A program made the translations under genes and the position numbers. A stretch of 64,000 nucleotides of DNA, taken from positions 1 to 64,000 of the forward strand of contig SHNF01000013.1 in the NCBI GenBank assembly GCA_004295085.1. The letters run 5' to 3'. The notes below the pieces were generated by a model. It did no database searches and was not told the DNA's origin. It saw only the letters and a list, made by a program, of their open reading frames with translations. Of this stretch, positions 1-64,000 are shown piece after piece. This DNA is from Planctomycetota bacterium (lineage in GTDB: Bacteria > Planctomycetota > UBA1135). Numbering within the stretch: the stretch's first letter is position 1; every line of letters starts with the position of its first letter.

Positions 1-138
1 GTGCGCAAGCCTCCGACTCCGCCAGCCCTGCCGGCGGCCGTCTGGATCAACCCGCCGCACCGGCAATCCGTCGCGGCGCTTCAATGATCTCAACCCCGAG
101 CTGTCTCAAATCCATTGACAACTACCGGTCCCGATCGA

Positions 139-191
139 TAGCCAAACAACCGGGGGCTTCCGGCGAGGGCTCGGAGGCCTCCGGTTTCTTG
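139..191 (+). terminator. terminator-like hairpin, copy 1 of a repeated element
   Basis: A 10-bp stem (148-157 with 177-186, one G-U pair) closes a 19-nt loop and runs into TTTCTTG. The outer bases (TAGCCAA.CAACCGGGGG at the left, CCGGTTTCTTG at the right) recur at 1966-2017 with a different loop. It probably ends a gene lying upstream of the window on the plus strand; the rest of 1-253 shows nothing else recognisable. Confidence 0.45.
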
Positions 192-274
192 CTTCTGGGA
201 GTGCGCCGTCCGTATCCTCGTGTTCGGTAATTGGCGCCGAATCAGCGGCAAAGATGAGTGGTAGGAATACACCC

Positions 275-1873
275 ATGCGCAAGTCCTTCGCTCACCTTCA
301 GAATGCTGCGTTTGTACTTGTCTTGAGCTTCGCACCGCCCCTGGCGGCGCAGACCACGCTCTACAGCTTCCGCGGCAACGCCGCCTTCGACCGCTTCGGC
401 CACGACGTCAGCGGCGCCGGGGACGTGAATGCCGACGGCTATGACGACATCATCGTGGGCGCCGTGTTCGGCCATCTGGGCGCGGCCGCCCGCGGGAGCG
501 CCTCTGTCCTCTCCGGCAGCAACGGCGCCGAGCTGTACCGCTTCTACGGCAACTCCGGGCAGGACTACTTCGGATGGTCGGTGAGCGGCGCCGGTGACGT
601 GGACGCGGACGGCCACGATGACGTCATCGTCGGAGCGCCGGGAGACGCGCCCAATGGCGCGCAATCGGGCAGCGCGCGCGTGTTCTCCGGCTACGACGGC
701 TCCGTGCTCTACACCTTCCTGGGCGGACACGTCGGCGACTTCCTGGGCGGGGCCGTGGCCGGCGCCGGGGACGTGAATCGGGACGGCCACGACGACTTCC
801 TAGTCGGCGCGCAGCACGACGCCAGCAACGGCTCTTCCGCGGGGACTGCCTGGCTCTATTCCGGAAGGGACGGCTCGATCATCCATCGCTTCGTTGGCGA
901 GGCCGCCTTCGAATACCTCGGCAGCAGCGTCGCCAGTGCCGGCGACGTAGACGCCGACGGCACCTTGGACATCATCGTCGGCGCCTATGCCGCTGACTTC
1001 GGTGGCATCGAGGTGGGGGCGGCCAAGGTGTACTCCGGGCGCACCGGGGGCATTCTCTACCGCTTCTTCGGCACGACGGAATGGGGCCGGTATGGCAAGT
1101 CCGTGGACGGCGCCGGCGACGTCAACGCCGATGGCTTCGCCGACCTCATCGTGGGACATCCGGACCGCGGGCCGGGTGATGTGGGGGGCGTGGATGTATT
1201 CTCCGGGAAGGAGGGCGAGCTTCTCTACACCTATACCGGGGAGTCGCCCTTCGACTCTATGGGCTGGGCTGTGAGCGGCGCCGGCGACGTGGACCAGGAT
1301 GGCTTCGACGACTTCATGTTCGGCGTCCACGACGACGAGGTGGACGGCCTGGTGGACGCCGGCACCGCCCGCCTGCACTCCGGGCGCAACGGCGCGCGGC
1401 TCTACTTGTTCGAGGGTCATATCTGGGGCGGCTACTTCGGAGTCAGCGTCTGCGGCGCCGGCGACGTCAACGGCGATGGCTTCCCAGACGTGGTAGTGGG
1501 CCAGGACTGCGACGACTTTAACGGCGATTGCTCCGGCAGCGCCTATGTGTACTCGCCGAAGGTGCTCCTCCCTCCGTCGCCGGGGATCGCCAACGCCGTA
1601 AACGACTTCGTCCTGCACGGGGGCAGTCCCGGCGCCTGGATCCGCTTCGTCTACGGGTTCCAGGAAGGAATCACCGGCGTGCCCGGCTGCCCGGGTCTCG
1701 AGGTGCTGATCGCCTCTCCGAAAGTCGCCGGCACGGCGCAAGCGGACGCCTCCGGCGTGGCGACCCTGTCCCGCCTCGTTCCAGCCGGCGCGAGCGGACG
1801 CACGGTGCTGTTGCAGGCGGTGGAAGGCGGCAACTGCACCGTCAGCAACCGCGTGTCCTGCACGTTTCCGTAG
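275..1873 (+). CDS. secreted FG-GAP repeat protein
   Basis: Predicted exported protein of about 532 residues. The N-terminus is a signal peptide (MRKSF start, hydrophobic stretch, then PPLAAQ cleavage site). The body holds about seven repeats of the FG-GAP type, each with GAGDVNADGxDDxxVG, the calcium-binding loop of integrin-alpha-like beta-propellers. The last 100 residues form a separate beta domain ending GRTVLLQAVEGG...CTFP, which resembles the tail of the FG-GAP protein at 16091-17701. An in-frame ATG lies 21 bases upstream at 254; the start at 275 is preferred because it gives a compact signal peptide and has AGGA eight bases before it. Role is unknown; extracellular adhesion or cell-surface function is inference from the family. 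Confidence 0.85.
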   Translation: MRKSFAHLQNAAFVLVLSFAPPLAAQTTLYSFRGNAAFDRFGHDVSGAGDVNADGYDDIIVGAVFGHLGAAARGSASVLSGSNGAELYRFYGNSGQDYFGWSVSGAGDVDADGHDDVIVGAPGDAPNGAQSGSARVFSGYDGSVLYTFLGGHVGDFLGGAVAGAGDVNRDGHDDFLVGAQHDASNGSSAGTAWLYSGRDGSIIHRFVGEAAFEYLGSSVASAGDVDADGTLDIIVGAYAADFGGIEVGAAKVYSGRTGGILYRFFGTTEWGRYGKSVDGAGDVNADGFADLIVGHPDRGPGDVGGVDVFSGKEGELLYTYTGESPFDSMGWAVSGAGDVDQDGFDDFMFGVHDDEVDGLVDAGTARLHSGRNGARLYLFEGHIWGGYFGVSVCGAGDVNGDGFPDVVVGQDCDDFNGDCSGSAYVYSPKVLLPPSPGIANAVNDFVLHGGSPGAWIRFVYGFQEGITGVPGCPGLEVLIASPKVAGTAQADASGVATLSRLVPAGASGRTVLLQAVEGGNCTVSNRVSCTFP

Positions 1874-1965
1874 CTGCGCGCCCTGATTGCAGGCCGGCCA
1901 GCGCTTGCGGGGCCCTGCTCCTGCAAGCCGCGGACCTTACGATGTGCGCCGGAGGCCCGTTCGGG

Positions 1966-2017
1966 TAGCCAAGCAACCGGGGGTGCTCGGGAAGTCATGA
2001 GCGCTCCCGGTTTCTTG
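1966..2017 (+). terminator. terminator-like hairpin, copy 2
   Basis: A 14-bp stem (1975-1988 with 1999-2012, two G-U pairs) closes a 10-nt loop and is followed by TTTCTTG. It lies about 90 bases after the FG-GAP gene stop and so probably terminates it. The flanks match the element at 139-191 almost exactly while the loop differs. The first in-frame ATG of the next gene (1997) falls inside this hairpin, which argues for a later start there. Confidence 0.6.
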
Positions 2018-2044
2018 ATCTCTGTGGTGACTTCGCAGGCTTCC

Positions 2045-4063
2045 ATGTCCATGACTGACCGAGTGAAGGAAACGCGCGGATGGGAAGCCGCCCGGCTCCT
2101 CGCGGGCTGGTGCGCGCTGTTCGCCGTGGCAGGAGCCGCGGCGGCCCAGGCGCCCCTGGCGCCGCCGATCGAGAACCCGTCCGGTCGCTACCTGGTCTGG
2201 GGCGACTACCGGATCGAGCTGAACCAGTACGGCGACCTCGGGCGCAACTGGCCGACGCCGGACCTCGTCTGGGAGCAGTTCGCGCTGCTCCGGCGCAAGG
2301 CGCGAGCCAACCCCGAGCCACCGAACACGCTGCGCGCCGTGCTCTTGGTCCTGCCGCGGGTCGAGGCGACGGCGGTGCGGCGGGACGGGGATCGCGCCGT
2401 CGTGGTCGGGCGCAGGACGGCGGAGATGACCGCGGCCGAGGTGAAGTGGGCCATCGATCAGTGGCGGCAGTTCGAGGAGATGGTCTACGTCTATTCGGCA
2501 GGCAACGCCTGGCTGCGCACCGACGTCCGGGTGATCGACGAGCCGGTGGCGGTGGAGACCGACGAGAACTGGGAATTCTGGGCCGGACAGCAGCGCGCGC
2601 TGCTGGACCGGTACTGGCCCTTCGAGCGCGGCGACTACCAGAGCTACAACTCGATCTACTGCTCGAAGGACCTGGGCGCCAATCCGCACGGCGGCACGAT
2701 CGGCGCCGTGGGCGGCATCAAGGGCTGCGGGACCTCGGACACCGCCTGGTACGGCGAGAGCTGGAAGCCCAATCGCACCGGCTACGTCGCGCTGCACGAG
2801 TGGCTCAACCAGCAGTGTTCGGCCACCAGCAACATGATGCCGTACCCGGACCAGGAGGCGCTCTGGAACAACTATGTGCTGCACAAGATCGGCTACCGCG
2901 AGGACACCGCGCTGGACGACTGGCCGTGGCTGTCGATGCGGCGCGACGTGATGATGCACGTCATCCGGCCCGGCATGTGGCGCCGCTGGACTGCCATCGA
3001 CCCCTACGTCTCGACCGCCATCGGCCGCTGGATGATCTTCGGGCCGACGGAGTCCGGCCGGGCGCGGGCGTTGACGGCGGCGCCCGACGCGGACGGGGTG
3101 CTGGTCGAGCTGGAGATGGGGAAGTACACGCACTTCGACCTGGCCGCGGCGCGTGCGCCGGGCGGCGAGCAGCCGGCGATCGTGCCGGGCACGTACTACT
3201 TCCGCACCGGGCTCGCCGCGGAGGAGCGGAAGGAAGTGCGGCTCTGGGCTGGCGCCGACGAGCGCTTCCAGCTCTGGCTCAACGGCGTCCAGGTCCGCGA
3301 CGGCTGGGGCTGGAACTACGCGGAGGATGACGGCTGCCTGATCGAGAAGGTCATCTACGCGACCCTGGAGCGCGGCCTCAACTCGCTCGTTTTGGCGCTT
3401 CCGAACGTCGATCTCCGCGTCGAGCTGCGCGTGCGGCTCTGCGACACCGACGGCAGCGGGCGGCCGCCGGCCGGCGTGAGCGCCGTGCCCGTTCGTGGCG
3501 GGCGCGAGCCGCTGCCGCTGGCGGCGCAGCCGGCGCCTCCCGATTTCCGGCGGCCCCGCTTCCACGCGTGGGCGGAGATCAACGACCAGCCGTGGACGAA
3601 GCTTCCGCGGCTCGGAGAAACCGAGCTGCGCCAGCTCACCGGAATCGGCCGGCTCGCGCTCCGGACGGCCGGCGCGCCGCGGCGCAACGCGGATGGCGAG
3701 GAGTACGAGCCGCCGCAGCACCTCTTCCTCGACGTGCCGGAGGGCTCGGTGTCGTCGCCATGGACCGCGCAGCCGTCCGAGGACGCAGCGCGGCTGGACA
3801 ACGACCTCGACTTCAACTGGGAATCGCTGGCCTGGCTGCGGGTCCCGGCCCGAAGCGGCCCGGAGAAGGACCTTCTGCTGCTGCGCTTCGATGTGGCCGA
3901 GCCCCTGCTGCATCTCCTGCGGACGGCCGGGCGTCCCGCCCACGAAAGCCTCGTCGGCTGGGTGCTGGTGGAGCACAAGCTCGCCTACGCGGCGCTGGTG
4001 GATCTGGACCTGCAGGAGGAGCCGGACTCGGCACTGGGCCTGCTGTCGAAGCGACCGGAGTGA
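2045..4063 (+). CDS. secreted protein of unknown function with a zincin-like HEWLN site
   Basis: Protein of about 672 residues that I do not recognise as a named family. The N-terminus is a signal peptide (positively charged start, hydrophobic ARLLAGWCALFAVAGAAAA, then AQAP). The middle contains ALHEWLNQQ, which looks like an HExxH zinc-protease motif with the second His replaced by Asn. A later segment (about 375-450, with RLWAG...FQLWLNG) looks like a beta-sandwich carbohydrate-binding or PA14-like module. ATGs exist at 1997, 2045 and 2051; 1997 lies inside the preceding hairpin, so 2045 or 2051 is preferred. Function is not assigned; a degenerate peptidase or a glycan-binding protein is possible. 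Confidence 0.7.
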   Translation: MSMTDRVKETRGWEAARLLAGWCALFAVAGAAAAQAPLAPPIENPSGRYLVWGDYRIELNQYGDLGRNWPTPDLVWEQFALLRRKARANPEPPNTLRAVLLVLPRVEATAVRRDGDRAVVVGRRTAEMTAAEVKWAIDQWRQFEEMVYVYSAGNAWLRTDVRVIDEPVAVETDENWEFWAGQQRALLDRYWPFERGDYQSYNSIYCSKDLGANPHGGTIGAVGGIKGCGTSDTAWYGESWKPNRTGYVALHEWLNQQCSATSNMMPYPDQEALWNNYVLHKIGYREDTALDDWPWLSMRRDVMMHVIRPGMWRRWTAIDPYVSTAIGRWMIFGPTESGRARALTAAPDADGVLVELEMGKYTHFDLAAARAPGGEQPAIVPGTYYFRTGLAAEERKEVRLWAGADERFQLWLNGVQVRDGWGWNYAEDDGCLIEKVIYATLERGLNSLVLALPNVDLRVELRVRLCDTDGSGRPPAGVSAVPVRGGREPLPLAAQPAPPDFRRPRFHAWAEINDQPWTKLPRLGETELRQLTGIGRLALRTAGAPRRNADGEEYEPPQHLFLDVPEGSVSSPWTAQPSEDAARLDNDLDFNWESLAWLRVPARSGPEKDLLLLRFDVAEPLLHLLRTAGRPAHESLVGWVLVEHKLAYAALVDLDLQEEPDSALGLLSKRPE

Positions 4064-4153
4064 TGTGGCGCCGTTCCAAGCTCGAGCGACCCTGATAGGA
4101 TGGCTGCGGGCGTGTCCCTGCGCCTGCTCTGAAGTCTCCCCCGGTTTTCTTTC

Positions 4154-4159
4154 AAGGAG
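4154..4159 (+). promoter_or_regulatory. strong ribosome binding site AAGGAG
   Basis: AAGGAG lies nine bases before the ATG of the cysteine-repeat protein. A clear Shine-Dalgarno is uncommon in this window, so this gene is probably well translated. A weak promoter candidate (TTCCAA, 16 bases, TAGGAT at 4096-4101) lies upstream. Confidence 0.6.
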
Positions 4160-4168
4160 ATCATTCCC

Positions 4169-5026
4169 ATGAAACCCCGGCAATGGACGGCCCGCCTGGC
4201 GCTCGCCGGCGGCGTCGCTGCGCTGGCCTGGGCCCTCAGCCCGGCCGGTGGCAGCGCAGTGCAGCCCTCGTTCCGGCCGGCGACGCGCAGCGCGCTCGCC
4301 AGCTATCTGCAGCAGCCCTCCGCGGCATCCTGGGCTTCCCAAACCGGCGGCAGCCGCAGCCACCTGCCCAATTCGGTGATGCCCAATAGCACCGTGGGAG
4401 TGCGGTGCTCCGTGGACACCACGGATGCGGGCACGCCGCCGAGCTGTTCCACCAGTTCCGCCACCGTGCGCTGCTCGGCGCACTGCGACAACGTGCAGTT
4501 CTGCTCCGCTGTCATCGGGACTGCGCCGTCCGGTCCCGCGGCCATCTGCTCCACGCTGGGGGGCAGCAACGGCCTCACCTGCTCGGTGCTGCAGCCCGTG
4601 CTCACTTCGGCCGGGCCCTCGCAGTGCAGCACCTTCGGAGGCCTCCCCGGCATCACGCTGGCGTGCTCGATCATGGGAGTGGCCGGGCAGCAGGCCTGTT
4701 CGGCGCGGAACCCGGCGGGGATAGCCGGCAACCAGTGCTCGACCTTCACCGGCGGCACCACGGGCGGCGCGCGGCGGTGCTCCGTGCTCCTGGGAGGAAC
4801 GCCCCTGAACAACCGCTGCTCGGTGGGCGATTCGGTCCCGGTCGGGTCCGTGCCCAAGGAGTGCTCGGTGTTCACCCCGAACAGCAAGTGCTCGGTCCAG
4901 TCGGGCAACAACGGCTTCTGCACCGTCTTCGCGCCGGCTCCGGCCGGCACCTGCAGCATCTTCGCGGCCAGCGCCACCTGCAGCGTCATCGGCGGCGCCA
5001 GCGGCTCGTTCTGCACCTGGCCGTAG
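4169..5026 (+). CDS. secreted Cys-Ser ladder protein (19 cysteines)
   Basis: Protein of 285 residues with an N-terminal signal peptide (about residues 1-30, ending GGSAVQP). After a Ser/Ala-rich linker, 19 cysteines occur between residues 80 and 282, mostly 9-15 residues apart. Eighteen of the 19 are followed by Ser or Thr, giving repeated CSV, CST, CSI, CTV units separated by Gly/Pro/Asn-rich stretches. This looks like a short-repeat beta-solenoid or disulfide ladder; the family is not one I can name. An internal metal-binding role is an alternative. The gene stands alone with a strong AAGGAG ribosome site and is followed by a convergent gene. The Cys pattern is seen directly; structure and role are inference. 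Confidence 0.8.
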   Translation: MKPRQWTARLALAGGVAALAWALSPAGGSAVQPSFRPATRSALASYLQQPSAASWASQTGGSRSHLPNSVMPNSTVGVRCSVDTTDAGTPPSCSTSSATVRCSAHCDNVQFCSAVIGTAPSGPAAICSTLGGSNGLTCSVLQPVLTSAGPSQCSTFGGLPGITLACSIMGVAGQQACSARNPAGIAGNQCSTFTGGTTGGARRCSVLLGGTPLNNRCSVGDSVPVGSVPKECSVFTPNSKCSVQSGNNGFCTVFAPAPAGTCSIFAASATCSVIGGASGSFCTWP

Positions 5027-5109
5027 GGGCCCCGGCCTGAGGCGGTGAGGCGATCCGGGGCGGCGGGGACGACCCTGCCGCCTCGAACCTGAATCGAGGA
5101 AGACCCCGC

Positions 5110-7086
5110 TCAGTCGCCGGAGGCTGACGGATGCTCCGCGAGCGGAACGGAGGCCAGCGCGCCGTACAGGTCGGAGCCGAGGTGGGGATCGGAAGGCAGG
5201 GCGCAGGCGAGGCGCAGCTGGCGCAGCATCGCCCGCTTCTTCGCCTGGTGTGCCTGCATGCGCCGCAGGATGTCGTCGAGCACGGTTACCGCGCTGAGCA
5301 CGTGGGGGCCCTTGTTCAGCATCACGCACTCGGCCCGGTGACCCATGGCCGCGTCCGTGATCTCGGCGCGCGACGGGACTCCCTTCTTGGCCAGGGTCTC
5401 GAGGACCTGCGTCGCCCAGATCACGGGGACATGGGCGGCTTCGCAGATCCAGAGGATCTCCTCCTGCACTTCCGCCAGCCGCTCGAAGCCGCACTCGACC
5501 GCGAGGTCGCCCCGGGCGATCATCACGCCGCAGCACGGCCAGCGCATGGCTGCGAGCAGCATGTCCGGCAGGCTCTCGAAGCCGCGCCGCGTCTCGATCT
5601 TCAGCACGACCGCCGGCGGCCGATGCCCGAGGCTCGCCAGGTGCTGCTGGAGCAATTCCACGTCGCGGGCGGAGTTGGCGAAGGACAGCTCGACCACGTC
5701 CGCATGGCGGGCCACGAAGTCGAGGTCCTCCAGGTCCTTCTCCGAAAGGGCGCCGAGGCGCAGCTGGCTGTCCGGCAGGTTGATTCCCTTGTCGGCGCCC
5801 AGTTTCGCGCCGCCCGGGCGCGCGTGCGTCACGCGCACCCGCACCTCGCCGCTGTCCACCGATTCGATCACGCCGCCGATCTTGCCGTCGTCAAACCAGA
5901 TCGACTCACCGGACCGGACGTCCTCGAACACCTCGGGCATCGTGCAGCCGATCTGCGCCGGAGTCAACACACGGCCTGCGCTGTCCAGGGTCGCCGCTCG
6001 TCCCGGCCGCAGATCCCGCGTCAGGACGAGCGTGTCCCCATCGTGCAGCCGGAGCGCCCCCGCGACGGCCGGCAGTTCGCCCACCGCGGCATCGCGCAAT
6101 TCGTCGCGCGCCGGCACGCTCGTGCGGCGCAGCACCGTGCCCTGAACGATGTAGGCCGTGGCGGAGGCCTCGGCCCAGCAGCCGGCCTCGGTCACGTCGG
6201 CGACGACGAGGCATCGCTGGGCGTCCCGGGCATCGGTGAAGGACAGCTCCTCGCCCGCGCGCAGGCCGGCCAGCCAAGGCCCCGGCACCGGCAGGCAGGC
6301 GTCGGCCGGTGCCGGGGGAGAGGCGGAGGTCGCCGCGCTCAGCCACACGCGGGCCGGTGCGGTCACCCGGCCGAAGGCATCGCGGAGGGGGCGCACGCGC
6401 ACGACTGCCGGGCCCGGCATCGGACCGGTGCGGAGCTTCGGCCCCGCGAGGTCCATCACGACCCGGCAGGAGCGCCCGAGCGCATGCTCGGCGCGGCGCA
6501 GCTGCTCGATCATGCGCAACCAGGTGGCGGCGTCATCGTGGGCACAGTTGATGCGCATGCAGTCCATGCCCTGCTGCAGCAGCTTGCGCACCAGGATCTG
6601 ATCGTGCGCCGCCTCGCTCGGCATGGTGACCATGATGCGCACCACGCGCCCGTGGGTGGCGCGGCCGAGGAGCGCTTCGGTGTGCTCGGCGAGCAGGCGT
6701 TCCCCCTTGGCGAAGTCCACGGGCGTCTCCTGCGACGGCGGCTGCGGTGGAAGGCGCGCCAGCCGGTGCAGGACATCGAGGACCGCGTCCACCGTGGCCA
6801 GGACGTGTGATTCGGCCCTGCCGAGGGAGGACAGGCCCAGCGCGGCCAGGCGCAGCTGCAGCGGACGGAGGTCGTGCCGCCGCAGGCCGAGGTAGTGCAA
6901 CAGGTTCCGGGCGCTGTCGCGGTAGCTGGGGTGCGTCGCCTCGAGCGGCGCCTGCGACTTCGCCGCGTCAGCCACGATGCATTCGCGCAGGGACGCCAGC
7001 TCCTCGAGGAGAGCCTTAATGTCCGAGCCTCCGGCGGAGCGAAGGCCGCTGCCCTGGTCTGCGGTCAAGGAGGTTGCAGCGTTCAC
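5110..7086 (-). CDS. atypical pyruvate kinase with long N-terminal extension and enlarged B domain
   Basis: Cytoplasmic enzyme of 658 residues, longer than the usual 470-500. Pyruvate kinase converts phosphoenolpyruvate and ADP to pyruvate and ATP. Visible landmarks: MRINCAHDD (177-185, the substrate and K+ binding strand), MDLAGPKLRTG (211-221), KLGADKGINLP before the second half of the barrel, VLKIETRRGFESL (catalytic Lys and metal-binding Glu), MIARGDLAVE, and WATQVLETL...PSRAEITDAA (active-site Thr helix). About 150 residues precede the barrel, the lid (B) domain is much enlarged, and the usual C-terminal allosteric domain is missing. It may be a true but unregulated pyruvate kinase or a relative with another substrate; catalytic residues look intact. 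Confidence 0.85.
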   Translation of the reverse strand: MNAATSLTADQGSGLRSAGGSDIKALLEELASLRECIVADAAKSQAPLEATHPSYRDSARNLLHYLGLRRHDLRPLQLRLAALGLSSLGRAESHVLATVDAVLDVLHRLARLPPQPPSQETPVDFAKGERLLAEHTEALLGRATHGRVVRIMVTMPSEAAHDQILVRKLLQQGMDCMRINCAHDDAATWLRMIEQLRRAEHALGRSCRVVMDLAGPKLRTGPMPGPAVVRVRPLRDAFGRVTAPARVWLSAATSASPPAPADACLPVPGPWLAGLRAGEELSFTDARDAQRCLVVADVTEAGCWAEASATAYIVQGTVLRRTSVPARDELRDAAVGELPAVAGALRLHDGDTLVLTRDLRPGRAATLDSAGRVLTPAQIGCTMPEVFEDVRSGESIWFDDGKIGGVIESVDSGEVRVRVTHARPGGAKLGADKGINLPDSQLRLGALSEKDLEDLDFVARHADVVELSFANSARDVELLQQHLASLGHRPPAVVLKIETRRGFESLPDMLLAAMRWPCCGVMIARGDLAVECGFERLAEVQEEILWICEAAHVPVIWATQVLETLAKKGVPSRAEITDAAMGHRAECVMLNKGPHVLSAVTVLDDILRRMQAHQAKKRAMLRQLRLACALPSDPHLGSDLYGALASVPLAEHPSASGD

Positions 7087-7319
7087 GAGGTTTGTTCTGG
7101 TCCGGCAGCCGGTATCGGCCTGCCGCCGCGGAGGATTGGAATGATGCCGAATGCCTTCATGCGGCCTTCACCATGGCCTTGCACGAGGTCTCGTCGAAGC
7201 GAGCACCCACGTTTCCGTAGTAAACCACGGAGGACGACTGACAAGCGATTTGCGGGACAGCGCAGTTTCTTGCGCATGTTCGGATGGAGCCGGCGATGGC
7301 TTCCGATCCGGTCTGCGAC

Positions 7320-7348
7320 TCGACAAGAGTGGGTGCGTCGTGCAGAAT
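7320..7348 (+). promoter_or_regulatory. sigma70-type promoter, apparently leaderless
   Basis: TCGACA (7320-7325), a 17-base spacer and CAGAAT (7343-7348). The expected transcription start falls on or beside the GTG at 7355, so the message would begin at its start codon. The rest of 7087-7319 shows no other recognisable element. Confidence 0.45.
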
Positions 7349-7354
7349 CGCGGA

Positions 7355-8323
7355 GTGGCGACAGAGAGCGCGCCGGGAGGGCTTCGTGGAGCCGGACGGG
7401 CGGTCATCGCCGTCGCGCTCGCGGTGTCCGCCTGCCGCGGCGAGCTGGAGCCGCACCTGGGAGCGGGCGTGGCGGCGCCGGATCCGGAAGTGCTGCTGGC
7501 CGCGGGCGCGCGCTTCGAGCTGCAGCTCGGCGACGAGCCGTTCGCGCTGGCGCGCGCCGAGATCGAGGACTGGATCCGGGACGCCGCTCTGGCCGTGGCG
7601 TCGTACTACGGGCGCTTTCCCGTGGCGCGCACGACGGTGCGGGTCCGGCGCGTGCAGGGAGACGGCGTCGGAGGCGGCAACACGCGCGCCTGGGACGGTT
7701 CCGCCCTGATCCAGGTGGAGCTCGGCGAGCACGCCAGCGTGGAGGACCTGAAGGAGGACTGGGTGCTGCCGCACGAGATGGTGCACCTCGCGCTGCCCGG
7801 CCTCCCTCGGCAGCACCACTGGCTGGAGGAGGGCATCGCGACCTACGTCGAGCCGGTCGCGCGCGCCCAGCTCGGGCAGTTGCGCGTGGAGGAGGTGTGG
7901 CGCCAGCTCGTTCAAGGCCTGCCGCAGGGCCAGCCGGAGCCGGGCGATCGCGGCCTGGACCGCACGCCCACGTGGGGACGCACGTACTGGGGCGGCGCCC
8001 TGTTCTGCCTGCTCGCCGACGTCGGGATCCGCGAGCGCACGGGCAACCGCTTCGGCCTGCGCGACGCCCTGCGCGCGGTGGTCGCGGGCGGCCACACGAT
8101 GCTGAGCACCTCGACGATGGAGGAGCTGCTGGCGCTGTGCGACGAGGCCGCCGGCGTGCCGGTCATGAGCGAGCTGTACGCCGCTCACGCCACGGAGGCT
8201 GTGACGGTCGACCTCGATCTGTTGTGGAGCCGACTCGGCGTGTCCCTGCGCGGGCGCCGGATCCGGTTCGACGATGCTGCGCCCCTGGCCGCAGTGCGGC
8301 GCGCGATCACGGCCGGCGAGTGA
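7355..8323 (+). CDS. lipoprotein with gluzincin-type metalloprotease motif
   Basis: Protein of about 322 residues starting at GTG. A lipoprotein signal ends in AVSAC (Cys27), so it is probably anchored in a membrane. HEMVH (140-144) followed by WLEEGIATYVE (156-166) gives the two His and the downstream Glu of gluzincin peptidases, as in the M1 and DUF2268-like families. The start is chosen because it places a normal lipobox; longer readings from 7151 have unnatural composition before this point. It is divergent from the pyruvate kinase and overlaps the end of the convergent PAP2 gene by 17 bases. Substrate is unknown. Confidence 0.75.
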   Translation: MATESAPGGLRGAGRAVIAVALAVSACRGELEPHLGAGVAAPDPEVLLAAGARFELQLGDEPFALARAEIEDWIRDAALAVASYYGRFPVARTTVRVRRVQGDGVGGGNTRAWDGSALIQVELGEHASVEDLKEDWVLPHEMVHLALPGLPRQHHWLEEGIATYVEPVARAQLGQLRVEEVWRQLVQGLPQGQPEPGDRGLDRTPTWGRTYWGGALFCLLADVGIRERTGNRFGLRDALRAVVAGGHTMLSTSTMEELLALCDEAAGVPVMSELYAAHATEAVTVDLDLLWSRLGVSLRGRRIRFDDAAPLAAVRRAITAGE

Positions 8324-9038
8324 GCGCGAGCCAGCAGATCAGGGCCCAGGCCAGCCCCGCCGCCCAGCCGGCGACCACGTCCGTCGGGTAATGAACGCCC
8401 AGGAAGACCCGGCTGGTGCCGACCAGCACCGTCAGGAACATCGCCATCCCCAGGACGAAGAGCCGGCCGCGCCAGCCCGGGGTCATGCGGGCCAGCATCG
8501 CGGCCAGCGTGAGGAAGGCCACCGCCGACTGCATCGAATGCCCGCTGGGAAAGCCGTAGCCCACCACGCGCGCGAGGTGCAGCTCGACGTCCGGACGCTC
8601 GCGCGTGAAGACCAGCTTGAGAAGCCGCGAGACCAGGAGGCCGCTGGCGGTGGTCCACAGCACGGTCCAGGCCGCGGCGCGACGCCGCTGGATCATCAGG
8701 TAACCGAACACGCTGGCGAGCAGCAGCGCGAGCACCGTGGTGCTGCCCAGGGCGGAGACATCCCGCATGGCCTCGGCCAGCCACGGCGGGCCCACCGGTG
8801 TCCTGGGATTGTCGGCGTGGCGCAACAGGAGGACCAGGCGTGCGTCCAGGCTCTGGGTCGAGCCCTCGGCCATCGCGTTGGCGATCAAGAGGAAGCCAAG
8901 CAGCGCCAGGGCGGCCAGCAGGGCGGTGGCCAGGGTCAAGGGCTCCTTGCGGGCCAGTTGCAGGCCGCCGGAGCCGAGCCGCACGAAGTGCTGCCCGAAT
9001 CTCCGGAACCGTGCAGGCCGCTGTGCGCGCTGCGCCAT
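8307..9038 (-). CDS. PAP2-family membrane phosphatase
   Basis: Integral membrane protein of 243 residues with about five to six hydrophobic helices. The three PAP2 signature pieces are all present: KLVFTRERP (141-149), PSGHS (164-168) and SRVFLGVHYPTD (209-220), giving the nucleophile and acid His residues of the phosphatidic acid phosphatase type 2 superfamily. Likely substrates are undecaprenyl pyrophosphate or other phospholipid phosphates at the outer face of the inner membrane; the exact one cannot be read from sequence. A TAGGCT hexamer ends nine bases before the ATG with no Shine-Dalgarno, suggesting a leaderless message. Confidence 0.9.
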   Translation of the reverse strand: MAQRAQRPARFRRFGQHFVRLGSGGLQLARKEPLTLATALLAALALLGFLLIANAMAEGSTQSLDARLVLLLRHADNPRTPVGPPWLAEAMRDVSALGSTTVLALLLASVFGYLMIQRRRAAAWTVLWTTASGLLVSRLLKLVFTRERPDVELHLARVVGYGFPSGHSMQSAVAFLTLAAMLARMTPGWRGRLFVLGMAMFLTVLVGTSRVFLGVHYPTDVVAGWAAGLAWALICWLALTRRP

Positions 9039-9088
9039 CCAGAATGCAGCCTACGCCACCCGTAACGGGACCGCCAGGACGCGATCCG

Positions 9089-12000
9089 TCACTGCGTGCG
9101 GAGCAGTTCGTGGCGGACGATGGCCACCGGATCGCCGGCGCTCACGTACAGACGCAATGCGTCCAGGTGGCGCAGATCCACCTCGCCTTGCCAGAGCAGC
9201 AGCTTCCGCGCGCGCGTGCCTTCCCCATCGCCGGCGCTCTTGAGCTCCAGGCGGACCTGCCAGGCGCCGGGCGCGATCGCTTGCTGGGCTCCGACCTGTC
9301 TCCCGTTTTCCAGGAACTGGCGATCCGACGCGTCGAAGTGCTCGGTGCTCTCGCCGCCATCCGGGGCGACCAGGCGCAGCTCCAGGTCCATGCGCGGCAT
9401 CTCCCACGGGCCGCTCGCGCTGTCCTTCGCAACCTGGAGCCAGGCGGTCGGGCGCTCGCGCAGCTCGATCTCTTGATCGCCTTCGCGAACCGAGATGGAC
9501 TCCGGCTCCCACCGGCTGCCGCCGGTGACCTGAACCTTGTAGTCATTCGCGGGCAACTCCAGCTCCAGCCCGCCGTGGCTCGAGACCGTGGTGTCGCCCG
9601 CGGAGCCGGAGCCGAGAACGAGCCGGACCTGCCTGGGGACGCCGGGCACGCCGCGCATCTGCACGTGAACACGGCCCATGGGCCAGGGAACGACGACGTC
9701 GTGAAGGTCCGGCGGCACAACGAGCAGGTCGCCCTTGGGCTTTGCCGCCGGCCCGCGCAATTCGGCTCCCGCGCTCAAGTGCACCGCCGCCTTGCCCACG
9801 CCAGGGAATTCAAAGCGGCCGGCCGCGTCGGTGAGTGCGGTGGCGTAGCCTCCTCCAACGGAGTCCTGCCATCTCGCCCGGAGCTGCCGCGACGCCACGG
9901 GCTGGTCCCCGGCCATGACCACTCCGCGCAGTCTCCGGCTGCCGGTCAGGTCGAAATCGATCCGCGTTTCCTGGTCCGCCAGCTCGATCGTGCGCACGAA
10001 GTCCTGGCCGGCCAGGCCATGCAGCACTGCTCGCTGCTGGCCCAGCGGCAGCCAAGCTTCGTATTCGCCGCCTGCGTCCAAGGGCACGTAGGCCCCGCCT
10101 TCCGGGGGCCACTTCCAGTGCAGGAGGAGCTGGCGTGGTGGCGTTCCCTCCGGCAGCCGCGCCGCGCCGAACACACGGCCCAGGTCCGGAACCTCGATGC
10201 GGAGCGGTTCGGTGCCTTGCAGGCGCGCGACGGCAACGATGGCTCGACCGGGCTCCGTGAAGACCACGATGCCGTGACCTTCGCCGCCGAGCCGCGCCTT
10301 CAGTTCGAAGCTGCCATCTGCATCGACCGCAACCGCCTGGCCGGCGCACGGCCATTGCAGCCATTCGGACGGAAAGCCCGCGCGGGCGATGCCAGCGTCG
10401 GTCCAGCGCCGGACCGCCGGATCCAAATACTCGAGCATTGCCTCGGCCACGCGCAAGCGCCGCAGGTCGCTCGGATCCTGCGCGTGGACGCTGCCCTTCA
10501 CGGACCGCACTCCCGGAAGCCGTACGGTCAAGGGCTGGCCGGTCGCCGCTTCGATGAAGCTCGCGGAAAACCAGCGCCCGAGCTGCGGATGATCGACCCT
10601 GAGCTCGAACGACAGGCGGGTGTCCCACGGAGTGCGCGCGCTGCCCTCCGGCCCGGTGACGAGGCGGATGACGTCAAGCCGGTGCAGGTCGCAGACCGCT
10701 CCGGCGACTGACCTGCCGTCCGGATCGACGACCTGGATCTCCAACTCGTTGGACGGTGCGATCTCGATGACCTGTGGCTTGTCTTCGTAGGCGTCCCAGC
10801 GACCGATGTTGTCCTCAACGAAGTCGCCATAACCGTCGGCGCTCACGTGGATCGCCGCGCCGTTCACCGCGTGTGACCAGGTGAGATCGGCGTGCGAAGG
10901 GAAGGAGGGCAGCTTCGCGTGGCCGAGATCGTCGGTGTGGAATACCTGGTCTTGCATCTCCCGGGCCAGGTCTCCGGGCAGGACCTGACCGAGCCAGGTG
11001 GCGGGTGCAACGAGCGTGCGCACGCGTGCTCCCGCGATTCCCCGGCCCTGTGGATCCACGATCTGCACTCGGTAGGGCCGGCTCGGCGGAATGCGCACCT
11101 CGAACTGATTGGCCCCGGTCTCCAGGCTTCCGACCAGCGTGGTGTAGCCGGGGGCGGACACCGCGAAGGCCTGCAGGCGCTCCGCGGACGGCGACAGCAT
11201 CAGCTCGTAGGACCCATCAGGCCCGGAAATGGCGCGCGCGCCGGCCCAGTCGATGCGCGCTCCGGCCACCGGGTTTCCCTGCAGATCGGACACCGTGCCG
11301 CTGATCCAGTTGCCGAGGATGCTGCGTGCGATGGATGGGGATCCCCCAGGCTCCGGCGCACGCTCCCTGCGCCGTGCCAGCGTCTCGGCGGGCGGTCCTC
11401 CAGAATCGCGTCCGTCGCTGGCCGGTGCGATTGCCGTCGCGCCGCGGTCGTCATGCGCAGGGCTGCCGGCGGGCCCGTTCGGCACCAGCGTCCACAGGGC
11501 CGCCAGGGCCAGGATCAGCGCGGCCGCCACGGCCGCGGCCCGGGTCGTGCTCAGGGCCGCGGCCGCGGACATCCAGGCCGGCGGCGCCGACGCTGCCGGC
11601 GCCAGCAGCGCGCGACACGATCGCTCCCAGCCGCCGTCCCCACGGCTCTGCAGCTCCATGCGGAGAGCTTGCAAGGTCCGGTAGAGGCCGTCGTGCACGG
11701 CGCGGCTCGGAATGTCGAGCCTCTTCGCGATCTCCCGCGGAGGCAATCCTTCATAGAAACGCAGATGCACCAGGGTCCGCTGTCCTTCCGGCAGGCTCAG
11801 GACGGCTTGGGCCAGCGCGCGATGCGCTTCCATCTGCACGGCGATGTCCGCGGCGGACGGGACTGCCTCCGCGCGCGCCGCGCGCTGCTCGCGCCGGCGG
11901 CGGCGGGCTGCGGCGCGGCGGCCCAGGAACGCTGTGCTGCGGAGAACCTGGCTCAGCCATGAGCCGAGCGCGGCCGGACTGTGCGGCGGCCGTTGCAGGG

Positions 12001-12133
12001 CCCTGGTCCAGGTGTCCTGGACCGCGTCGTCGGCCAGGTCTGCATCATGCAGGAGGCTCCAGGCCAGGCCGCGCACCCAGGCGGCGTTGGCGAGCAGGCG
12101 TTCCGGATCGAGCTCGGAGGATCGTGCGGCCAT
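9089..12133 (-). CDS. ECF sigma factor fused to a transmembrane segment and carboxypeptidase-regulatory-like beta domains
   Basis: Protein of 1014 residues. Residues 1-75 carry sigma region 2 (AADDAVQDTW-type helix, GSWLSQVLRS). Residues 100-165 carry region 4 (LPEGQRTLVHLRFYEGLPPREIAKRLDIPSRAVHDGLYRTL with its helix-turn-helix). A hydrophobic segment follows at about 198-216, after an Ala-rich linker without a zinc-finger anti-sigma motif. The remaining 800 residues are beta-rich repeats of the carboxypeptidase-D regulatory type (for example ISGTVSDLQGNPVAGARI at 277-295). The topology predicts a cytoplasmic promoter-recognition head tied to an extracytoplasmic sensor or structural region. 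It lies 61 bases after a paralogous beta-domain membrane protein and is probably cotranscribed with it. Release by proteolysis or action at the membrane is inference. Confidence 0.85.
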   Translation of the reverse strand: MAARSSELDPERLLANAAWVRGLAWSLLHDADLADDAVQDTWTRALQRPPHSPAALGSWLSQVLRSTAFLGRRAAARRRRREQRAARAEAVPSAADIAVQMEAHRALAQAVLSLPEGQRTLVHLRFYEGLPPREIAKRLDIPSRAVHDGLYRTLQALRMELQSRGDGGWERSCRALLAPAASAPPAWMSAAAALSTTRAAAVAAALILALAALWTLVPNGPAGSPAHDDRGATAIAPASDGRDSGGPPAETLARRRERAPEPGGSPSIARSILGNWISGTVSDLQGNPVAGARIDWAGARAISGPDGSYELMLSPSAERLQAFAVSAPGYTTLVGSLETGANQFEVRIPPSRPYRVQIVDPQGRGIAGARVRTLVAPATWLGQVLPGDLAREMQDQVFHTDDLGHAKLPSFPSHADLTWSHAVNGAAIHVSADGYGDFVEDNIGRWDAYEDKPQVIEIAPSNELEIQVVDPDGRSVAGAVCDLHRLDVIRLVTGPEGSARTPWDTRLSFELRVDHPQLGRWFSASFIEAATGQPLTVRLPGVRSVKGSVHAQDPSDLRRLRVAEAMLEYLDPAVRRWTDAGIARAGFPSEWLQWPCAGQAVAVDADGSFELKARLGGEGHGIVVFTEPGRAIVAVARLQGTEPLRIEVPDLGRVFGAARLPEGTPPRQLLLHWKWPPEGGAYVPLDAGGEYEAWLPLGQQRAVLHGLAGQDFVRTIELADQETRIDFDLTGSRRLRGVVMAGDQPVASRQLRARWQDSVGGGYATALTDAAGRFEFPGVGKAAVHLSAGAELRGPAAKPKGDLLVVPPDLHDVVVPWPMGRVHVQMRGVPGVPRQVRLVLGSGSAGDTTVSSHGGLELELPANDYKVQVTGGSRWEPESISVREGDQEIELRERPTAWLQVAKDSASGPWEMPRMDLELRLVAPDGGESTEHFDASDRQFLENGRQVGAQQAIAPGAWQVRLELKSAGDGEGTRARKLLLWQGEVDLRHLDALRLYVSAGDPVAIVRHELLRTQ

Positions 12134-12194
12134 TCCGTGAATGGAGATGCCACGGTACCCGTTTTCTCGCGGCGACGGCGCGGCCCCGCCGGGC

Positions 12195-14741
12195 TCAGGG
12201 CAGCGTGAGGCTCAGGCTGCGGGTTTCGTGCTCGGCGAGCAGCAGGCGCCAGGTATGGACCGGTGCCTCGGCCGACAGGAAGCCGCGGCTGCGGCGCAGG
12301 ATCACCAGCACTTCGCCGGCGGGCACGCCCAGCAGCCTGGCCAGTCCTTGCGCGTCGGTCGTGGCGCTGGAATACGCCGCGGAGGCTCCGCTCCACTGCT
12401 CGTGATCCTCGGGCGCGGGCTCGGAGGCGATCCAGGTCAGGGCCTCCGCTTGCCAGCCGGCCTGGGGCTGGCCGCGCGCGTCCGCGACCTGCAGCTCGAT
12501 GCTGCCGGCGGAAGGCGCGCGCAGCTCGATGAACGATCGTTCGGGCACCTGGACTTGCGCCTGCGCGCGCGCGCCGTTGTGGAATTGCGCCTCCAGGGTG
12601 TAGGGACCGGCCCAGAGGCACTCGAGTTGCAGGAGGCCCGTGGCATCGCTGCGCAGGCCCGAGCCGGACGCATTCTGCGGCCCGCCGCCGCCATGGAGGT
12701 GGATGCGCGCGGGCGCCGGCAGGCCGCGGCTGTCGAGGGTGCTCACCTGTAGCGTGTGCGCGCCGAGCACGAGGTCGCCGGTCCACGTGGTGGAGCCCTG
12801 CGCCATGCCGGGGAGATCGAACGCGAACTCGACGCCGCCGTGCAGAACCGTGAAAGAGACGCGGTAGGTCAGCGGGAAGCTGCTGGTGAACTGGAAGACG
12901 CCGGCGGCGTCGGTCGTCGCCCATTGATCGGAGCGGCGCACGCGCACGCCGGCCAGAGGGCCGGCGGGGCCGAGCACGCGCCCCTGCAAGGTGATCGGGC
13001 GGCGCGCGGACAGCAGGTCCACCCAGGTGGTGCGGCCGGCGTGGACTTCGGCCTCGACCAGGGGAATGCGGCCGATGCTGGCGTCGGAGTGGTATTCCGC
13101 CAGCTCGTAGCGTCCTGGGGCAAGGCCTGGAAAACTGAAGGAGCCGTTGGAGGGCAGGATGGCCAGGAGCAGCGGCTCCTGCGCGCCCGCGCGCGTGACG
13201 CCGAGATAACCCCAGCGGCCGACGCCTGCGAGCACGCCGGAGGGCTCGAGCACGTGCTCCAGCTCTAGGGTCTGGCTCTCGGCGACCTCCAGCGCCTCAC
13301 GCCGGTCGAAGCTGAGGCCGGACGCGTACACCTCCACGCGGTGGCGCCCGGGCTGCAGGCCGCCGAGGTGGTAGCGGCCGGCGGCGTCGGTGCGGGCGCG
13401 TGGGTGCGAGACCGGGTGGTCGCCTTCGGTGCGGGAGTCGGAGTCCAGGCGCCAGACGTGGACGCCGTGCAGGGTGAAGCCGTCGGGGAAGTTGGAGGTG
13501 CTGGGCGCGAAGGTCGTGCGGATCTCCGCGCCGGCCACGGGCCGGCCGTCGGCGCGGCGCACGACTCCGGCGATGGCGGCGCCGCGGGCCACCGGGAGGT
13601 CGAGCACGGTGAGCGCGCCGGCGCGGACTTCCGCGAGCAAGGGCTGCACGGAATTGGGAAGGGCGAAGTCGCCGAACTGCATCGGCGGCAGGGCCAGCCG
13701 CGCGCTGCCGGCAAGCTCGAGGGCGAAGCTGCCGGCCGGCAGGGCCTCGAACCGGTAGCGGCCGTCGCGCACGGGGGTCTGCCAATGGCGGCCGTACGTG
13801 GTGTAGTGCGGGTGCTGGTTGTTCAGCGCGTGCGCGCGCACCACGGCGTCGCCGAGCTCGGCCGCGTCCAGGCCGAGCAGGCGGCCTTCGAGCTGCCCCG
13901 GGCTGGCGACGGTGACCTTCAAGCCGCCGGCGGACATGGCGCCCGCGACGTTGCCCACGTTCCACAGCGACGCCCAGCCGGTGCGGCCGTCAGGGACGGT
14001 CGCCGTGGCCACGGCGCCCGACATCGGGGTTTCGGGGAAGGTGACCTTGCCATCGGCGCCGGTGGTGCCCTGCAGCGGCGCGAGACGTCCGCCGCCGGCC
14101 ACCCCGCGCCCCTGCACGCCGCCGGTGACGTGCACGTGCGCGCCGGACACGGGAGCATCGCCGGTGTCCACGATCAGGACCACGAAGTCGCGCGCGCTCT
14201 CCGGGCCATCCACCTGGATCTGCAGGCGGTTCTCTCCGCCGCGCACCACGGTCTCCTGATCCGCGTGGCGTCCGTCCTCGGTGCGCGCGGACACGCGGTA
14301 CGCGCCGGCCGGAAGGTCGGCAAAACCCGCGTAGGCTTGCGGATCGGTCCGCGCCTGCGCGCGCAGCTCCCGATCATCGCCGATCTCCAGTCCCGGCGGG
14401 AAGGCGCCCAGGACCGGCTCCAATTCCACGCGGGCATCCGGTAGCGGGTCTTCGCCGGCTGCCACGACGCGCACGAGCAGTGCGCCCAGCGGGCGCTCGC
14501 CGGGGTAGCGCGCGAGCGCCGTGGGCTCGGCCGGCGGCTCCGGCTGCGCCGGGGCGGCGCCGTGCCGCAGCGGCGCGGCGTCGGATCCGAGCGCCGGGGC
14601 GCCGGCGGAGCGGACCGGCTGCTGCGGCGCGGCCGCGGGCCCGGCGGGCGTTGGAGCGACCGGCTTGCGCGCCAGGCTCAGCCAGGCAGCCAGCCCTGCG
14701 AGGAGCAGGAAAGCGACCGCAAGGAGCGTGCGCCGCGGCAT
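12195..14741 (-). CDS. membrane-anchored carboxypeptidase-regulatory-like beta-domain protein
   Basis: Protein of about 848 residues. MPRRTLLAVAFLLLAG gives a signal anchor at residues 1-20, followed by a Pro/Ala-rich linker and many beta-sandwich repeats with G.V....G.P..GA.V patterns typical of carboxypeptidase-D regulatory or MG2-like domains (examples: ALLVRVVAAGEDPLPDARVEL and GVVRRADGRPVAGAEIRTTF pieces). No catalytic motif is visible. An upstream in-frame ATG at 14840 would add 33 residues before the anchor and is less likely. It is the first gene of a two-gene unit with the sigma-factor fusion, whose extracytoplasmic part has the same type of domain, so the two may interact. Function is otherwise unknown. 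Confidence 0.75.
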   Translation of the reverse strand: MPRRTLLAVAFLLLAGLAAWLSLARKPVAPTPAGPAAAPQQPVRSAGAPALGSDAAPLRHGAAPAQPEPPAEPTALARYPGERPLGALLVRVVAAGEDPLPDARVELEPVLGAFPPGLEIGDDRELRAQARTDPQAYAGFADLPAGAYRVSARTEDGRHADQETVVRGGENRLQIQVDGPESARDFVVLIVDTGDAPVSGAHVHVTGGVQGRGVAGGGRLAPLQGTTGADGKVTFPETPMSGAVATATVPDGRTGWASLWNVGNVAGAMSAGGLKVTVASPGQLEGRLLGLDAAELGDAVVRAHALNNQHPHYTTYGRHWQTPVRDGRYRFEALPAGSFALELAGSARLALPPMQFGDFALPNSVQPLLAEVRAGALTVLDLPVARGAAIAGVVRRADGRPVAGAEIRTTFAPSTSNFPDGFTLHGVHVWRLDSDSRTEGDHPVSHPRARTDAAGRYHLGGLQPGRHRVEVYASGLSFDRREALEVAESQTLELEHVLEPSGVLAGVGRWGYLGVTRAGAQEPLLLAILPSNGSFSFPGLAPGRYELAEYHSDASIGRIPLVEAEVHAGRTTWVDLLSARRPITLQGRVLGPAGPLAGVRVRRSDQWATTDAAGVFQFTSSFPLTYRVSFTVLHGGVEFAFDLPGMAQGSTTWTGDLVLGAHTLQVSTLDSRGLPAPARIHLHGGGGPQNASGSGLRSDATGLLQLECLWAGPYTLEAQFHNGARAQAQVQVPERSFIELRAPSAGSIELQVADARGQPQAGWQAEALTWIASEPAPEDHEQWSGASAAYSSATTDAQGLARLLGVPAGEVLVILRRSRGFLSAEAPVHTWRLLLAEHETRSLSLTLP

Positions 14742-14880
14742 GGACGGCTTTCCATGGTAGGGTTCAGCCGGTTCCGCGAGGTAACAGCATTGTTGCTGTA
14801 CCGCATCGTGCGTTTCCGGCGCGCGGGGCGAAACGACCACGCAGGGGCGGGCACTCTAGAGGTGCATCCCCAGCACTTGC

Positions 14881-16086
14881 GTGCCTTCCATCTCCTCATG
14901 CAGCACCGTGTCTGAAGAGGCCCGCGCTCGCAGCCTGCCCCTCGGCGGCGAGGACGCGGCGCTATTCCGTCCCCGCGTCCAGGAGCCCTGGACCGTGGAA
15001 CGCAGGACCGGGCAGTTCCGGGGCCGGCTCCTGGGGCGGGACGAGGTCGGGCTGGCCATCCGGCTCTACCGGGAGGCGAGCTTCAACCAGCTGACCGCGG
15101 AGCAATGGGACTGGCGCTTCTTCCAGCGCAACCCGGAGCTGGCCTTCGTCTCCGGAGTATTCACGCCCGAGGGCAGGCTGATCGCGCTCAACCCGATGAC
15201 GGTGCGGCCGGTCTGGATCCTGGGGCGCGAGCAGCTGGCGGCCCAGGCCTGCGACACGCTTGTGCATTCCGACTACCGCGGCGGCGGGCGCGTGTACGCC
15301 TTCCTGATGCGCTTCGGCTTCGACATGCTGTGGGCTTACGGGATGCACTTCGGCTTCGGCGGCGGCGCCACGGCGGAGGCCGCGGCCGTGGGCAAGCGGC
15401 TCGGCAACTACCACTCACTCTTCGACATGGCGGTGTACGAGCGGCGCCTGTCCTTGCGCCTGGCGCTGGGGCGCCGCGCCGGGGCGGCGGGCGGCGCGGC
15501 GGCGAAGCTCCTGGACGGACTCCGGCCGCACCGCCGCCTGCAGCGCCACGGCGGCCTGGAGATCCGCGCGGCGGCGCAAGCCGGCCCGGAGTTCGACCGC
15601 CTGTGGCAGCGCAAGCGCGAGCGCTACACCGTGGTGCTGCGGCGCGACGCGCGCGAGCTGCGCTGGCGCTGGTTCGAGAACCCGGTGCCCTCGGAGATGC
15701 TGGCGGCCTGGCGCGGCGGCGAGCTGGAGGGCTACATCGTGCTGCGCCATCATCCGGATCCCGGCGGCCCGGCGCGGCTGACGACCGTGCTGGACCTGTT
15801 CACGGGGCTGGAGCCGGAGGTGGACGAGGCCCTGCTGGCCGCGGCCGCGCGCGTAGCGCGGGCTTCCGGCAGCGATTTCCTGCACTACGCGGCCTGTCCC
15901 GGCGCCAGTGCGGCGGCGCTGCTGCGGCGCGCGCCGTGGCGGCCGGCGCGCAAGCAGGTGGACCGCGTGGTCACCGCTCCTTACCCGTATGCGGCCCGCG
16001 ACAGCGCCGTCCTGCCCGAGTTCGACGCGGCGATGCACGGGCAGAACTGGTACTACTGCCAGGGCGACTCGGACTTCCTGGACTGA
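14881..16086 (+). CDS. GNAT-like N-acyltransferase, paralogue 1
   Basis: Protein of about 401 residues, probably cytoplasmic. The N-terminal half has a GNAT fold signature: RLYREASFNQLTAEQWDWRF, then VHSDYRGGGRVYAFLM, the acetyl-CoA pyrophosphate loop with an R-G-G-G core. The C-terminal half is a second module ending NWYYCQGDSDFLD; WYxxxGDSD-type tails occur in GNAT enzymes of polysaccharide loci. A second copy lies at 17797-19077 with the same tail. The start is GTG at 14881; another GTG at 14908 is possible. It converges with the FG-GAP gene, stop codons five bases apart. Acyl acceptor is unknown; modification of a sugar or peptide is inference. Confidence 0.75.
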   Translation: MPSISSCSTVSEEARARSLPLGGEDAALFRPRVQEPWTVERRTGQFRGRLLGRDEVGLAIRLYREASFNQLTAEQWDWRFFQRNPELAFVSGVFTPEGRLIALNPMTVRPVWILGREQLAAQACDTLVHSDYRGGGRVYAFLMRFGFDMLWAYGMHFGFGGGATAEAAAVGKRLGNYHSLFDMAVYERRLSLRLALGRRAGAAGGAAAKLLDGLRPHRRLQRHGGLEIRAAAQAGPEFDRLWQRKRERYTVVLRRDARELRWRWFENPVPSEMLAAWRGGELEGYIVLRHHPDPGGPARLTTVLDLFTGLEPEVDEALLAAAARVARASGSDFLHYAACPGASAAALLRRAPWRPARKQVDRVVTAPYPYAARDSAVLPEFDAAMHGQNWYYCQGDSDFLD

Positions 16087-16090
16087 GACC

Positions 16091-17701
16091 TCAGGGGAAG
16101 GCGTGCACGAACAAGGCGCTGAGCTCGCAGTGCGGCGGGTCCAGGGCCTGGAGCAGCACGGTCCGTCCGGAGGCGCCGGGAGGGACCATGAGGGTGACGG
16201 TGCCGGCGCCCGCGGCGTCGAGGTTGGCGCTGCCTAGGAAACGGGGCTGGTTGAGCCGGAAGAACAGGCCCGGGCAGCCGGAGACCGGCACGCGGCCGGG
16301 CCGCAGGCTGAAGTACACGTAGGCCACGGAGTTCGGCTGGCCGCAGCGCAGCCGGATGACGTTGCTGGTCCCGGCCAGTCCTGGATCGAGACCGGCGATT
16401 TGCAGCTCGTCCGTGCAGCCGGCGAAGACCGTGGCGGTGCCGGTGTCGGAGCCGGCGCGGTCGGTGAGCGGCGCGCCAGCGATGATGTCGTCCAGCCCGT
16501 CGGCATCGACGTCGCCGGCGCCGTCCACCGCGAAGCCGAGGCGGTCGCCGGCCTGAGCGCCGTATGCCGAAAGGAGCAGGCTGCCGTCGGCGCCGCTGTG
16601 CACGCGCACGTGACCGCACTGGACCGCGATCGTGTTGTTCTGCCAGGCGCCGACGACGATGTCGTCCAGCCCGTCGCCGTTGAAGTCGCCGGCGTTGGCG
16701 GCGGCGTAGCCGAGCGTGTCGTAGCTGGTCGTGCCGTAGAAGCTGAACAGCAGGGCGAAAGTGCGGCCGGAGTAGATGTCCACGCGCCCGGCCTGGAAGC
16801 CGGTGTCGCGCGCGCCGGGCGCGGCCACGAAGAACTCAGAGCGGCCGTCGCCGGTCAGGTCGCCCATGCTGCCGGCCGCCCAGCCGAACTGATCGCCGAG
16901 CCCGTGCCCGTCTAAGGTGCGCAGCAGCGCGCCGTCGCGGCCGCTGTAGATGCGCGCGCTCCCGGCGCCGTAGAAGCTGCTGTTCTCGCGGGGCGCGCCG
17001 ATCACGAAGTCGCCGTAGCCGTCGGCATTGACGTCCCCGGCCCCGCTGACGCCGGTGCCGAACTCGCCGTCCGGCGCAGCGCCGTAGCGCGCATACAGGC
17101 GCGCGCCGTTGAGTCCGGAGTAGACGTAGGCCGCTCCGGCGTTGTTGGCGAGGGCCTCGCTGGAGCGCGCGCCCACGATGAAGTCGCCGGTCCCGTCGGC
17201 GTCGACGTCGCCGGCCGCGCCGGCCGTCAGGCCGAAGTTGTCCCAGCTCGCCTCTCCGGACACGGTGTAGAGCGGGGTGCCGGTGGCTCCGGAGTAGACC
17301 GTGACGATGCCGCTCGAGGGGAAGGCGCCGTCCGCGAAGGGAGCGCCGATCAGGTAGTCGTCCCGGCCGTCGCCGTCCACGTCGCCGATGCCCTGTACCA
17401 CCTGTCCGAAGTTGTCCTCGGGACGCGTCGGCGGGTGCACCCGCAGGCTGGCGCCATCGACGCCGGAGTAGACGTCGACGCGGCTGATGCCGCTGCCCAA
17501 CGGGGGCGACAGGGGCACCGTGCTCACGCCGAAGTCGGCGTAGCCGTCGGCGTCGACGTCGCCGAGCCCGCCGACGGCGTAGCCCAGCTGGTCGTGGATC
17601 GACAGCCCGTCGTACTCGTACAGGATCTCCTGCGCCCCCAGGCTGCCGGCGCACAGGAGCGCGCTGGCCAGTCCGGTGGCTGCAGCAAGGAAGGAATGCA
17701 T
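16091..17701 (-). CDS. secreted FG-GAP repeat protein
   Basis: Exported protein of about 536 residues. MHSFLAAATGLASALLCAGSLGAQ is a signal peptide. About seven FG-GAP repeats follow, each with a G.GDVDADGxxDxxVG calcium loop, followed by a C-terminal beta domain (GCPGLFF...GASGRTVLLQALD...HAFP) that matches the tail of the FG-GAP protein at the left end of the window. A strong GGAGGAGG site lies six bases before the ATG at 17701, which decides the start against an in-frame codon at 17725. It sits between the two GNAT paralogues in the opposite orientation. Surface or matrix function is inference. Confidence 0.88.
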   Translation of the reverse strand: MHSFLAAATGLASALLCAGSLGAQEILYEYDGLSIHDQLGYAVGGLGDVDADGYADFGVSTVPLSPPLGSGISRVDVYSGVDGASLRVHPPTRPEDNFGQVVQGIGDVDGDGRDDYLIGAPFADGAFPSSGIVTVYSGATGTPLYTVSGEASWDNFGLTAGAAGDVDADGTGDFIVGARSSEALANNAGAAYVYSGLNGARLYARYGAAPDGEFGTGVSGAGDVNADGYGDFVIGAPRENSSFYGAGSARIYSGRDGALLRTLDGHGLGDQFGWAAGSMGDLTGDGRSEFFVAAPGARDTGFQAGRVDIYSGRTFALLFSFYGTTSYDTLGYAAANAGDFNGDGLDDIVVGAWQNNTIAVQCGHVRVHSGADGSLLLSAYGAQAGDRLGFAVDGAGDVDADGLDDIIAGAPLTDRAGSDTGTATVFAGCTDELQIAGLDPGLAGTSNVIRLRCGQPNSVAYVYFSLRPGRVPVSGCPGLFFRLNQPRFLGSANLDAAGAGTVTLMVPPGASGRTVLLQALDPPHCELSALFVHAFP

Positions 17702-17796
17702 GACGAACCTCCTCCAGGGCGCCACTGGGATCGGGGGATGCCGGGCGCTAGCTCCGGGACTGGCCAGGGTAACCGGAATCTCTGTATTCTTCCGCA

Positions 17797-19077
17797 GTGC
17801 CAGGCCAGGAGCCGGGGACTGTAGTGGCGCATCCGCCGGCAGAGCCCCAAGTCCATGCCTCTTCGGATCTTACGACGGACGTGAAGCAGTCCCAGTCGCC
17901 GCTCGATGCGGAGACCGGAGGAAATGCGCCCTCCGGGAGCGACGATGCGGCCTTGCTGTTGCCTCCGCCCGGCGTCGAGCCGCTGCAGCAACGTGCCGGG
18001 GGCCAGTACCTGGGCCGCCTGCTGCGCCGGGACGAGGTGGACCGCGCCATCCAGCTGTACCGCGAGGCCAGTTTCAGTCAGTTGACCCCGAAGCAGTGGG
18101 ACTGGCGCTTCTTCGGCCGCAATCCCCGGATGGGCATTCTGCCGGCCGTGTTCCACAGGGACGGCCGGCTGATCGCGATCTATCCGGTCACGTTCCGCCC
18201 GGTCTGGATCCGGGGCCGCGAGCTGATGGCGGGGCAGGCCTGCAACACGCTGGTGCACCCGGAGTTCCGCGGCGGCGGGCGGGTGTACCTGTTCCTGATG
18301 AAGTTCACCTTCGACGTGTTCTGGTCGCACGGACTGCACTTCGGCTACGGGGGGGGCGCCACGGAAGAAGCGATGAAGGTTGGAGCGAAGCTGAGCACTT
18401 ACCGGCCGCTCCTGGAGCTCACGGTGCGCGAGCGCCGCCTGTCCCTGCGCCTGGCGCTGGGCCGGCGCTTCGGGGAGGTAGGCGCGCTGGGGGCGCGCGT
18501 GCTGGACGCATCACGGCGCCGCACCGCCAGCCGCCGCCACGGCGGCTTCGAGCTGCAGACGGTAGCGGCCGCGGGGCCGGAATTCGACGAGTTGTGGCGG
18601 CGCAAACGCGGCCGCTATGTGGTCGCGGTGCGCCGTGACGCGCGCGAGCTGGACTGGCGCTGGTTCGCCAACCCGGTGCCCTCGCAGGTGATCGCGGCGC
18701 GCCGCGACGGCCGCCTGGAAGGCTATGTCGTGCTGCGCCACCACCCGGACACGGGCGGCCCGGCGCGGCTGAGCACCGTGATCGACCTGTTCAGCGGCCA
18801 GGAGCCGGAGGTGGATGCAGCCCTGCTCGCCGCCGCCGCGCGGGAGGCGGGCGACGCCGGCAGCGACTTCCTGCATTTCGCGCCCGCGCCGCGCAGCAGC
18901 GCCTTCCCGCAAGTGCAGGCCAAGCCGTGGCGGCCGGCACGCAAGGAAGTGGACCGCGTGCTGGTCGCGCGCTGCTCCTACGACCCGGGCCAGGTCGGAA
19001 TCCAGGCGGAGTTCGACACGGTGATGGACGGCGCGAACTGGTACTACTGCCAGGGCGACTCCGATTTCCTGGACTGA
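17797..19077 (+). CDS. GNAT-like N-acyltransferase, paralogue 2
   Basis: Protein of about 426 residues with a 75-residue polar N-terminal extension, then the same layout as the gene at 14881: LYREASFSQLTPKQWDWRFF, VHPEFRGGGRVYLFLM (acyl-CoA loop), the FxGYGGGAT segment, and the tail NWYYCQGDSDFLD. The extension is not present at comparable length in paralogue 1. The start is GTG with TATTCT ending six bases upstream and no Shine-Dalgarno, suggesting a leaderless message. The two copies and their identical tails indicate duplication followed by divergence, perhaps to act on different acceptors. Confidence 0.75.
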   Translation: MPGQEPGTVVAHPPAEPQVHASSDLTTDVKQSQSPLDAETGGNAPSGSDDAALLLPPPGVEPLQQRAGGQYLGRLLRRDEVDRAIQLYREASFSQLTPKQWDWRFFGRNPRMGILPAVFHRDGRLIAIYPVTFRPVWIRGRELMAGQACNTLVHPEFRGGGRVYLFLMKFTFDVFWSHGLHFGYGGGATEEAMKVGAKLSTYRPLLELTVRERRLSLRLALGRRFGEVGALGARVLDASRRRTASRRHGGFELQTVAAAGPEFDELWRRKRGRYVVAVRRDARELDWRWFANPVPSQVIAARRDGRLEGYVVLRHHPDTGGPARLSTVIDLFSGQEPEVDAALLAAAAREAGDAGSDFLHFAPAPRSSAFPQVQAKPWRPARKEVDRVLVARCSYDPGQVGIQAEFDTVMDGANWYYCQGDSDFLD

Positions 19078-19119
19078 GGCCTTGGAGGACGCGCGGGACG
19101 GGATCCCGTTCCGGACTTC

Positions 19120-19944
19120 TCAGGAGCCTCCCCGCAGCAGTTCCTGCATCAGGCGCGCCCGTTCCAGCTGCCCGGCCTTCTGATAGGCCATCACGAGGTT
19201 GCGCAGCAACCGCGCCACGATGACCTCGGCGCTGGCAGGCGTCTCGAGGATGCGGCGCAGGTCCGGTGCCGGGTTGGGGAACATGCCCAGGATCAGGTTC
19301 TCCTCCAGGAGACGCCCGCCGTCGAAGGCGTCCACGAACACCAGGGTCCCGGCGGGGGAGCGGAAGCTCGCCAGGAAGTGGCCCGGGAAGTTGCAGCCCT
19401 GGAGGTCCAGGCCCAGGCGCCGGCCGACCAGGATGTAGATGCAGCACAGGCTGATGGGAAGGCCGCGGCGCCGCCGGATGACGGCGCTCAGGTTGCTGTT
19501 CTGCGGGCTGTAGTAGTCGGTGCCGGCGCCGTGCAGCCCCTGGCGCCGGAACAGGTAGCGGGCGAGGGCTGCCGGGTCCCCGGCTCCCTGCCCGGCGCGG
19601 AACTCCTCGGCCAGGCGATCCAGGCGCGGCGGCAGCGGGTCGGACAGCGCCGGCCCATTCTGGTACTCGGCGAGCAGGCTGAGGGCCGCCTCCAGGCGCT
19701 CCTTGTCGCCGTGGCGCGCCTTCCAGGTCGCCCAGTTGTCCGCCAGCCACTCGCGCTGCGGTTCCGCGAGCAGGCTCTCCACGGCGCGCCTGCGGCTGGC
19801 GGTGAGAGGCGGGGTCAGACGGCCGATCTCCCCGGGGAGTTGCGGCCCGTAGCGCGCCAGCTCCCGGCGCACTGCTTCCTGGACGACGGGGGAGTCGTCC
19901 TCCAGCAGGTCCAGCAGGAACGGCAACTGGCGCGGATCGGGCAA
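19120..19944 (-). CDS. SirB1/transglutaminase-like protein
   Basis: Protein of 274 residues, TTG start. Residues 1-110 are helical and resemble a HEAT-like leader. Residues 125-230 carry the transglutaminase-like core of the SirB1 N-terminal family: YYSPQNSNLSAVIRRRRGLPISL, then a Cys pair (167-168), GCNFPGHFL with His189, and FVDAFDGG with Asp205, which together match a Cys-His-Asp triad. A C-terminal helix pair (AYQKAGQLERARLMQEL) is TPR-like. Homologues are widespread and often of unclear function; a peptidase or transglutaminase activity is possible. There is no ATG or GTG in frame upstream, so TTG is the best start. Confidence 0.8.
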   Translation of the reverse strand: MPDPRQLPFLLDLLEDDSPVVQEAVRRELARYGPQLPGEIGRLTPPLTASRRRAVESLLAEPQREWLADNWATWKARHGDKERLEAALSLLAEYQNGPALSDPLPPRLDRLAEEFRAGQGAGDPAALARYLFRRQGLHGAGTDYYSPQNSNLSAVIRRRRGLPISLCCIYILVGRRLGLDLQGCNFPGHFLASFRSPAGTLVFVDAFDGGRLLEENLILGMFPNPAPDLRRILETPASAEVIVARLLRNLVMAYQKAGQLERARLMQELLRGGS

Positions 19945-20021
19945 GGCAGGGGGGCCGCAGCTCCAAATTCCACTCTAGCAGAACCGTTACTGACCCGGCT
20001 GCTGCGCTAGCCTGTTGCACC

Positions 20022-22475
20022 ATGCTGCTCTGTGCGATCCCATTCATCTTCCCCGTGCCGGCGGTGGCGCATTGCCCCGCCCCGACACAAGAGCCCTCCG
20101 TCAGCTCTGAGCGCCTCCTCGGCCCACGCCAGACATCCGACCTTCGGATCCTGCGCCGGGGCTCCGTGGTCGCCGCCAACTGGAGCGCGCCCGGCACCCG
20201 CGAGCCGCTGTACGCCGTCTCCCTGGACGGCGGAGGCCGTTTCAGCCGCCCGCAGCCGTACGACGCGCGCATCCTGCTGCGTTACGCCGAGTTCGATCCG
20301 CTGCGCGAGGCCGAGCCCGCGGTGGACGAGGGCCTGCAGGCGCGCGCCGAGCACGAGTTGTGGATCGTGCAGTACGTGGTCAAGGGCCTGGAGCCCTGGC
20401 GCCAGGAGATCCAGTCCCTCGGCGCCCGCCACCAGCGCGTGCTGGCCAACCACGGCGACATCTGGCGCATGGGCGCCGCCACCGCCGCGGAGGTCGCAAC
20501 CCTGCCCTTCGTGCGCTGGGTCGGACGGTTCCATCCCGCGTACAAGCTGGAGGACGAGCTGCTGGCGCAGCTCCGCGGCGGGACGCTGCAGACCCGCGGC
20601 TACCGCGTGGAGGTGGGAGAGTGGGGGGCGCCGGACAAGGCCCTCGTGGCCGCCCGCATCCAGGTGCTGGGCGGACAGGTGGATCGGTTCATCGAGGAGG
20701 GCTACGTGCTGGAGGCCACGCTCACGCCCGCGCAGCTCCTGGAAGTCCTGCACTGGAGCGAAGTGCAGGGCATTGACCGGGTCGGCGCGCCGGAGCCCGA
20801 CATGAACAACGTGCGCGCCGTGTTCGGCGCCAACTACCTGGAGACCGTGGCCGGCTTCACCGGCACCGGCGTGCGCGCCGAGGTGATGGACGGCGGCCTG
20901 GACACCAACCATCCGGACTGGACGCTGCCGCCGATCCTGCACGGCACGGTTCCCAGCGACGCGCACGGCACCTGCACCTTCGGCATCAACTTCGGCAACG
21001 GCAGCTCCGCCGCCAGCGCCCGCGGCATGGTCCCCTCGGCCCAGGGCATCATCGCGAGCTACTCGTTTCTCTCCAACCGCTATACCCATACGCAGCAGCT
21101 CGTGACCACGTACCAGGCGGTCTACCAGAGCAACAGCTGGGGCGACCCCTGGACCACCGCCTATACCTCCATCTCCCAGGAGATGGACGACATCATCTAC
21201 CTCAACGACATCATCATCACCCAATCGCAGTCGAACACCGGCAACCAGCAGTCGCGGCCGCAGGCCTGGGCCAAGAACATCGTGTCGGTGGGCGGGATCC
21301 ATCACTTCAACAACCAGAACGACGGCGACGACCGCTGGAACGGCAGCGCCAGCATCGGCCCGGCCGCCGACGGCCGCATCAAGCCCGACCTGGCCGGCTA
21401 CTACGACAACATCTGGACCTCGGACGAGGATCCGGGCGGCTACGTCACCGGCGACGACTACACGGGCTTCTGCTGCACCTCCGCGGCCACCCCGCAGGTC
21501 GCCGGCTCCTTCGGCCTGTTCTTCGAGATGTGGCACAACGGCCTGTTCGGCAACACGCCCGGCGCCAGCGTGTTCGCCAGCCGCCCGCACGCCTCCCTGG
21601 CGAAGGCCATGCTGATCAACAGCGCGCGCTCCTGGAGCTTCACCGGCACCACCTCCGACCTGACGCGTACGCACCAGGGCTGGGGCAAGCCGGACCTGCA
21701 GAAGCTGTACGACAACGCCGCCCAGACCTTCTGGGTCAACGAGACCGACCTGCTGCAGGACCTCCAGTCCAAGAGCTACACCGTGACCGTGCCTGCGGGT
21801 GCGCCCGAGTTCCGCGCCACCCTGGTCTACACCGACCGCGCCGGCACCACCAGCTCGTCCCAGCACCGCATCAATGACCTGTCACTCAAGGTCACGACCC
21901 CCGGCGGCACGGTGTACTGGGGCAACAACGGCCTCAACGCCGGCAACTGGAGCACGGCCGGCGGCGCCTCCAACATCAAGGACACGGTGGAGAACGTGTT
22001 CGTGCAGAACCCGGCGGCCGGCGACTGGACCGTGGAGGTGTTCGCCGACGACGTCAACCAGGACACGCATGCCGAGGACGGCACCTCCCCGCCCAACGTG
22101 GACTACGCGCTGGTGGTGGTGCCGGACACCGGCGGCGGCTGCGGCACGGTGGACACGATCGCCCTCAGCGGGCCCAACGTCGCCTTCGTGGGCAGCACCG
22201 TCACTCTCGACTACAGCGGCGCCCCCGGCAGCGCTCCGTTCTTCATGCTGTACAGCTTCCGCACCGACGGCTCCGTCATCAACGGCCAGTGCTTCGACAT
22301 CGGCCCCACGGTGTTCACCGCCGGGACCGGCACCACCGCGGCGCTGGGCTTCGGCTCCTGGACCAGCTCCAACATCCCGGCGCGCGCCGCCGGGCGCATC
22401 GTCCACGTCGAGATGCGCGTGGACAGCGGCGGAGACACCTTCGACAGCAACTACCTGACGATCTCGGTTTTCTAG
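20022..22475 (+). CDS. secreted subtilisin-like (S8) serine protease
   Basis: Exported protease of 817 residues. The catalytic triad is visible as Asp290 (VMDGGLDTNHPDW), His315 (SDAHGTCTFG) and Ser487 (CTSAATPQVAG), with NSWGDPW and NTGN around the oxyanion region. About 200 residues before the catalytic domain look like a propeptide (WIVQYVVKGLEPWRQEIQ region). After it comes a P/homo-B-like beta domain (NDLSLKVTTPGGTVYWGN) and a 107-residue C-terminal domain (about 711-817) that is clearly homologous to the tail of the neighbouring matrixin. TAGCCT ends eight bases before the ATG without a Shine-Dalgarno. Likely role: extracellular protein degradation. Confidence 0.92.
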   Translation: MLLCAIPFIFPVPAVAHCPAPTQEPSVSSERLLGPRQTSDLRILRRGSVVAANWSAPGTREPLYAVSLDGGGRFSRPQPYDARILLRYAEFDPLREAEPAVDEGLQARAEHELWIVQYVVKGLEPWRQEIQSLGARHQRVLANHGDIWRMGAATAAEVATLPFVRWVGRFHPAYKLEDELLAQLRGGTLQTRGYRVEVGEWGAPDKALVAARIQVLGGQVDRFIEEGYVLEATLTPAQLLEVLHWSEVQGIDRVGAPEPDMNNVRAVFGANYLETVAGFTGTGVRAEVMDGGLDTNHPDWTLPPILHGTVPSDAHGTCTFGINFGNGSSAASARGMVPSAQGIIASYSFLSNRYTHTQQLVTTYQAVYQSNSWGDPWTTAYTSISQEMDDIIYLNDIIITQSQSNTGNQQSRPQAWAKNIVSVGGIHHFNNQNDGDDRWNGSASIGPAADGRIKPDLAGYYDNIWTSDEDPGGYVTGDDYTGFCCTSAATPQVAGSFGLFFEMWHNGLFGNTPGASVFASRPHASLAKAMLINSARSWSFTGTTSDLTRTHQGWGKPDLQKLYDNAAQTFWVNETDLLQDLQSKSYTVTVPAGAPEFRATLVYTDRAGTTSSSQHRINDLSLKVTTPGGTVYWGNNGLNAGNWSTAGGASNIKDTVENVFVQNPAAGDWTVEVFADDVNQDTHAEDGTSPPNVDYALVVVPDTGGGCGTVDTIALSGPNVAFVGSTVTLDYSGAPGSAPFFMLYSFRTDGSVINGQCFDIGPTVFTAGTGTTAALGFGSWTSSNIPARAAGRIVHVEMRVDSGGDTFDSNYLTISVF

Positions 22476-22481
22476 AGAATC

Positions 22482-23768
22482 CTAGAGAACCGTCGTCGCC
22501 ACGAGGTTGGAATCGAACAGCTGGCCGCCGGAAGCGGCGGCCAGCTCCAGATAGATCGTGCGCCCGGCGAGCCGGGGCGGGACCGGCGGCGAAGTGAAGC
22601 CGCCAGCGCCGGTGGAGTCCGCCCGGCCGCCTCCCAGGTTGTGCACGGGAAGCCCGACGTCGAAGGGATGCCCCTGCAGGATGGAGCCGCTGCCGCGGGC
22701 GGAAGCCAGCACCCGGAACGGGGCCGACGGCGGCGCATTGGCGATGCCGAGCGCCACCACGGCGCCGGCGCTCACGCTTTCCGGCCCCGACAGACGCACC
22801 GTGTCGACGATGCTGCCGGCGCGGAACGGGTGCGCTTCCGAGAGCGACACGTCTCCGCTGAGGGAATTGCGCACGTGCACGGCGCCGTCCTCCGCTCCGC
22901 CCGGCGGCATCGTGAACACGATCTCGCTCCCGCCCGGGCTGGCGATCCCGCTCAGGACGAAGGGCTCGCCGCCGGCGGCGCCGCCGTCGGCCAGCGCGTT
23001 GTTGAACCAGATCTCGTTTCCGGCCGGAGAGAAGTTGGCGCCCACGATGGTCACGGTTGCGCCGGGCACGGTCCAGCCCGAGAGGCCGTCGATCCGGGGC
23101 TTGAGCGTGCGACTGCGCAGGCCGTAGATGGACTGCAGCCCGATCTGGTCATCGGCCTCGATCGAGCGCGCCGCAACGCCGGTGCCCGCGATCACGGAGC
23201 TCATCGTGGCGCCCGGGACGCTGGAGTGGCCGAGTCCGAGCACGTGACCCAGCTCGTGGGTCAGCACGCCCTGGAAGTCCAGGGCGCCGGGAACCGGGTC
23301 GCCGGGACCGTCGTCCCACGCGGCGAGGTCCTCGTAGACGCGCATGCGCCAGCCGTCGCTGGAGGGGAGCTCGGTGAACCACAGCACGCCTCCGCTGGAT
23401 CCGGGGATGGCGGAGATGATGTTGTCATTGGCGCTGCCGATGCCGGCGGCGTTGCCGTTCCACAGGAAATCGAAGTTGGCGTCGCCGGATCCGACCTGGT
23501 CCTGGCTCGGGTCGCCATCCCCCAGCCCCATGGGCAGACTGCCCCATTCGGCTCCGGCCTTCCAGGCCGCCAGCTCGACGTCGGTGGAGCCCGGCCAGTT
23601 GGGGTGCGGCGTCAGGTTGCCGTGCAGCGTCGCCTGCGTGAAGTTGTCGAACAGCCGGAAGTCGCGCTGGCTCAGGTCCAGCCGGTCGCCGGTCGCGGTC
23701 CACGCGGGCAGCAATCCGGCGCTCGCGAGCAGGCCGGCGCCGAGGATCCATCGCAGCGGGTTGCGCAT
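22482..23768 (-). CDS. secreted matrixin-like zinc metalloprotease
   Basis: Exported protein of 428 residues with signal peptide (residues 1-25, LLASAGLLPAWTA). The zinc site HELGHVLGLGH (171-181) followed by the Met-turn PGATMSS is the metzincin/matrixin signature. An IPT/TIG-type beta domain follows (VPGATVTIVGANFSPAG). The last 107 residues (322-428, starting DTVRLSGP and ending FDSNLVATTVL) match the C-terminus of the convergent subtilisin at 20022-22475; the two genes end six bases apart. TAGATT ends six bases before the ATG, again fitting a leaderless message. Likely role: extracellular proteolysis. Confidence 0.92.
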   Translation of the reverse strand: MRNPLRWILGAGLLASAGLLPAWTATGDRLDLSQRDFRLFDNFTQATLHGNLTPHPNWPGSTDVELAAWKAGAEWGSLPMGLGDGDPSQDQVGSGDANFDFLWNGNAAGIGSANDNIISAIPGSSGGVLWFTELPSSDGWRMRVYEDLAAWDDGPGDPVPGALDFQGVLTHELGHVLGLGHSSVPGATMSSVIAGTGVAARSIEADDQIGLQSIYGLRSRTLKPRIDGLSGWTVPGATVTIVGANFSPAGNEIWFNNALADGGAAGGEPFVLSGIASPGGSEIVFTMPPGGAEDGAVHVRNSLSGDVSLSEAHPFRAGSIVDTVRLSGPESVSAGAVVALGIANAPPSAPFRVLASARGSGSILQGHPFDVGLPVHNLGGGRADSTGAGGFTSPPVPPRLAGRTIYLELAAASGGQLFDSNLVATTVL

Positions 23769-23812
23769 GCGCCCAATCTAGCACTCGAGCCTCCGGCCGG
23801 ACCCGAGGGCGC

Positions 23813-26497
23813 TCAGCGCGCCTGGATCTCGTCCCACAGCTTGCGGCTGGGCGCGTGCGCGGGATCGTGCTGCAAGGCTTGCTGCAGCCACGTGCGCGCC
23901 AGTTCCAGGTCGCCCTGCTCGCGGGCCGCCAGCGCCTGGTAGTAGGCGCCCGCCGCCGCGAAGCGCGGCGCCTCCGCCAGCGCCTCCGCGCCGCGCGCTG
24001 CCAGCGGGTAACGGCGGGACGCCAGGGACTGGCGGATCTGCTGGTCCAGGTTCCAGGCGATCCAGTCCCAGTCCGGCGCGGCGCGCAAGGCCGCGGCCAG
24101 CTTGTCCAGGCGCTGTTCCGCGCTGGACGCGAGGCCGGCCCGGAAAAAGCAGCCGATCGCCTCCTGGTAGGCAACCGCTTCGGGCGCCGGAGGCGGGGTC
24201 ATCCAGTCCAGGCAGGTGCGGACGTTCTCCGCCGCCCGCACCGCATTGGGCACGACGCGCCGCAGCGGCGCCAGGAACTCGATGCGCGGCCGGTTGCGCG
24301 TCTCGATCGGCGCACCAGCCGACCATTTCCGGAGCACGGCTTCGTCGGCGATCCAGCTGGCGAGCAGCGGGCGCGCGTCGTTCAATCCGGCCGCCTCCAG
24401 CAGCGCCCGGTGCGCGTCCATGCGCTCCGGCTGCGGCCGTGTCCAGGAACGGGGTGCGGCGCAACCGAGCAAGCCGATCACCGGCTGCTCCAGGTTGAAG
24501 TACAGCCACCAGGCCGAAACGGCCGGAAACACGTCGCAGAACGTGGCGGTGACGATGCGCAGCTCCTGCGTGCCGAGCTGGTACAAGGGCAGCCACTGGC
24601 AGTAGAAGCCGTCCGGCGCCAGGCAGTCCGCCACCGCCTGCAGGTGCTCGCGCATGTACATGCCGCCCTCGCCGGCGCGCCACGGGATGAACAGGTCGCC
24701 GATCACGAGGTCGTAGCGCCGGTCCGTGATGCGCACGTAGTCGCGGGCGTCGGTCCAGAGCAGGCGCAGGCCTGGATCGGCGGCGGCGCGCCCGAGCAGA
24801 TCGTAGTTGCCTTCGCGGAAGTAAGGCAGCAGCGGCCGCAAGTCCGGAACGATCTCGATCGCGTCGATCTGCAGGCCGCCGTAGGCCGCCGCCGCACCCA
24901 CCGAGCAGCCGGTGCCCACGCCCAGGAACAGCACGCGCGCCGGCCGCGGATGCAGGAGGACCGGGAGGAGGGCTTGGCGGCTCTGGGCGAATCGGGTGCG
25001 GACGCTGCCCAGCTCGTAATCGTTGTTGAGCTTGAGCACGATGTCGCCGTCCGGCTGTGCCACCACCGCGGCGCTGGCCATGACGCCCTCGCGGTACGCA
25101 AGCAACCGGTCACCGGGATTGCGCCGCCACAGGCGCAGGTCGCCGGGTACGAGCAGCGTGGCTGCGGCGCCGGCGCAGACCAGTGCCGCCGGGAGCCGGA
25201 GCCGGCGGCGCCGGCCGTCGCCGGCTGAGGCCACGAGCACCACCCCGAACGCGAGGCCGCACCAGGAAAGCCCGAGCAGGGCGCTGCGCAGGCCCAGTGC
25301 CGGGAGCAGGAGGAATCCCAGCAGCAGCGGCGCGGTAACCGAACCGAGCGTGTTCCACCAGTAAACGCGGCCGATCGCCGCGCCGAGTGCGGCGGCTTCG
25401 CGCTGCAGCAGGCACACGACCAGGGGGAAGGCCAGCCCGAAGGCCATGACTGGCAAGGCCATGACCACGGCCGAGGCGCCCAGCTCGCGCAGGCTCGTCG
25501 CGGCGAACGAGCGGCCGGCGGCGCCGGCGCCGGACAAGGAGGAGGGAGTCCAGGCCAGAAAGACCAGGGAGGCGAGGCTGAGGATGGCGGCGCCGGCCAG
25601 AACCAAGCCGAGGCTGCGGCGCTGCACCCAGCCGGCGCGCTGCAGCACGGGCAGCAGAAGCGAGCCGGCGCCAAGCGCCAGGAGGAATACCGAGACGATC
25701 GCGGCGAAGCTGTAGATGGTGCTCAGGAAGCGCGAGGCCAGCGCCCGCGTCCATAGCACTTCCATGCCGATGGACACGAAACCGCTGAGCGCCACGCTCC
25801 AGCACAGCCATCGGGCCGGGGCCGTCGTGCCGCGTGCGCTCGCTCCCGGATCCACGAGCAGCGCGGGCTGCGTGGAGCCGCGGCTGCCTGCGGACGCGAG
25901 GATCAGCGCCGCGAGGCTGCCGGCGGCGGCGGTCGCGGTCGCGCCCACCATTCCGAGGTACGGGATCAGCCCAAATACGACCAGCGCGGCGCCGCATCCT
26001 GCGGCAATGGTGTTGATGCCATACAGCCAGCCGATCGCGTCCCGGCGTGCCGCGACATGGTTGGCCAGGTGCCGGGTCAGGGCCGGAATCGTTCCGCCCA
26101 TGGCCAGCGTGGGCGCCGCCAGCAGCAGGCCTGCTCCGGTCCCCTTGAGCGCCAGGGAGGTGGCCAGCCCGGACTCCGGATCTGCGACACGCAGATAGAC
26201 GGTGTCGAGCAGGTCGGCCCCGGGAAGGAACAGCAGGCCGGAGAGCGCGATCACGGCCTCCAGGGCCAGGTAAACGCGCACGTGCCCCCGCTCCCGGTCA
26301 GCCCAGCGCCCGCCCAGCCACGCGCCCGCTCCCAAGCCGAGGAAGAACAGCGCCAGCACGATGTGGACGCCGAGGACGGTGCTGCCGAAGACCTCGCCCA
26401 GGCGGCGGATCCACAGGATCTCGAAGGCCAGCGCCGAGAAGCCGGAGAAGAACGCCGCCAGGCCCAGACAGATCCATGGCCGGGCGCGCGCCATCAC
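23813..26497 (-). CDS. fused multi-helix membrane protein and spermidine-synthase-like methyltransferase-fold domain
   Basis: Protein of about 894 residues. The N-terminal 450 residues hold roughly a dozen hydrophobic helices (begins WICLGLAAFFSGFSALAFEILW, a signature of the spermine/spermidine synthase-associated membrane region). A Rossmann-fold domain follows with VLFLGVGTGCSVGAAAAYG (nucleotide or decarboxylated-SAM loop), IDAIEIVPDL, and RYDLVIGDLF...MYMREHL.....L.PDGFYCQWLPLYQL. The C-terminus is a TPR-like helix pair (QGDLELARTWLQQALQHDP). Such fusions are common in Planctomycetes and their reaction is not established; aminopropyl transfer or methyl transfer is possible. It follows the seven-repeat lipoprotein by 31 bases and is probably cotranscribed. 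Confidence 0.85.
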   Translation of the reverse strand: MMARARPWICLGLAAFFSGFSALAFEILWIRRLGEVFGSTVLGVHIVLALFFLGLGAGAWLGGRWADRERGHVRVYLALEAVIALSGLLFLPGADLLDTVYLRVADPESGLATSLALKGTGAGLLLAAPTLAMGGTIPALTRHLANHVAARRDAIGWLYGINTIAAGCGAALVVFGLIPYLGMVGATATAAAGSLAALILASAGSRGSTQPALLVDPGASARGTTAPARWLCWSVALSGFVSIGMEVLWTRALASRFLSTIYSFAAIVSVFLLALGAGSLLLPVLQRAGWVQRRSLGLVLAGAAILSLASLVFLAWTPSSLSGAGAAGRSFAATSLRELGASAVVMALPVMAFGLAFPLVVCLLQREAAALGAAIGRVYWWNTLGSVTAPLLLGFLLLPALGLRSALLGLSWCGLAFGVVLVASAGDGRRRRLRLPAALVCAGAAATLLVPGDLRLWRRNPGDRLLAYREGVMASAAVVAQPDGDIVLKLNNDYELGSVRTRFAQSRQALLPVLLHPRPARVLFLGVGTGCSVGAAAAYGGLQIDAIEIVPDLRPLLPYFREGNYDLLGRAAADPGLRLLWTDARDYVRITDRRYDLVIGDLFIPWRAGEGGMYMREHLQAVADCLAPDGFYCQWLPLYQLGTQELRIVTATFCDVFPAVSAWWLYFNLEQPVIGLLGCAAPRSWTRPQPERMDAHRALLEAAGLNDARPLLASWIADEAVLRKWSAGAPIETRNRPRIEFLAPLRRVVPNAVRAAENVRTCLDWMTPPPAPEAVAYQEAIGCFFRAGLASSAEQRLDKLAAALRAAPDWDWIAWNLDQQIRQSLASRRYPLAARGAEALAEAPRFAAAGAYYQALAAREQGDLELARTWLQQALQHDPAHAPSRKLWDEIQAR

Positions 26498-26528
26498 CTA
26501 CGCGCGCCGTCCTGCGGCGGCCGGGCGT

Positions 26529-28373
26529 TCAGAATCCGCCGTAGGGGTTGTAACGCGCCACGAACAAGTCGCGGTCGCCGGCCGAGGTCAAGGTGGTCTC
26601 GTTCTCGTCGCCGCGGCCGAAGGTTGCAGGACTGTTGAAGCGCCCGGCCAGTCCCACCGAGTTGTCGAAGTAGACCACGGCGCCGAACGCGCCGTCCTTG
26701 CCCGTGCCGCCGGAGCGGGCCGCCCACGCCAGCGCGTTGTCGGCGGTGAGGTGCGCCACGAACGAGTCATTGGCGCCGTCGGCGCTGAACGACACCTCGT
26801 CGGGGGTGCCCTCGCCGAAGACCACGGTGCCGCGGAAGGTGCCGGTGATCACGAAGGAGCCGTCGTCGAAGGCCGCGACGTCGCGGGCGACGTCGCCCAG
26901 GGTGTCGCCCACCCGGCTGACCCAGATGAGGGTGCCGTCACTGTTGAAGCGGCCGTAGAAGATGTCGGCGGCGGCTCCGGCGCTGGTGAGCACGGTCTCG
27001 TTGGGCTCGCCCACCCCGAAGGTGGCCATCCCGTTGAAGGTTCCTACCAGGGCGAAGCTGTCGTCGGTCAGGCGCGCGACGCCCAGCCCGGCGTCCACGC
27101 CGAGGCCGCCGGCGCGCTTGGCCCAGGCCAGCGTGCCGTCGGGGTTGTAGCGGGCGTAGAAAATGTCGCCGTCGCCGTCGGAGATCAGCGTGGTCTCGTT
27201 GGGCTCGCCCAGGCCGAAGGTGGCCGTGCCGGCCATGCCGCCGGTGACCAGGAACGAACCGTCCGGATACGTGCTGATGTCACGGCCGCTCTGGTCCCCG
27301 GTGCCGCCCACATGGCGCACGCCGGACAGAGTTCCACCCGAGTTGTAGACGGCCACGAACATGTCCAGCTGGCCCTGCGAGACCAGCGTGGTCTCGTTGG
27401 GCTCGCCGATGCCGAAGGTGCAGCTGTCGCTGAACTCGCCGGTGGCATAGATGGTCCCGGTGGCCGAGGTCACCACGTGCAGGATCTGCTCGAAGCTGGG
27501 CCCGCCGGCGCTGGTGGCCCAGGCCAGGGTGCCATCGTCGTTGTAGCGCGCCAGGAAGATGTCGGCCCCGCCCAGCGAGATCAGGTCGGTGACGCCGGGC
27601 TCGCCGGCGCCGAAGGTCGCGTTCTTCTCGAAGAAACCGCCGGCCACGGAGCTGCCGTCGGCGAAGCTGGCCACGGCCAGGCCCTTGTCGAATCCTGGCC
27701 CGCCGGCGCGCTTGGCCCAGGCCAGCATGCCGTCGGGGTTGAAGCGCGCCACCGAGATGTCGTCCTCGCCGCCCGAAGCCAGGCTGGTCTCATTGGGCTC
27801 GCCGCTGCCGAAGATGGCGGTGCCTCGGAAGTTGCCGGTGACCACGCAGGCGGCGTCGTCGTACTCGGCGATCGCGGACAAGCTGTCCTCGACCACGCCG
27901 CCGGCGCGCACCGCGTAGCTGACGTTGTCCACCGCCACCGTGCCCGGAGCCGTCGAGCGCACCGGCGCGTGCCGGTCGTCGTCCACCTCGCCCACGATCA
28001 TGAAGGTGGCCTCGTACAAGCGGGCGCTGCCGGCCTCGAAGCTCAGGACGGAGCCGTTCTGCTCGTCGAGCTGGCGCAGGCGCACCTGGTCGAAGGTCGT
28101 GTTCAGGTTGCCGTCCTCGTCGGCGTAGACGCTGATGCGCGCCACGCTGTCCGGGTCCGTCGCGGTCAGTTCCACAAGGAAGGTCTCGCCCTTCACCAGG
28201 CTGATCGGGGCCGCCGGCTGGGTCACGGAGATGCTGGGAGCCGCTCCGGCGCCGCCGGAGCCGCCGCCGCCACCACCGCCGCCGCAGCCGGCGAGCCCGA
28301 GGGCGGCGCCGGCGGCGAGCACGATGGTCCAGGACGGCAGAGTGCCTGAGTGAATGGTCGGGTTCCGTCGCAT
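26529..28373 (-). CDS. lipoprotein with seven-repeat propeller-like domain
   Basis: Protein of 614 residues. The start MRRNPTIHSG leads to a lipoprotein signal ending GLAGC, followed by a poly-Gly linker. A beta-sandwich of about 120 residues precedes seven repeats of about 50-55 residues, each with FGxGEPNETxLxSxG.D.F.ARYNPDGTLAWAKRAGG-like sequence; seven copies fits a seven-bladed propeller (SBBP or delta-60-type repeats). Longer readings upstream of 28373 lack a signal and are not credible. It is the first gene of a unit with the spermidine-synthase-like gene. Cell-surface binding role is inference; no enzymatic motif is seen. Confidence 0.85.
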   Translation of the reverse strand: MRRNPTIHSGTLPSWTIVLAAGAALGLAGCGGGGGGGGSGGAGAAPSISVTQPAAPISLVKGETFLVELTATDPDSVARISVYADEDGNLNTTFDQVRLRQLDEQNGSVLSFEAGSARLYEATFMIVGEVDDDRHAPVRSTAPGTVAVDNVSYAVRAGGVVEDSLSAIAEYDDAACVVTGNFRGTAIFGSGEPNETSLASGGEDDISVARFNPDGMLAWAKRAGGPGFDKGLAVASFADGSSVAGGFFEKNATFGAGEPGVTDLISLGGADIFLARYNDDGTLAWATSAGGPSFEQILHVVTSATGTIYATGEFSDSCTFGIGEPNETTLVSQGQLDMFVAVYNSGGTLSGVRHVGGTGDQSGRDISTYPDGSFLVTGGMAGTATFGLGEPNETTLISDGDGDIFYARYNPDGTLAWAKRAGGLGVDAGLGVARLTDDSFALVGTFNGMATFGVGEPNETVLTSAGAAADIFYGRFNSDGTLIWVSRVGDTLGDVARDVAAFDDGSFVITGTFRGTVVFGEGTPDEVSFSADGANDSFVAHLTADNALAWAARSGGTGKDGAFGAVVYFDNSVGLAGRFNSPATFGRGDENETTLTSAGDRDLFVARYNPYGGF

Positions 28374-28464
28374 GCCAATCCGATGGAGGGGTTGAGGAGC
28401 TTCCCGCCAGTGCACCACACTGCGAGAATAGGGCATTCTACCCCTGGAGGGCGCGCCAGTTGGC

Positions 28465-28490
28465 AAAAAACCTCCGCCTGCGCCGGAGGC
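28465..28490 (-). terminator. intrinsic terminator of the glycine cleavage operon
   Basis: On the minus strand, CCTCCG (28489-28484) pairs with CGGAGG (28476-28471) across a 7-nt loop and is followed by six T residues (28470-28465). It lies directly after the last gene of the gcv operon. It is the clearest intrinsic terminator in the window. Confidence 0.8.
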
Positions 28491-28495
28491 GCTGC

Positions 28496-29218
28496 CTACA
28501 AGCGGCGCGTGAAGGCCTCGGCGGCGTAGCGCGCGGCGGCGATGCGCCGGGCGGCGTTCAGCTCCTCCGCGGTCCAGTCGCCGGGCCGGAAGCGCAAGCC
28601 CAGGGCGGCGCCCAGCGCCGCGGCGAGGTCCTCCCGATCCGGCTCGAATCCGAGGGCGGCGACATCCGGGGTCTCCCGGGGGGGAGCCAGGACCAGGCTG
28701 CCGTGAAACAGGATCCAGCCGCCGCGGCGGCGGGCGGCGCTGCCGAGCAGCTTGCGCCCGCGCAGCGCCAAGTCGAGCGGGGACGAATCGAGAAAGCACC
28801 AGGAGCTGCCCGCGCGGTCGCTGGCCAGGACCTGCCCGCCGCGCACGCTCACCGGCGCGCGCAGCTGCGCGCTCAAGGCCGACGCCAGGGCCTGGTGCAG
28901 GGCCGACATGGCGCGGGCCGGACCGCCCGCCAGCGCGCCGGTTTCCGGGGCGCACAAGCTGTACGTGAGCTCGTGCTCGTGCAGGATGGCCTTGCCGCCG
29001 GTGGCGCGGCGCACCACCTCGCCGCCGCGGGCCAGCACCGCGTCTACGGGTAAGTCCGTATGCCGCTGGAAGTACCCCAGCGACAAGGTCGGCCGCGCCC
29101 AGCGGTAGAAGCGCAGCGTAGGCATGAGGCGCAGCTCCAGCAGCGCCTCGTCCCGGGCCATGTTCTCGGCGCCGGACAAGGCGGCATCGTCGATGCGCCG
29201 GCTCATGACTCCGTGCAT
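28496..29218 (-). CDS. lipoate-protein ligase / LipM-type octanoyltransferase
   Basis: Cytoplasmic enzyme of 240 residues of the BPL/LplA/LipB fold. Motifs: RRATGGKAILHEHEL (70-84, substrate pocket), CFLDSSPLDL (Cys141) and GRKLLGSAARRR with Lys156. The Cys next to CF and the Lys match LipM, which moves octanoyl from acyl carrier protein to GcvH; a lipoate-ligating LplA role is the alternative. The ATG overlaps the gcvPB stop as TGATG, so translation is likely coupled. Its place at the end of the glycine cleavage operon supports a role in lipoylating GcvH. Confidence 0.85.
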   Translation of the reverse strand: MHGVMSRRIDDAALSGAENMARDEALLELRLMPTLRFYRWARPTLSLGYFQRHTDLPVDAVLARGGEVVRRATGGKAILHEHELTYSLCAPETGALAGGPARAMSALHQALASALSAQLRAPVSVRGGQVLASDRAGSSWCFLDSSPLDLALRGRKLLGSAARRRGGWILFHGSLVLAPPRETPDVAALGFEPDREDLAAALGAALGLRFRPGDWTAEELNAARRIAAARYAAEAFTRRL

Positions 29219-30675
29219 CAGGAGCAGCGATAGCAGAGCTGCGGGTCCTTGACGGCGCGGGCTTCGTCCACACGCTGCACCGGAGTGTTGCGCGGGGCGC
29301 CGGTCAGGATCTCGGGGCTCTGCAGCGCTTCGTCGGCGATCTGGTTGAGCGCGCCGGCGAAGGAGTCGAGCGTCTCCTTGGACTCGGTCTCCGTCGGCTC
29401 GATCATGAGCGCTTCGGGCACCACCAGCGGGAAGTAGATGGTGGGCGGGTGGAAGCCGAGCTCGATCAGGCGCTTGGCGACGTCCAGGGTCCTGATGCCC
29501 TGGTCCTTGACTTCGCTCTTCGGCCGCGCCACGAACTCGTGCATGCAGATGCGGTCGTAGGGAACGCGCCACTTCTGGTGCACCTTGACCCGCAGGTAGT
29601 TGGCGTTGAGCACCGCGTTCTCGGCCACGCGCCGCAGCCCTTCGGCGCCCAGGCGCTTGGCGTAGCAGTAGGCGCGCAGCAGCACCAGGAAGTTGCCGTG
29701 CCAGGCGCGCACGCGCCCGATGCTGTGCGGGCGGTCGTGGTCCAGGCGGTAGCCGTCCTCGTCCTCGACCACGCGCGGCACCGGCAGGTACTTGCCGAGC
29801 TCGGCAGTCACGCAGATGGGGCCCGCACCCGGACCACCGCCGCCGTGGGGCGTGCTGAAGGTCTTGTGCAGGTTCAGGTGCATCATGTCCACGCCGAAGT
29901 CGCCCGGCCGCGCGATCCCGACGATGGCGTTGAAGTTGGCGCCGTCCATGTACACCTTGCCGCCGGCCGCGTGCACCTCGCGGCAGATCTCGGCGATCTT
30001 CTCCTCGAACAGGCCGAGCGTGTTCGGATTGGTGATCATGAGGCCGGCGGTGTCCGGTCCCAGGTGCTCGCGCAGGTCCGGCACGTCCAGCAGGCCGGTG
30101 TCGCTGGTCTTGATGGAGACGACGCGGAAGCCGGCCAGGGTGCACGAGGCGGGGTTGGTGCCGTGGGCGCTGTCCGGAATGAGGATGGTGCGCCGCTGCG
30201 TCTGGCCGGTCTCGTCCAGCCAGGCGCGCAGCACCATGAGCGCGGTCAGCTCGCCGTGGGCGCCCGCGGAAGGGTGCAGGGTCACTTCTGGCAGCCCGGT
30301 GCAGGCCGCCAGGATCTGCTGCAGCTCGAATAGCACGCCCAGCGCGCCCTGGACCTCGCCGTCGTCCTGCAGGGGGTGCAGGCCGGCGAAGGACTCCAGC
30401 GCCGCCAGCTTCTCGTGCACGACCGGGTTGTACTTCATCGTGCACGAGCCGAGCGGGTAGAAGTTGGTGGTGATGGCGTAGTTCTTCTGGCTGAGACGCG
30501 TGTAGTGGCGCACCAGGTCCAGCTCGCCCAGCTCCGGCAGCGCCGGGGGCCGCTGGCGCAGTTCCGAGGCAGGCAGTCCCTCCGTGGCGCGAGCTCTCTC
30601 GGCCCCCGCCGTGCGCGTGCAGCGGCGCCCGGGGCGCGAGGCTTCGAACAGCAGCGGCTCGGGGAACAGGCTCAC
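29218..30675 (-). CDS. gcvPB: glycine dehydrogenase (decarboxylating) subunit 2, P-protein
   Basis: PLP enzyme of 485 residues. With GcvPA it decarboxylates glycine and passes aminomethyl to the lipoyl arm of GcvH. Evidence: MKYNPVVHEKLAAL, PSAGAHGELTALMVLRA, DSAHGTNPAS, and the PLP lysine in NLHKTFSTPHGGGGPG (Lys271). The start is GTG, overlapping the gcvPA stop by four bases (GTGA). A two-gene P-protein is the normal layout in many bacteria outside the Enterobacteria. Fourth gene of the riboswitch-controlled operon. Confidence 0.96.
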   Translation of the reverse strand: MSLFPEPLLFEASRPGRRCTRTAGAERARATEGLPASELRQRPPALPELGELDLVRHYTRLSQKNYAITTNFYPLGSCTMKYNPVVHEKLAALESFAGLHPLQDDGEVQGALGVLFELQQILAACTGLPEVTLHPSAGAHGELTALMVLRAWLDETGQTQRRTILIPDSAHGTNPASCTLAGFRVVSIKTSDTGLLDVPDLREHLGPDTAGLMITNPNTLGLFEEKIAEICREVHAAGGKVYMDGANFNAIVGIARPGDFGVDMMHLNLHKTFSTPHGGGGPGAGPICVTAELGKYLPVPRVVEDEDGYRLDHDRPHSIGRVRAWHGNFLVLLRAYCYAKRLGAEGLRRVAENAVLNANYLRVKVHQKWRVPYDRICMHEFVARPKSEVKDQGIRTLDVAKRLIELGFHPPTIYFPLVVPEALMIEPTETESKETLDSFAGALNQIADEALQSPEILTGAPRNTPVQRVDEARAVKDPQLCYRCS

Positions 30676-32033
30676 AGCGCCATCTCCATGCGCAAGGTGT
30701 CGGCCGCCACCTGGGCCAGCTGCGCGATCGACTGCGGGGTGGTGCGCTCGGTGCAGGCCAGGGTGAACACGCCCTCGAGGCCGGGGTACCAGCGGCTCAA
30801 GGGCAGCACGGCGGCGATGCCGGCCTGCTGCAGCGCGGTCTTGAGGCGGGTGACGGCCGGCTCGCCGCCGGCGATCCGGAACGGGATCTCGTTGAAGAAG
30901 GGCTGGCCCGGGAAGGCTTCGCGGATCGCGGATACCTGCAGCAGGGACGCGCGCAGCTCCAGGGCGCGCTGGCGCGACACGCAGGCCATCTCCTCGAGCC
31001 CGCGCGGGCCGACGGCGGCCATGAAGATGCAGCCGCGCAGGGCGATCAGCGCGTTGTTCGTGCAGATGTTGCTGGTGGCCTTCTCGCGCCGGATGTGCTG
31101 CTCGCGCGTCTGGAAGGTGAGGGTGAAGGCGCGGCGCCCCTGGCGGTCCAAGGTGGTGCCGACCAGTCGGCCCGGCATGCGCCGCACGAAGCGCTCGCGC
31201 GCGGCGAAGAAGCCGAAGGACGGTCCGCCGTAGCCCATGGGCACGCCCAGGGACTGGCCGTCGCCGACCACGACGTCGAAGCCGGCGGCGCCCGGCGAGC
31301 GCAGCAGCCCCAGCGCCACCGGGTACACCGCGGCGATGCTGAGGGCCCCGCTGTCTCGGGCCAGAGCCGCGGGACGGTCCAGGGCCTCCACCAGGCCCAG
31401 GAAGTTGGGCTGCTGCACCAGGACGGCCGCGGTGTCCGCGCCGACCAGGCCCTCCCAGGACGTGAGGCCGTCGCGCAGCGGCGCCTCGACCATTTCCAGG
31501 TCCTGGTGGCGGCCGTATGTGCGCAGCGCCTCGCGCGTGTGCGGGTGCACGCCCGCGCTCACCACGATGCGGCGGCGTCCGGTGGCACCGACCGCCATGA
31601 GGGCGGCCTCCGCCGCGGCCGAGGCGCCGTCGTACATGGAGGCGTTCGCGACCTCCAGTCCGCACAGCTCGGCGATCATGGATTGGAACTCGAAGATCCA
31701 CTGCAGCGTCCCCTGTGAGCATTCCGGCTGGTACGGCGTGTACGCGGTCAGGAACTCGCTGCGCTGCATCAGGTGGTCCACCAGCGCCGGCCAGGCGTGG
31801 TCGTACACCCCGCCGCCCAGGAAGCAGGGACGCGCCGAGGCGGCGCGGTTCCAGGTGCCGATGCCGCTGACGTGCTCGTTGAGCTGCTGCTCGGTCAGGC
31901 CCGGATCCAGGGGCAGGGCACCGGCCACGCGCAGGCCGGCCGGGATCGGCGCGAACAGGTCCTCCAGGGAGCGCGCGCCGATGGCGGCCAGCATGGCCTG
32001 CTGATCGGCTTCGGTGTTCTGGATGTACGGCAT
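30672..32033 (-). CDS. gcvPA: glycine dehydrogenase (decarboxylating) subunit 1, P-protein
   Basis: Protein of 453 residues, the alpha half of the split P-protein. Landmarks: MPYIQNTEADQQAML start, FLGGGVYDHAWPALVDHL, the FLTAYTPYQPECSQGTLQ segment, ASMYDGASAAAEA, and ATSNICTNNALIALRG near the end, all typical of GcvPA. The family forms a heterotetramer with GcvPB. Starts four bases after the gcvH stop codon region; third gene of the operon. Nothing unusual was seen. Confidence 0.96.
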   Translation of the reverse strand: MPYIQNTEADQQAMLAAIGARSLEDLFAPIPAGLRVAGALPLDPGLTEQQLNEHVSGIGTWNRAASARPCFLGGGVYDHAWPALVDHLMQRSEFLTAYTPYQPECSQGTLQWIFEFQSMIAELCGLEVANASMYDGASAAAEAALMAVGATGRRRIVVSAGVHPHTREALRTYGRHQDLEMVEAPLRDGLTSWEGLVGADTAAVLVQQPNFLGLVEALDRPAALARDSGALSIAAVYPVALGLLRSPGAAGFDVVVGDGQSLGVPMGYGGPSFGFFAARERFVRRMPGRLVGTTLDRQGRRAFTLTFQTREQHIRREKATSNICTNNALIALRGCIFMAAVGPRGLEEMACVSRQRALELRASLLQVSAIREAFPGQPFFNEIPFRIAGGEPAVTRLKTALQQAGIAAVLPLSRWYPGLEGVFTLACTERTTPQSIAQLAQVAADTLRMEMAL

Positions 32034-32037
32034 GGGC

Positions 32038-32424
32038 TCAGTGCGCGGCGGCGACCCGTTGTTCGTAGGACTTGGCGTCCAGCAGCCCGGAAAGGGCCTG
32101 GGCCGGAGCTTTGATGCGCAGCTTGATGAGCCAGCCGCCGCCGAAGGGATCGGTCTGCAAGGTGTCCAGGTCGTCGCTCAGGGCGGAGTTGACCTCCACG
32201 ATCTCGCCATCCGCCGGCGCATAGAGATCGGACACGGCCTTGACCGACTCTACTTCACCGAAGGACTCGCCCTTGCGCAGCACGCGCCCGGGCTTGGGCA
32301 GGTCCAGGTACACCAGCTCGCCGAGCTGCTCCACGGCGAAGTCGGTGATGCCGACCAGGACGATGTCGCCGTTCAGCTTGGCCCATTCATGGCTTTCCGC
32401 GTAGGAGCGGTCGGAGGGGCGCAT
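32038..32424 (-). CDS. gcvH: glycine cleavage system H protein
   Basis: Lipoyl carrier of 128 residues. SHEWAKLNGDIVLVGITDFAV at the start and GESFGEVESVKAVSDLYAP with the lipoyl Lys62 are diagnostic. It shuttles the aminomethyl group between P-, T- and L-proteins and is the likely substrate of the LipM/LplA-like enzyme encoded at the end of the same operon. It lies 10 bases after gcvT. No gene for the L-protein (dihydrolipoyl dehydrogenase) is in the window. Confidence 0.96.
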   Translation of the reverse strand: MRPSDRSYAESHEWAKLNGDIVLVGITDFAVEQLGELVYLDLPKPGRVLRKGESFGEVESVKAVSDLYAPADGEIVEVNSALSDDLDTLQTDPFGGGWLIKLRIKAPAQALSGLLDAKSYEQRVAAAH

Positions 32425-32434
32425 GCGGTTGTCT

Positions 32435-33535
32435 CTATTCGCGGGAACGATGGGAGACGAAGGGGAGAGGGACGCGCTGCACCGGTACGTTCTTGCCGCG
32501 CGCGTCCACGCTGAGCTCGCCCTGGGCGTCGCTGCGCACGTAGGCCGTGGCGATGGGCTGGTCCAGCCACGCCGACCACACCCCCGAGCACACCAGGCCG
32601 ACGGGCTGGCCCGCGCACAGGACCGGGTAACCCTCCCGGGGCGGGCGCTGCTCGGCGCGCAGGCCGACCAGCTGCCGGCTGCTCGGGGGCATGGCGCGCA
32701 GCGCCGCCGCGCCCACGAAATCGCGGGTCTGCCAGCCCTTCATGGCGAAGCCCAGGCCGGCTTCGAAGGGCTGCACGCCTTCGTGGATCTCGTGGCCGTA
32801 CAGCGGCAGCGCCGCTTCCAGGCGCAGCACGTCGCGGGCGCCCAGGCCCACGGCCACGGCGCCCGCGGCCAGCAGCCGCTCCCAGACCGGCTGGATCTGG
32901 GACGGCGTGACGAACAGCTCGTAGCCGTGCTCCCCGGTGTAGCCGGTGCGGGCCACGAACAACGGCCCCAGGTCGGGCGTCGGCAGCTGCGCCAGATCCA
33001 GGAACCGGGGGCAGAAGCCGGACTGGCCGCTGAGCTGCTCCAGCAGCTGGCGCGAGTCCGGGCCTTGCAGCGCCAGGATGCCGCCGCCGTCCTCGGTGAC
33101 GTCCGTGAGGCGCGTGGTCTGCATGCGCGCGGCCAGCGTCGCGCGGTCGCGCTCCCGGTTGGACGCGTTCACGACCATGAAGTACTCGGACGGTCCGGTG
33201 CGGTAGGTGATGAGGTCGTCGAGGATCGTGCCGCGCTCGTTCAGCAGCAGGTTGTAGCGGGCCTTGCCCACCGGCTGGTCGGCTGTGGCGCCGCCCAGCG
33301 CGCGGTCCAGCTCCGCGGCCGCGTCCGGCCCGCGGAACCAGAAGCGGGCCATGTGCGAAACGTCGAAGATCCCGGCCGAGCTGCGCACCGCCCGGGCCTC
33401 CTTGAGGATGGAGCCGTAGTCCAGGGGCATGCTCCAGCCGGCGAAGGGCACCAGCTTGGCGCCGCGCGCGGCGTGGGCTGCGTGCAGGGGGGTGTGGAGC
33501 AGGCTGGCTCCGGGGCTCAAGGGTGGGCTGGACAT
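32435..33535 (-). CDS. gcvT: aminomethyltransferase, glycine cleavage T protein
   Basis: Enzyme of 366 residues that transfers the methylene group to tetrahydrofolate and releases ammonia. Landmarks: TPLHAAHAARGAKLVPFAGW, GIFDVSHMARFWFRG, the ILDDLITYR segment with catalytic Asp pair 106-107, and ARTGYTGEHGYELF. The start MSSPPLSPG is chosen because sequence further upstream is the glycine riboswitch and not coding. First gene of the operon. Confidence 0.96.
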   Translation of the reverse strand: MSSPPLSPGASLLHTPLHAAHAARGAKLVPFAGWSMPLDYGSILKEARAVRSSAGIFDVSHMARFWFRGPDAAAELDRALGGATADQPVGKARYNLLLNERGTILDDLITYRTGPSEYFMVVNASNRERDRATLAARMQTTRLTDVTEDGGGILALQGPDSRQLLEQLSGQSGFCPRFLDLAQLPTPDLGPLFVARTGYTGEHGYELFVTPSQIQPVWERLLAAGAVAVGLGARDVLRLEAALPLYGHEIHEGVQPFEAGLGFAMKGWQTRDFVGAAALRAMPPSSRQLVGLRAEQRPPREGYPVLCAGQPVGLVCSGVWSAWLDQPIATAYVRSDAQGELSVDARGKNVPVQRVPLPFVSHRSRE

Positions 33536-33579
33536 GCGCGCGCGTTGCTGCCCCTGTCCTCCAGGAGTCCGTCCAGCCG

Positions 33580-33672
33580 CGGTACTGGGTACCTGAGAGT
33601 TTCGCGGCGCCGCCGCTTGCCCCTTCGGTGTCCGCTCGGCCTGCCGCACCGGCGGAACTCTCCCGCAACCTT
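33580..33672 (-). promoter_or_regulatory. glycine riboswitch (single aptamer)
   Basis: Read on the minus strand, GGGAGAG (33664-33658) pairs with CTCTC (33599-33595), and the core contains CACCGAAGGGGCAA followed by AAACTCTCAGGTA. These are the consensus blocks of the glycine aptamer: G-rich P1, CCGAAGG.GCAA junction and CTCTCAGG end. Only one aptamer is present. About 45 bases remain before the gcvT ATG. Glycine binding would control the whole gcv operon, as is usual for gcv leaders; on or off direction cannot be read here. Confidence 0.92.
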
Positions 33673-33686
33673 CTTCCGGGGGCGGA

Positions 33687-33715
33687 ATTGTCCGCTCCAG
33701 GCGCCCCAGCGTCAA
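33687..33715 (-). promoter_or_regulatory. promoter of the gcv operon
   Basis: On the minus strand TTGACG (33715-33710), 17 bases, GACAAT (33692-33687), giving a start about seven bases on and thus shortly before the riboswitch. The -35 is half of an inverted repeat GTCAAC-N10-GTTGAC (33711-33732) shared with the divergent rpmB promoter. Confidence 0.65.
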
Positions 33716-33727
33716 CCCGGGGCGCGG

Positions 33728-33756
33728 TTGACCGCCTGTCCACAGGCCCCTAAGCT
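33728..33756 (+). promoter_or_regulatory. promoter of rpmB
   Basis: TTGACC (33728-33733), 17 bases, TAAGCT (33751-33756), placed about 27 bases before the rpmB ATG. GGGAGCG six bases before the ATG may serve as ribosome site. It is divergent from the gcv promoter. Confidence 0.5.
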
Positions 33757-33783
33757 GTTCGGCCCGGAACGGGAGCGAACACC

Positions 33784-34092
33784 ATGGCACGCGTCTGCGA
33801 AGTGAGCGGCAAGAAGACGGTCTTCGGCATGCAGATTGCCCGCCGTGGTCTCGCCAAGGCCAAGGGTGGAGTCGGCCTGAAGACCACCGGTTATACCCAC
33901 CGCGCCTTCAAGCCGAACATCCAGAAGCTGCGCGTTCTGCTGCCGGACGGCACGGTGCGCCGCATGAAGCTGAGCACCGGCGTCATCAAGTCCGGGCACA
34001 TCACGGTGAAAGTCAGGGGCAAGATGCGCCACGTGCCGCTGGTGAAGGCGCTGCGCGGCCGCAACCGCGCGTACGCCAGGAAGAAGGACTGA
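33784..34092 (+). CDS. rpmB: ribosomal protein bL28
   Basis: Protein of 102 residues. The start MARVCEVSGKKTVFGMQIA and the later basic strand KLRVLLPDGTVRRMKLSTG match bL28 of the large ribosomal subunit. The C-terminus is longer than in E. coli and ends GRNRAYARKKD. The zinc-binding Cys set of some L28 forms is not present. Monocistronic by layout: the next gene has its own AT-rich leader. Confidence 0.95.
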   Translation: MARVCEVSGKKTVFGMQIARRGLAKAKGGVGLKTTGYTHRAFKPNIQKLRVLLPDGTVRRMKLSTGVIKSGHITVKVRGKMRHVPLVKALRGRNRAYARKKD

Positions 34093-34139
34093 CGCGCCGC
34101 GCCGCGCAACGCGCACGCGTCCCCTTCCCCCCGTCCACG

Positions 34140-34230
34140 AAATCCGGAGAAAATTCCGAATTACGGGAAAATTCTGTGCAGCCGTGCCGATGGACCGATT
34201 AGGGCACGCCGCTCCTTGGCGTGGAGCGGG
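34140..34230 (+). promoter_or_regulatory. AT-rich leader region with hairpin before the histone-like gene
   Basis: An AT-rich island with two copies of a GG(A)GAAAATTC-type motif (34146-34156 and 34165-34174) stands out from the GC-rich surroundings, and a 7-bp perfect hairpin CCGCTCC/GGAGCGG follows at 34209-34229. No good -35/-10 pair could be fixed. A ribosome site GGAG lies six bases before the ATG at 34264. A promoter or protein-binding site is likely, its form uncertain. Confidence 0.35.
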
Positions 34231-34263
34231 CCCGCACAATCTGGATCCAGTAACGGAGTAAAC

Positions 34264-34377
34264 ATGGCTGCGAAACGGAGAAAGAAGGCTGCGAAGAGAG
34301 GTGGACGGAAGAAGGCCGCGAAGCGCGGCGGGCGCAAGAAGGCTCGCCGAGGTGGGCGGCGCAAGAAGGCCGCTTAG
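34264..34377 (+). CDS. histone-like Lys/Arg-rich peptide, 37 residues
   Basis: A very short open reading frame: MAAKRRKKAAKRGGRKKA, then two further near-repeats of KRGGRKKA. It consists almost only of Lys, Arg, Ala and Gly. Composition and repeats resemble small H1-like (Hc1-type) DNA-binding proteins and C-terminal tails of HU in some phyla. GGAG with good spacing precedes it, and a 10-bp terminator-like hairpin follows 22 bases after its stop. It sits between rpmB and an HU/IHF-like gene, which suggests a nucleoid or ribosome-related role. Real translation is inferred from these signals. Confidence 0.65.
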   Translation: MAAKRRKKAAKRGGRKKAAKRGGRKKARRGGRRKKAA

Positions 34378-34399
34378 TCCCCCTCTTTGTCAACGGTCG

Positions 34400-34431
34400 G
34401 GCCCCGGGATGTGTGCTACGCTCCCGGGGCC
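34400..34431 (+). terminator. terminator-like hairpin after the histone-like gene
   Basis: GGCCCCGGGA (34400-34409) pairs perfectly with TCCCGGGGCC (34422-34431) over a 12-nt loop, followed by TGTCTCTTTC. The T-run is interrupted, so an intrinsic terminator is likely but weaker than the one at 28465-28490. Confidence 0.55.
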
Positions 34432-34486
34432 TGTCTCTTTCACAGGCGCCCCCAATCTTCCAGTCGCGTCTTTCTTTCTTGATGCC

Positions 34487-34759
34487 ATGAACAAGGCGGA
34501 TCTTAACCATTACGTGTGCACACGGCTGGCCACCACCCGGGCGTGCTCGGAGGAGATCGTGAGCGCCGTCCTGCGCGGGATCCAGGATGGAGTGCAGCGT
34601 GAAGGCCAGGTAGTCCTGGCCGGCTTCGGCTGCTTCCGCGCCCGGCGCCACGCCGAGCGGTTCGCCCGGCACCCGCGCACCGGCGTGCCGGTGCGGATCC
34701 CCGCCAGGGTCTCTGTGCAGTTCCGGGCCGCTCTGGCCTGGAAGCGGGAGCTGGAGTAG
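34487..34759 (+). CDS. HU/IHF-family DNA-binding protein
   Basis: Protein of 90 residues. MNKADLNHYV start, IVSAVLRGIQDGVQREGQVVLAGFGCFRARRHAER, then ARHPRTGVPVRIPARVSVQFRAALAWKREL match the HU/IHF fold: helix pair, beta saddle arm with the RHPRTG.PV.IPA tip, and C-terminal helix. The arm carries the Pro expected to intercalate DNA. HU and IHF cannot be told apart by eye; it may form a homodimer. The start is chosen for the MNKADL family motif; readings from 34301 overlap the histone-like gene and its terminator. Confidence 0.92.
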   Translation: MNKADLNHYVCTRLATTRACSEEIVSAVLRGIQDGVQREGQVVLAGFGCFRARRHAERFARHPRTGVPVRIPARVSVQFRAALAWKRELE

Positions 34760-34769
34760 CCGGCGCCGG

Positions 34770-36521
34770 CTAGGCGCCCACCGCCGCGGCCGTCTGCCGC
34801 AGCCGCTCCTTCTCCTCCTGGACGACTTCGTCCGGGATCTTCTGGAACAGCACGCCGGCCGCCCCCAGGGCGGCGCCGGCCGGCATGCGCGCCGGCGGGT
34901 GGCCCGGCGCCTCCGGACCCCAGGACAGGGCCGGCGCCACGGCGGCGGCACCCAGCATGCCGCGCAAGGTGGCGGCCGCGCCGGGACAGAACGGCGCGAA
35001 GCGCCGCGACAGCAGCTCGAGGTAGGCCAGGCAGCGCTCCAGGGCGTCGCCGCAGCGCGCCCGCTCCGCAGGCGCGCTGCTCTTGGCCAGCTTCCAGGGC
35101 GCCAGGGCGTCGAAGAACTGGTTCAGGGCGTCGCAGCCGCCGATCAAGGCCTTGCAGGCGGCCACGAACTCGTGGCGGTCCAGGTGCCCGCCCAGCTCGT
35201 GCCAGCTGCGGTCGGCGGCCTCCAGCAGCGGGTGCCGGTCCAGGCTGCCGCCGGCGGCGGGAACGCGGTTTGCGTAGCGGCGCTCGCAGAACTTGAGCAC
35301 GCGCGAGGCGAAGTTGCCGAGCTTGTCCGCCAGCAGCGAGTTGGTGACGCTCTGAAAGCCCTCCCAGGTGAACTCCGTGTCGGCGTTCTCCGGGCCGCTC
35401 CACAGCAGGTAGAAGCGCGCGGCGTCGCGGTGGAAGCGCGCGAAGAAGCGCTCGGTGTCCAGGTACCAGCCGCCGGAGGTGCTGAACTTGCGTCCCTGCA
35501 GGTTGTAGAACTCGTCGGCCGGCACCGCCCAGGGCAGGATGAAGGACTTGCCCTCCCAGGCGTCGCCCTGCCCCAGCAGCATGGCCGGAAACACAAGCAC
35601 GTGGAAGGCGATGTTGTCCTTGCCCATGAAGTGCACCAGGCGCGTCTCCGGATCCTGCCACCAGCGCCGCCACTGCTCCGGTTCGCCCTGGGCCGCGCAC
35701 CACTCCATGGTGGCGCTGAGGTACCCGATGGGGGCGTCGAACCACACATACAGGACCTTGCCGTCGGCTCCGGGGAGCGGCACCGGGATGCCCCAGGGCA
35801 GGTCGCGCGTGATCGGTCGCTCGCGCAGGTCGGCCAGCATGGACCGCACCTGGCCGACGACGTTCGCCTTCCAGGGCCGGTGCGGGTGCGCGGGGTCGCG
35901 GCCGTCGTACCAGTCCAGCAGGCCGGCCTGCAGCAGCCCGGGCAGGTCCAGGTACCAGTGCCGGGTGGGGCGCAGCACCGGGCGCGAGCCGTCCACCAGG
36001 CTGACCGGATTGCCGAGCTTGCGCGTGTCGATCCAGGCGCCGCAGCGCGGGCACTCGTCGCCGCGGGCCTGCTCATAGCCGCAGTTGGGACAAGTCCCCT
36101 GCAGGTAGCGGTCCGGCAGGAAGCGCTGCTGCGCCTCCGAGTACCACTGCTCCTCGACGCGCTCGTTCACGTAGCCGCGCTGGCGCAGCACCTCGAAGAA
36201 GCGCTGGCTCGCGGCCGCGTGGTAGGGGCAGCGCGAGGTACCGGTGAAGATGTCGAAGCCGATGCCGAAGCGGTCGAAGTAGGCCTTGATCTCGCGGTGC
36301 CAGCGCGCCACGTACTCCGCGTAGGAGACGCCTTCCTGCTCGGCCTTCAGCGTGATCGCCACGCCGTGCTCGTCGGTGCCGCACACGTACAGCACTTCCT
36401 CGCCGCGGGCGCGCAGGTAGCGCACGTACACGTCCGCCGGCAGGTAGGCGCCGGCGACGTGGCCGAAGTGAATGGGGCCGTTGGCGTACGGCAGCGCCGA
36501 AGTCACGAGGTACCGCGGCAT
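34770..36521 (-). CDS. metG: methionyl-tRNA synthetase
   Basis: Class I tRNA synthetase of 583 residues charging methionine to tRNA-Met. Landmarks: HFGH (18-21, HIGH motif), the zinc knuckle CPNC...CPRC (Cys144, 147, 157, 160), KFSTS (345-349, KMSKS motif) and the LPWGIPVPLPG piece. The C-terminal tRNA-binding dimerisation domain of E. coli MetG is absent, as in many bacteria. TATGCT ends nine bases before the ATG with no Shine-Dalgarno. The frame stays open far upstream, antisense to the following genes, but only this region matches MetG. Confidence 0.95.
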   Translation of the reverse strand: MPRYLVTSALPYANGPIHFGHVAGAYLPADVYVRYLRARGEEVLYVCGTDEHGVAITLKAEQEGVSYAEYVARWHREIKAYFDRFGIGFDIFTGTSRCPYHAAASQRFFEVLRQRGYVNERVEEQWYSEAQQRFLPDRYLQGTCPNCGYEQARGDECPRCGAWIDTRKLGNPVSLVDGSRPVLRPTRHWYLDLPGLLQAGLLDWYDGRDPAHPHRPWKANVVGQVRSMLADLRERPITRDLPWGIPVPLPGADGKVLYVWFDAPIGYLSATMEWCAAQGEPEQWRRWWQDPETRLVHFMGKDNIAFHVLVFPAMLLGQGDAWEGKSFILPWAVPADEFYNLQGRKFSTSGGWYLDTERFFARFHRDAARFYLLWSGPENADTEFTWEGFQSVTNSLLADKLGNFASRVLKFCERRYANRVPAAGGSLDRHPLLEAADRSWHELGGHLDRHEFVAACKALIGGCDALNQFFDALAPWKLAKSSAPAERARCGDALERCLAYLELLSRRFAPFCPGAAATLRGMLGAAAVAPALSWGPEAPGHPPARMPAGAALGAAGVLFQKIPDEVVQEEKERLRQTAAAVGA

Positions 36522-36563
36522 GTCTGGGGTAGCATAGCTGCCCCGTTTTTCCGGCCCCGCCCC

Positions 36564-37736
36564 ATGCAACCCTTCCAAGAGCTCGACTACTACGCGCTGG
36601 ACGACCTCCTGACCGAGGAAGAGAGGATGGTCCGCGAGCAGGTGCGCTCCTTCGTGGACGAGCGCGTGCTTCCGATCGTCGCCGCCCACTGGGAGGCGGG
36701 CACGTATCCCGGCGAGCTCAACCTGGAGATGGCACGCCTCGGCATGTTCGGCCCCGCCATCCCCGAGCAGTACGGCGGCGCCGGCCTGGGCGCGGTGGCC
36801 TACGGCCTCATCTGCCAGGAGCTGGAGCGCGGCGATTCCGGCATCCGCTCCTCGGCCAGCGTGCAGGGCTCGCTCGTCATGTACCCGATCCACGCCTACG
36901 GCAGCGAGGAGCAGAAGCGCGCCTGGCTGCCGCGCCTGGCCTCCGGCGAGGTGATCGGCTGCTTCGGCCTGACCGAGCCCGATTTCGGCAGCAACCCGGG
37001 CGGCATGCGCACCCGCTGCCGGCGCAGCGGCGCCGAGTGGATCCTGGACGGCCGCAAGATGTGGATCACCAACGGCACCAGCGCCGGCCTGGCGCTGGTC
37101 TGGGCCAAGGACGAGCAGGACGTCGTGCGCGGCTTCCTGGTCGAGGCCGACCGCAAGGGCTTCTCCGCCCCCGAAACGCGGCACAAGTGGTCGTTCCGCT
37201 GCTCGGTGACCAGCGAGCTGGTGCTGGAAGGCGTGCGCGTGCCCGAGTCCGGCCGCCTGCCGGAGGCCCAGGGCCTCAAGGCGCCGCTGTCGTGCCTGAC
37301 CCAGGCGCGCTACGGCATCGCCTGGGGCGCGATCGGCGCCGCGCAGGCCTGCTTCGACGAGGTGCGCAACTACACGCTGCAGCGCCAGGTCTTCGACAAG
37401 CCGCTGGCCGGCTTCCAGCTCACCCAGGAGAAGCTGGCCGACATGGCCACCGAGATCACCAAGGCGCAGCTCCTGGCCTGGCGCCTGGGCCAGCTCAAGG
37501 AGCGCGGCCAGGCCACGCCGGCGCGCGTTTCCATGGCCAAGCGCAACAACGTGCACATGGCGCTGCAGATCGCCCGCAGCGCCCGCGGCCTGCTCGGCGC
37601 CAACGGCATCACGCTCGAGTACCACACCGGCCGCCACCTCTGCAACCTCGAGACCGTGCTGACGTACGAGGGCACCCACGAGATCCACACGCTGACCATC
37701 GGCGAGGCCGTCACGGGCATCCCGGCGTACCGCTAG
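36564..37736 (+). CDS. acyl-CoA dehydrogenase, glutaryl-CoA dehydrogenase-like
   Basis: FAD enzyme of 390 residues. Landmarks: FGPAIPEQYGGAGLGAVAYGL, CFGLTEPDFGSNPGGMRT (FAD and substrate loop), WITNGTSAGLALVWAK, and near the end TYEGTHEIHTLTIGEAVTGI, which carries the catalytic Glu in the position used by glutaryl-CoA and short-chain dehydrogenases. Glutaryl-CoA or a related acyl-CoA in amino acid or fatty acid breakdown is the likely substrate. Oriented away from metG with 42 bases between starts. No electron-transfer flavoprotein gene is nearby. Confidence 0.9.
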   Translation: MQPFQELDYYALDDLLTEEERMVREQVRSFVDERVLPIVAAHWEAGTYPGELNLEMARLGMFGPAIPEQYGGAGLGAVAYGLICQELERGDSGIRSSASVQGSLVMYPIHAYGSEEQKRAWLPRLASGEVIGCFGLTEPDFGSNPGGMRTRCRRSGAEWILDGRKMWITNGTSAGLALVWAKDEQDVVRGFLVEADRKGFSAPETRHKWSFRCSVTSELVLEGVRVPESGRLPEAQGLKAPLSCLTQARYGIAWGAIGAAQACFDEVRNYTLQRQVFDKPLAGFQLTQEKLADMATEITKAQLLAWRLGQLKERGQATPARVSMAKRNNVHMALQIARSARGLLGANGITLEYHTGRHLCNLETVLTYEGTHEIHTLTIGEAVTGIPAYR

Positions 37737-37793
37737 TCTGCGCCGGATACGGCAGAATGGGCGCGGCGGCACGCCGGCCGCAGCGCCAATGGC

Positions 37794-39539
37794 ATGCACA
37801 ATCTCGACCTGATCCTGACCCTCACGGGCAGTCTGGCCGCGGCGCTGGCCTTCGGCTACATCACGCACCGGCTGGGCCTCTCGCCCATCGTCGGCTACCT
37901 CCTGGCCGGGATCGCGGTGAGCTCCAACACCCCCGGCTTCGTGGCCAACCGCGAGCTGGCCGGGCAGATGGCCGAGATCGGCGTCATCCTGCTGATGTTC
38001 GGCGTGGGCCTGCACTTCCAGCTCAAGGAGCTGCTGGCGGTGCGCCGCATCGCCATCCCGGGCTCGATCATCCAGAGCCTGTTCGCGACCGCGCTCGGCA
38101 CCGTCGTGGCCGTGGTCTTCGGCTGGGGCTGGACCGCCGGCGTCGTGTACGGCCTGGCCATCTCGGTGGCGAGCACCGTGGTGCTGACGCGCGTGCTGGC
38201 CGACAACAACGACCTGCACACGCCGACGGGCCACATCGCGGTCGGCTGGCTGGTGATGGAGGACCTGTTCACGGTCCTCATCCTCGTGCTGCTGCCGGCG
38301 CTGTTCGGCGGCGCAGCGGCGAGTTCCGGCCGCGTGCCGCTGGCCCTCGGCCTGGCCGTGCTCAAGATCGCGGCCCTGGTGGGCTTCACCTTCACCGTGG
38401 GCACCCGCCTGATCCCCTGGGTGCTGCGGCGGATCGCCGGTACGCAATCGCGCGAGCTGTTCACGCTCACGGTGCTGGTGGTGGTGCTCGGCATCGCCGT
38501 CGGCTCGGCCGCGCTGTTCGGCGTGTCCATGGCCCTCGGCGCGTTCCTGGCCGGGATGATCGTGGGTCGCTCCGACTTCAGCCTGCGCGCCGCGTCGGAG
38601 GCTCTGCCCATGCGCGACGCCTTCGCCGTGCTCTTCTTCGTGTCCGTGGGCATGCTGTTCGACCCCGGCCAGCTCCTGGAGGCTCCGGAGGTCATCCTGC
38701 TCACGCTTGCCATCGTCCTGCTGGGCAAACCGGCTGCGGCCTTCGCCATCGTCCTGGCCCGCGGCTACCCCGTGCACACCGCCCTCGCGGTGGCCGTGGC
38801 CCTGGCGCAGATCGGCGAGTTCTCCTTCCTGCTGGCCGCGCTGGGCCGCGAGCTGCACGTGCTCCCCGATGCCGCGGTGAACGCGCTGGTGGCCGCCGCC
38901 ATCGTCTCCATCTCCCTCAACCCGCTGCTGTACCGGCTGATCGACCCGCTGGAAGCCTGGGCCAGGCGCCGGCCGCGCCTGCGGCGCTGGATGATCGCGC
39001 GCGTCCGGGCGTCCGCCGTTCCGGAGTCCGCGGGCGCTGCCGACGGCGACTCCGTCTGGAAGCCGAGCCACCGCGCCATCGTGGTCGGCTACGGTCCCGT
39101 GGGCCGCACGGTCACGCGCCTGCTGCGCGAGAACGGCGTGGAGCCGACCATCATCGAGATGAACCTGGACACCGTGCGCCAGTTGCGCGCCGAAGGCATG
39201 CCCGCGGTGTACGGCCACGCCGGCCACCGTGAAACCCTGGAAGGCGCCGGCGTGGACCGGGCCGGCACCCTGGTCCTCAGCGCCTCCGGCATCCGGGACG
39301 CCGAGGAGGTCATCCGCGTGGCCCGGGAGCTGAACCCCGACATCCGCGTGCTGGCGCGCACCGCCTACCTGCGCGAGCGTCCGGCCCTGCACGACGCCGG
39401 GGCCAACCAGGTGTTCGCCGGCGAAGGTGAAGTCGCTCTGGCCATGACCGAGTCCATCCTGCGCGAGCTCGGCGCCACGCCCGACCAGATCGACCGCGAG
39501 CGCGAGCGCCTGCACGTCGAGCTGTTCGGCTCCAAGTGA
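37794..39539 (+). CDS. KefB/YbaL-type monovalent cation:proton antiporter
   Basis: Membrane protein of 581 residues with about twelve helices, CPA2 family, followed by a cytoplasmic TrkA-N/RCK domain (VVGYGPVGRTVTRLL nucleotide loop at about 425, then IIEMNLDTVRQLRAEGMPAVYGHA). VGWLVMEDLFTVLILVLLPALFG is the YbaL-like segment. Likely exchanges K+ or Na+ for protons, with NAD(H) or another ligand gating through the RCK domain. The start MHNLDLILTL is chosen for the first hydrophobic helix. A C-terminal tail ends DRERERLHVELFGSK. Confidence 0.92.
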   Translation: MHNLDLILTLTGSLAAALAFGYITHRLGLSPIVGYLLAGIAVSSNTPGFVANRELAGQMAEIGVILLMFGVGLHFQLKELLAVRRIAIPGSIIQSLFATALGTVVAVVFGWGWTAGVVYGLAISVASTVVLTRVLADNNDLHTPTGHIAVGWLVMEDLFTVLILVLLPALFGGAAASSGRVPLALGLAVLKIAALVGFTFTVGTRLIPWVLRRIAGTQSRELFTLTVLVVVLGIAVGSAALFGVSMALGAFLAGMIVGRSDFSLRAASEALPMRDAFAVLFFVSVGMLFDPGQLLEAPEVILLTLAIVLLGKPAAAFAIVLARGYPVHTALAVAVALAQIGEFSFLLAALGRELHVLPDAAVNALVAAAIVSISLNPLLYRLIDPLEAWARRRPRLRRWMIARVRASAVPESAGAADGDSVWKPSHRAIVVGYGPVGRTVTRLLRENGVEPTIIEMNLDTVRQLRAEGMPAVYGHAGHRETLEGAGVDRAGTLVLSASGIRDAEEVIRVARELNPDIRVLARTAYLRERPALHDAGANQVFAGEGEVALAMTESILRELGATPDQIDRERERLHVELFGSK

Positions 39540-39569
39540 GCGCGGTTCCGCGCCTGCTATCCTCGTTGC

Positions 39570-40364
39570 ATGCACCTTTTCCTCATTCCGCTGCTCGCGA
39601 GCCTGCAGGACCCGGCGGATCCGGTCAAGACACGGCTGGAGAGCTCGCCGCGCCATCACGAGTGGGTGGACGTGGAGCGCGGCGAGCGGACGCTGCGCTG
39701 CTTCGTCGCCTATCCCGAGAGCAAGGACAAGGTCGCGGCCGTGCTCGTGATCCACGAGAACAAGGGGCTGACCGACTGGGTGCGCGGAGTGGCCGACCAG
39801 CTGGCCGAGGCGGGCTACCTGGCGATCGCGCCCGACCTGCTCTCCGGCGCCGGGCCGAAAGGCGGCAACACCGACGGCTTCGAGAGCGTGGACGCGGCCA
39901 CGCAGGCGCTCTACAAGCTCGATCCGGCCCAGGTGAGCGCCGACCTGAACGCCGTGGCCGACGCCGCGCTCAAGATTCCTTCCTGCAACGGCAAGCTGTT
40001 CGTCTCGGGCTTCTGCTGGGGCGGCAGCCAGACCTTCGACTTCGCGACCAGGCGCAAGGGCCTGCAGGGGGCCTTCGTCTTCTACGGCAGCGCACCGAAG
40101 GACGAGAATGCACTCAGCACCATCGAGTGCCCGGTCTACGGCTTCTACGGCGAGGACGACGCCCGCATCACCGCCGGCGTGCCCGCGACCGCCGAGTCCA
40201 TGAAGAAGGCCGGCAAGACCTATGACCCGGTGGTCTACGACGGCGCCGGGCACGGCTTCCTGCGCTCCGGCGAGGCCGCCGACGCCTCCGAGGCCAACCG
40301 CAAGGCCCGCGAGCAGGCCTGGGCGCGCTGGAAGGAGTTGCTGGGCGCGTCCGGCGCGAAGTAG
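39570..40364 (+). CDS. exported dienelactone hydrolase family protein
   Basis: Alpha/beta hydrolase of 264 residues. The DLH triad is present: Cys149 in SGFCWGGSQ, an acid in YGEDDARI near 196-198, and His228 in DGAGHGFLR. The first 12 residues (MHLFLIPLLASL) are short and hydrophobic and may be a weak signal peptide, so export is uncertain. TATCCT ends six bases before the ATG with no Shine-Dalgarno, suggesting a leaderless mRNA. Dienelactone hydrolase activity or a general esterase role is possible; substrate is unknown. Confidence 0.85.
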   Translation: MHLFLIPLLASLQDPADPVKTRLESSPRHHEWVDVERGERTLRCFVAYPESKDKVAAVLVIHENKGLTDWVRGVADQLAEAGYLAIAPDLLSGAGPKGGNTDGFESVDAATQALYKLDPAQVSADLNAVADAALKIPSCNGKLFVSGFCWGGSQTFDFATRRKGLQGAFVFYGSAPKDENALSTIECPVYGFYGEDDARITAGVPATAESMKKAGKTYDPVVYDGAGHGFLRSGEAADASEANRKAREQAWARWKELLGASGAK

Positions 40365-40374
40365 GCACGCTCGA

Positions 40375-40815
40375 TTGACCCCTAGCTCCGAGGACCGTGG
40401 CACTTCGTGCCAGAATGGCACCAAGCGCCACGGTTTGGCGTGGCGCCTGACCTCCGCCCACGCCTGGATCTTCGGAGTTTTGCTGGTGGTGTTCAGCGTG
40501 CTCACGTTCCTTCTCGTCCACGCGGGCTCCGACCCGGGTCCTGATCACTGGCGGCACGTGGCACAGACGACGGCGGCCACAGCGGTCGGACCGTTCACCG
40601 GGGCGATTGCGCGCGATTGGCAGTCGTGTTGTGCTCGGTTCTCCTGGAGCCTGGCGCCGTACGCGGGCACTGCCCTCGCCGCGGGGATCCTGCTGCAACT
40701 CCTGCCATTTCCACCCGGCCGGGGATGGAATCGGGCGCGCCTCGCGGCTTGGGGTGCGGGGTGGACGGCCTGGTTCGGCGCCGGCATCGTTTCCTTCGCA
40801 CACGCGCTCGAGTGA
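40375..40815 (+). CDS. small predicted membrane protein
   Basis: Possible protein of about 146 residues with a TTG start (40375), ten bases after the hydrolase stop. It shows one long hydrophobic segment (WIFGVLLVVFSVLTFLLV) and two weaker ones (PYAGTALAAGILLQLL, WGAGWTAWFGAGIVSFA). No family is recognised. The start is uncertain because no ATG or GTG lies in a suitable place. Codon use looks plausible but less typical than neighbours; it could still be non-coding. Confidence 0.45.
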   Translation: MTPSSEDRGTSCQNGTKRHGLAWRLTSAHAWIFGVLLVVFSVLTFLLVHAGSDPGPDHWRHVAQTTAATAVGPFTGAIARDWQSCCARFSWSLAPYAGTALAAGILLQLLPFPPGRGWNRARLAAWGAGWTAWFGAGIVSFAHALE

Positions 40816-40835
40816 GATGGCGCCGCGTGCCACGC

Positions 40836-41243
40836 TCAGCGCGGCGGCAGCGGCCCCGCCGGCACGCCGTTGATCGCCACGCCCTCGGCCGAGACTGTCA
40901 CGCGGTCCCCGGACTGCAGCGGGCCGTAACGCCTAGGTCCGATGCTGAGGTGGTCGCCCTGGAGCTCGAAGGAGTGCCCGTTCAGAGTGGCGAGCTCCTG
41001 GCTCTCACCCCCCGAGGTGCTGGTGATCGTGCACTCGTAGCGGACGCCCGGAAGGATGTCGAGGACCACGCCGCTGTAGCTGAGGTCCGGCAGGGGCTCG
41101 TCGGCGTTGAGGACCCGCACCATCATGGGCAGCGGTGCGTCCGTGCTGTCATCGCGCGCGGACTTGGAGCAGGCGGCCGGGAAAGCCAGCACCAGCAGCG
41201 AGCCGGTCGTCAACCATGAGCAGCGCATGGGGCAGGATTCCAA
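40836..41243 (-). CDS. small predicted lipoprotein, end of the kdsB-pyrG operon
   Basis: Protein of 135 residues with an N-terminal signal (LLVLAFPAACSKS, a near-lipobox; position -3 is Pro, which is unusual). The rest is a compact beta-rich domain with no family I know (YSGVVLDILPGVRYECTITS, IGPRRYGPLQSGDRVTVSAEG). It begins at the base following the M61-like stop, so it is probably the last gene of the operon. Role unknown. Confidence 0.6.
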   Translation of the reverse strand: MESCPMRCSWLTTGSLLVLAFPAACSKSARDDSTDAPLPMMVRVLNADEPLPDLSYSGVVLDILPGVRYECTITSTSGGESQELATLNGHSFELQGDHLSIGPRRYGPLQSGDRVTVSAEGVAINGVPAGPLPPR

Positions 41244-42935
41244 TCACAACTGGCTGCAGTCGCTCACGCCAGCGCGCGGCACGAAGCGCGGCACCTCGAA
41301 GGCCGCGCCGCGCGGCAGGTAGGCGATCGTGCGCTGCTTGCCGTCCTCGCGGATGGTGAACTGCGCCTCCTTGCCGGTGTCGCCGTGGTACACGCTCCAG
41401 GTCAGCAGCTCCTGGCCCTCCTGCAGGCCCGCGGCCTCGGCGCTCGATCCGGCGCGCAGGCCGTGCACCGTCTTTTCCTGCATCGAGCGCTCCAGGTCGA
41501 AACCGAGATCGAAGGCGTGGGCGGTCACGCGCTCGAGCGCGAGGCACGGCGCGAACAGGTCGTCGGGGACCTGCGCCATTGCGCCGTCCACGACGATGCG
41601 GCGGATCCGCTCCATGGCCTCGGCCCCCGCGCGCTCCGCGAACTTGCCGAGCAGCGCCTCGGTGCCGGCGCGGCGGCCGTCCCGGCGCGCCTCCGCCAGC
41701 AGCTCGCGCATGACGTCGTCCAGGCTTTGCGTGCCGCTCGAGGCCGTTCGGATCGCGTGGTCCACCAGCATGGCGACCACGTCGCCGCGCAGATAAGGCA
41801 GCTTCTGGACCTGCGGATCGCTCCAGAACTGCTCGCGGATGCGCTCGTTGGGCGCGTCGCGCACCGGACTGGTCAGGTAGGAGCGCAGCGCGTCGCTGGC
41901 GGAGTCGGCGTAGCGGCGCAGGCCGGTGAGACCGGCGCGCAGCAGCAGCCGGCGCGCGTAGAAGTTGGTGAAGCCCTCCGAGAACCAGTAGCCGAGCTCC
42001 TCCGGCTCCTCCAGCCGGATGGTGATGCCGTTCCAGTCGTGGAACATCTCGTGGGCCAGCAGCTCGGCCATGCTCATGCCGCCGGCCCCTTCCAGCACGG
42101 CGTTCGGATGCAGCGCCAGCGAGAAGCAGTTGCTGAGGCCGGTCCCGCTCATGTTGGCGGACTCCGGCGGCAGCTCGGGGCCGGCCGGGATCAGGCTGAT
42201 CCAGTAGAAAGGCCGCTCGAAGTCCTGGAAGAAGGCGCGCTCCGCCTCGACGATCGACGCGGCGAGCGCGAGGAAGTCGGCGTCCTCGAAGCCCCACTCG
42301 TCGCCGCTCAGGCTGACGAGCAGCGGACTGCCGCGCACCTCGCGCTGCTGCAGCCGCAGCCGGCCGGCGGCGTAGAGCGCGTGGCGCACGCGGTCCAGGG
42401 TGGTGGCGGTCTCCAGCGCCCCCTCCTGCGGCAGGCCGAAGGAGCAGGCCGTCTTCCAGCCGGCGTCCTCGAAGCCGCGCCAGCGGAAGCGGACCGTTCT
42501 CTCGAGCTCGCCATCGAAGTGCTCCGGCAGGAACAGCGCCAGGTAGCCGACCGTGTGGAACAAGGATTCGTTCAGGATCGGCCGGCGGAACACTCCGGGA
42601 TCGCCGGAGGCCTGATGGTCGTTGGCCGGGATGCGGTAGCGCAGCGCCAGCCGCTCGCCGGGATCGTGGCGGACGCGCCAGCGGTGCGGGGCCGGCGTCT
42701 CCAGCTCGAGCTCGCGGCCGTCGCGGCCGCTGATCCCGATCGGCGCCAGATCGGTGCCGCCACCCTGCACCCCGCCCCAGTTCTCGCTGAGCAGGAACAC
42801 GGTCTCGCCCGAGGCGGCGCCCGTGGCCGCGACGGCGATCTCGACCAGGAGCTCGGGCTCGCGCAGCAGCGCGAACCCGATCTCGACGTCGCCGTCCGCC
42901 TGCGCGAACGCGAGCAGCAGTCCGAGGACGGGCAC
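41244..42935 (-). CDS. M61-like (glycyl aminopeptidase type) zinc peptidase with PDZ-like tail
   Basis: Protein of 563 residues, GTG start. HEMFHDWN (295-302) and WFSEGFTNFYA with Glu320 give the zinc ligands and catalytic Glu of gluzincins in the M61 style. The N-terminal 250 residues are beta-rich; the C-terminus has a PDZ-like piece (GSSAEAAGLQEGQELLTWSV). A weak signal (MPVLGLLLAFAQAD) suggests export. It follows DUF1844 by five bases in the operon. Substrate peptides are unknown; a housekeeping or envelope peptidase is likely. Confidence 0.8.
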   Translation of the reverse strand: MPVLGLLLAFAQADGDVEIGFALLREPELLVEIAVAATGAASGETVFLLSENWGGVQGGGTDLAPIGISGRDGRELELETPAPHRWRVRHDPGERLALRYRIPANDHQASGDPGVFRRPILNESLFHTVGYLALFLPEHFDGELERTVRFRWRGFEDAGWKTACSFGLPQEGALETATTLDRVRHALYAAGRLRLQQREVRGSPLLVSLSGDEWGFEDADFLALAASIVEAERAFFQDFERPFYWISLIPAGPELPPESANMSGTGLSNCFSLALHPNAVLEGAGGMSMAELLAHEMFHDWNGITIRLEEPEELGYWFSEGFTNFYARRLLLRAGLTGLRRYADSASDALRSYLTSPVRDAPNERIREQFWSDPQVQKLPYLRGDVVAMLVDHAIRTASSGTQSLDDVMRELLAEARRDGRRAGTEALLGKFAERAGAEAMERIRRIVVDGAMAQVPDDLFAPCLALERVTAHAFDLGFDLERSMQEKTVHGLRAGSSAEAAGLQEGQELLTWSVYHGDTGKEAQFTIREDGKQRTIAYLPRGAAFEVPRFVPRAGVSDCSQL

Positions 42936-42940
42936 GAGGC

Positions 42941-46192
<3,252 letters not shown>

Positions 46193-46259
46193 CTCGAGGT
46201 TGCAGGAGGTGCCTGCGACCTGACAATCTTCTCCCCGGAACGCTGCGCCCGCAAGACCG

Positions 46260-46862
46260 ATGAGCTCCCGCCGCCGCTTCACCTGGCGCAAGGCCGCCGT
46301 GTTCGCCAGCGGGCTGCTGCTCGTGTCCCTGGCCGATCCCCGGCCCGCAAGCTTCGCGGCCGGCTGCTGCCTGGTGGCGGCGGCCTGGGCCTTGCGCATC
46401 TGGGCCTTTGGCCACCTGGAGAAGAACGTGGTGCTGGTGACCTCGGGACCTTACGCCCATACCCGGAACCCGGCCTATCTGGGCTCTTTCCTGGCCCTGG
46501 TGGGCGTGTGCCTGGCCGCTGGCAATCCCGAGACCACCCGCGGCCGCCTGGTGTGGGCGGCCGCGGCGCTGCTCCTGCTGGTGTTCCTCGGCGCTTACCT
46601 GCCGCGCAAGTTCCAGCGCGAGTACCCGCGGCTGCGCGCCCTGTTCGGACCCGAGTTCGAGCGCCACGCCGCCAACGTGCCCGACTTCTTCCCGCGCCTG
46701 ACGCGCTGGCCCGAAGCCAGCCCGCGCCGCTTCTCCTGGCAGCGCGTCGGCGAGAACCACGAGTGGCCCTGGGGCCTGGTCCTGACGCTGGTGCTGGCGG
46801 CGCTCTGGTTCGCGCCGCGGTGGTCGCCCCTGGCGCGGCTGTGGAACGGAGATGGCGGCTGA
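46260..46862 (+). CDS. isoprenylcysteine carboxyl methyltransferase (ICMT/PEMT)-family membrane protein
   Basis: Integral membrane protein of 200 residues with four hydrophobic segments. TSGPYAHTRNPAYLGSFLALVGV carries the RNPxYLG signature of ICMT and phospholipid methyltransferases, and YPRLRALFGPEFERHAANVPDFFPRL the matching C-terminal piece. Substrate in bacteria is usually unknown; phospholipids or another lipid is likely. Its stop overlaps the next gene's ATG, so the two are translated together. A weak promoter (TTGCAG, 16 bases, GACAAT at 46222-46227) precedes it. Confidence 0.8.
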   Translation: MSSRRRFTWRKAAVFASGLLLVSLADPRPASFAAGCCLVAAAWALRIWAFGHLEKNVVLVTSGPYAHTRNPAYLGSFLALVGVCLAAGNPETTRGRLVWAAAALLLLVFLGAYLPRKFQREYPRLRALFGPEFERHAANVPDFFPRLTRWPEASPRRFSWQRVGENHEWPWGLVLTLVLAALWFAPRWSPLARLWNGDGG

Positions 46863-47541
46863 GCCGCTATCACGCGGGCAGTGGCAGGCGCTGCCACGAG
46901 CGCTCCTCAGCCGCGGCTCGCGCCTCAAGCCGGCGGTATGGAAGGTGGAAACGCCTTCCGGCGCCGTGATCGTGAAGGACGCCGCCGGCGCGCCGACCTG
47001 GTCGCGCTGGCTGGCGCGCTGGCTGCTGGCGCGCGAACGGCGCGTGCTCGAGCGCCTGCACGGCGTCGCCGGCGTGCCGGAGCTGCTGGCGTGCCTGGAT
47101 CGCGGCGCCTTCGCGTGCACCCTGCTGCAAGGGCGCCCGCTCGAGCGCGAGGCCTTCGCGCGCCAGCCACGCGCCGTCGTGGAGCGGCTCCTGGCCTTGA
47201 TCGAGCGGCTCCACGATCGCGGCGTGTTCCACCTCGACCTGCGCCAGCGCCAGAACGTGCTCGTGGATGAAACCGGGGCCGTCGCGGTCGTGGATTTCGG
47301 TGCCGCGTGGCGCCTGGGTGCCGGGACGCGCTGGCTGCTGGGCGGGCCGCTCGGCTGGGTGGACCGCCAGGCTGCACTCAAGTACCTGGCGCGCTACGCC
47401 CCGGAGGAACTGAGCCCCGAGGAGGCACGGGCGGTGCTCCGTGCCGAGCGCTGGCGCCGGCTGTGGCCGTTCACCCCACACCGCTCGCGCGGCGAGAGCG
47501 AGGCCGCCAGGAAGCGCCTGCGGGAGATCTCCGGACGCTGA
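46852..47541 (+). CDS. Kdo/Rio-type small-molecule kinase
   Basis: Protein of 229 residues with a protein-kinase-like fold: Lys42 in AVIVKDAAG, HLDLRQRQNVLV (127-138, catalytic Asp129) and VVDFGAAWR with the metal-binding Asp148. This pattern fits the Kdo kinase/WaaP or RIO-like group more than Ser/Thr protein kinases. A role in phosphorylating Kdo or lipid A core sugars would fit the kdsB operon just across the divergent gap; a lipid or protein target is also possible. It overlaps the methyltransferase gene by 11 bases. Confidence 0.75.
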   Translation: MAAEPLSRGQWQALPRALLSRGSRLKPAVWKVETPSGAVIVKDAAGAPTWSRWLARWLLARERRVLERLHGVAGVPELLACLDRGAFACTLLQGRPLEREAFARQPRAVVERLLALIERLHDRGVFHLDLRQRQNVLVDETGAVAVVDFGAAWRLGAGTRWLLGGPLGWVDRQAALKYLARYAPEELSPEEARAVLRAERWRRLWPFTPHRSRGESEAARKRLREISGR

Positions 47542-47708
47542 AGGCACCCACTAGGGATTGGGGGTGCTGGGCGGGAAATGCTCCGGCGATTCCCGGGCCC
47601 CCGGGGCTCGACCCGGGCTTCGGAGGGGCCTCCGCACGGCCACGGAGGAGGCGGCGGACGAGCGGAAACACGCCAGGTTCCACGGTCACCTCACCCACTA
47701 CAAAATCG

Positions 47709-47737
47709 TTGGGTTTTCCTTTGGCCCACCATATATT
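47709..47737 (+). promoter_or_regulatory. promoter of the LysM gene
   Basis: TTGGGT (47709-47714), 17 bases, TATATT (47732-47737), in an AT-rich patch of otherwise GC-rich DNA. A GGAGGGG ribosome site follows 14 bases later and the ATG is at 47762. The 47542-47700 stretch before it has a weak GCACCC/GGGTGC stem near 47545-47567 and otherwise nothing recognised. Confidence 0.6.
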
Positions 47738-47761
47738 GACCCTCACTCGGAGGGGTGTGAG

Positions 47762-48526
47762 ATGGGCAAGATGGAAAAGCTGATCGTGATCGGGGCCCTG
47801 GCCCTGGTCGGATTCCTGCTGTCCGTGGTCCTGTACAAGGGCCTGGACGGAGGCGAGCCGGAACTACCTTCGGACCCAACCCTTAGTGTAGGCACCGACT
47901 ATCCGGACCCGGCGCTGAACACGGATCTCGGCGCCAGCGGCGGTGCCGAAGTCCCCGAGGTGCTGGAGGGCCTGCCGGTGCATCCGGAGTCGCAAGCGGC
48001 TTTCAGCGCGAATCCGAACGCCGGTGTTCCGGAGTCCGGGACCCAGGTTTTCGTACCCGGCGCTTCCGAGGTCCAGCCCACCTCGGCGGCGCCGTCGACC
48101 GGCGTGGACCTGGACCTGGACGGACAGCCCGAGTTCGTGGAATACACGGTGAAGTCCGGAGACACGCTGGAAGAGATCGCCAAGCGCGAGCTGGGCGCGC
48201 GCAGCAAGTGGCCGGAGATCCTGAAGTTCAACGAGACACTGGATCCCAAGCGCATGCAGGTGGGACAGAAGATCCGTATTCCGGCCAGCGGCCGCACTTC
48301 GACTCCGGCGAGCGTGTCGAGCGCAGTGAGCAGTTCTTCAGCCAGCGGCGCCCAACCTGCCGGCGCGCGCAGCCACGCCGTGGTCGCGGGCGACAGCCTG
48401 TGGAAGATCTCGGTGAAGTACTACGGTGACGGCGGCGGCGTGCAGAAGATCTACGAGGCCAACAAGGACCAGCTCGCGAGCAGCGACGCAGTGCTGCGCA
48501 TCGGCATGCAGCTGCGCATCCCGTAA
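47762..48526 (+). CDS. membrane-anchored protein with two LysM domains
   Basis: Protein of 254 residues. A single transmembrane helix lies at residues 7-25 (LIVIGALALVGFLLSVVLY). A Pro/Ser/Gly-rich linker follows. Two LysM peptidoglycan-binding domains: EYTVKSGDTLEEIAKRELG...MQVGQKIRIP (about 125-172) and HAVVAGDSLWKISVKYYGDGG...LRIGMQLRIP (205-254). The start is decided by a strong GGAGG site seven bases upstream and a TTGGGT-17-TATATT promoter. It is followed directly by anmK, which recycles cell-wall sugars, so a cell-wall role is consistent. Confidence 0.9.
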   Translation: MGKMEKLIVIGALALVGFLLSVVLYKGLDGGEPELPSDPTLSVGTDYPDPALNTDLGASGGAEVPEVLEGLPVHPESQAAFSANPNAGVPESGTQVFVPGASEVQPTSAAPSTGVDLDLDGQPEFVEYTVKSGDTLEEIAKRELGARSKWPEILKFNETLDPKRMQVGQKIRIPASGRTSTPASVSSAVSSSSASGAQPAGARSHAVVAGDSLWKISVKYYGDGGGVQKIYEANKDQLASSDAVLRIGMQLRIP

Positions 48527-48561
48527 GCGTTCTCCTGCCGCCGCGCCTGCCGCCGCCGCGC

Positions 48562-49755
48562 CTGCTGCTTGGGATCAGCTCGGGCACTTCCGCCGACGGA
48601 GTGGATCTTGCGCTGGTGCAGGTGCAGGGCGCGGGCGCGCACAAGCGCGCGCAGCTGCTGGCCGGTGAGCGCCGCCCGTATCCGCCGGCGCTGCGCGCGT
48701 TCCTGCGCTCCACCGCCGCCTGGGGCGTAGCCGAGGTGGCCCGTGCCCACTTCGAGCTGGGCGAGCATTTCGGCCGTGAAGGCCGCGCCTTCCTGGAGCA
48801 CGCGGGCTACGCGCCGCAGCAGCTCGCCGCTGCCGGCAGCCACGGCCAGACCGTGTTCCATCATGACGGTGATCCGCGCCAGGGAAGCCTGCAGCTGGGC
48901 GACGCGGCCGTGGTGGCGGCACAGCTGAGCGCGCCGGTGGTGGGGGACTTCCGCTGGAGCGATCTTGCCGCCGGCGGCCAGGGCGCTCCGATCTCGCCGT
49001 ATGCCGACTGGGTGCTGCACCGGCGCGAAGCTCCGTGGCTGGCCATCCTCAACCTGGGCGGGATCGCCAACCTGACCGTGCTCGCGGGGGACGCGCCGCC
49101 CCTGGCCTGGGACTGCGGCCCTGCGAACGGCCCGCTGGACGCGCTGGTGTACGCCGAGCGCGGCGCCGACTGCGACCGTGACGGGATCCTCGCCGCCCAG
49201 GGCCGGCTCCTGCCCGAGCTCTTCGCCGCCTTGCGCGCGGATCCTTACTTCGCCCGGCCGTTGCCGCGCAGCACCGGCCTGGAGCGCTTCGGCCGGCCGT
49301 TCGGGCAGCGGGCGCGCCAGTTCGCGCCTGCGGCCTCGCTCCCGGACCTGCTGGCCACGCTCGTGGAGCTGGTGGCCTGGTCCGTCGCGGACAGCCTCGA
49401 GCGCGCCGGCCAGGGCGGCGGACCGGTGTTCCTGTGTGGAGGCGGAGCCCGCAACCCGGTGCTGGCGGCCGCCCTGCGCCGCCGCTTGACGTCGCCGCCC
49501 GGGCCGCGCGCCACGCGCGTCGTTTCCTATGCCGAGCTGGGCTGGGATCCTGACCTGCGGGAAGCGGTCGCGTTCGCCCTCCTGGCGGATGCCTGGCAGA
49601 ACGGGGAACCGGCTTCCTGGCCGAGCACCACGGGAGCGGCGCAACCAGCGCTGCTCGGCAAGCTGGCCTTGCCCGCCCCGTCCGCGCTGTCCGCGTTTGC
49701 AGCGCCGCCGGTGGCGCACGAGCCGCCCGCGCCACCCGCGGGTGGCCGCTGTTGA
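48562..49755 (+). CDS. anmK: anhydro-N-acetylmuramic acid kinase
   Basis: Kinase of about 397 residues that opens and phosphorylates 1,6-anhydro-MurNAc from recycled peptidoglycan. Landmarks: GISSGTSADGVDLAL (ATP loop), AGSHGQTVFH, DFRWSDLAAGGQGAPISPYADW, NLGGIANLTVL, DCGPANGPLDAL and FLCGGGARNPVL. The ATP loop begins before the first in-frame ATG or GTG (48601), so translation must begin at an unusual codon: CTG codons lie at 48535, 48547, 48562 and 48565. It begins just after the LysM gene, suggesting coupled translation. Confidence 0.88.
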   Translation: MLLGISSGTSADGVDLALVQVQGAGAHKRAQLLAGERRPYPPALRAFLRSTAAWGVAEVARAHFELGEHFGREGRAFLEHAGYAPQQLAAAGSHGQTVFHHDGDPRQGSLQLGDAAVVAAQLSAPVVGDFRWSDLAAGGQGAPISPYADWVLHRREAPWLAILNLGGIANLTVLAGDAPPLAWDCGPANGPLDALVYAERGADCDRDGILAAQGRLLPELFAALRADPYFARPLPRSTGLERFGRPFGQRARQFAPAASLPDLLATLVELVAWSVADSLERAGQGGGPVFLCGGGARNPVLAAALRRRLTSPPGPRATRVVSYAELGWDPDLREAVAFALLADAWQNGEPASWPSTTGAAQPALLGKLALPAPSALSAFAAPPVAHEPPAPPAGGRC

Positions 49756-49779
49756 CCCAGGGGGGGTCGTTCCTATCAT
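49752..49779 (+). promoter_or_regulatory. promoter of the TPR/HEAT gene
   Basis: TTGACC (49752-49757), 16 bases, TATCAT (49774-49779), each five of six matches to consensus. The -35 overlaps the anmK stop codon. The leader to the ATG at 49875 would be about 90 bases; nothing else is recognised in it. Confidence 0.6.
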
Positions 49780-49874
49780 GTCACTTCGCCGCGCAGGGCC
49801 GCTATGTGGCCCAGCGGGCGCCGCGTCGCGTTCTGACCCCCCGATTCCGTTCCAGATCACCCACTTGTAGTCGC

Positions 49875-51917
49875 ATGACCTCGACTCATCAGACCGGTTC
49901 TCCGCCGGCGCGCCGGGCGCTCCGCCGCCTGGCTCCCGCGTCCTGGATCCTGGCTGCCGCCGTGGGATTGAGCTCCGCGGCCCTGGCTCAGGATGACGTG
50001 CAGCAGACCTTCGAGGCCGGGATGCAGGCCTATCGGAATGGGGACTTCGACACCGCCATCGCCCGCTTCCGCGAAGTGGTGGCCATGCAGCCGGACAACA
50101 CCACGGCGCTGCAGCTCATGCACGACAGCCAGGACGAGCTGCTGCAGCTGCTGACCGATCGCGAGCGCGGCGAGTTCGAGGCCTTCGCCCGCGAGATCAT
50201 CGCCGCCGCCGGCAGCGCCACGCGCGAGATGGTGCGCGATCCCGCGGCCGCGGCCGCGGACGCGGAAGGCGTCTTCAGCGACACGTACAACGAGCGCGCC
50301 CGGGCCATCTTCGCCCTGCGGGCCAAGTACGGCCCCTTCGCCGTGCCGCCGCTGGTTGCGCGGCTGGTCTCCAGCAACGAGCAGGAGCGCGCCAACGCCA
50401 TCTATGCCTTGTCGCGGCTGGGCACCGAGGCCACCATCCCGCTGCTCGCCGCCACGGAGTCCGATCAGCCCGAGGTGCGCATCGGCGTGCTGTTCGCGCT
50501 GGCGTCGCTGGACGACGCGCGCGCCGAGGCGCGCGCGGCCGACATGGCCGCCAACGATCCCGACGGCACGGTGCGCGCGCTGGCGGCCAAGATGGCCGGC
50601 GGCGACGCCGCGGACCTCAACTACAAGCAGGGCTGGGCTTACTACGTGCACGATCCCGCCATGGGCTTCACCGACGTGGAGAATCACGGCGTGGTCTGGA
50701 CCATCAACGGGGCCAGGCTCGAGCCCAGAGATGTGCCTCCGAGCCTCGTGCCGCTGGAGCTGGCGAAGGGCTGCTTCGAGCGCGCGGACGCCCTGGGCAA
50801 CGCCCAGGCCAGGACCGGCCTGGCCCTGGTCTACGGCTCGGAGGTCGCCGCGCTGCAAGGCCTGATCGGCTCCGGCAACGAGGATCTGGTGCCTGTGCAC
50901 GATGCCCAGGCCATGGCGGCACAGTCCCTGGGACAGGCTGCTCTGGACAGCGCCCTGCAGGAGGCCATCCGGCGCGGAGACGTGCCAACCGCCGCCGCCC
51001 TGATCCAGCTCCTGGATGGCGCGGGCCTGACGGCGCGGGATGGACTGCGCGTCGCCGTTGCCGGCCAGGTGCCGAGCCACCGCTTCGGCGCCGCTCTGGC
51101 CCTGGCGCACGCCGGCGACACCTCCCCCGCGGTGGTGAGCGCCCTGACCGACGGGCTGAAGCTGCAGGCCTTGCGCGTCGTGGTGCTGGCCGATCCGAAC
51201 CAGCAGCGGCGCGCCGCCTTGACCGACGGCCTGGCCCAGCACGGAGTCGTGGTGCTGGCCTCGCCGGACGGCGCCACCGGCCTCATCCACATGCGCCGCA
51301 GCGCCAACGTGGACGCGATCGTCGTGGCCGATCCGCTGCCGGACATGTACGCCCGCCGCTTCGTGATCGAGACGCGCAAGGACCCGCGCCGCGAGGGGAC
51401 GCCGGTGCTGGTGCTCGGGAGCGAGCAGACCGGTGAGATCGACGGCGCCGAAGTGGTGGAGAGCGCCGGCGCCGAGGCGGTGACCGCAGTGTTCGGGCAA
51501 CTGAACGGTGAGCGCAGCGCCCATGCAGCCATGGCGCAGGCCGCCGCCGAGGCCCTGGCCGCGATGGCGCGCTACCGCCCCGAGGCGCTGTTCGCATCGC
51601 TGACCTCCCTGACCGCTTGCCTGGACCGGGAAGACACCGTGGCGGTGCCGGCCCTGGAGGCGCTGGGCTTTGCGGCCGGCAGCGGCGAGCTGGACGCCAT
51701 CATGGCGGTGGTCGCCGACACCAGCCGCAGCGCCCCCGTGCGCGCCGCGGCGGCTTCCGCGGTTGCGGGCGTGCTGGCTCGCAATCGCGGCGCCATGGTG
51801 GACGCGGCCGTCCTTTCGGCTGCCGCCCAGGAGGGAGACGGGGGGCTGGCCCGCGCCAGCGCCCGTGCCCTGGCCCTGGCCGGCGGTCCGCCTGCGTCCG
51901 CCAGCGTTGCGCCGTAA
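49875..51917 (+). CDS. exported TPR/HEAT-repeat protein with a receiver-like domain
   Basis: Protein of 680 residues. A signal peptide (LAPASWILAAAVGLSSAALAQ, about 19-39) is followed by a TPR unit (42-75), HEAT-like repeats (150-240, ERANAIYALSRLGTEATIPLL, VRIGVLFALASLDDARAEA) and a second helical block (350-425). Residues 432-545 look like a response-regulator receiver fold: LRVVVLADPNQQRR, DAIVVADPLPD with Asp486 in the phospho-acceptor place, and GTPVLVLGS; the conserved Lys is absent. More HEAT repeats close the protein. A periplasmic receiver-like fold is unusual. Function unknown; a protein-interaction scaffold is likely. Confidence 0.75.
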   Translation: MTSTHQTGSPPARRALRRLAPASWILAAAVGLSSAALAQDDVQQTFEAGMQAYRNGDFDTAIARFREVVAMQPDNTTALQLMHDSQDELLQLLTDRERGEFEAFAREIIAAAGSATREMVRDPAAAAADAEGVFSDTYNERARAIFALRAKYGPFAVPPLVARLVSSNEQERANAIYALSRLGTEATIPLLAATESDQPEVRIGVLFALASLDDARAEARAADMAANDPDGTVRALAAKMAGGDAADLNYKQGWAYYVHDPAMGFTDVENHGVVWTINGARLEPRDVPPSLVPLELAKGCFERADALGNAQARTGLALVYGSEVAALQGLIGSGNEDLVPVHDAQAMAAQSLGQAALDSALQEAIRRGDVPTAAALIQLLDGAGLTARDGLRVAVAGQVPSHRFGAALALAHAGDTSPAVVSALTDGLKLQALRVVVLADPNQQRRAALTDGLAQHGVVVLASPDGATGLIHMRRSANVDAIVVADPLPDMYARRFVIETRKDPRREGTPVLVLGSEQTGEIDGAEVVESAGAEAVTAVFGQLNGERSAHAAMAQAAAEALAAMARYRPEALFASLTSLTACLDREDTVAVPALEALGFAAGSGELDAIMAVVADTSRSAPVRAAAASAVAGVLARNRGAMVDAAVLSAAAQEGDGGLARASARALALAGGPPASASVAP

Positions 51918-51947
51918 CCGCGCGCCGCGCCAGCGACGTCGCTCAGC

Positions 51948-52022
51948 GCCAGAGTAGCTCAGCGGTAGAGCACCGCTTTCGTAAAGCGGGGGTCACGGGT
52001 TCAAATCCCGTCTCTGGCTCCA
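51948..52022 (+). tRNA. tRNA-Thr (anticodon CGT)
   Basis: Full cloverleaf: acceptor GCCAGAG/CTCTGGC, D arm GCTC...GAGC, anticodon stem CCGCT/AGCGG with loop TTCGTAA, T arm ACGGG-TTCAAAT-CCCGT. Discriminator T and a genomically encoded CCA (52020-52022). Reads ACG threonine codons. Confidence 0.97.
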
Positions 52023-52053
52023 CGCACCCGGGAGCTGGACGAGCGGCGGGGGA

Positions 52054-52126
52054 TCGGGGAGGCGGGATTCGAACCCGCGACACGCACCACCCAAAAGTGC
52101 GCCTCTACCAACTGAGGTACTCCCCG
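52054..52126 (-). tRNA. tRNA-Pro (anticodon TGG)
   Basis: On the minus strand: acceptor CGGGGAG/CTCCCCG, D arm CCTC...GAGG, anticodon stem GCACT/GGTGC with loop TTTGGGT, T arm GCGGG-TTCGAAT-CCCGC, discriminator A. CCA is not encoded, unlike the tRNA-Thr beside it. The CGGGG start is typical of tRNA-Pro. It lies back to back with tRNA-Thr, 31 bases apart. Confidence 0.97.
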
Positions 52127-52193
52127 GAAACTGACCTCCCGGGCTCGCCAGCGTAACAGCTTCGGTGCCGGGAGCGCGGGAGGCCGGTCTCGG

Positions 52194-52199
52194 TAGAAT
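52194..52199 (+). promoter_or_regulatory. -10 element TAGAAT of elbB, apparently leaderless
   Basis: TAGAAT ends seven bases before the ATG of elbB at 52207 and no Shine-Dalgarno fits between. No convincing -35 was found at 15-19 bases. One of about ten such cases in the window. Confidence 0.4.
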
Positions 52200-52206
52200 C
52201 GGCCGG

Positions 52207-52863
52207 ATGCAGCGGGTCGGCGTCATCCTGTGCGGCTGCGGCCGCTACGACGGCTCGGAGATCCACGAGTCCACGCTGGCGCTCCTGCACCTCGCGCGCG
52301 CCGGCGCGCAGGTGCAGTGCGCGGCGCCGGAAGGTCCCCAATGGGCCGTGTGCGATTCCTTCACCGGTCAACCCATCGCCGGGGCGTCCCGCAGCATGCG
52401 CGTGGAGGCGGCGCGCATCGCCCGCGGCGCGGTCGCTCCCCTGGAGCAGCTGCGCGCCGGCGACCTCGATGCCGTGATCCTGCCCGGAGGCAGCGGCGCG
52501 GCCCGCAATCTGGGCGACTTCGCCGTGCGCGGCGCGCACGGGCAGGTGCGGCCGGAGCTGGCGCAGCTGCTGCGCGCGCTGCACGCCGCCGGCAAGCCGA
52601 TCGGCGCCATCTGCATCGCTCCCGCGCTCGTCGCCCTGGCGCTTGCAGCGCACCGGCCGCGCCTCACGCTGGGCACCCTGGACGGTCCGGCGCAGCAGGC
52701 CGCGGCGGCCGGGGCCGAGATGCTGCCGTGCGCGGTGGACGACATCGTGGTGGACGAGCGCAATCGCATCGTGAGCACTCCTGCGTACATCCTGGCGCGC
52801 AGCATCCGCGAGGTGGACGCCGGCATCGGCAAGCTGGTGCGCCGCGTCCTGGAAATGGCGTGA
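52207..52863 (+). CDS. elbB: ElbB-type DJ-1/PfpI-family glyoxalase-like protein
   Basis: Protein of 218 residues. CGRYDGSEIHESTLALLHLARAG (11-33), VILPGGSGAARNLGDFA and GAICIAPALVALAL with nucleophile Cys136 are the ElbB signature within the class I glutamine amidotransferase-like fold. ElbB has been linked to isoprenoid biosynthesis and shows glyoxalase activity in E. coli; the role here is inference. The ATG at 52207 is chosen over 52165 by family length and the TAGAAT hexamer. Followed by a lipase-like gene 12 bases on. Confidence 0.88.
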   Translation: MQRVGVILCGCGRYDGSEIHESTLALLHLARAGAQVQCAAPEGPQWAVCDSFTGQPIAGASRSMRVEAARIARGAVAPLEQLRAGDLDAVILPGGSGAARNLGDFAVRGAHGQVRPELAQLLRALHAAGKPIGAICIAPALVALALAAHRPRLTLGTLDGPAQQAAAAGAEMLPCAVDDIVVDERNRIVSTPAYILARSIREVDAGIGKLVRRVLEMA

Positions 52864-52875
52864 GCGGAGGCGGCG

Positions 52876-53595
52876 ATGCGCCACCAGCACGCCGGCGGCA
52901 GCAGCCGCGGCGCCGTGCTGCTCCTGCACGGCATCGCCATGCTGCCGGCGTTCAACGCCTTCCTGGCCCGTGATCTGCGCCGCGCCGGCTTCGCCCCCGT
53001 GCTCAACTGGGGCTATCCCCCGCGCATGGACAGCATCGAGGCGGTGGCCGAGCGCGTGGCCCGGCGCCTGCGCCGGCGCTTCCCGTCCGGCCTGCCGGCG
53101 CTGCACGGCGTCGGCCACTCGATGGGCGGCCTGGTGCTGCGCCGCCTGTGGGCCGACGGCGTGCTGCCGCCTTCCGGGCGCCTGGTCACCCTGGGCACGC
53201 CGCACCAGGGCGCGGTCAAGGCCGACCGGCACGCCGGGCGCTGGTACTTCCGGCTGGTCTTCGCCGGTGCCGGCCAGGACCTGCGGCCCGGCAGCGATTT
53301 CCTGCGCCGCCTGCCGCCGCAGCCGCCGGTGACCGTCCTGTCGGTGGTGGCGGGCACCGGCACCGCGCGCGGCCTCTGCGACGCGGTGGCCGGCGACAAC
53401 GACGGCGTGGTGGAAGTGGGCTCGGCGCGCCTGCCGGGCAGCCGCGAGCTGTTCGTGACCGGCGTGCGCCACGGCGTCCTGCCGCTGCATCCGCAGGTGC
53501 GCTGCGCCGTGGTCGCCTTCCTGCTGGGCCGCGACGCCGAGCTTCCGGCGCGCCTCGACGCCCGCGCCGTTTCCGCCGCTGCGCACCGGCCCTAA
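52876..53595 (+). CDS. alpha/beta hydrolase, triacylglycerol-lipase-like
   Basis: Protein of 239 residues. GAVLLLHGIAM (12-22, oxyanion loop), GVGHSMGGLVLRRL with nucleophile Ser82, VTLGTPHQG and a C-terminal VRHGVLPLHP with the likely His match lipases and PGAP1/EstA-like hydrolases. No clear signal peptide, so probably cytoplasmic. It lies between elbB and the enzyme I-like gene and may share their transcript. Substrate unknown. Confidence 0.82.
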   Translation: MRHQHAGGSSRGAVLLLHGIAMLPAFNAFLARDLRRAGFAPVLNWGYPPRMDSIEAVAERVARRLRRRFPSGLPALHGVGHSMGGLVLRRLWADGVLPPSGRLVTLGTPHQGAVKADRHAGRWYFRLVFAGAGQDLRPGSDFLRRLPPQPPVTVLSVVAGTGTARGLCDAVAGDNDGVVEVGSARLPGSRELFVTGVRHGVLPLHPQVRCAVVAFLLGRDAELPARLDARAVSAAAHRP

Positions 53596-53609
53596 CATCC
53601 GCGCACGCC

Positions 53610-55361
53610 ATGCCCGCCCCCGGGTCCTCCTCCCACGGCGCCGCCGCAGCGGCGCGCAGCGATCCCGGCACGCTCGCCGGCCAGAGCGCCAGCCCCGGCA
53701 TCGCCTTCGGCCCGGCCGTGTTCAACCTGGGAGGGCTGGAAGAGGTCGCCGCCCGCGTGCTCAGCGACGAGGAGGTGGAGCAGGAGCTGGGCCGGCTCGA
53801 TTCCGTGGCCCGCGCCGCGCGCGTGTCGCTGGTGCGCCAGCGCAGCGCCCTCGCCAGCCACTTCACCGTGGAGCAGCGGCGCGTGTTCGACACGCACCTG
53901 CAGCTCCTGCAGGACCCGGTGATCGAGGCCGACGTGCGCGAGCGCATCCGCAACCAGCGCATGAGCCTGGAGGGCGCGGTCAAGGATGCCCTCGGCGTAT
54001 ACGAGCGCCTGTTCGAGGTGGTGCAGAGCCAATCGCTGCGCAACAAGCTGTCCGACATGCGCGACGTGGCCCTGCGCCTGCTGCGCTTCGCGCAGCGCCC
54101 GGCGGCGCCGCACCAGGCGCCGTCCGTGCGCAGCGGCGTGCTGCTGGTGCGCGAGCTGTCGCTCAGCGACCTTACGGAGTCGCTCGAGCACGGAATCGCC
54201 GCCATCGTGGCCGAAGGGGGCAGCCTCGGCAGCCACGGCGCCATCCTGACCCGCGCCGCCGGCATCCCGGCGGTCATCGGCGTCAAGGGCCTGGCCGCCG
54301 CGGCCAAGCCCGGCGACATGCTGCTGGTGGACGGCGACGCTGGACAGGTCACCCTCAACCCGCCGCAGGAGCTCGTCACCACGGCGCTGGGACGCACCAC
54401 CGAAGGCATGGTCAAGGCGCTCGGGCCCGCCGCCCTGGCCGACGGCACGCCGATCCGCCTGCGCGCCGCCGTGGCCAGCCCCAGCGAAGCGCGCACGGCC
54501 GTGGCGCTCGGCGCGCGCGAGATCGGCCTGTATCGCACCGACCTGCCGGTGCTGCAGCGCCACGGCGCGCCGCGCGAGTCCTCGCTGGCGGCGCTCTACA
54601 AGCAGGTCCTGGCCGCCGCCGACCTGGTGATCTTCCGCCTGCCCGACCTCGACAGCACCTGCGGCGTGCGCGCCATCTACCCCGCCAGCGAAGCCAACCC
54701 GGCGCTCGGCCTGCGCGGCGCGCGCCTGCTGCTGCAGCGCCCGGAGATGCTGGCCACGCAACTGCGCGCCGCGATGCGCGCCGCCGAGGGCCGCCCGCTG
54801 GCCTTCGCGCTGCCCTTCGTGACCGACCCGGGCGACCTCAAGCCGGTGCGCGACGCCATCGAGGCTGCGGTCGCGGAGCTGCGCCTGCACGGGGTGGAGC
54901 AGACCCGCGCCGTGCGTCTCGGATGCGTGATCGAGGTGCCGTCCGCCGCGCTGCTCGCGCGTGAGATCTTCGCGCGCTCCGACTTCGTCCTCATCGGCCT
55001 GGACAACTTCGGCCAGCACCTGCTGGCCGCCGACCGCCAGCACCCCGACGCCGAGGTCAGCGGCCGCCTGCGCGGCCCGCACCCGGTGATCCTGCGCGCC
55101 GTGCGCAAGCTCCTGCAGATCGCCAGCGCGCTCCAGAAGGAAACCTCGGTCTACGGCGAGTCCATCCTGGAAGGCGCGGCCCTGCCCCTGCTGGTCGGCC
55201 TGGGCGTGGACACCCTGACCGTGCGTCCCTCGCAACTGGCCGCGGTGCATGCGCGCCTGCGCCAGTTCGACCTGGACGAGTGCCGCCTGGTCGCCGAGGC
55301 TGCCTGCCACGCTGCCACCAGCGCCGGCGTGGAAGCGCACGTGCCCGCCGGCTGGAAGTAA
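53610..55361 (+). CDS. degenerate PTS enzyme I-like phosphotransferase (PtsI homologue)
   Basis: Protein of 583 residues with the layout of PTS enzyme I: N-terminal swivel/His domain and C-terminal PEP-binding barrel. His209 in GGSLGSHGAILTRAAGIPAV corresponds to the phospho-His. In the barrel, GLYRT (307-310) is kept with Asp in place of the usual Glu, but the TND-type metal loop reads LDNFGQH (464-470), the RT.D.GGDK arm is altered (VIFRLPDLDST), and the active-site Cys (Cys502 in E. coli) is Tyr515 in VYGES. PEP turnover is therefore doubtful; a regulatory or pseudoenzyme role is likely. No HPr gene is nearby. The start MPAPGSSSH is the first with sensible length. Confidence 0.82.
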   Translation: MPAPGSSSHGAAAAARSDPGTLAGQSASPGIAFGPAVFNLGGLEEVAARVLSDEEVEQELGRLDSVARAARVSLVRQRSALASHFTVEQRRVFDTHLQLLQDPVIEADVRERIRNQRMSLEGAVKDALGVYERLFEVVQSQSLRNKLSDMRDVALRLLRFAQRPAAPHQAPSVRSGVLLVRELSLSDLTESLEHGIAAIVAEGGSLGSHGAILTRAAGIPAVIGVKGLAAAAKPGDMLLVDGDAGQVTLNPPQELVTTALGRTTEGMVKALGPAALADGTPIRLRAAVASPSEARTAVALGAREIGLYRTDLPVLQRHGAPRESSLAALYKQVLAAADLVIFRLPDLDSTCGVRAIYPASEANPALGLRGARLLLQRPEMLATQLRAAMRAAEGRPLAFALPFVTDPGDLKPVRDAIEAAVAELRLHGVEQTRAVRLGCVIEVPSAALLAREIFARSDFVLIGLDNFGQHLLAADRQHPDAEVSGRLRGPHPVILRAVRKLLQIASALQKETSVYGESILEGAALPLLVGLGVDTLTVRPSQLAAVHARLRQFDLDECRLVAEAACHAATSAGVEAHVPAGWK

Positions 55362-55395
55362 CGCCAGGGCACGCGTCTCAGCAACCGTCGCGTCA

Positions 55396-55412
55396 GGTGC
55401 CCTCCAGGCACC
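55396..55412 (+). terminator. hairpin after the enzyme I-like gene
   Basis: GGTGCC (55396-55401) and GGCACC (55407-55412) form a perfect 6-bp stem with a 5-nt loop, 35 bases after the stop, followed by GTTACTTG. The T-run is weak, so termination is possible but not certain. The remaining 55413-55489 holds nothing I recognise. Confidence 0.35.
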
Positions 55413-55489
55413 GTTACTTGCGACACGTCGCGCGGCGCATCGTGCCGGTGGAGTAACATGGCGCAAGGAGTCTCGGCTCCCCCGACGCC

Positions 55490-56986
55490 ATGCTCGTTTC
55501 CCTGCTCCCGCTCCTTTCCTGCGCCCTCCCCCAGGACTTCAACGGCGACGCATACCAGGACCTCGCCGTGGGAGTTCCCTACGAGGACATCGACGACGTC
55601 CTGTTCGACACCGGCGCCGTCACCGTGGTCTACGGGGGGCCCGGGCAGCCGGCGTTCCCCGGGGTCCAGCACTGGACTCAGGACACGGCCGGGGTGCTGG
55701 GCGACGCCGCGCGCACCGACGACTTCGGCTTCGCGCTCAGCTATGGCGACTACAACGGCGACGGCTACGACGACCTCGCGGTCGGCATCCCGTCGGACGA
55801 ACTGCCGGGCCTGGTCGGCGCCGGCAGCATCCAGGTCCTGTACGGAAGCCCGGGCGGTCTCGCCGCGGCGGGCAGCCAGCTGTGGACGCAGGACGCGCCG
55901 GGATTGGGCAGCGCGGCCGAGAGCTACGACGCTTTCGGCGGTGTGCTCGCCTCCGGCGACTTCAACGGCGACGGCCGCGCCGACCTCGCGATCGGACTGC
56001 CCTACGAGGACGAAGGCAGCCTCTACGACGCCGGGGCGGTGCAGGTGCTCTACGGTGGCCCTGGTGGACTCAGCGCCGCCGCCAGCCAGTACTGGACGCA
56101 GGACTCGCCCGGGATCCCCGGCCATGCGGAAACGCCGGACCGCTTCGGCTGGGCGCTCGGCGCTGGCGACTTCAATCGAGATGGCTTCCTCGACCTCGCG
56201 ATCGGCGTGCGCTACGAAGGGGTCGGGAGTGCGCTGGCCGCCGGCGCCGTGCACGTTCTGTACGGTGGAGCGAGCGGGCTGGCGGCCGCCGGCAACCAGT
56301 TGTGGCACCAGGAGAGCCCGGGCGTGCCCGGTGACGCCGCCGAGTACGAGTATTTCGGCTCCGCGCTGGCCGCCGGCGACTTCAACGGCGACGGCGCGGC
56401 GGATCTCGCCGTCGGCGCGACTGCCGACCGGGTTGGCATCCACGCTGCAGGTGGCGTGAGCGTGCTTCATGGCGGCGTGGCCGGCCTGAGCGCGCTCGGA
56501 AGCCAGCTCTGGAACCAGGACAGTCCCGGCCTGCGCGACCTCGCCGAAGGTGCGGACGGCTTCGGCGGCGCGCTGGCCGCCGGCGACTTCGACGGCAATG
56601 GCTGGGAGGACCTGGCGATCGGCGCCCCCGGCGAAGGCCTGGGGGTGCGCTTCTCGGTCGGCGCCGTGACGGTCCTGTTCGGCCGGAGCTCCGGACTCGA
56701 CGCCGCGGGCAGCCGGTTCCTGCACCAGAATCTGCCGCGCGTTCCCGACAGCGGTGACAACCACGATTCTTTCGGCCATGCGCTCGCCGCCCTGGACCTC
56801 GACGGCGACGGCCTGGACGACCTCGCCGTGGGAGCGCCCGGGGAGAAGCTCACGCACGTGCAGCAGGGAACGGTGACCTTGATCTTCGGCGGCGCCCGGC
56901 CCTTCCGGCGGCTGTCCCAGGCCACGCCCGGCATCCCCGGCGACCCGGACTCCGGAAACTCCTTCGGGTTCAGCTTTCCGCGCTGA
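55490..56986 (+). CDS. secreted FG-GAP repeat protein
   Basis: Exported protein of 498 residues. A short signal peptide (MLVSLLPLLSCALPQ) is followed at once by FG-GAP repeats, about eight, each with DFNGDGxxDLAVGxP and a linking VLYGGxGGLxAAGSQLWxQDSPG segment. The repeat form with the WTQDSPG link is different from the FG-GAP genes further left, and it lacks their C-terminal beta domain. It is followed four bases later by the Tat-type gene, a probable operon. Surface role is inference. Confidence 0.9.
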   Translation: MLVSLLPLLSCALPQDFNGDAYQDLAVGVPYEDIDDVLFDTGAVTVVYGGPGQPAFPGVQHWTQDTAGVLGDAARTDDFGFALSYGDYNGDGYDDLAVGIPSDELPGLVGAGSIQVLYGSPGGLAAAGSQLWTQDAPGLGSAAESYDAFGGVLASGDFNGDGRADLAIGLPYEDEGSLYDAGAVQVLYGGPGGLSAAASQYWTQDSPGIPGHAETPDRFGWALGAGDFNRDGFLDLAIGVRYEGVGSALAAGAVHVLYGGASGLAAAGNQLWHQESPGVPGDAAEYEYFGSALAAGDFNGDGAADLAVGATADRVGIHAAGGVSVLHGGVAGLSALGSQLWNQDSPGLRDLAEGADGFGGALAAGDFDGNGWEDLAIGAPGEGLGVRFSVGAVTVLFGRSSGLDAAGSRFLHQNLPRVPDSGDNHDSFGHALAALDLDGDGLDDLAVGAPGEKLTHVQQGTVTLIFGGARPFRRLSQATPGIPGDPDSGNSFGFSFPR

Positions 56987-56990
56987 GTCC

Positions 56991-58403
56991 ATGCGCGCGT
57001 TCGACCGCCGCAAGCTCCTGAAGGGACTCGGTGCCGGCGCCGCGGCGGTGCTGTTGCGGCCCCGCGGCCTGCGCGCCGCCGCGCGCGGCGTTCCGCGCGC
57101 CGAGGACCTGGCGGCGCTCGCGGAACGCCTGCGCAAGGCCGCGCGCGCGCAGGCGCTCGAGGTCGCCACGGACGCGATCCGCCAGGGCGCGGACTACCGC
57201 ACGCTCCTGGGTGCGGTGTTCCTGGCCGGCGTGCACGACGTGCGCCCGCGCCACGTCGGCGGCAAGCTGCACTGCGTGATGGTGGTCGAGTCCATGTTCG
57301 AGCTGGCGGAAGGCGCACCGGCCGAGGACGCCTGGCTGCTTGCCCTCTGGAACCTCGACGACTGCAAGCGCTCGCAGGCGCTGGACGAGAGGGAGGACGG
57401 CGACTGGGTGCTGCCGCCGGCGCCCGAGGTCTCGTTCGCGAGCGCGGAAGCCGCGCGCGCCGAGCTGATCGCCGCCATGGAGGCCTGGGACGACGAGCGC
57501 GCCGACCGGGCCCTCGTCGGCCTGCTGCCGCACAGCGACCTGCATTCCGCCTATGCGCTGCTGTGGCCGTATGCGGCGCGCAGCTTCGTCAACATCGGCC
57601 ACAAGATCATCTACGCGGCCCAGGTCGAGCGCGTGCTGCGCCGCATCGGCTGGCACTACGCCGACGAGCCGTTGCGCTCGCTCGTCTACGCTCTCCTGTA
57701 CCAGCCCGGCGGCCGCGAGACCCGCGTGTGGGAACAGAGCGGCGAGCGCGCGGCGAAGCTGCCGGAAGGCTGGCTCCAGGGCCAGGAGGCGCCGCAGCGG
57801 AGCCTGGAGCTGCTGCGCGCGCTACGCGATTCCGACGCCGCGCACGCGCAGGACGCCGTCGTTGCCGCGTTCGCGGACGGACTCGGGCCCCGGACCGTCT
57901 GGGACGGCCTGCGCCTGCGTGCCTCGGAGCTGTTCCTGCAGCGCGCCCGCTCCCAGCCGGCACACAGCGCCCAGGCCCTGCTGCCGGTGCACGCCGTCAC
58001 GACCACCGAGGCCTTCGGCCACGCCTTCGCCACGACCGCGAGCGAAGCCACCAGGCGCCTGCTGATCCTCCAGGCCGCCGGCTGGCTGGCGGACCTGCGC
58101 GACGCGCTGGCGCAGCGCAGCTGCCTCCAGTCGGAGCTGCCGCGCCTCGACGCTCTGGAGCTGTCGGAGGACGCGCACGCCGGTGGTGGGCTGGCGCCGC
58201 TGCGCAGCGGTCTCTCGCGCCTCGGCGAGGAGCATCACCAGCACAAATACGCAGCGGCGATGGCGATCGAGCGCCGGCGCGTGCACCCGCAGTGGGCTGC
58301 GCACATCCAGGCGCCGGCCCTGCCGTATCTGCCGACCGGAGCCGGCGACAGCGAGCTGGCGGCGCGCTGCCGCGCCGCGCTGCGCAAGGCCGGCGTGGCC
58401 TGA
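56991..58403 (+). CDS. predicted Tat-exported protein of unknown function
   Basis: Protein of 470 residues. The N-terminus RRKLLKGLGAGAAAVLL is a twin-arginine-like signal, suggesting a folded cofactor-containing protein. Conserved-looking His motifs: FVNIGHKIIYAAQ (about 197), EAFGHAFATTASEA, and EEHHQHKYAAAMA. These loosely recall questin-oxidase-like proteins (Baeyer-Villiger-type), but I am not confident. It lies four bases after the FG-GAP gene. Otherwise unrecognised. Confidence 0.6.
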   Translation: MRAFDRRKLLKGLGAGAAAVLLRPRGLRAAARGVPRAEDLAALAERLRKAARAQALEVATDAIRQGADYRTLLGAVFLAGVHDVRPRHVGGKLHCVMVVESMFELAEGAPAEDAWLLALWNLDDCKRSQALDEREDGDWVLPPAPEVSFASAEAARAELIAAMEAWDDERADRALVGLLPHSDLHSAYALLWPYAARSFVNIGHKIIYAAQVERVLRRIGWHYADEPLRSLVYALLYQPGGRETRVWEQSGERAAKLPEGWLQGQEAPQRSLELLRALRDSDAAHAQDAVVAAFADGLGPRTVWDGLRLRASELFLQRARSQPAHSAQALLPVHAVTTTEAFGHAFATTASEATRRLLILQAAGWLADLRDALAQRSCLQSELPRLDALELSEDAHAGGGLAPLRSGLSRLGEEHHQHKYAAAMAIERRRVHPQWAAHIQAPALPYLPTGAGDSELAARCRAALRKAGVA

Positions 58404-58445
58404 CCCCGGCACGTTCACGCGCGGCGGAAGGTACGCTGGACGCCG

Positions 58446-59648
58446 ATGCCTTGCGTCACGATGTCCCGTCCATGCCGGCGCCGCGCCCGTGCGCGCGGCG
58501 CCACGGCGGAAGGCGCTCTGCTCGCCGCGTGCGCGCTGCTGGAGCCCGGCGGAACGGAGTGCACGCGGGCGCCGGCGCAGGAGCCCGCGCCGGAAGCGGC
58601 GCCGGCGGAGACGGCGCGCGCGGACCAGCTCCGCCTGTTCGAGGCCCCGGCGAGCGTCGTCTTCCCTGGCAGCGGACGCGACTCCAGGCTGCACTTCCTG
58701 CCGTGGCTGGACGGAAGCGCCGCCGTCCTCATCTCCAGCCGGTCCAGCCTGTACATGCTCGATCCGGCGTTCCGCCTCGAGGAAGTGTTCCGCATGCCCG
58801 AGGAAGACCTGAGGATCCTGGACTTCGCCGTGCTGCCCGCCGGCGACGAGGGCCGGCAGGTGCTGTTCCTGTGCGAGCAGGACGAGGGCGACGGCTGCGC
58901 CTTGCTGGCCTTCGACGCCGCGGGACGGGAACGCTGGCGCCGGGACCTTGCGCAGCTTGCCGGGGCCGTGCTCGCGCTGGTGCACGGCGCCGACGGCGCG
59001 TCCGGCGTCGCCGTCGGCGGTGACGACCTCAGGATCTTCGACCCACAGGGCCAGCTGACGGCCGTGAAGAGCCTGGCGGGCCGGTTGTCGGCCATGCGCA
59101 CGCATCCTTCGGCTCCGGGGACGCTGTTGGCCATCGGCACGAGCAGCCAGTTGATCGAGCTGCAGTCCGAGCGGGCACCCGAGGTGCTGGTGGTCGAGGA
59201 TGGAGATCCGGACCAGGCCGACTGGCGCGTGGCGTACCCGAGCGACGCGGCCCTGTATCGCGACGAGGGCGGGATGCTGCAGGCCTTCCTCGGCGGACTC
59301 TCGCGCACCTCCGAGCCGTGCGTCAGCACGGCCTGGCTCAATCCACGCTGGGGCTGGTCGGCACGCTGCTCGAGCAACGTGACCAGCGTCGCCGTGCTGG
59401 AAGGCCCCGAGGGCGTCGAGGCGTTCTTCGCGGGCACGGAAGACAACTGGTTTCGCGCCTTCGACCGCCGCGGGCAATGCGTGTGGGAGTGGAGCCTGGA
59501 GGAGATCGCGGACGCCGGCCGATGGGGAAGAGGATGGCGCAATTCCGGCGTGGCCTGCCTGGGAGCCGGGCGCCTGCCGGACGGGCGGCTGGCCTTCATC
59601 GGCCGCGGCGCGCGCCAGCTGCTGGTGTTCCGCCTGCGCTCCCGCTGA
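58446..59648 (+). CDS. predicted lipoprotein with beta-propeller-like repeats
   Basis: Protein of 400 residues. An Arg-rich start and GALLAACALLEP give a lipobox (LAAC). Beta-rich repeats follow with hydrophobic blades (GVAVGGDDLRIFDPQGQL, LLAIGTSSQLIELQSE, AFFAGTEDNWFRAFDRRGQCVWEW), like PQQ or WD-type propellers. No catalytic motif. TACGCT ends eight bases before the ATG, hinting at leaderless transcription. It overlaps the convergent thrB gene by 53 bases at the 3-prime end. Function unknown. Confidence 0.65.
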   Translation: MPCVTMSRPCRRRARARGATAEGALLAACALLEPGGTECTRAPAQEPAPEAAPAETARADQLRLFEAPASVVFPGSGRDSRLHFLPWLDGSAAVLISSRSSLYMLDPAFRLEEVFRMPEEDLRILDFAVLPAGDEGRQVLFLCEQDEGDGCALLAFDAAGRERWRRDLAQLAGAVLALVHGADGASGVAVGGDDLRIFDPQGQLTAVKSLAGRLSAMRTHPSAPGTLLAIGTSSQLIELQSERAPEVLVVEDGDPDQADWRVAYPSDAALYRDEGGMLQAFLGGLSRTSEPCVSTAWLNPRWGWSARCSSNVTSVAVLEGPEGVEAFFAGTEDNWFRAFDRRGQCVWEWSLEEIADAGRWGRGWRNSGVACLGAGRLPDGRLAFIGRGARQLLVFRLRSR

Positions 59649-60558
59649 GGGGCTTGCCGGGGCGGGCGGCGAGCACGCCGCCGTCCCCGCCCCAGACGCG
59701 CTGCACGCGCGGCCACAGCCGCGCCTCGAGCCGGGGAAGGTCGCGAGAGCGGGTGAGGACGAGCAGCGCGGAGCCGGCGCCGCTGACGGTGGCGCCGAGC
59801 GCCCCGGCCCGCGTGGCGTCGTCCAGGAGCTGCGCCGCGCCTGGAAGGAGGCCGAGGCGCGCGGCGACGTGCAGGTCGTCCTGCAGGCCGGCGCGGATCC
59901 TGTCGCGGTCGAGGGTGCGAAGGCCTTCGAGCAGGATCGGGCCGCGCCGCGCCTGCGCCGCGGCGCGCTGGAACGGAACGGTGGCGGGAAGAGCCTTGCG
60001 TGCTCGCTCCGTGGAGAGCGGGTAGGGCGGGATCACGAGCAGGAAGCGCAGGTCGCGATGCAAGGGGACGGGCTGATGGATCCAGCGGCCGTCCGTTCCC
60101 GGCGCGGACCAGTGGGCGCCGCCGAGGAAGGCGGCCACCGCGTTCTCGGGATGGCCTTCGAGGCGGATGGCTGCGTCGAGCAGCGCCTGGCGCGAGAGTC
60201 GGTTGCCGGTGAGGCGGTTGCCCAGCAGCAGGCCGGCGGCGATCGCGGCGCCGCTCGCGCCGAGCCCGCGGCCCGGCGGAAACGGCGCGTCCACGATGAT
60301 GTCGCCGGCGGGCAGGCGCGCGCGCGCGAGCGCGGCGGCACGGCGCAGGCCGCGCAGGAGCGGGTCGCCGCGCGCCGGGAGGCTCGATTCGGCGAGCGCG
60401 CCGCGGCGCTGCAGGCGGGTGCGTGCGGCCGGCGTCCAGGTGACGCTCAGGCGCAGGTCCAGGGCGATGCCGAGGGCGTCGAAGCCCGGCCCGACGTTGC
60501 TGGTGGACGCGGGGACGAGGAGGCGGAGCGTGCGCAGGCGGCGCCGGGCGCGCCTCAT
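59596..60558 (-). CDS. thrB: homoserine kinase
   Basis: GHMP-family enzyme of 320 residues that phosphorylates homoserine in threonine synthesis. Landmarks: VPASTSNVGPGFDALGIAL (15-33), PPGRGLGASGAAIAAGLLLGN (the ATP loop, about 94-114), EGHPENAVAAFLGG and the C-terminal GATVSGAGSALLVL. The start at 60558 (MRRARRRLRTL) is preferred to 60618 because of domain length. The last 18 residues are low complexity. Divergent from fusA; no thrA or thrC nearby. Confidence 0.9.
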   Translation of the reverse strand: MRRARRRLRTLRLLVPASTSNVGPGFDALGIALDLRLSVTWTPAARTRLQRRGALAESSLPARGDPLLRGLRRAAALARARLPAGDIIVDAPFPPGRGLGASGAAIAAGLLLGNRLTGNRLSRQALLDAAIRLEGHPENAVAAFLGGAHWSAPGTDGRWIHQPVPLHRDLRFLLVIPPYPLSTERARKALPATVPFQRAAAQARRGPILLEGLRTLDRDRIRAGLQDDLHVAARLGLLPGAAQLLDDATRAGALGATVSGAGSALLVLTRSRDLPRLEARLWPRVQRVWGGDGGVLAARPGKPLSGSAGGTPAAGARRGR

Positions 60559-60586
60559 GGGGCTGGTCTTGCCGCGCCGCGGCGCG

Positions 60587-60592
60587 TACAAT
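60587..60592 (+). promoter_or_regulatory. -10 element TACAAT upstream of fusA
   Basis: TACAAT stands in the gap between thrB and fusA, giving a leader of about 45 bases for fusA. No good -35 hexamer was found at 15-19 bases, so only the -10 is proposed. Confidence 0.4.
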
Positions 60593-60644
60593 TTGGGACT
60601 TTCCATCCCGGTCCACAACCGAAAAGACGCCCACGAACCGCGCC

Positions 60645-62789
60645 ATGAGTCCGGAAACCGCCACCAGCGCCGCCAAGCCGGCCCCGCAGACGCCTCTCAG
60701 CCCGGAGGAGCGGGAGCGCCTGCTCAAGATCCGCAACATCGGCATCATGGCGCACATCGACGCCGGAAAGACCACGGTGTCGGAGCGGATCCTGTACGTC
60801 ACGGGCCGTGTGCACGAGGTCGGGGAGGTCCACGACGGCGAAGCCACGATGGACTACCTGGAGGACGAGCGCAAGCGCGGCATCACGATCACGTCGGCGG
60901 CCACGCGCGTGTTCTGGAAGGGCGCGCAGCTCAACCTGATCGACACTCCCGGGCACGTGGACTTCACCGTGGAGGTGGAGCGCTCGCTGCGGGTGCTGGA
61001 CGGGGCCGTGGCCGTGTTCGACGGCGTCGCCGGGGTGGAGGCCCAGTCGGAGACCGTGTGGCGCCAGGCCGACCGCTACGGCGTGCCGCGCATCTGCTTC
61101 ATCAACAAGCTCGACCGCATCGGCGCCGACTTCGACGCCGCCTTCGAGTCCATCATCAACCGGCTGGGCGCCAACGCGGTGCGCATGCAGGTGCCGCTGG
61201 GCCGCGAGAAGGAGTTCTACGGGCTGGTGGACCTGGTGGCGCGCAAGGCCTACCGCTTCACCGAGAGCCAGGGCGAGCGCGCGATGGAGGAGATCCCGAT
61301 CCCGGAGGACGTGCGCAGCCTGGTGGAGAAGCGCCGGGCGCAGATGGTGGAGAAGCTCGTCGAGGTGGAGGACGAGCTGGTGGAGAAGTTCCTGGACGGC
61401 AAGGAGATCAGCGAGGAGGAGATCCGGCGCGCCGGGCGCAAGGCCACGGTCATGGGACACGCCGTGCTTGTGTTCACCGGCGCCGCGCTGCAGGACAAGG
61501 GCGTGCCGCTGCTCCTGGACGCGATCGTGGACTACCTGCCCAACCCGATCGAAAAGGGCGCGGTGGTCGGCAAGGATCCCAGGGACGCGAGCGTGGAGAT
61601 CGTGCGCGGGCCCAACAACGCCGAGCCCTTCGCGGGACTGGCGTTCAAGACCATCGCCGACCCCAACGGCGACCTCACCTTCGTGCGCGTTTACTCCGGC
61701 GTGCTCCGGCGCGGCGACCAGATGCTGAACCCGCGCGTGCGCCGCAAGGAGCGCTGCGGCCGCCTGATGTACATGCACGCCAACAAGCGCGAGCCGGTGG
61801 AGGAGGTCAAGGCCGGCGAGATCTGCGCGGTGGTGGGGCTGAAGGACACCATCACGGGCGACACCTTGTGCGACCCGGAGCGCGCCGTCGTGCTGGAGAG
61901 CATGACCTTCCCCGAGCCGGTGGTCAGCATGTCGCTGGAGCCGAAGTCCCTGAAGGACCGCGACAAGCTCAGCGAGACCCTGGCGCACCTGTGCAAGGAG
62001 GATCCGACCTTCCGGGCCAAGGTGGACGAGCAGACCGAGCAGATGATCGTGTCCGGGATGGGCGAGCTGCACCTGGACATCGTGCTCACCCGGATCCGGC
62101 GCGACTACGGCATCCCGATCAGCGTCGGCGCGCCCAAGGTGGCGTACAAGCAGACGCTCACGCGCCCGGTGGAGGTGGAGGGCAAGCACGTCAAGCAGTC
62201 CGGCGGCCACGGCCAGTACGCGGTGGTGAACGTGCGCTTCCAGCCGCTGGAGCAGGCGGAAGACGCGCTGGCGTTCGTGGACGAGGTCAAGGGCGGCGCC
62301 ATCCCGCGCCAGTACATCCCGGCGGTGGAGAAGGGCCTGCGCGCCGCGGCCGAGTCCGGCGGCCGGCTGGGCTGGCCGTTCGTGAACGTGCAGGCCGCGC
62401 TGTACTACGGCAAGTTCCACGAGGTGGACAGCTCCGAGCTGGCGTTCCACGTGGCCGGCGAGCTGGCGTTCAACCTGGCCACGCAGGGCAACGTGACCAT
62501 CCTGGAGCCGATCATGCGGCTGTCCGTGCAGGTCCCGGAGGAGTTCCTGGGCGACGTGATCGGCGACCTGAACAGCCGCCGGGTGCAAGTGGACGAGATC
62601 GCCATCACCGGGCACCTGCGCGAGATCCGCGGCAAGGTGCCCATCGCCGAGATGTTCAACTACGCCGGCGCGCTGCGCGGCATGACCCAGGGCCGCGGCA
62701 CATTCTCCATGGAGCCCTGCGACTACCAGCCGCTGCCGGCGCACCTGGCCGAGAAACTGCTGGCGGAAGAGCTCGGCAAGAAGAAGTGA
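60645..62789 (+). CDS. fusA: translation elongation factor G
   Basis: GTPase of 714 residues that drives ribosome translocation. G motifs: AHIDAGKTT (G1), RGITITSAAT (switch I), DTPGHVDFT (G3), NKLD (G4). Domain IV has the QSGGHGQYAVV loop; domain V ends FSMEPCDYQPLP. About 28 residues precede the G domain. It stands alone, away from the str operon genes (rpsL, rpsG, tuf are not in the window), so it may be an extra or relocated copy; this cannot be decided here. Confidence 0.95.
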   Translation: MSPETATSAAKPAPQTPLSPEERERLLKIRNIGIMAHIDAGKTTVSERILYVTGRVHEVGEVHDGEATMDYLEDERKRGITITSAATRVFWKGAQLNLIDTPGHVDFTVEVERSLRVLDGAVAVFDGVAGVEAQSETVWRQADRYGVPRICFINKLDRIGADFDAAFESIINRLGANAVRMQVPLGREKEFYGLVDLVARKAYRFTESQGERAMEEIPIPEDVRSLVEKRRAQMVEKLVEVEDELVEKFLDGKEISEEEIRRAGRKATVMGHAVLVFTGAALQDKGVPLLLDAIVDYLPNPIEKGAVVGKDPRDASVEIVRGPNNAEPFAGLAFKTIADPNGDLTFVRVYSGVLRRGDQMLNPRVRRKERCGRLMYMHANKREPVEEVKAGEICAVVGLKDTITGDTLCDPERAVVLESMTFPEPVVSMSLEPKSLKDRDKLSETLAHLCKEDPTFRAKVDEQTEQMIVSGMGELHLDIVLTRIRRDYGIPISVGAPKVAYKQTLTRPVEVEGKHVKQSGGHGQYAVVNVRFQPLEQAEDALAFVDEVKGGAIPRQYIPAVEKGLRAAAESGGRLGWPFVNVQAALYYGKFHEVDSSELAFHVAGELAFNLATQGNVTILEPIMRLSVQVPEEFLGDVIGDLNSRRVQVDEIAITGHLREIRGKVPIAEMFNYAGALRGMTQGRGTFSMEPCDYQPLPAHLAEKLLAEELGKKK

Positions 62790-62851
62790 GCGCCGCGGCG
62801 GCGGGCCGGGGCGCCGGCGCCCCGGCCGGCCCGCGCTAGAATCGTTCCGCC

Positions 62852-64000
62852 ATGACCGTAGCTGCGCCCAGTCGCGACGACCAGCGGATCGCGCGCGCCC
62901 TGGGCCTGAAGCTGCCCGTGTACCGCTACCTGCGCGCAGCCCTCGCCCGCGGCGAGGACCCGGTGTGGCTGCGCACGGCCGACCCGGAGCTGGCCGGCAT
63001 GTTCCCCAATGCCTTCGGCTTCGAGCTGCTGCTGGAGCGCTTCGACGCCGAGGAGGCGGTGGAGCGCCGCCGCGCCAACCTGCTGCGCCTGCTGGACGAG
63101 CGCGGCCTCGGCGAGATCGAGGGCGCGGTGGCCGACGCCGCCGACGAAGGCGAGCTGGAGGACCTGGCCCTGGCGCTGGAGCCGGCGCCGGCGCCGGAGA
63201 GCGCGCAGAAGCCCGAGAAGCCCGAGCACGCCGCCTTCCTGGAGCGCCTGCGCGGCGACGCCGGGGTGGCGCGCGAGCTGCGGCGCCTGTTCCGCGAGAA
63301 GGCCACGGTGCGCGTGGAGGTGGCGGAAGGCAAGGAGAACGAGGCCAGAGCCTTCAAGCCCAACGCCGGCCAGGCCGAGCCGCTGCTGGGGCTGAACCCG
63401 GCGCGCTACCTGGCCCTGCGCCGCGGCGAGCACGAGCACGTGCTGCGCATGCGCTTCGAGCTGCCGGCCGCCGAGCTGCGGGCCGTGTTCGACCGCTCGG
63501 TGCAGGGTTATCCGCCGCAGGAGCGCGACAGCTACTGGAAGCTGTTCCAGACCTTCGTGGACGAGGAGCGCCTGCCGCGCGTCGTGGCCGAGGCGCGCGC
63601 GCGCCTCAAGCGCCAGGCTGAGAACTTCGCCTTGCAGCAGGCCTGGCAGAACCTGGAGCACGCGCTGGACCGCGGCCGCCACGACGGCACCGTGCTCGGG
63701 CTCGCAGTGGTGCGGCCGGGCAAGCTCATGCTGGCGCTGATGGACGCCGAGGGCGTGCTGGTGCGCACCAGCTCGCTCCCGGCCAAGGCCGAGGACCTGG
63801 GCGAGCGCCTGCTCGTCTTCCTGGGCGAGCACCGGCCCACGCTGGTGGCGGCGCAGGCGGACTCGCCGACACGCGCCGGCTCCGAGGTGATCGTGAACAA
63901 GCTGCGCGCGGGCGGCGGCGAGGTGCGGGTGGCGCTGGTGCCCACTGCGGTGGTGAAGACCTTGCTGCGGGAAGTGGCGCGGCGCCCGGGCGAGACGCAC
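62852..64000 (+). CDS. Tex-like RNA-binding protein, N-terminal part, cut by window end
   Basis: The first 383 codons of a protein that continues beyond the window. A divergent helical N-terminus with an acidic linker is followed by LGLNPARYLALRRGEHEHVLRMRFELP, a recognisable Tex piece, and a YqgF/RuvC-like domain (GLAVVRPGKLMLALMDAEGVLVRTSSL...LVAAQADSPTRAGSEVIVNKL). Tex proteins act in transcription and RNA decay. TAGAAT ends nine bases before the ATG. The helix-hairpin-helix and S1 domains, expected further on, lie outside the window. Confidence 0.7.
   Translation, partial: MTVAAPSRDDQRIARALGLKLPVYRYLRAALARGEDPVWLRTADPELAGMFPNAFGFELLLERFDAEEAVERRRANLLRLLDERGLGEIEGAVADAADEGELEDLALALEPAPAPESAQKPEKPEHAAFLERLRGDAGVARELRRLFREKATVRVEVAEGKENEARAFKPNAGQAEPLLGLNPARYLALRRGEHEHVLRMRFELPAAELRAVFDRSVQGYPPQERDSYWKLFQTFVDEERLPRVVAEARARLKRQAENFALQQAWQNLEHALDRGRHDGTVLGLAVVRPGKLMLALMDAEGVLVRTSSLPAKAEDLGERLLVFLGEHRPTLVAAQADSPTRAGSEVIVNKLRAGGGEVRVALVPTAVVKTLLREVARRPGETH

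Follow-up and report, generated by a model that had tools for sequence, protein, structure and literature searches.

The gene at 9089–12133 of the window (the whole 64,000-nucleotide stretch of DNA analysed here) places a sigma factor, a membrane anchor and a large outward-facing region in a single polypeptide, and raises the question of how such a sigma factor could be restrained and set free. We favor, with moderate confidence, a one-piece tethered ECF sigma factor that is released by cleavage and that, in about half of its family, is accompanied by a short product of the same gene. The architecture, its conservation, the modular joining, the selection on an internal start and the upstream hexamer are read from the sequence; we infer that tethering is inhibitory, that release is proteolytic, and what role the short product may have.

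Domain organization of the fusion protein

The gene and the segments of its product were delineated as follows:

9089–12133, minus strand: sigma–transmembrane–beta-array fusion gene, 1014 aa, ATG start (Pfam, NCBIfam, hydrophobicity, AlphaFold2)
11909–12091, minus strand: sigma-70 region 2, residues 15–75 (Pfam PF04542)
11663–11821, minus strand: sigma-70 region 4, residues 105–157 (Pfam PF08281/PF04545)
11540–11641, minus strand: juxtamembrane linker, residues 165–198 (family pattern approximately GG(D/E)RxxWxxALLPLA)
11483–11539, minus strand: transmembrane helix, residues 199–217 (hydrophobicity scan; AlphaFold2 helix 198–216)
11315–11482, minus strand: disordered linker, residues 218–273 (AlphaFold2 pLDDT below 50)
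9092–11311, minus strand: extracytoplasmic beta-domain region, residues 275–1014, about 740 residues (Pfam, AlphaFold2, Foldseek)

The Pfam match to region 2 is above cut-off with a low score (27 bits), and the NCBIfam sigma70-ECF model TIGR02937 matches the protein above cut-off with E = 1e-15. Regions 2 and 4 as placed by Pfam lie only about 30 residues apart and sigma3 is absent, as is characteristic of ECF factors, and Foldseek relates the sigma head to ECF sigma structures (M. tuberculosis sigma L, AlgU and E. coli sigma E). No NCBIfam subfamily model reached its cut-off among the matches listed for the protein. Residues 199–217 are the sole predicted membrane-spanning segment, with a mean Kyte-Doolittle value of 2.45 and a summed biological hydrophobicity of -2.2. 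In the outside part Pfam detects one or two CarboxypepD_reg (CRE) domains, at residues 277–341 and in a second stretch, the remainder being beta-rich and divergent; its Foldseek matches are Gram-positive pilins and adhesins (TIE, PitA, SpaC, BcpA), consistent with a stalk-like structure. The original prediction of ECF regions 2 and 4 at the N-terminus and a single helix between sigma4 and the beta domains is thus borne out, whereas the many CRE domains that it placed over 800 residues are seen as a beta array of about 740 residues in which just the one or two are detected.

The overall AlphaFold2 model (pLDDT 65, pTM 0.37) is unreliable for the arrangement of domains, and local features alone were therefore used. 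The sigma2 and sigma4 helices are predicted with pLDDT of about 90, and beyond the membrane helix the chain is disordered to about residue 273 and then consists of nearly all strands. The juxtamembrane linker, about 35 residues that are conserved across the fusions, is modeled as two short helices, although pLDDT is below 50 from residue 180, too low to place the linker relative to sigma.

A family of fusions in Planctomycetota

Using the window protein and a 26-row sigma-to-helix alignment (A2) as queries, we collected 200 fusions, of which 187 remained after removal of those more than 70% identical in the sigma part; these represent no fewer than 21 groups at family level in Planctomycetota. 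This genome alone has 52 region 2 matches, 13 of which are sigma–transmembrane fusions (the window gene and 12 others), and the same design is present in relatives from the same family, the same order and further groups of the phylum. A scan of a genome collection returned four named relatives, three of them Planctomycetota; the remaining 16, from other phyla, match in the sigma part only. Hundreds of such fusion genes are present in uncultured Planctomycetota. Assembly error, named beforehand as a finding that would overturn the prediction, is rejected as the source of the fusion by the 12 further loci in the genome and the many in relatives. No split sigma and CRE gene pairs were found among the fetched loci, most of which were fetched for being fusions.

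The sigma heads are about 27–42% identical to that of the window protein across the group, and both region 2 and region 4 match in 25 of 25 fusion members of A2. The helix begins less than 80 residues past sigma4 throughout the family, and only two long, high-scoring sigma ORFs at the collected loci have no called helix; this conservation is partly inherent in the sample because the search alignment contains the helix, a bias against which the rarity of such helix-less ORFs and the first search, run with the entire window protein, both serve as checks. The 15 residues before the helix have 82 K/R and 13 D/E across the fusions, and those after it 92 and 149, a charge pattern that fits a cytoplasmic N-terminus. 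The C-terminal extensions are mostly 440–900 residues long, and CRE repeats, typically three to six, are recognizable in about 90% of fusions with an outside part.

Two loci depart from this plan. In one (L206:2261-4567, minus strand) the sigma–transmembrane head carries an FGE-sulfatase (formylglycine-generating enzyme-like) domain (E = 4e-41) in place of CRE repeats. The other, a 248-aa paralogue in this genome (L057:4464-5210, plus strand; C1:408 kb), is a natural minimal form with about 36 residues outside, and the outside sensor is therefore not essential to the design.

Modular origin

A relative of the same family in genome G007 has no sigma part (L287:8715-11174, minus strand, 820 aa). 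It aligns with residues 193–969 of the window protein at 26% identity (E = 2e-41), with the start methionine of the relative falling beside Met188 of the window protein. Because this protein begins where the sigma part of the window protein ends, we interpret the product of the window gene as a signal-anchored CRE protein with a sigma head added at its front. CRE proteins that stand alone number about 20 in this genome, and the majority have an N-terminal signal-anchor, among them the product of the gene immediately upstream of the fusion.

Proposed restraint and release of the sigma factor

In the window protein, region 4 is separated from the helix by about 40 residues that have no Pfam match, a stretch into which no known anti-sigma domain would fit. 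No anti-sigma domain lies between sigma4 and the helix of this protein, and none is listed for the 26 members of A2. The genome has eight zf-HC2 anti-sigma matches, all at other loci, in agreement with the earlier expectation that the fusion has no separate anti-sigma factor.

Sigma–transmembrane fusions as such are known already. IutY of Pseudomonas putida (ECF243) similarly has a sigma head, a C-terminal membrane-spanning extension and an outside part in one polypeptide with no separate anti-sigma, although it includes an anti-sigma part and responds to a siderophore, whereas the window-type fusions have no room for an anti-sigma part and expose a CRE beta array (PMC8999054). ECF52 (SCO4117), ECF48 and ECF53 of Actinobacteria are likewise extended at the C-terminus, by one or two helices and an outside domain that binds carbohydrate in SCO4117, but these have a zinc-finger anti-sigma and extensions of up to about 400 residues (PMC8999054), unlike the fusions, in which no zinc finger was found and which are mostly extended by more. 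Of the features that characterize IutY, ECF48, ECF52 and ECF53, the transmembrane helix in the C-terminal extension is present here and the anti-sigma domain is absent. ECF57 and the former ECF87–89 are extended ECF factors of the same phylum, although the extensions of the former ECF87–89 are N-terminal (PMC8103513). In the literature searched, outside of which lie the main ECF classification papers, we found no description of a transmembrane helix and CRE array on an ECF factor, and an ECF group covering these heads may already exist. What sets these fusions apart is the missing anti-sigma domain, the CRE array, the numbers of such genes and the internal start described below.

Most likely, the sigma factor is tethered at the membrane and freed by intramembrane proteolysis. 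M50 proteases are encoded in the genome, although none could be tied to the fusions. Alternatively, sigma could act while tethered, with RNA polymerase recruited to the membrane and a shape change passed through the helix, as in ToxR/CadC-type regulators, which are thought to signal through the helix by such a change, without proteolysis. The conserved linker would suit action of this kind, as would the failure to find a cleavage motif, dedicated protease or anti-sigma domain near the fusions. However, IutY has been shown to be activated by proteolysis, and the same applies to SCO4117 as a model (PMC8999054). Many target promoters would, moreover, need to reach the membrane, and we regard tethered action as unlikely, though it retains appreciable weight.

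An internal start site ahead of the helix

At the junctions of the fusions, a recurrent G-A-x-A-M-S-T-K-x-K motif that resembles the beginning of a secreted protein precedes the helix. The density of ATG ahead of the helix is 42 per 1000 codons, compared with 8.6–9.6 elsewhere, and a Shine-Dalgarno sequence (defined as GGAG, GAGG or AGGA at the proper distance) precedes 69 of 142 of these ATGs, compared with about 10% elsewhere (p = 5e-26). An ATG of this kind occurs in 68 fusions, where random C-terminal windows would yield 3.5. The codon choice is equally skewed: the glycine codon four positions ahead of the ATG is GGA in 55 of 67 instances (15% in the same genes, p = 2e-33), and where valine occupies the start position the codon is GTG in 13 of 14 (versus 39%, p = 4e-5), the sole exception sitting two codons past an ATG. 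Counting both ATG and GTG with a Shine-Dalgarno sequence, the signal is present in 91 of 187 fusions and in 16 of 21 family groups, and the Shine-Dalgarno sequence is commoner at the internal site than at the main start (76/159 versus 42/159).

Synonymous reshuffling of the coding sequences gave an expectation of 16.3 sites, compared with 66 of 120 observed (z = 15.8), and downstream control ATGs matched their expectation. Messenger RNA structure at the internal site is also weaker than in synonymous versions (p = 2e-16), with no effect at control ATGs, and the internal helices of 69 other proteins have a start signal in only 7 of 200 instances. Homologous fusions retain GGA...ATG/GGAG while nearby synonymous sites vary, with ATG and GTG swapped for one another, and their C-terminal parts are just 41–56% identical. 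At the level of the family, though not in the window gene, the internal initiation site is by these measures under selection, and it predicts a second product, an anchor-sensor with no sigma part.

The corresponding position in the window gene is:

11570–11572, minus strand: Met188 (ATG), equivalent in position to the internal start of the family, with no Shine-Dalgarno sequence

We looked for a Shine-Dalgarno sequence before Met188 and found a bare ATG, and because of this a short product of the window gene itself is unlikely to be made well. In this genome the signal is present in 3 of 11 examined fusions.

Alternatively, the internal start might be a relic of the joining, such that the full-length protein alone is made and the ATG and Shine-Dalgarno sequence have no function. 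About half of the fusions, the window gene among them, have no clear internal start with a Shine-Dalgarno sequence, and the sigma-less L287 relative marks the site as a past or present start codon. A relic is nonetheless improbable, given the retention of GGA/GGAG at synonymously variable positions between such divergent C-terminal parts, the fourfold excess over the reshuffled sequences, and the lowered mRNA structure at the same site. In-frame nested genes such as those of two-polypeptide phage endolysins similarly give two products with a shared stop from one ORF (PMC9430671); no description of a nested in-frame internal start for a sigma factor or membrane sensor was found in the literature searched. 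The frequency of the signal suggests that standard annotation would miss a second product in many genes, and the internal start offers a concrete and cheap handle on how tethered sigma factors are restrained.

A common hexamer upstream of the fusions

Within 250 nt ahead of the fusions, TGAACC is the top hexamer, occurring in 48 of 185, compared with 6.5 expected. It lies between -100 and -45 from the sigma domain in 36 of 184, compared with one for its reverse complement, and within 70 nt of the start in 38 of 186 fusions and in 9 of 256 other genes. The hexamer, with a loose CGGCAT about 15 nt downstream of it, resembles an ECF -35 element, and its presence upstream of many fusions points to control of these genes by the sigma factors that they encode or by sister ones. 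The strict two-part pattern is hardly selective, with TGAACCG-N13-15-GGCAT giving nine matches in whole genomes and five in the control, and canonical ECF promoter patterns (GGAAC/AAC-N15-18-CGT) are not enriched upstream of the fusions. The lineage-wide expansion, the sigma-less relatives, the internal start and this motif all go beyond the original prediction.

The hexamer also bears on the proposal that the head is a weak or degenerate remnant and that the protein functions in effect as an adhesin or stalk at the surface, which the low region 2 score of the window protein and the pilin and adhesin matches might suggest, but which is very unlikely in view of the conservation of the heads, the presence of regions 2 and 4 in all fusion members of A2, and an ECF-type -35 upstream.

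A model for the tethered sigma factor

The proposed protein consists of a cytoplasmic sigma2–sigma4 head, the linker of about 35 residues, a signal-anchor helix and an outward stalk of pilin-like beta domains. It arose when a sigma head was placed ahead of a signal-anchored CRE protein of the surface, a type that also occurs with no sigma part. At rest, the anchor would keep sigma from RNA polymerase. The outside array would sense a change, whether a ligand, tension or the loss of partners, leading to cleavage near or in the helix, for which IutY is the model. The freed sigma head would then activate its targets, probably including its own gene through a TGAACC-type promoter. Where the second in-frame ribosome-binding site with ATG or GTG is present, as in about half of the family, it would give the sigma-free anchor-sensor as well, and a few sigma-bearing subunits could report on, or be restrained by, a pool of identical sigma-free subunits. 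The short product might plausibly dilute the sigma-bearing form, compete for ligand or protease, or serve as the main structural protein, with the sigma form as a minor reporter. On balance, it is somewhat more likely than not that across much of the phylum one gene yields both a tethered sigma factor and a sigma-free anchor-sensor, and that their ratio sets how the cell reads its surface proteins.

If correct, such a sigma-receptor system with two products from one gene would be of an undescribed kind. The fusions would also form a large class of one-component systems for transmembrane control of transcription, with the sigma factor serving as its own receptor, and genomes in many lineages would each carry at least a dozen of them.

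Genes flanking the fusion

Three features adjoin or lie close to the window gene:

12195–14741, minus strand: stand-alone CRE protein of 848 aa with a signal anchor, 61 nt upstream of the fusion
14761–14766, minus strand: TGAACC, 20 nt upstream of the neighbor's ATG at 14741, the same hexamer as the family's candidate -35
8307–9038, minus strand: PAP2 membrane phosphatase gene, 50 nt downstream of the fusion (Pfam PF01569, E = 1.5e-22)

The upstream CRE gene probably shares an operon with the fusion, and the PAP2 gene is a possible further member; the TGAACC at 14761–14766 may be due to chance. The upstream gene had been put forward as a co-conserved partner of the fusion, but a stand-alone CRE ORF adjoins only 17 of 187 fusions and we reject it in that capacity. 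At the window locus itself, this adjacent gene may take the role of the short product. Comparison of the paralogue neighborhoods with that of the window gene revealed no common family except the fusions themselves and FG-GAP proteins.

FG-GAP paralogues (35–46% identity) are located at 254–1873 and 16091–17725 of the window and at L043:5941-9103, and two sit between fusion genes in L043. The FG-GAP proteins and a secreted protein (L039:2873-4882) have in common a C-terminal part of about 100 aa, perhaps a sorting domain. The products of 20022–22475 (subtilase-like) and 22482–23768, neighbors on opposite strands, likewise resemble each other (43% identity) over about 108 aa at the C-terminus. 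The genes at 14881–16086, which has no Pfam match, and 17797–19077 are two copies of one gene (58% identity). Finally, a secreted-looking ORF with recurrent Cys-Ser motifs (CSV, CST, CSI) is located at 4169–5026 (plus strand), where the opposite strand is also open and the coding strand is therefore unsure.
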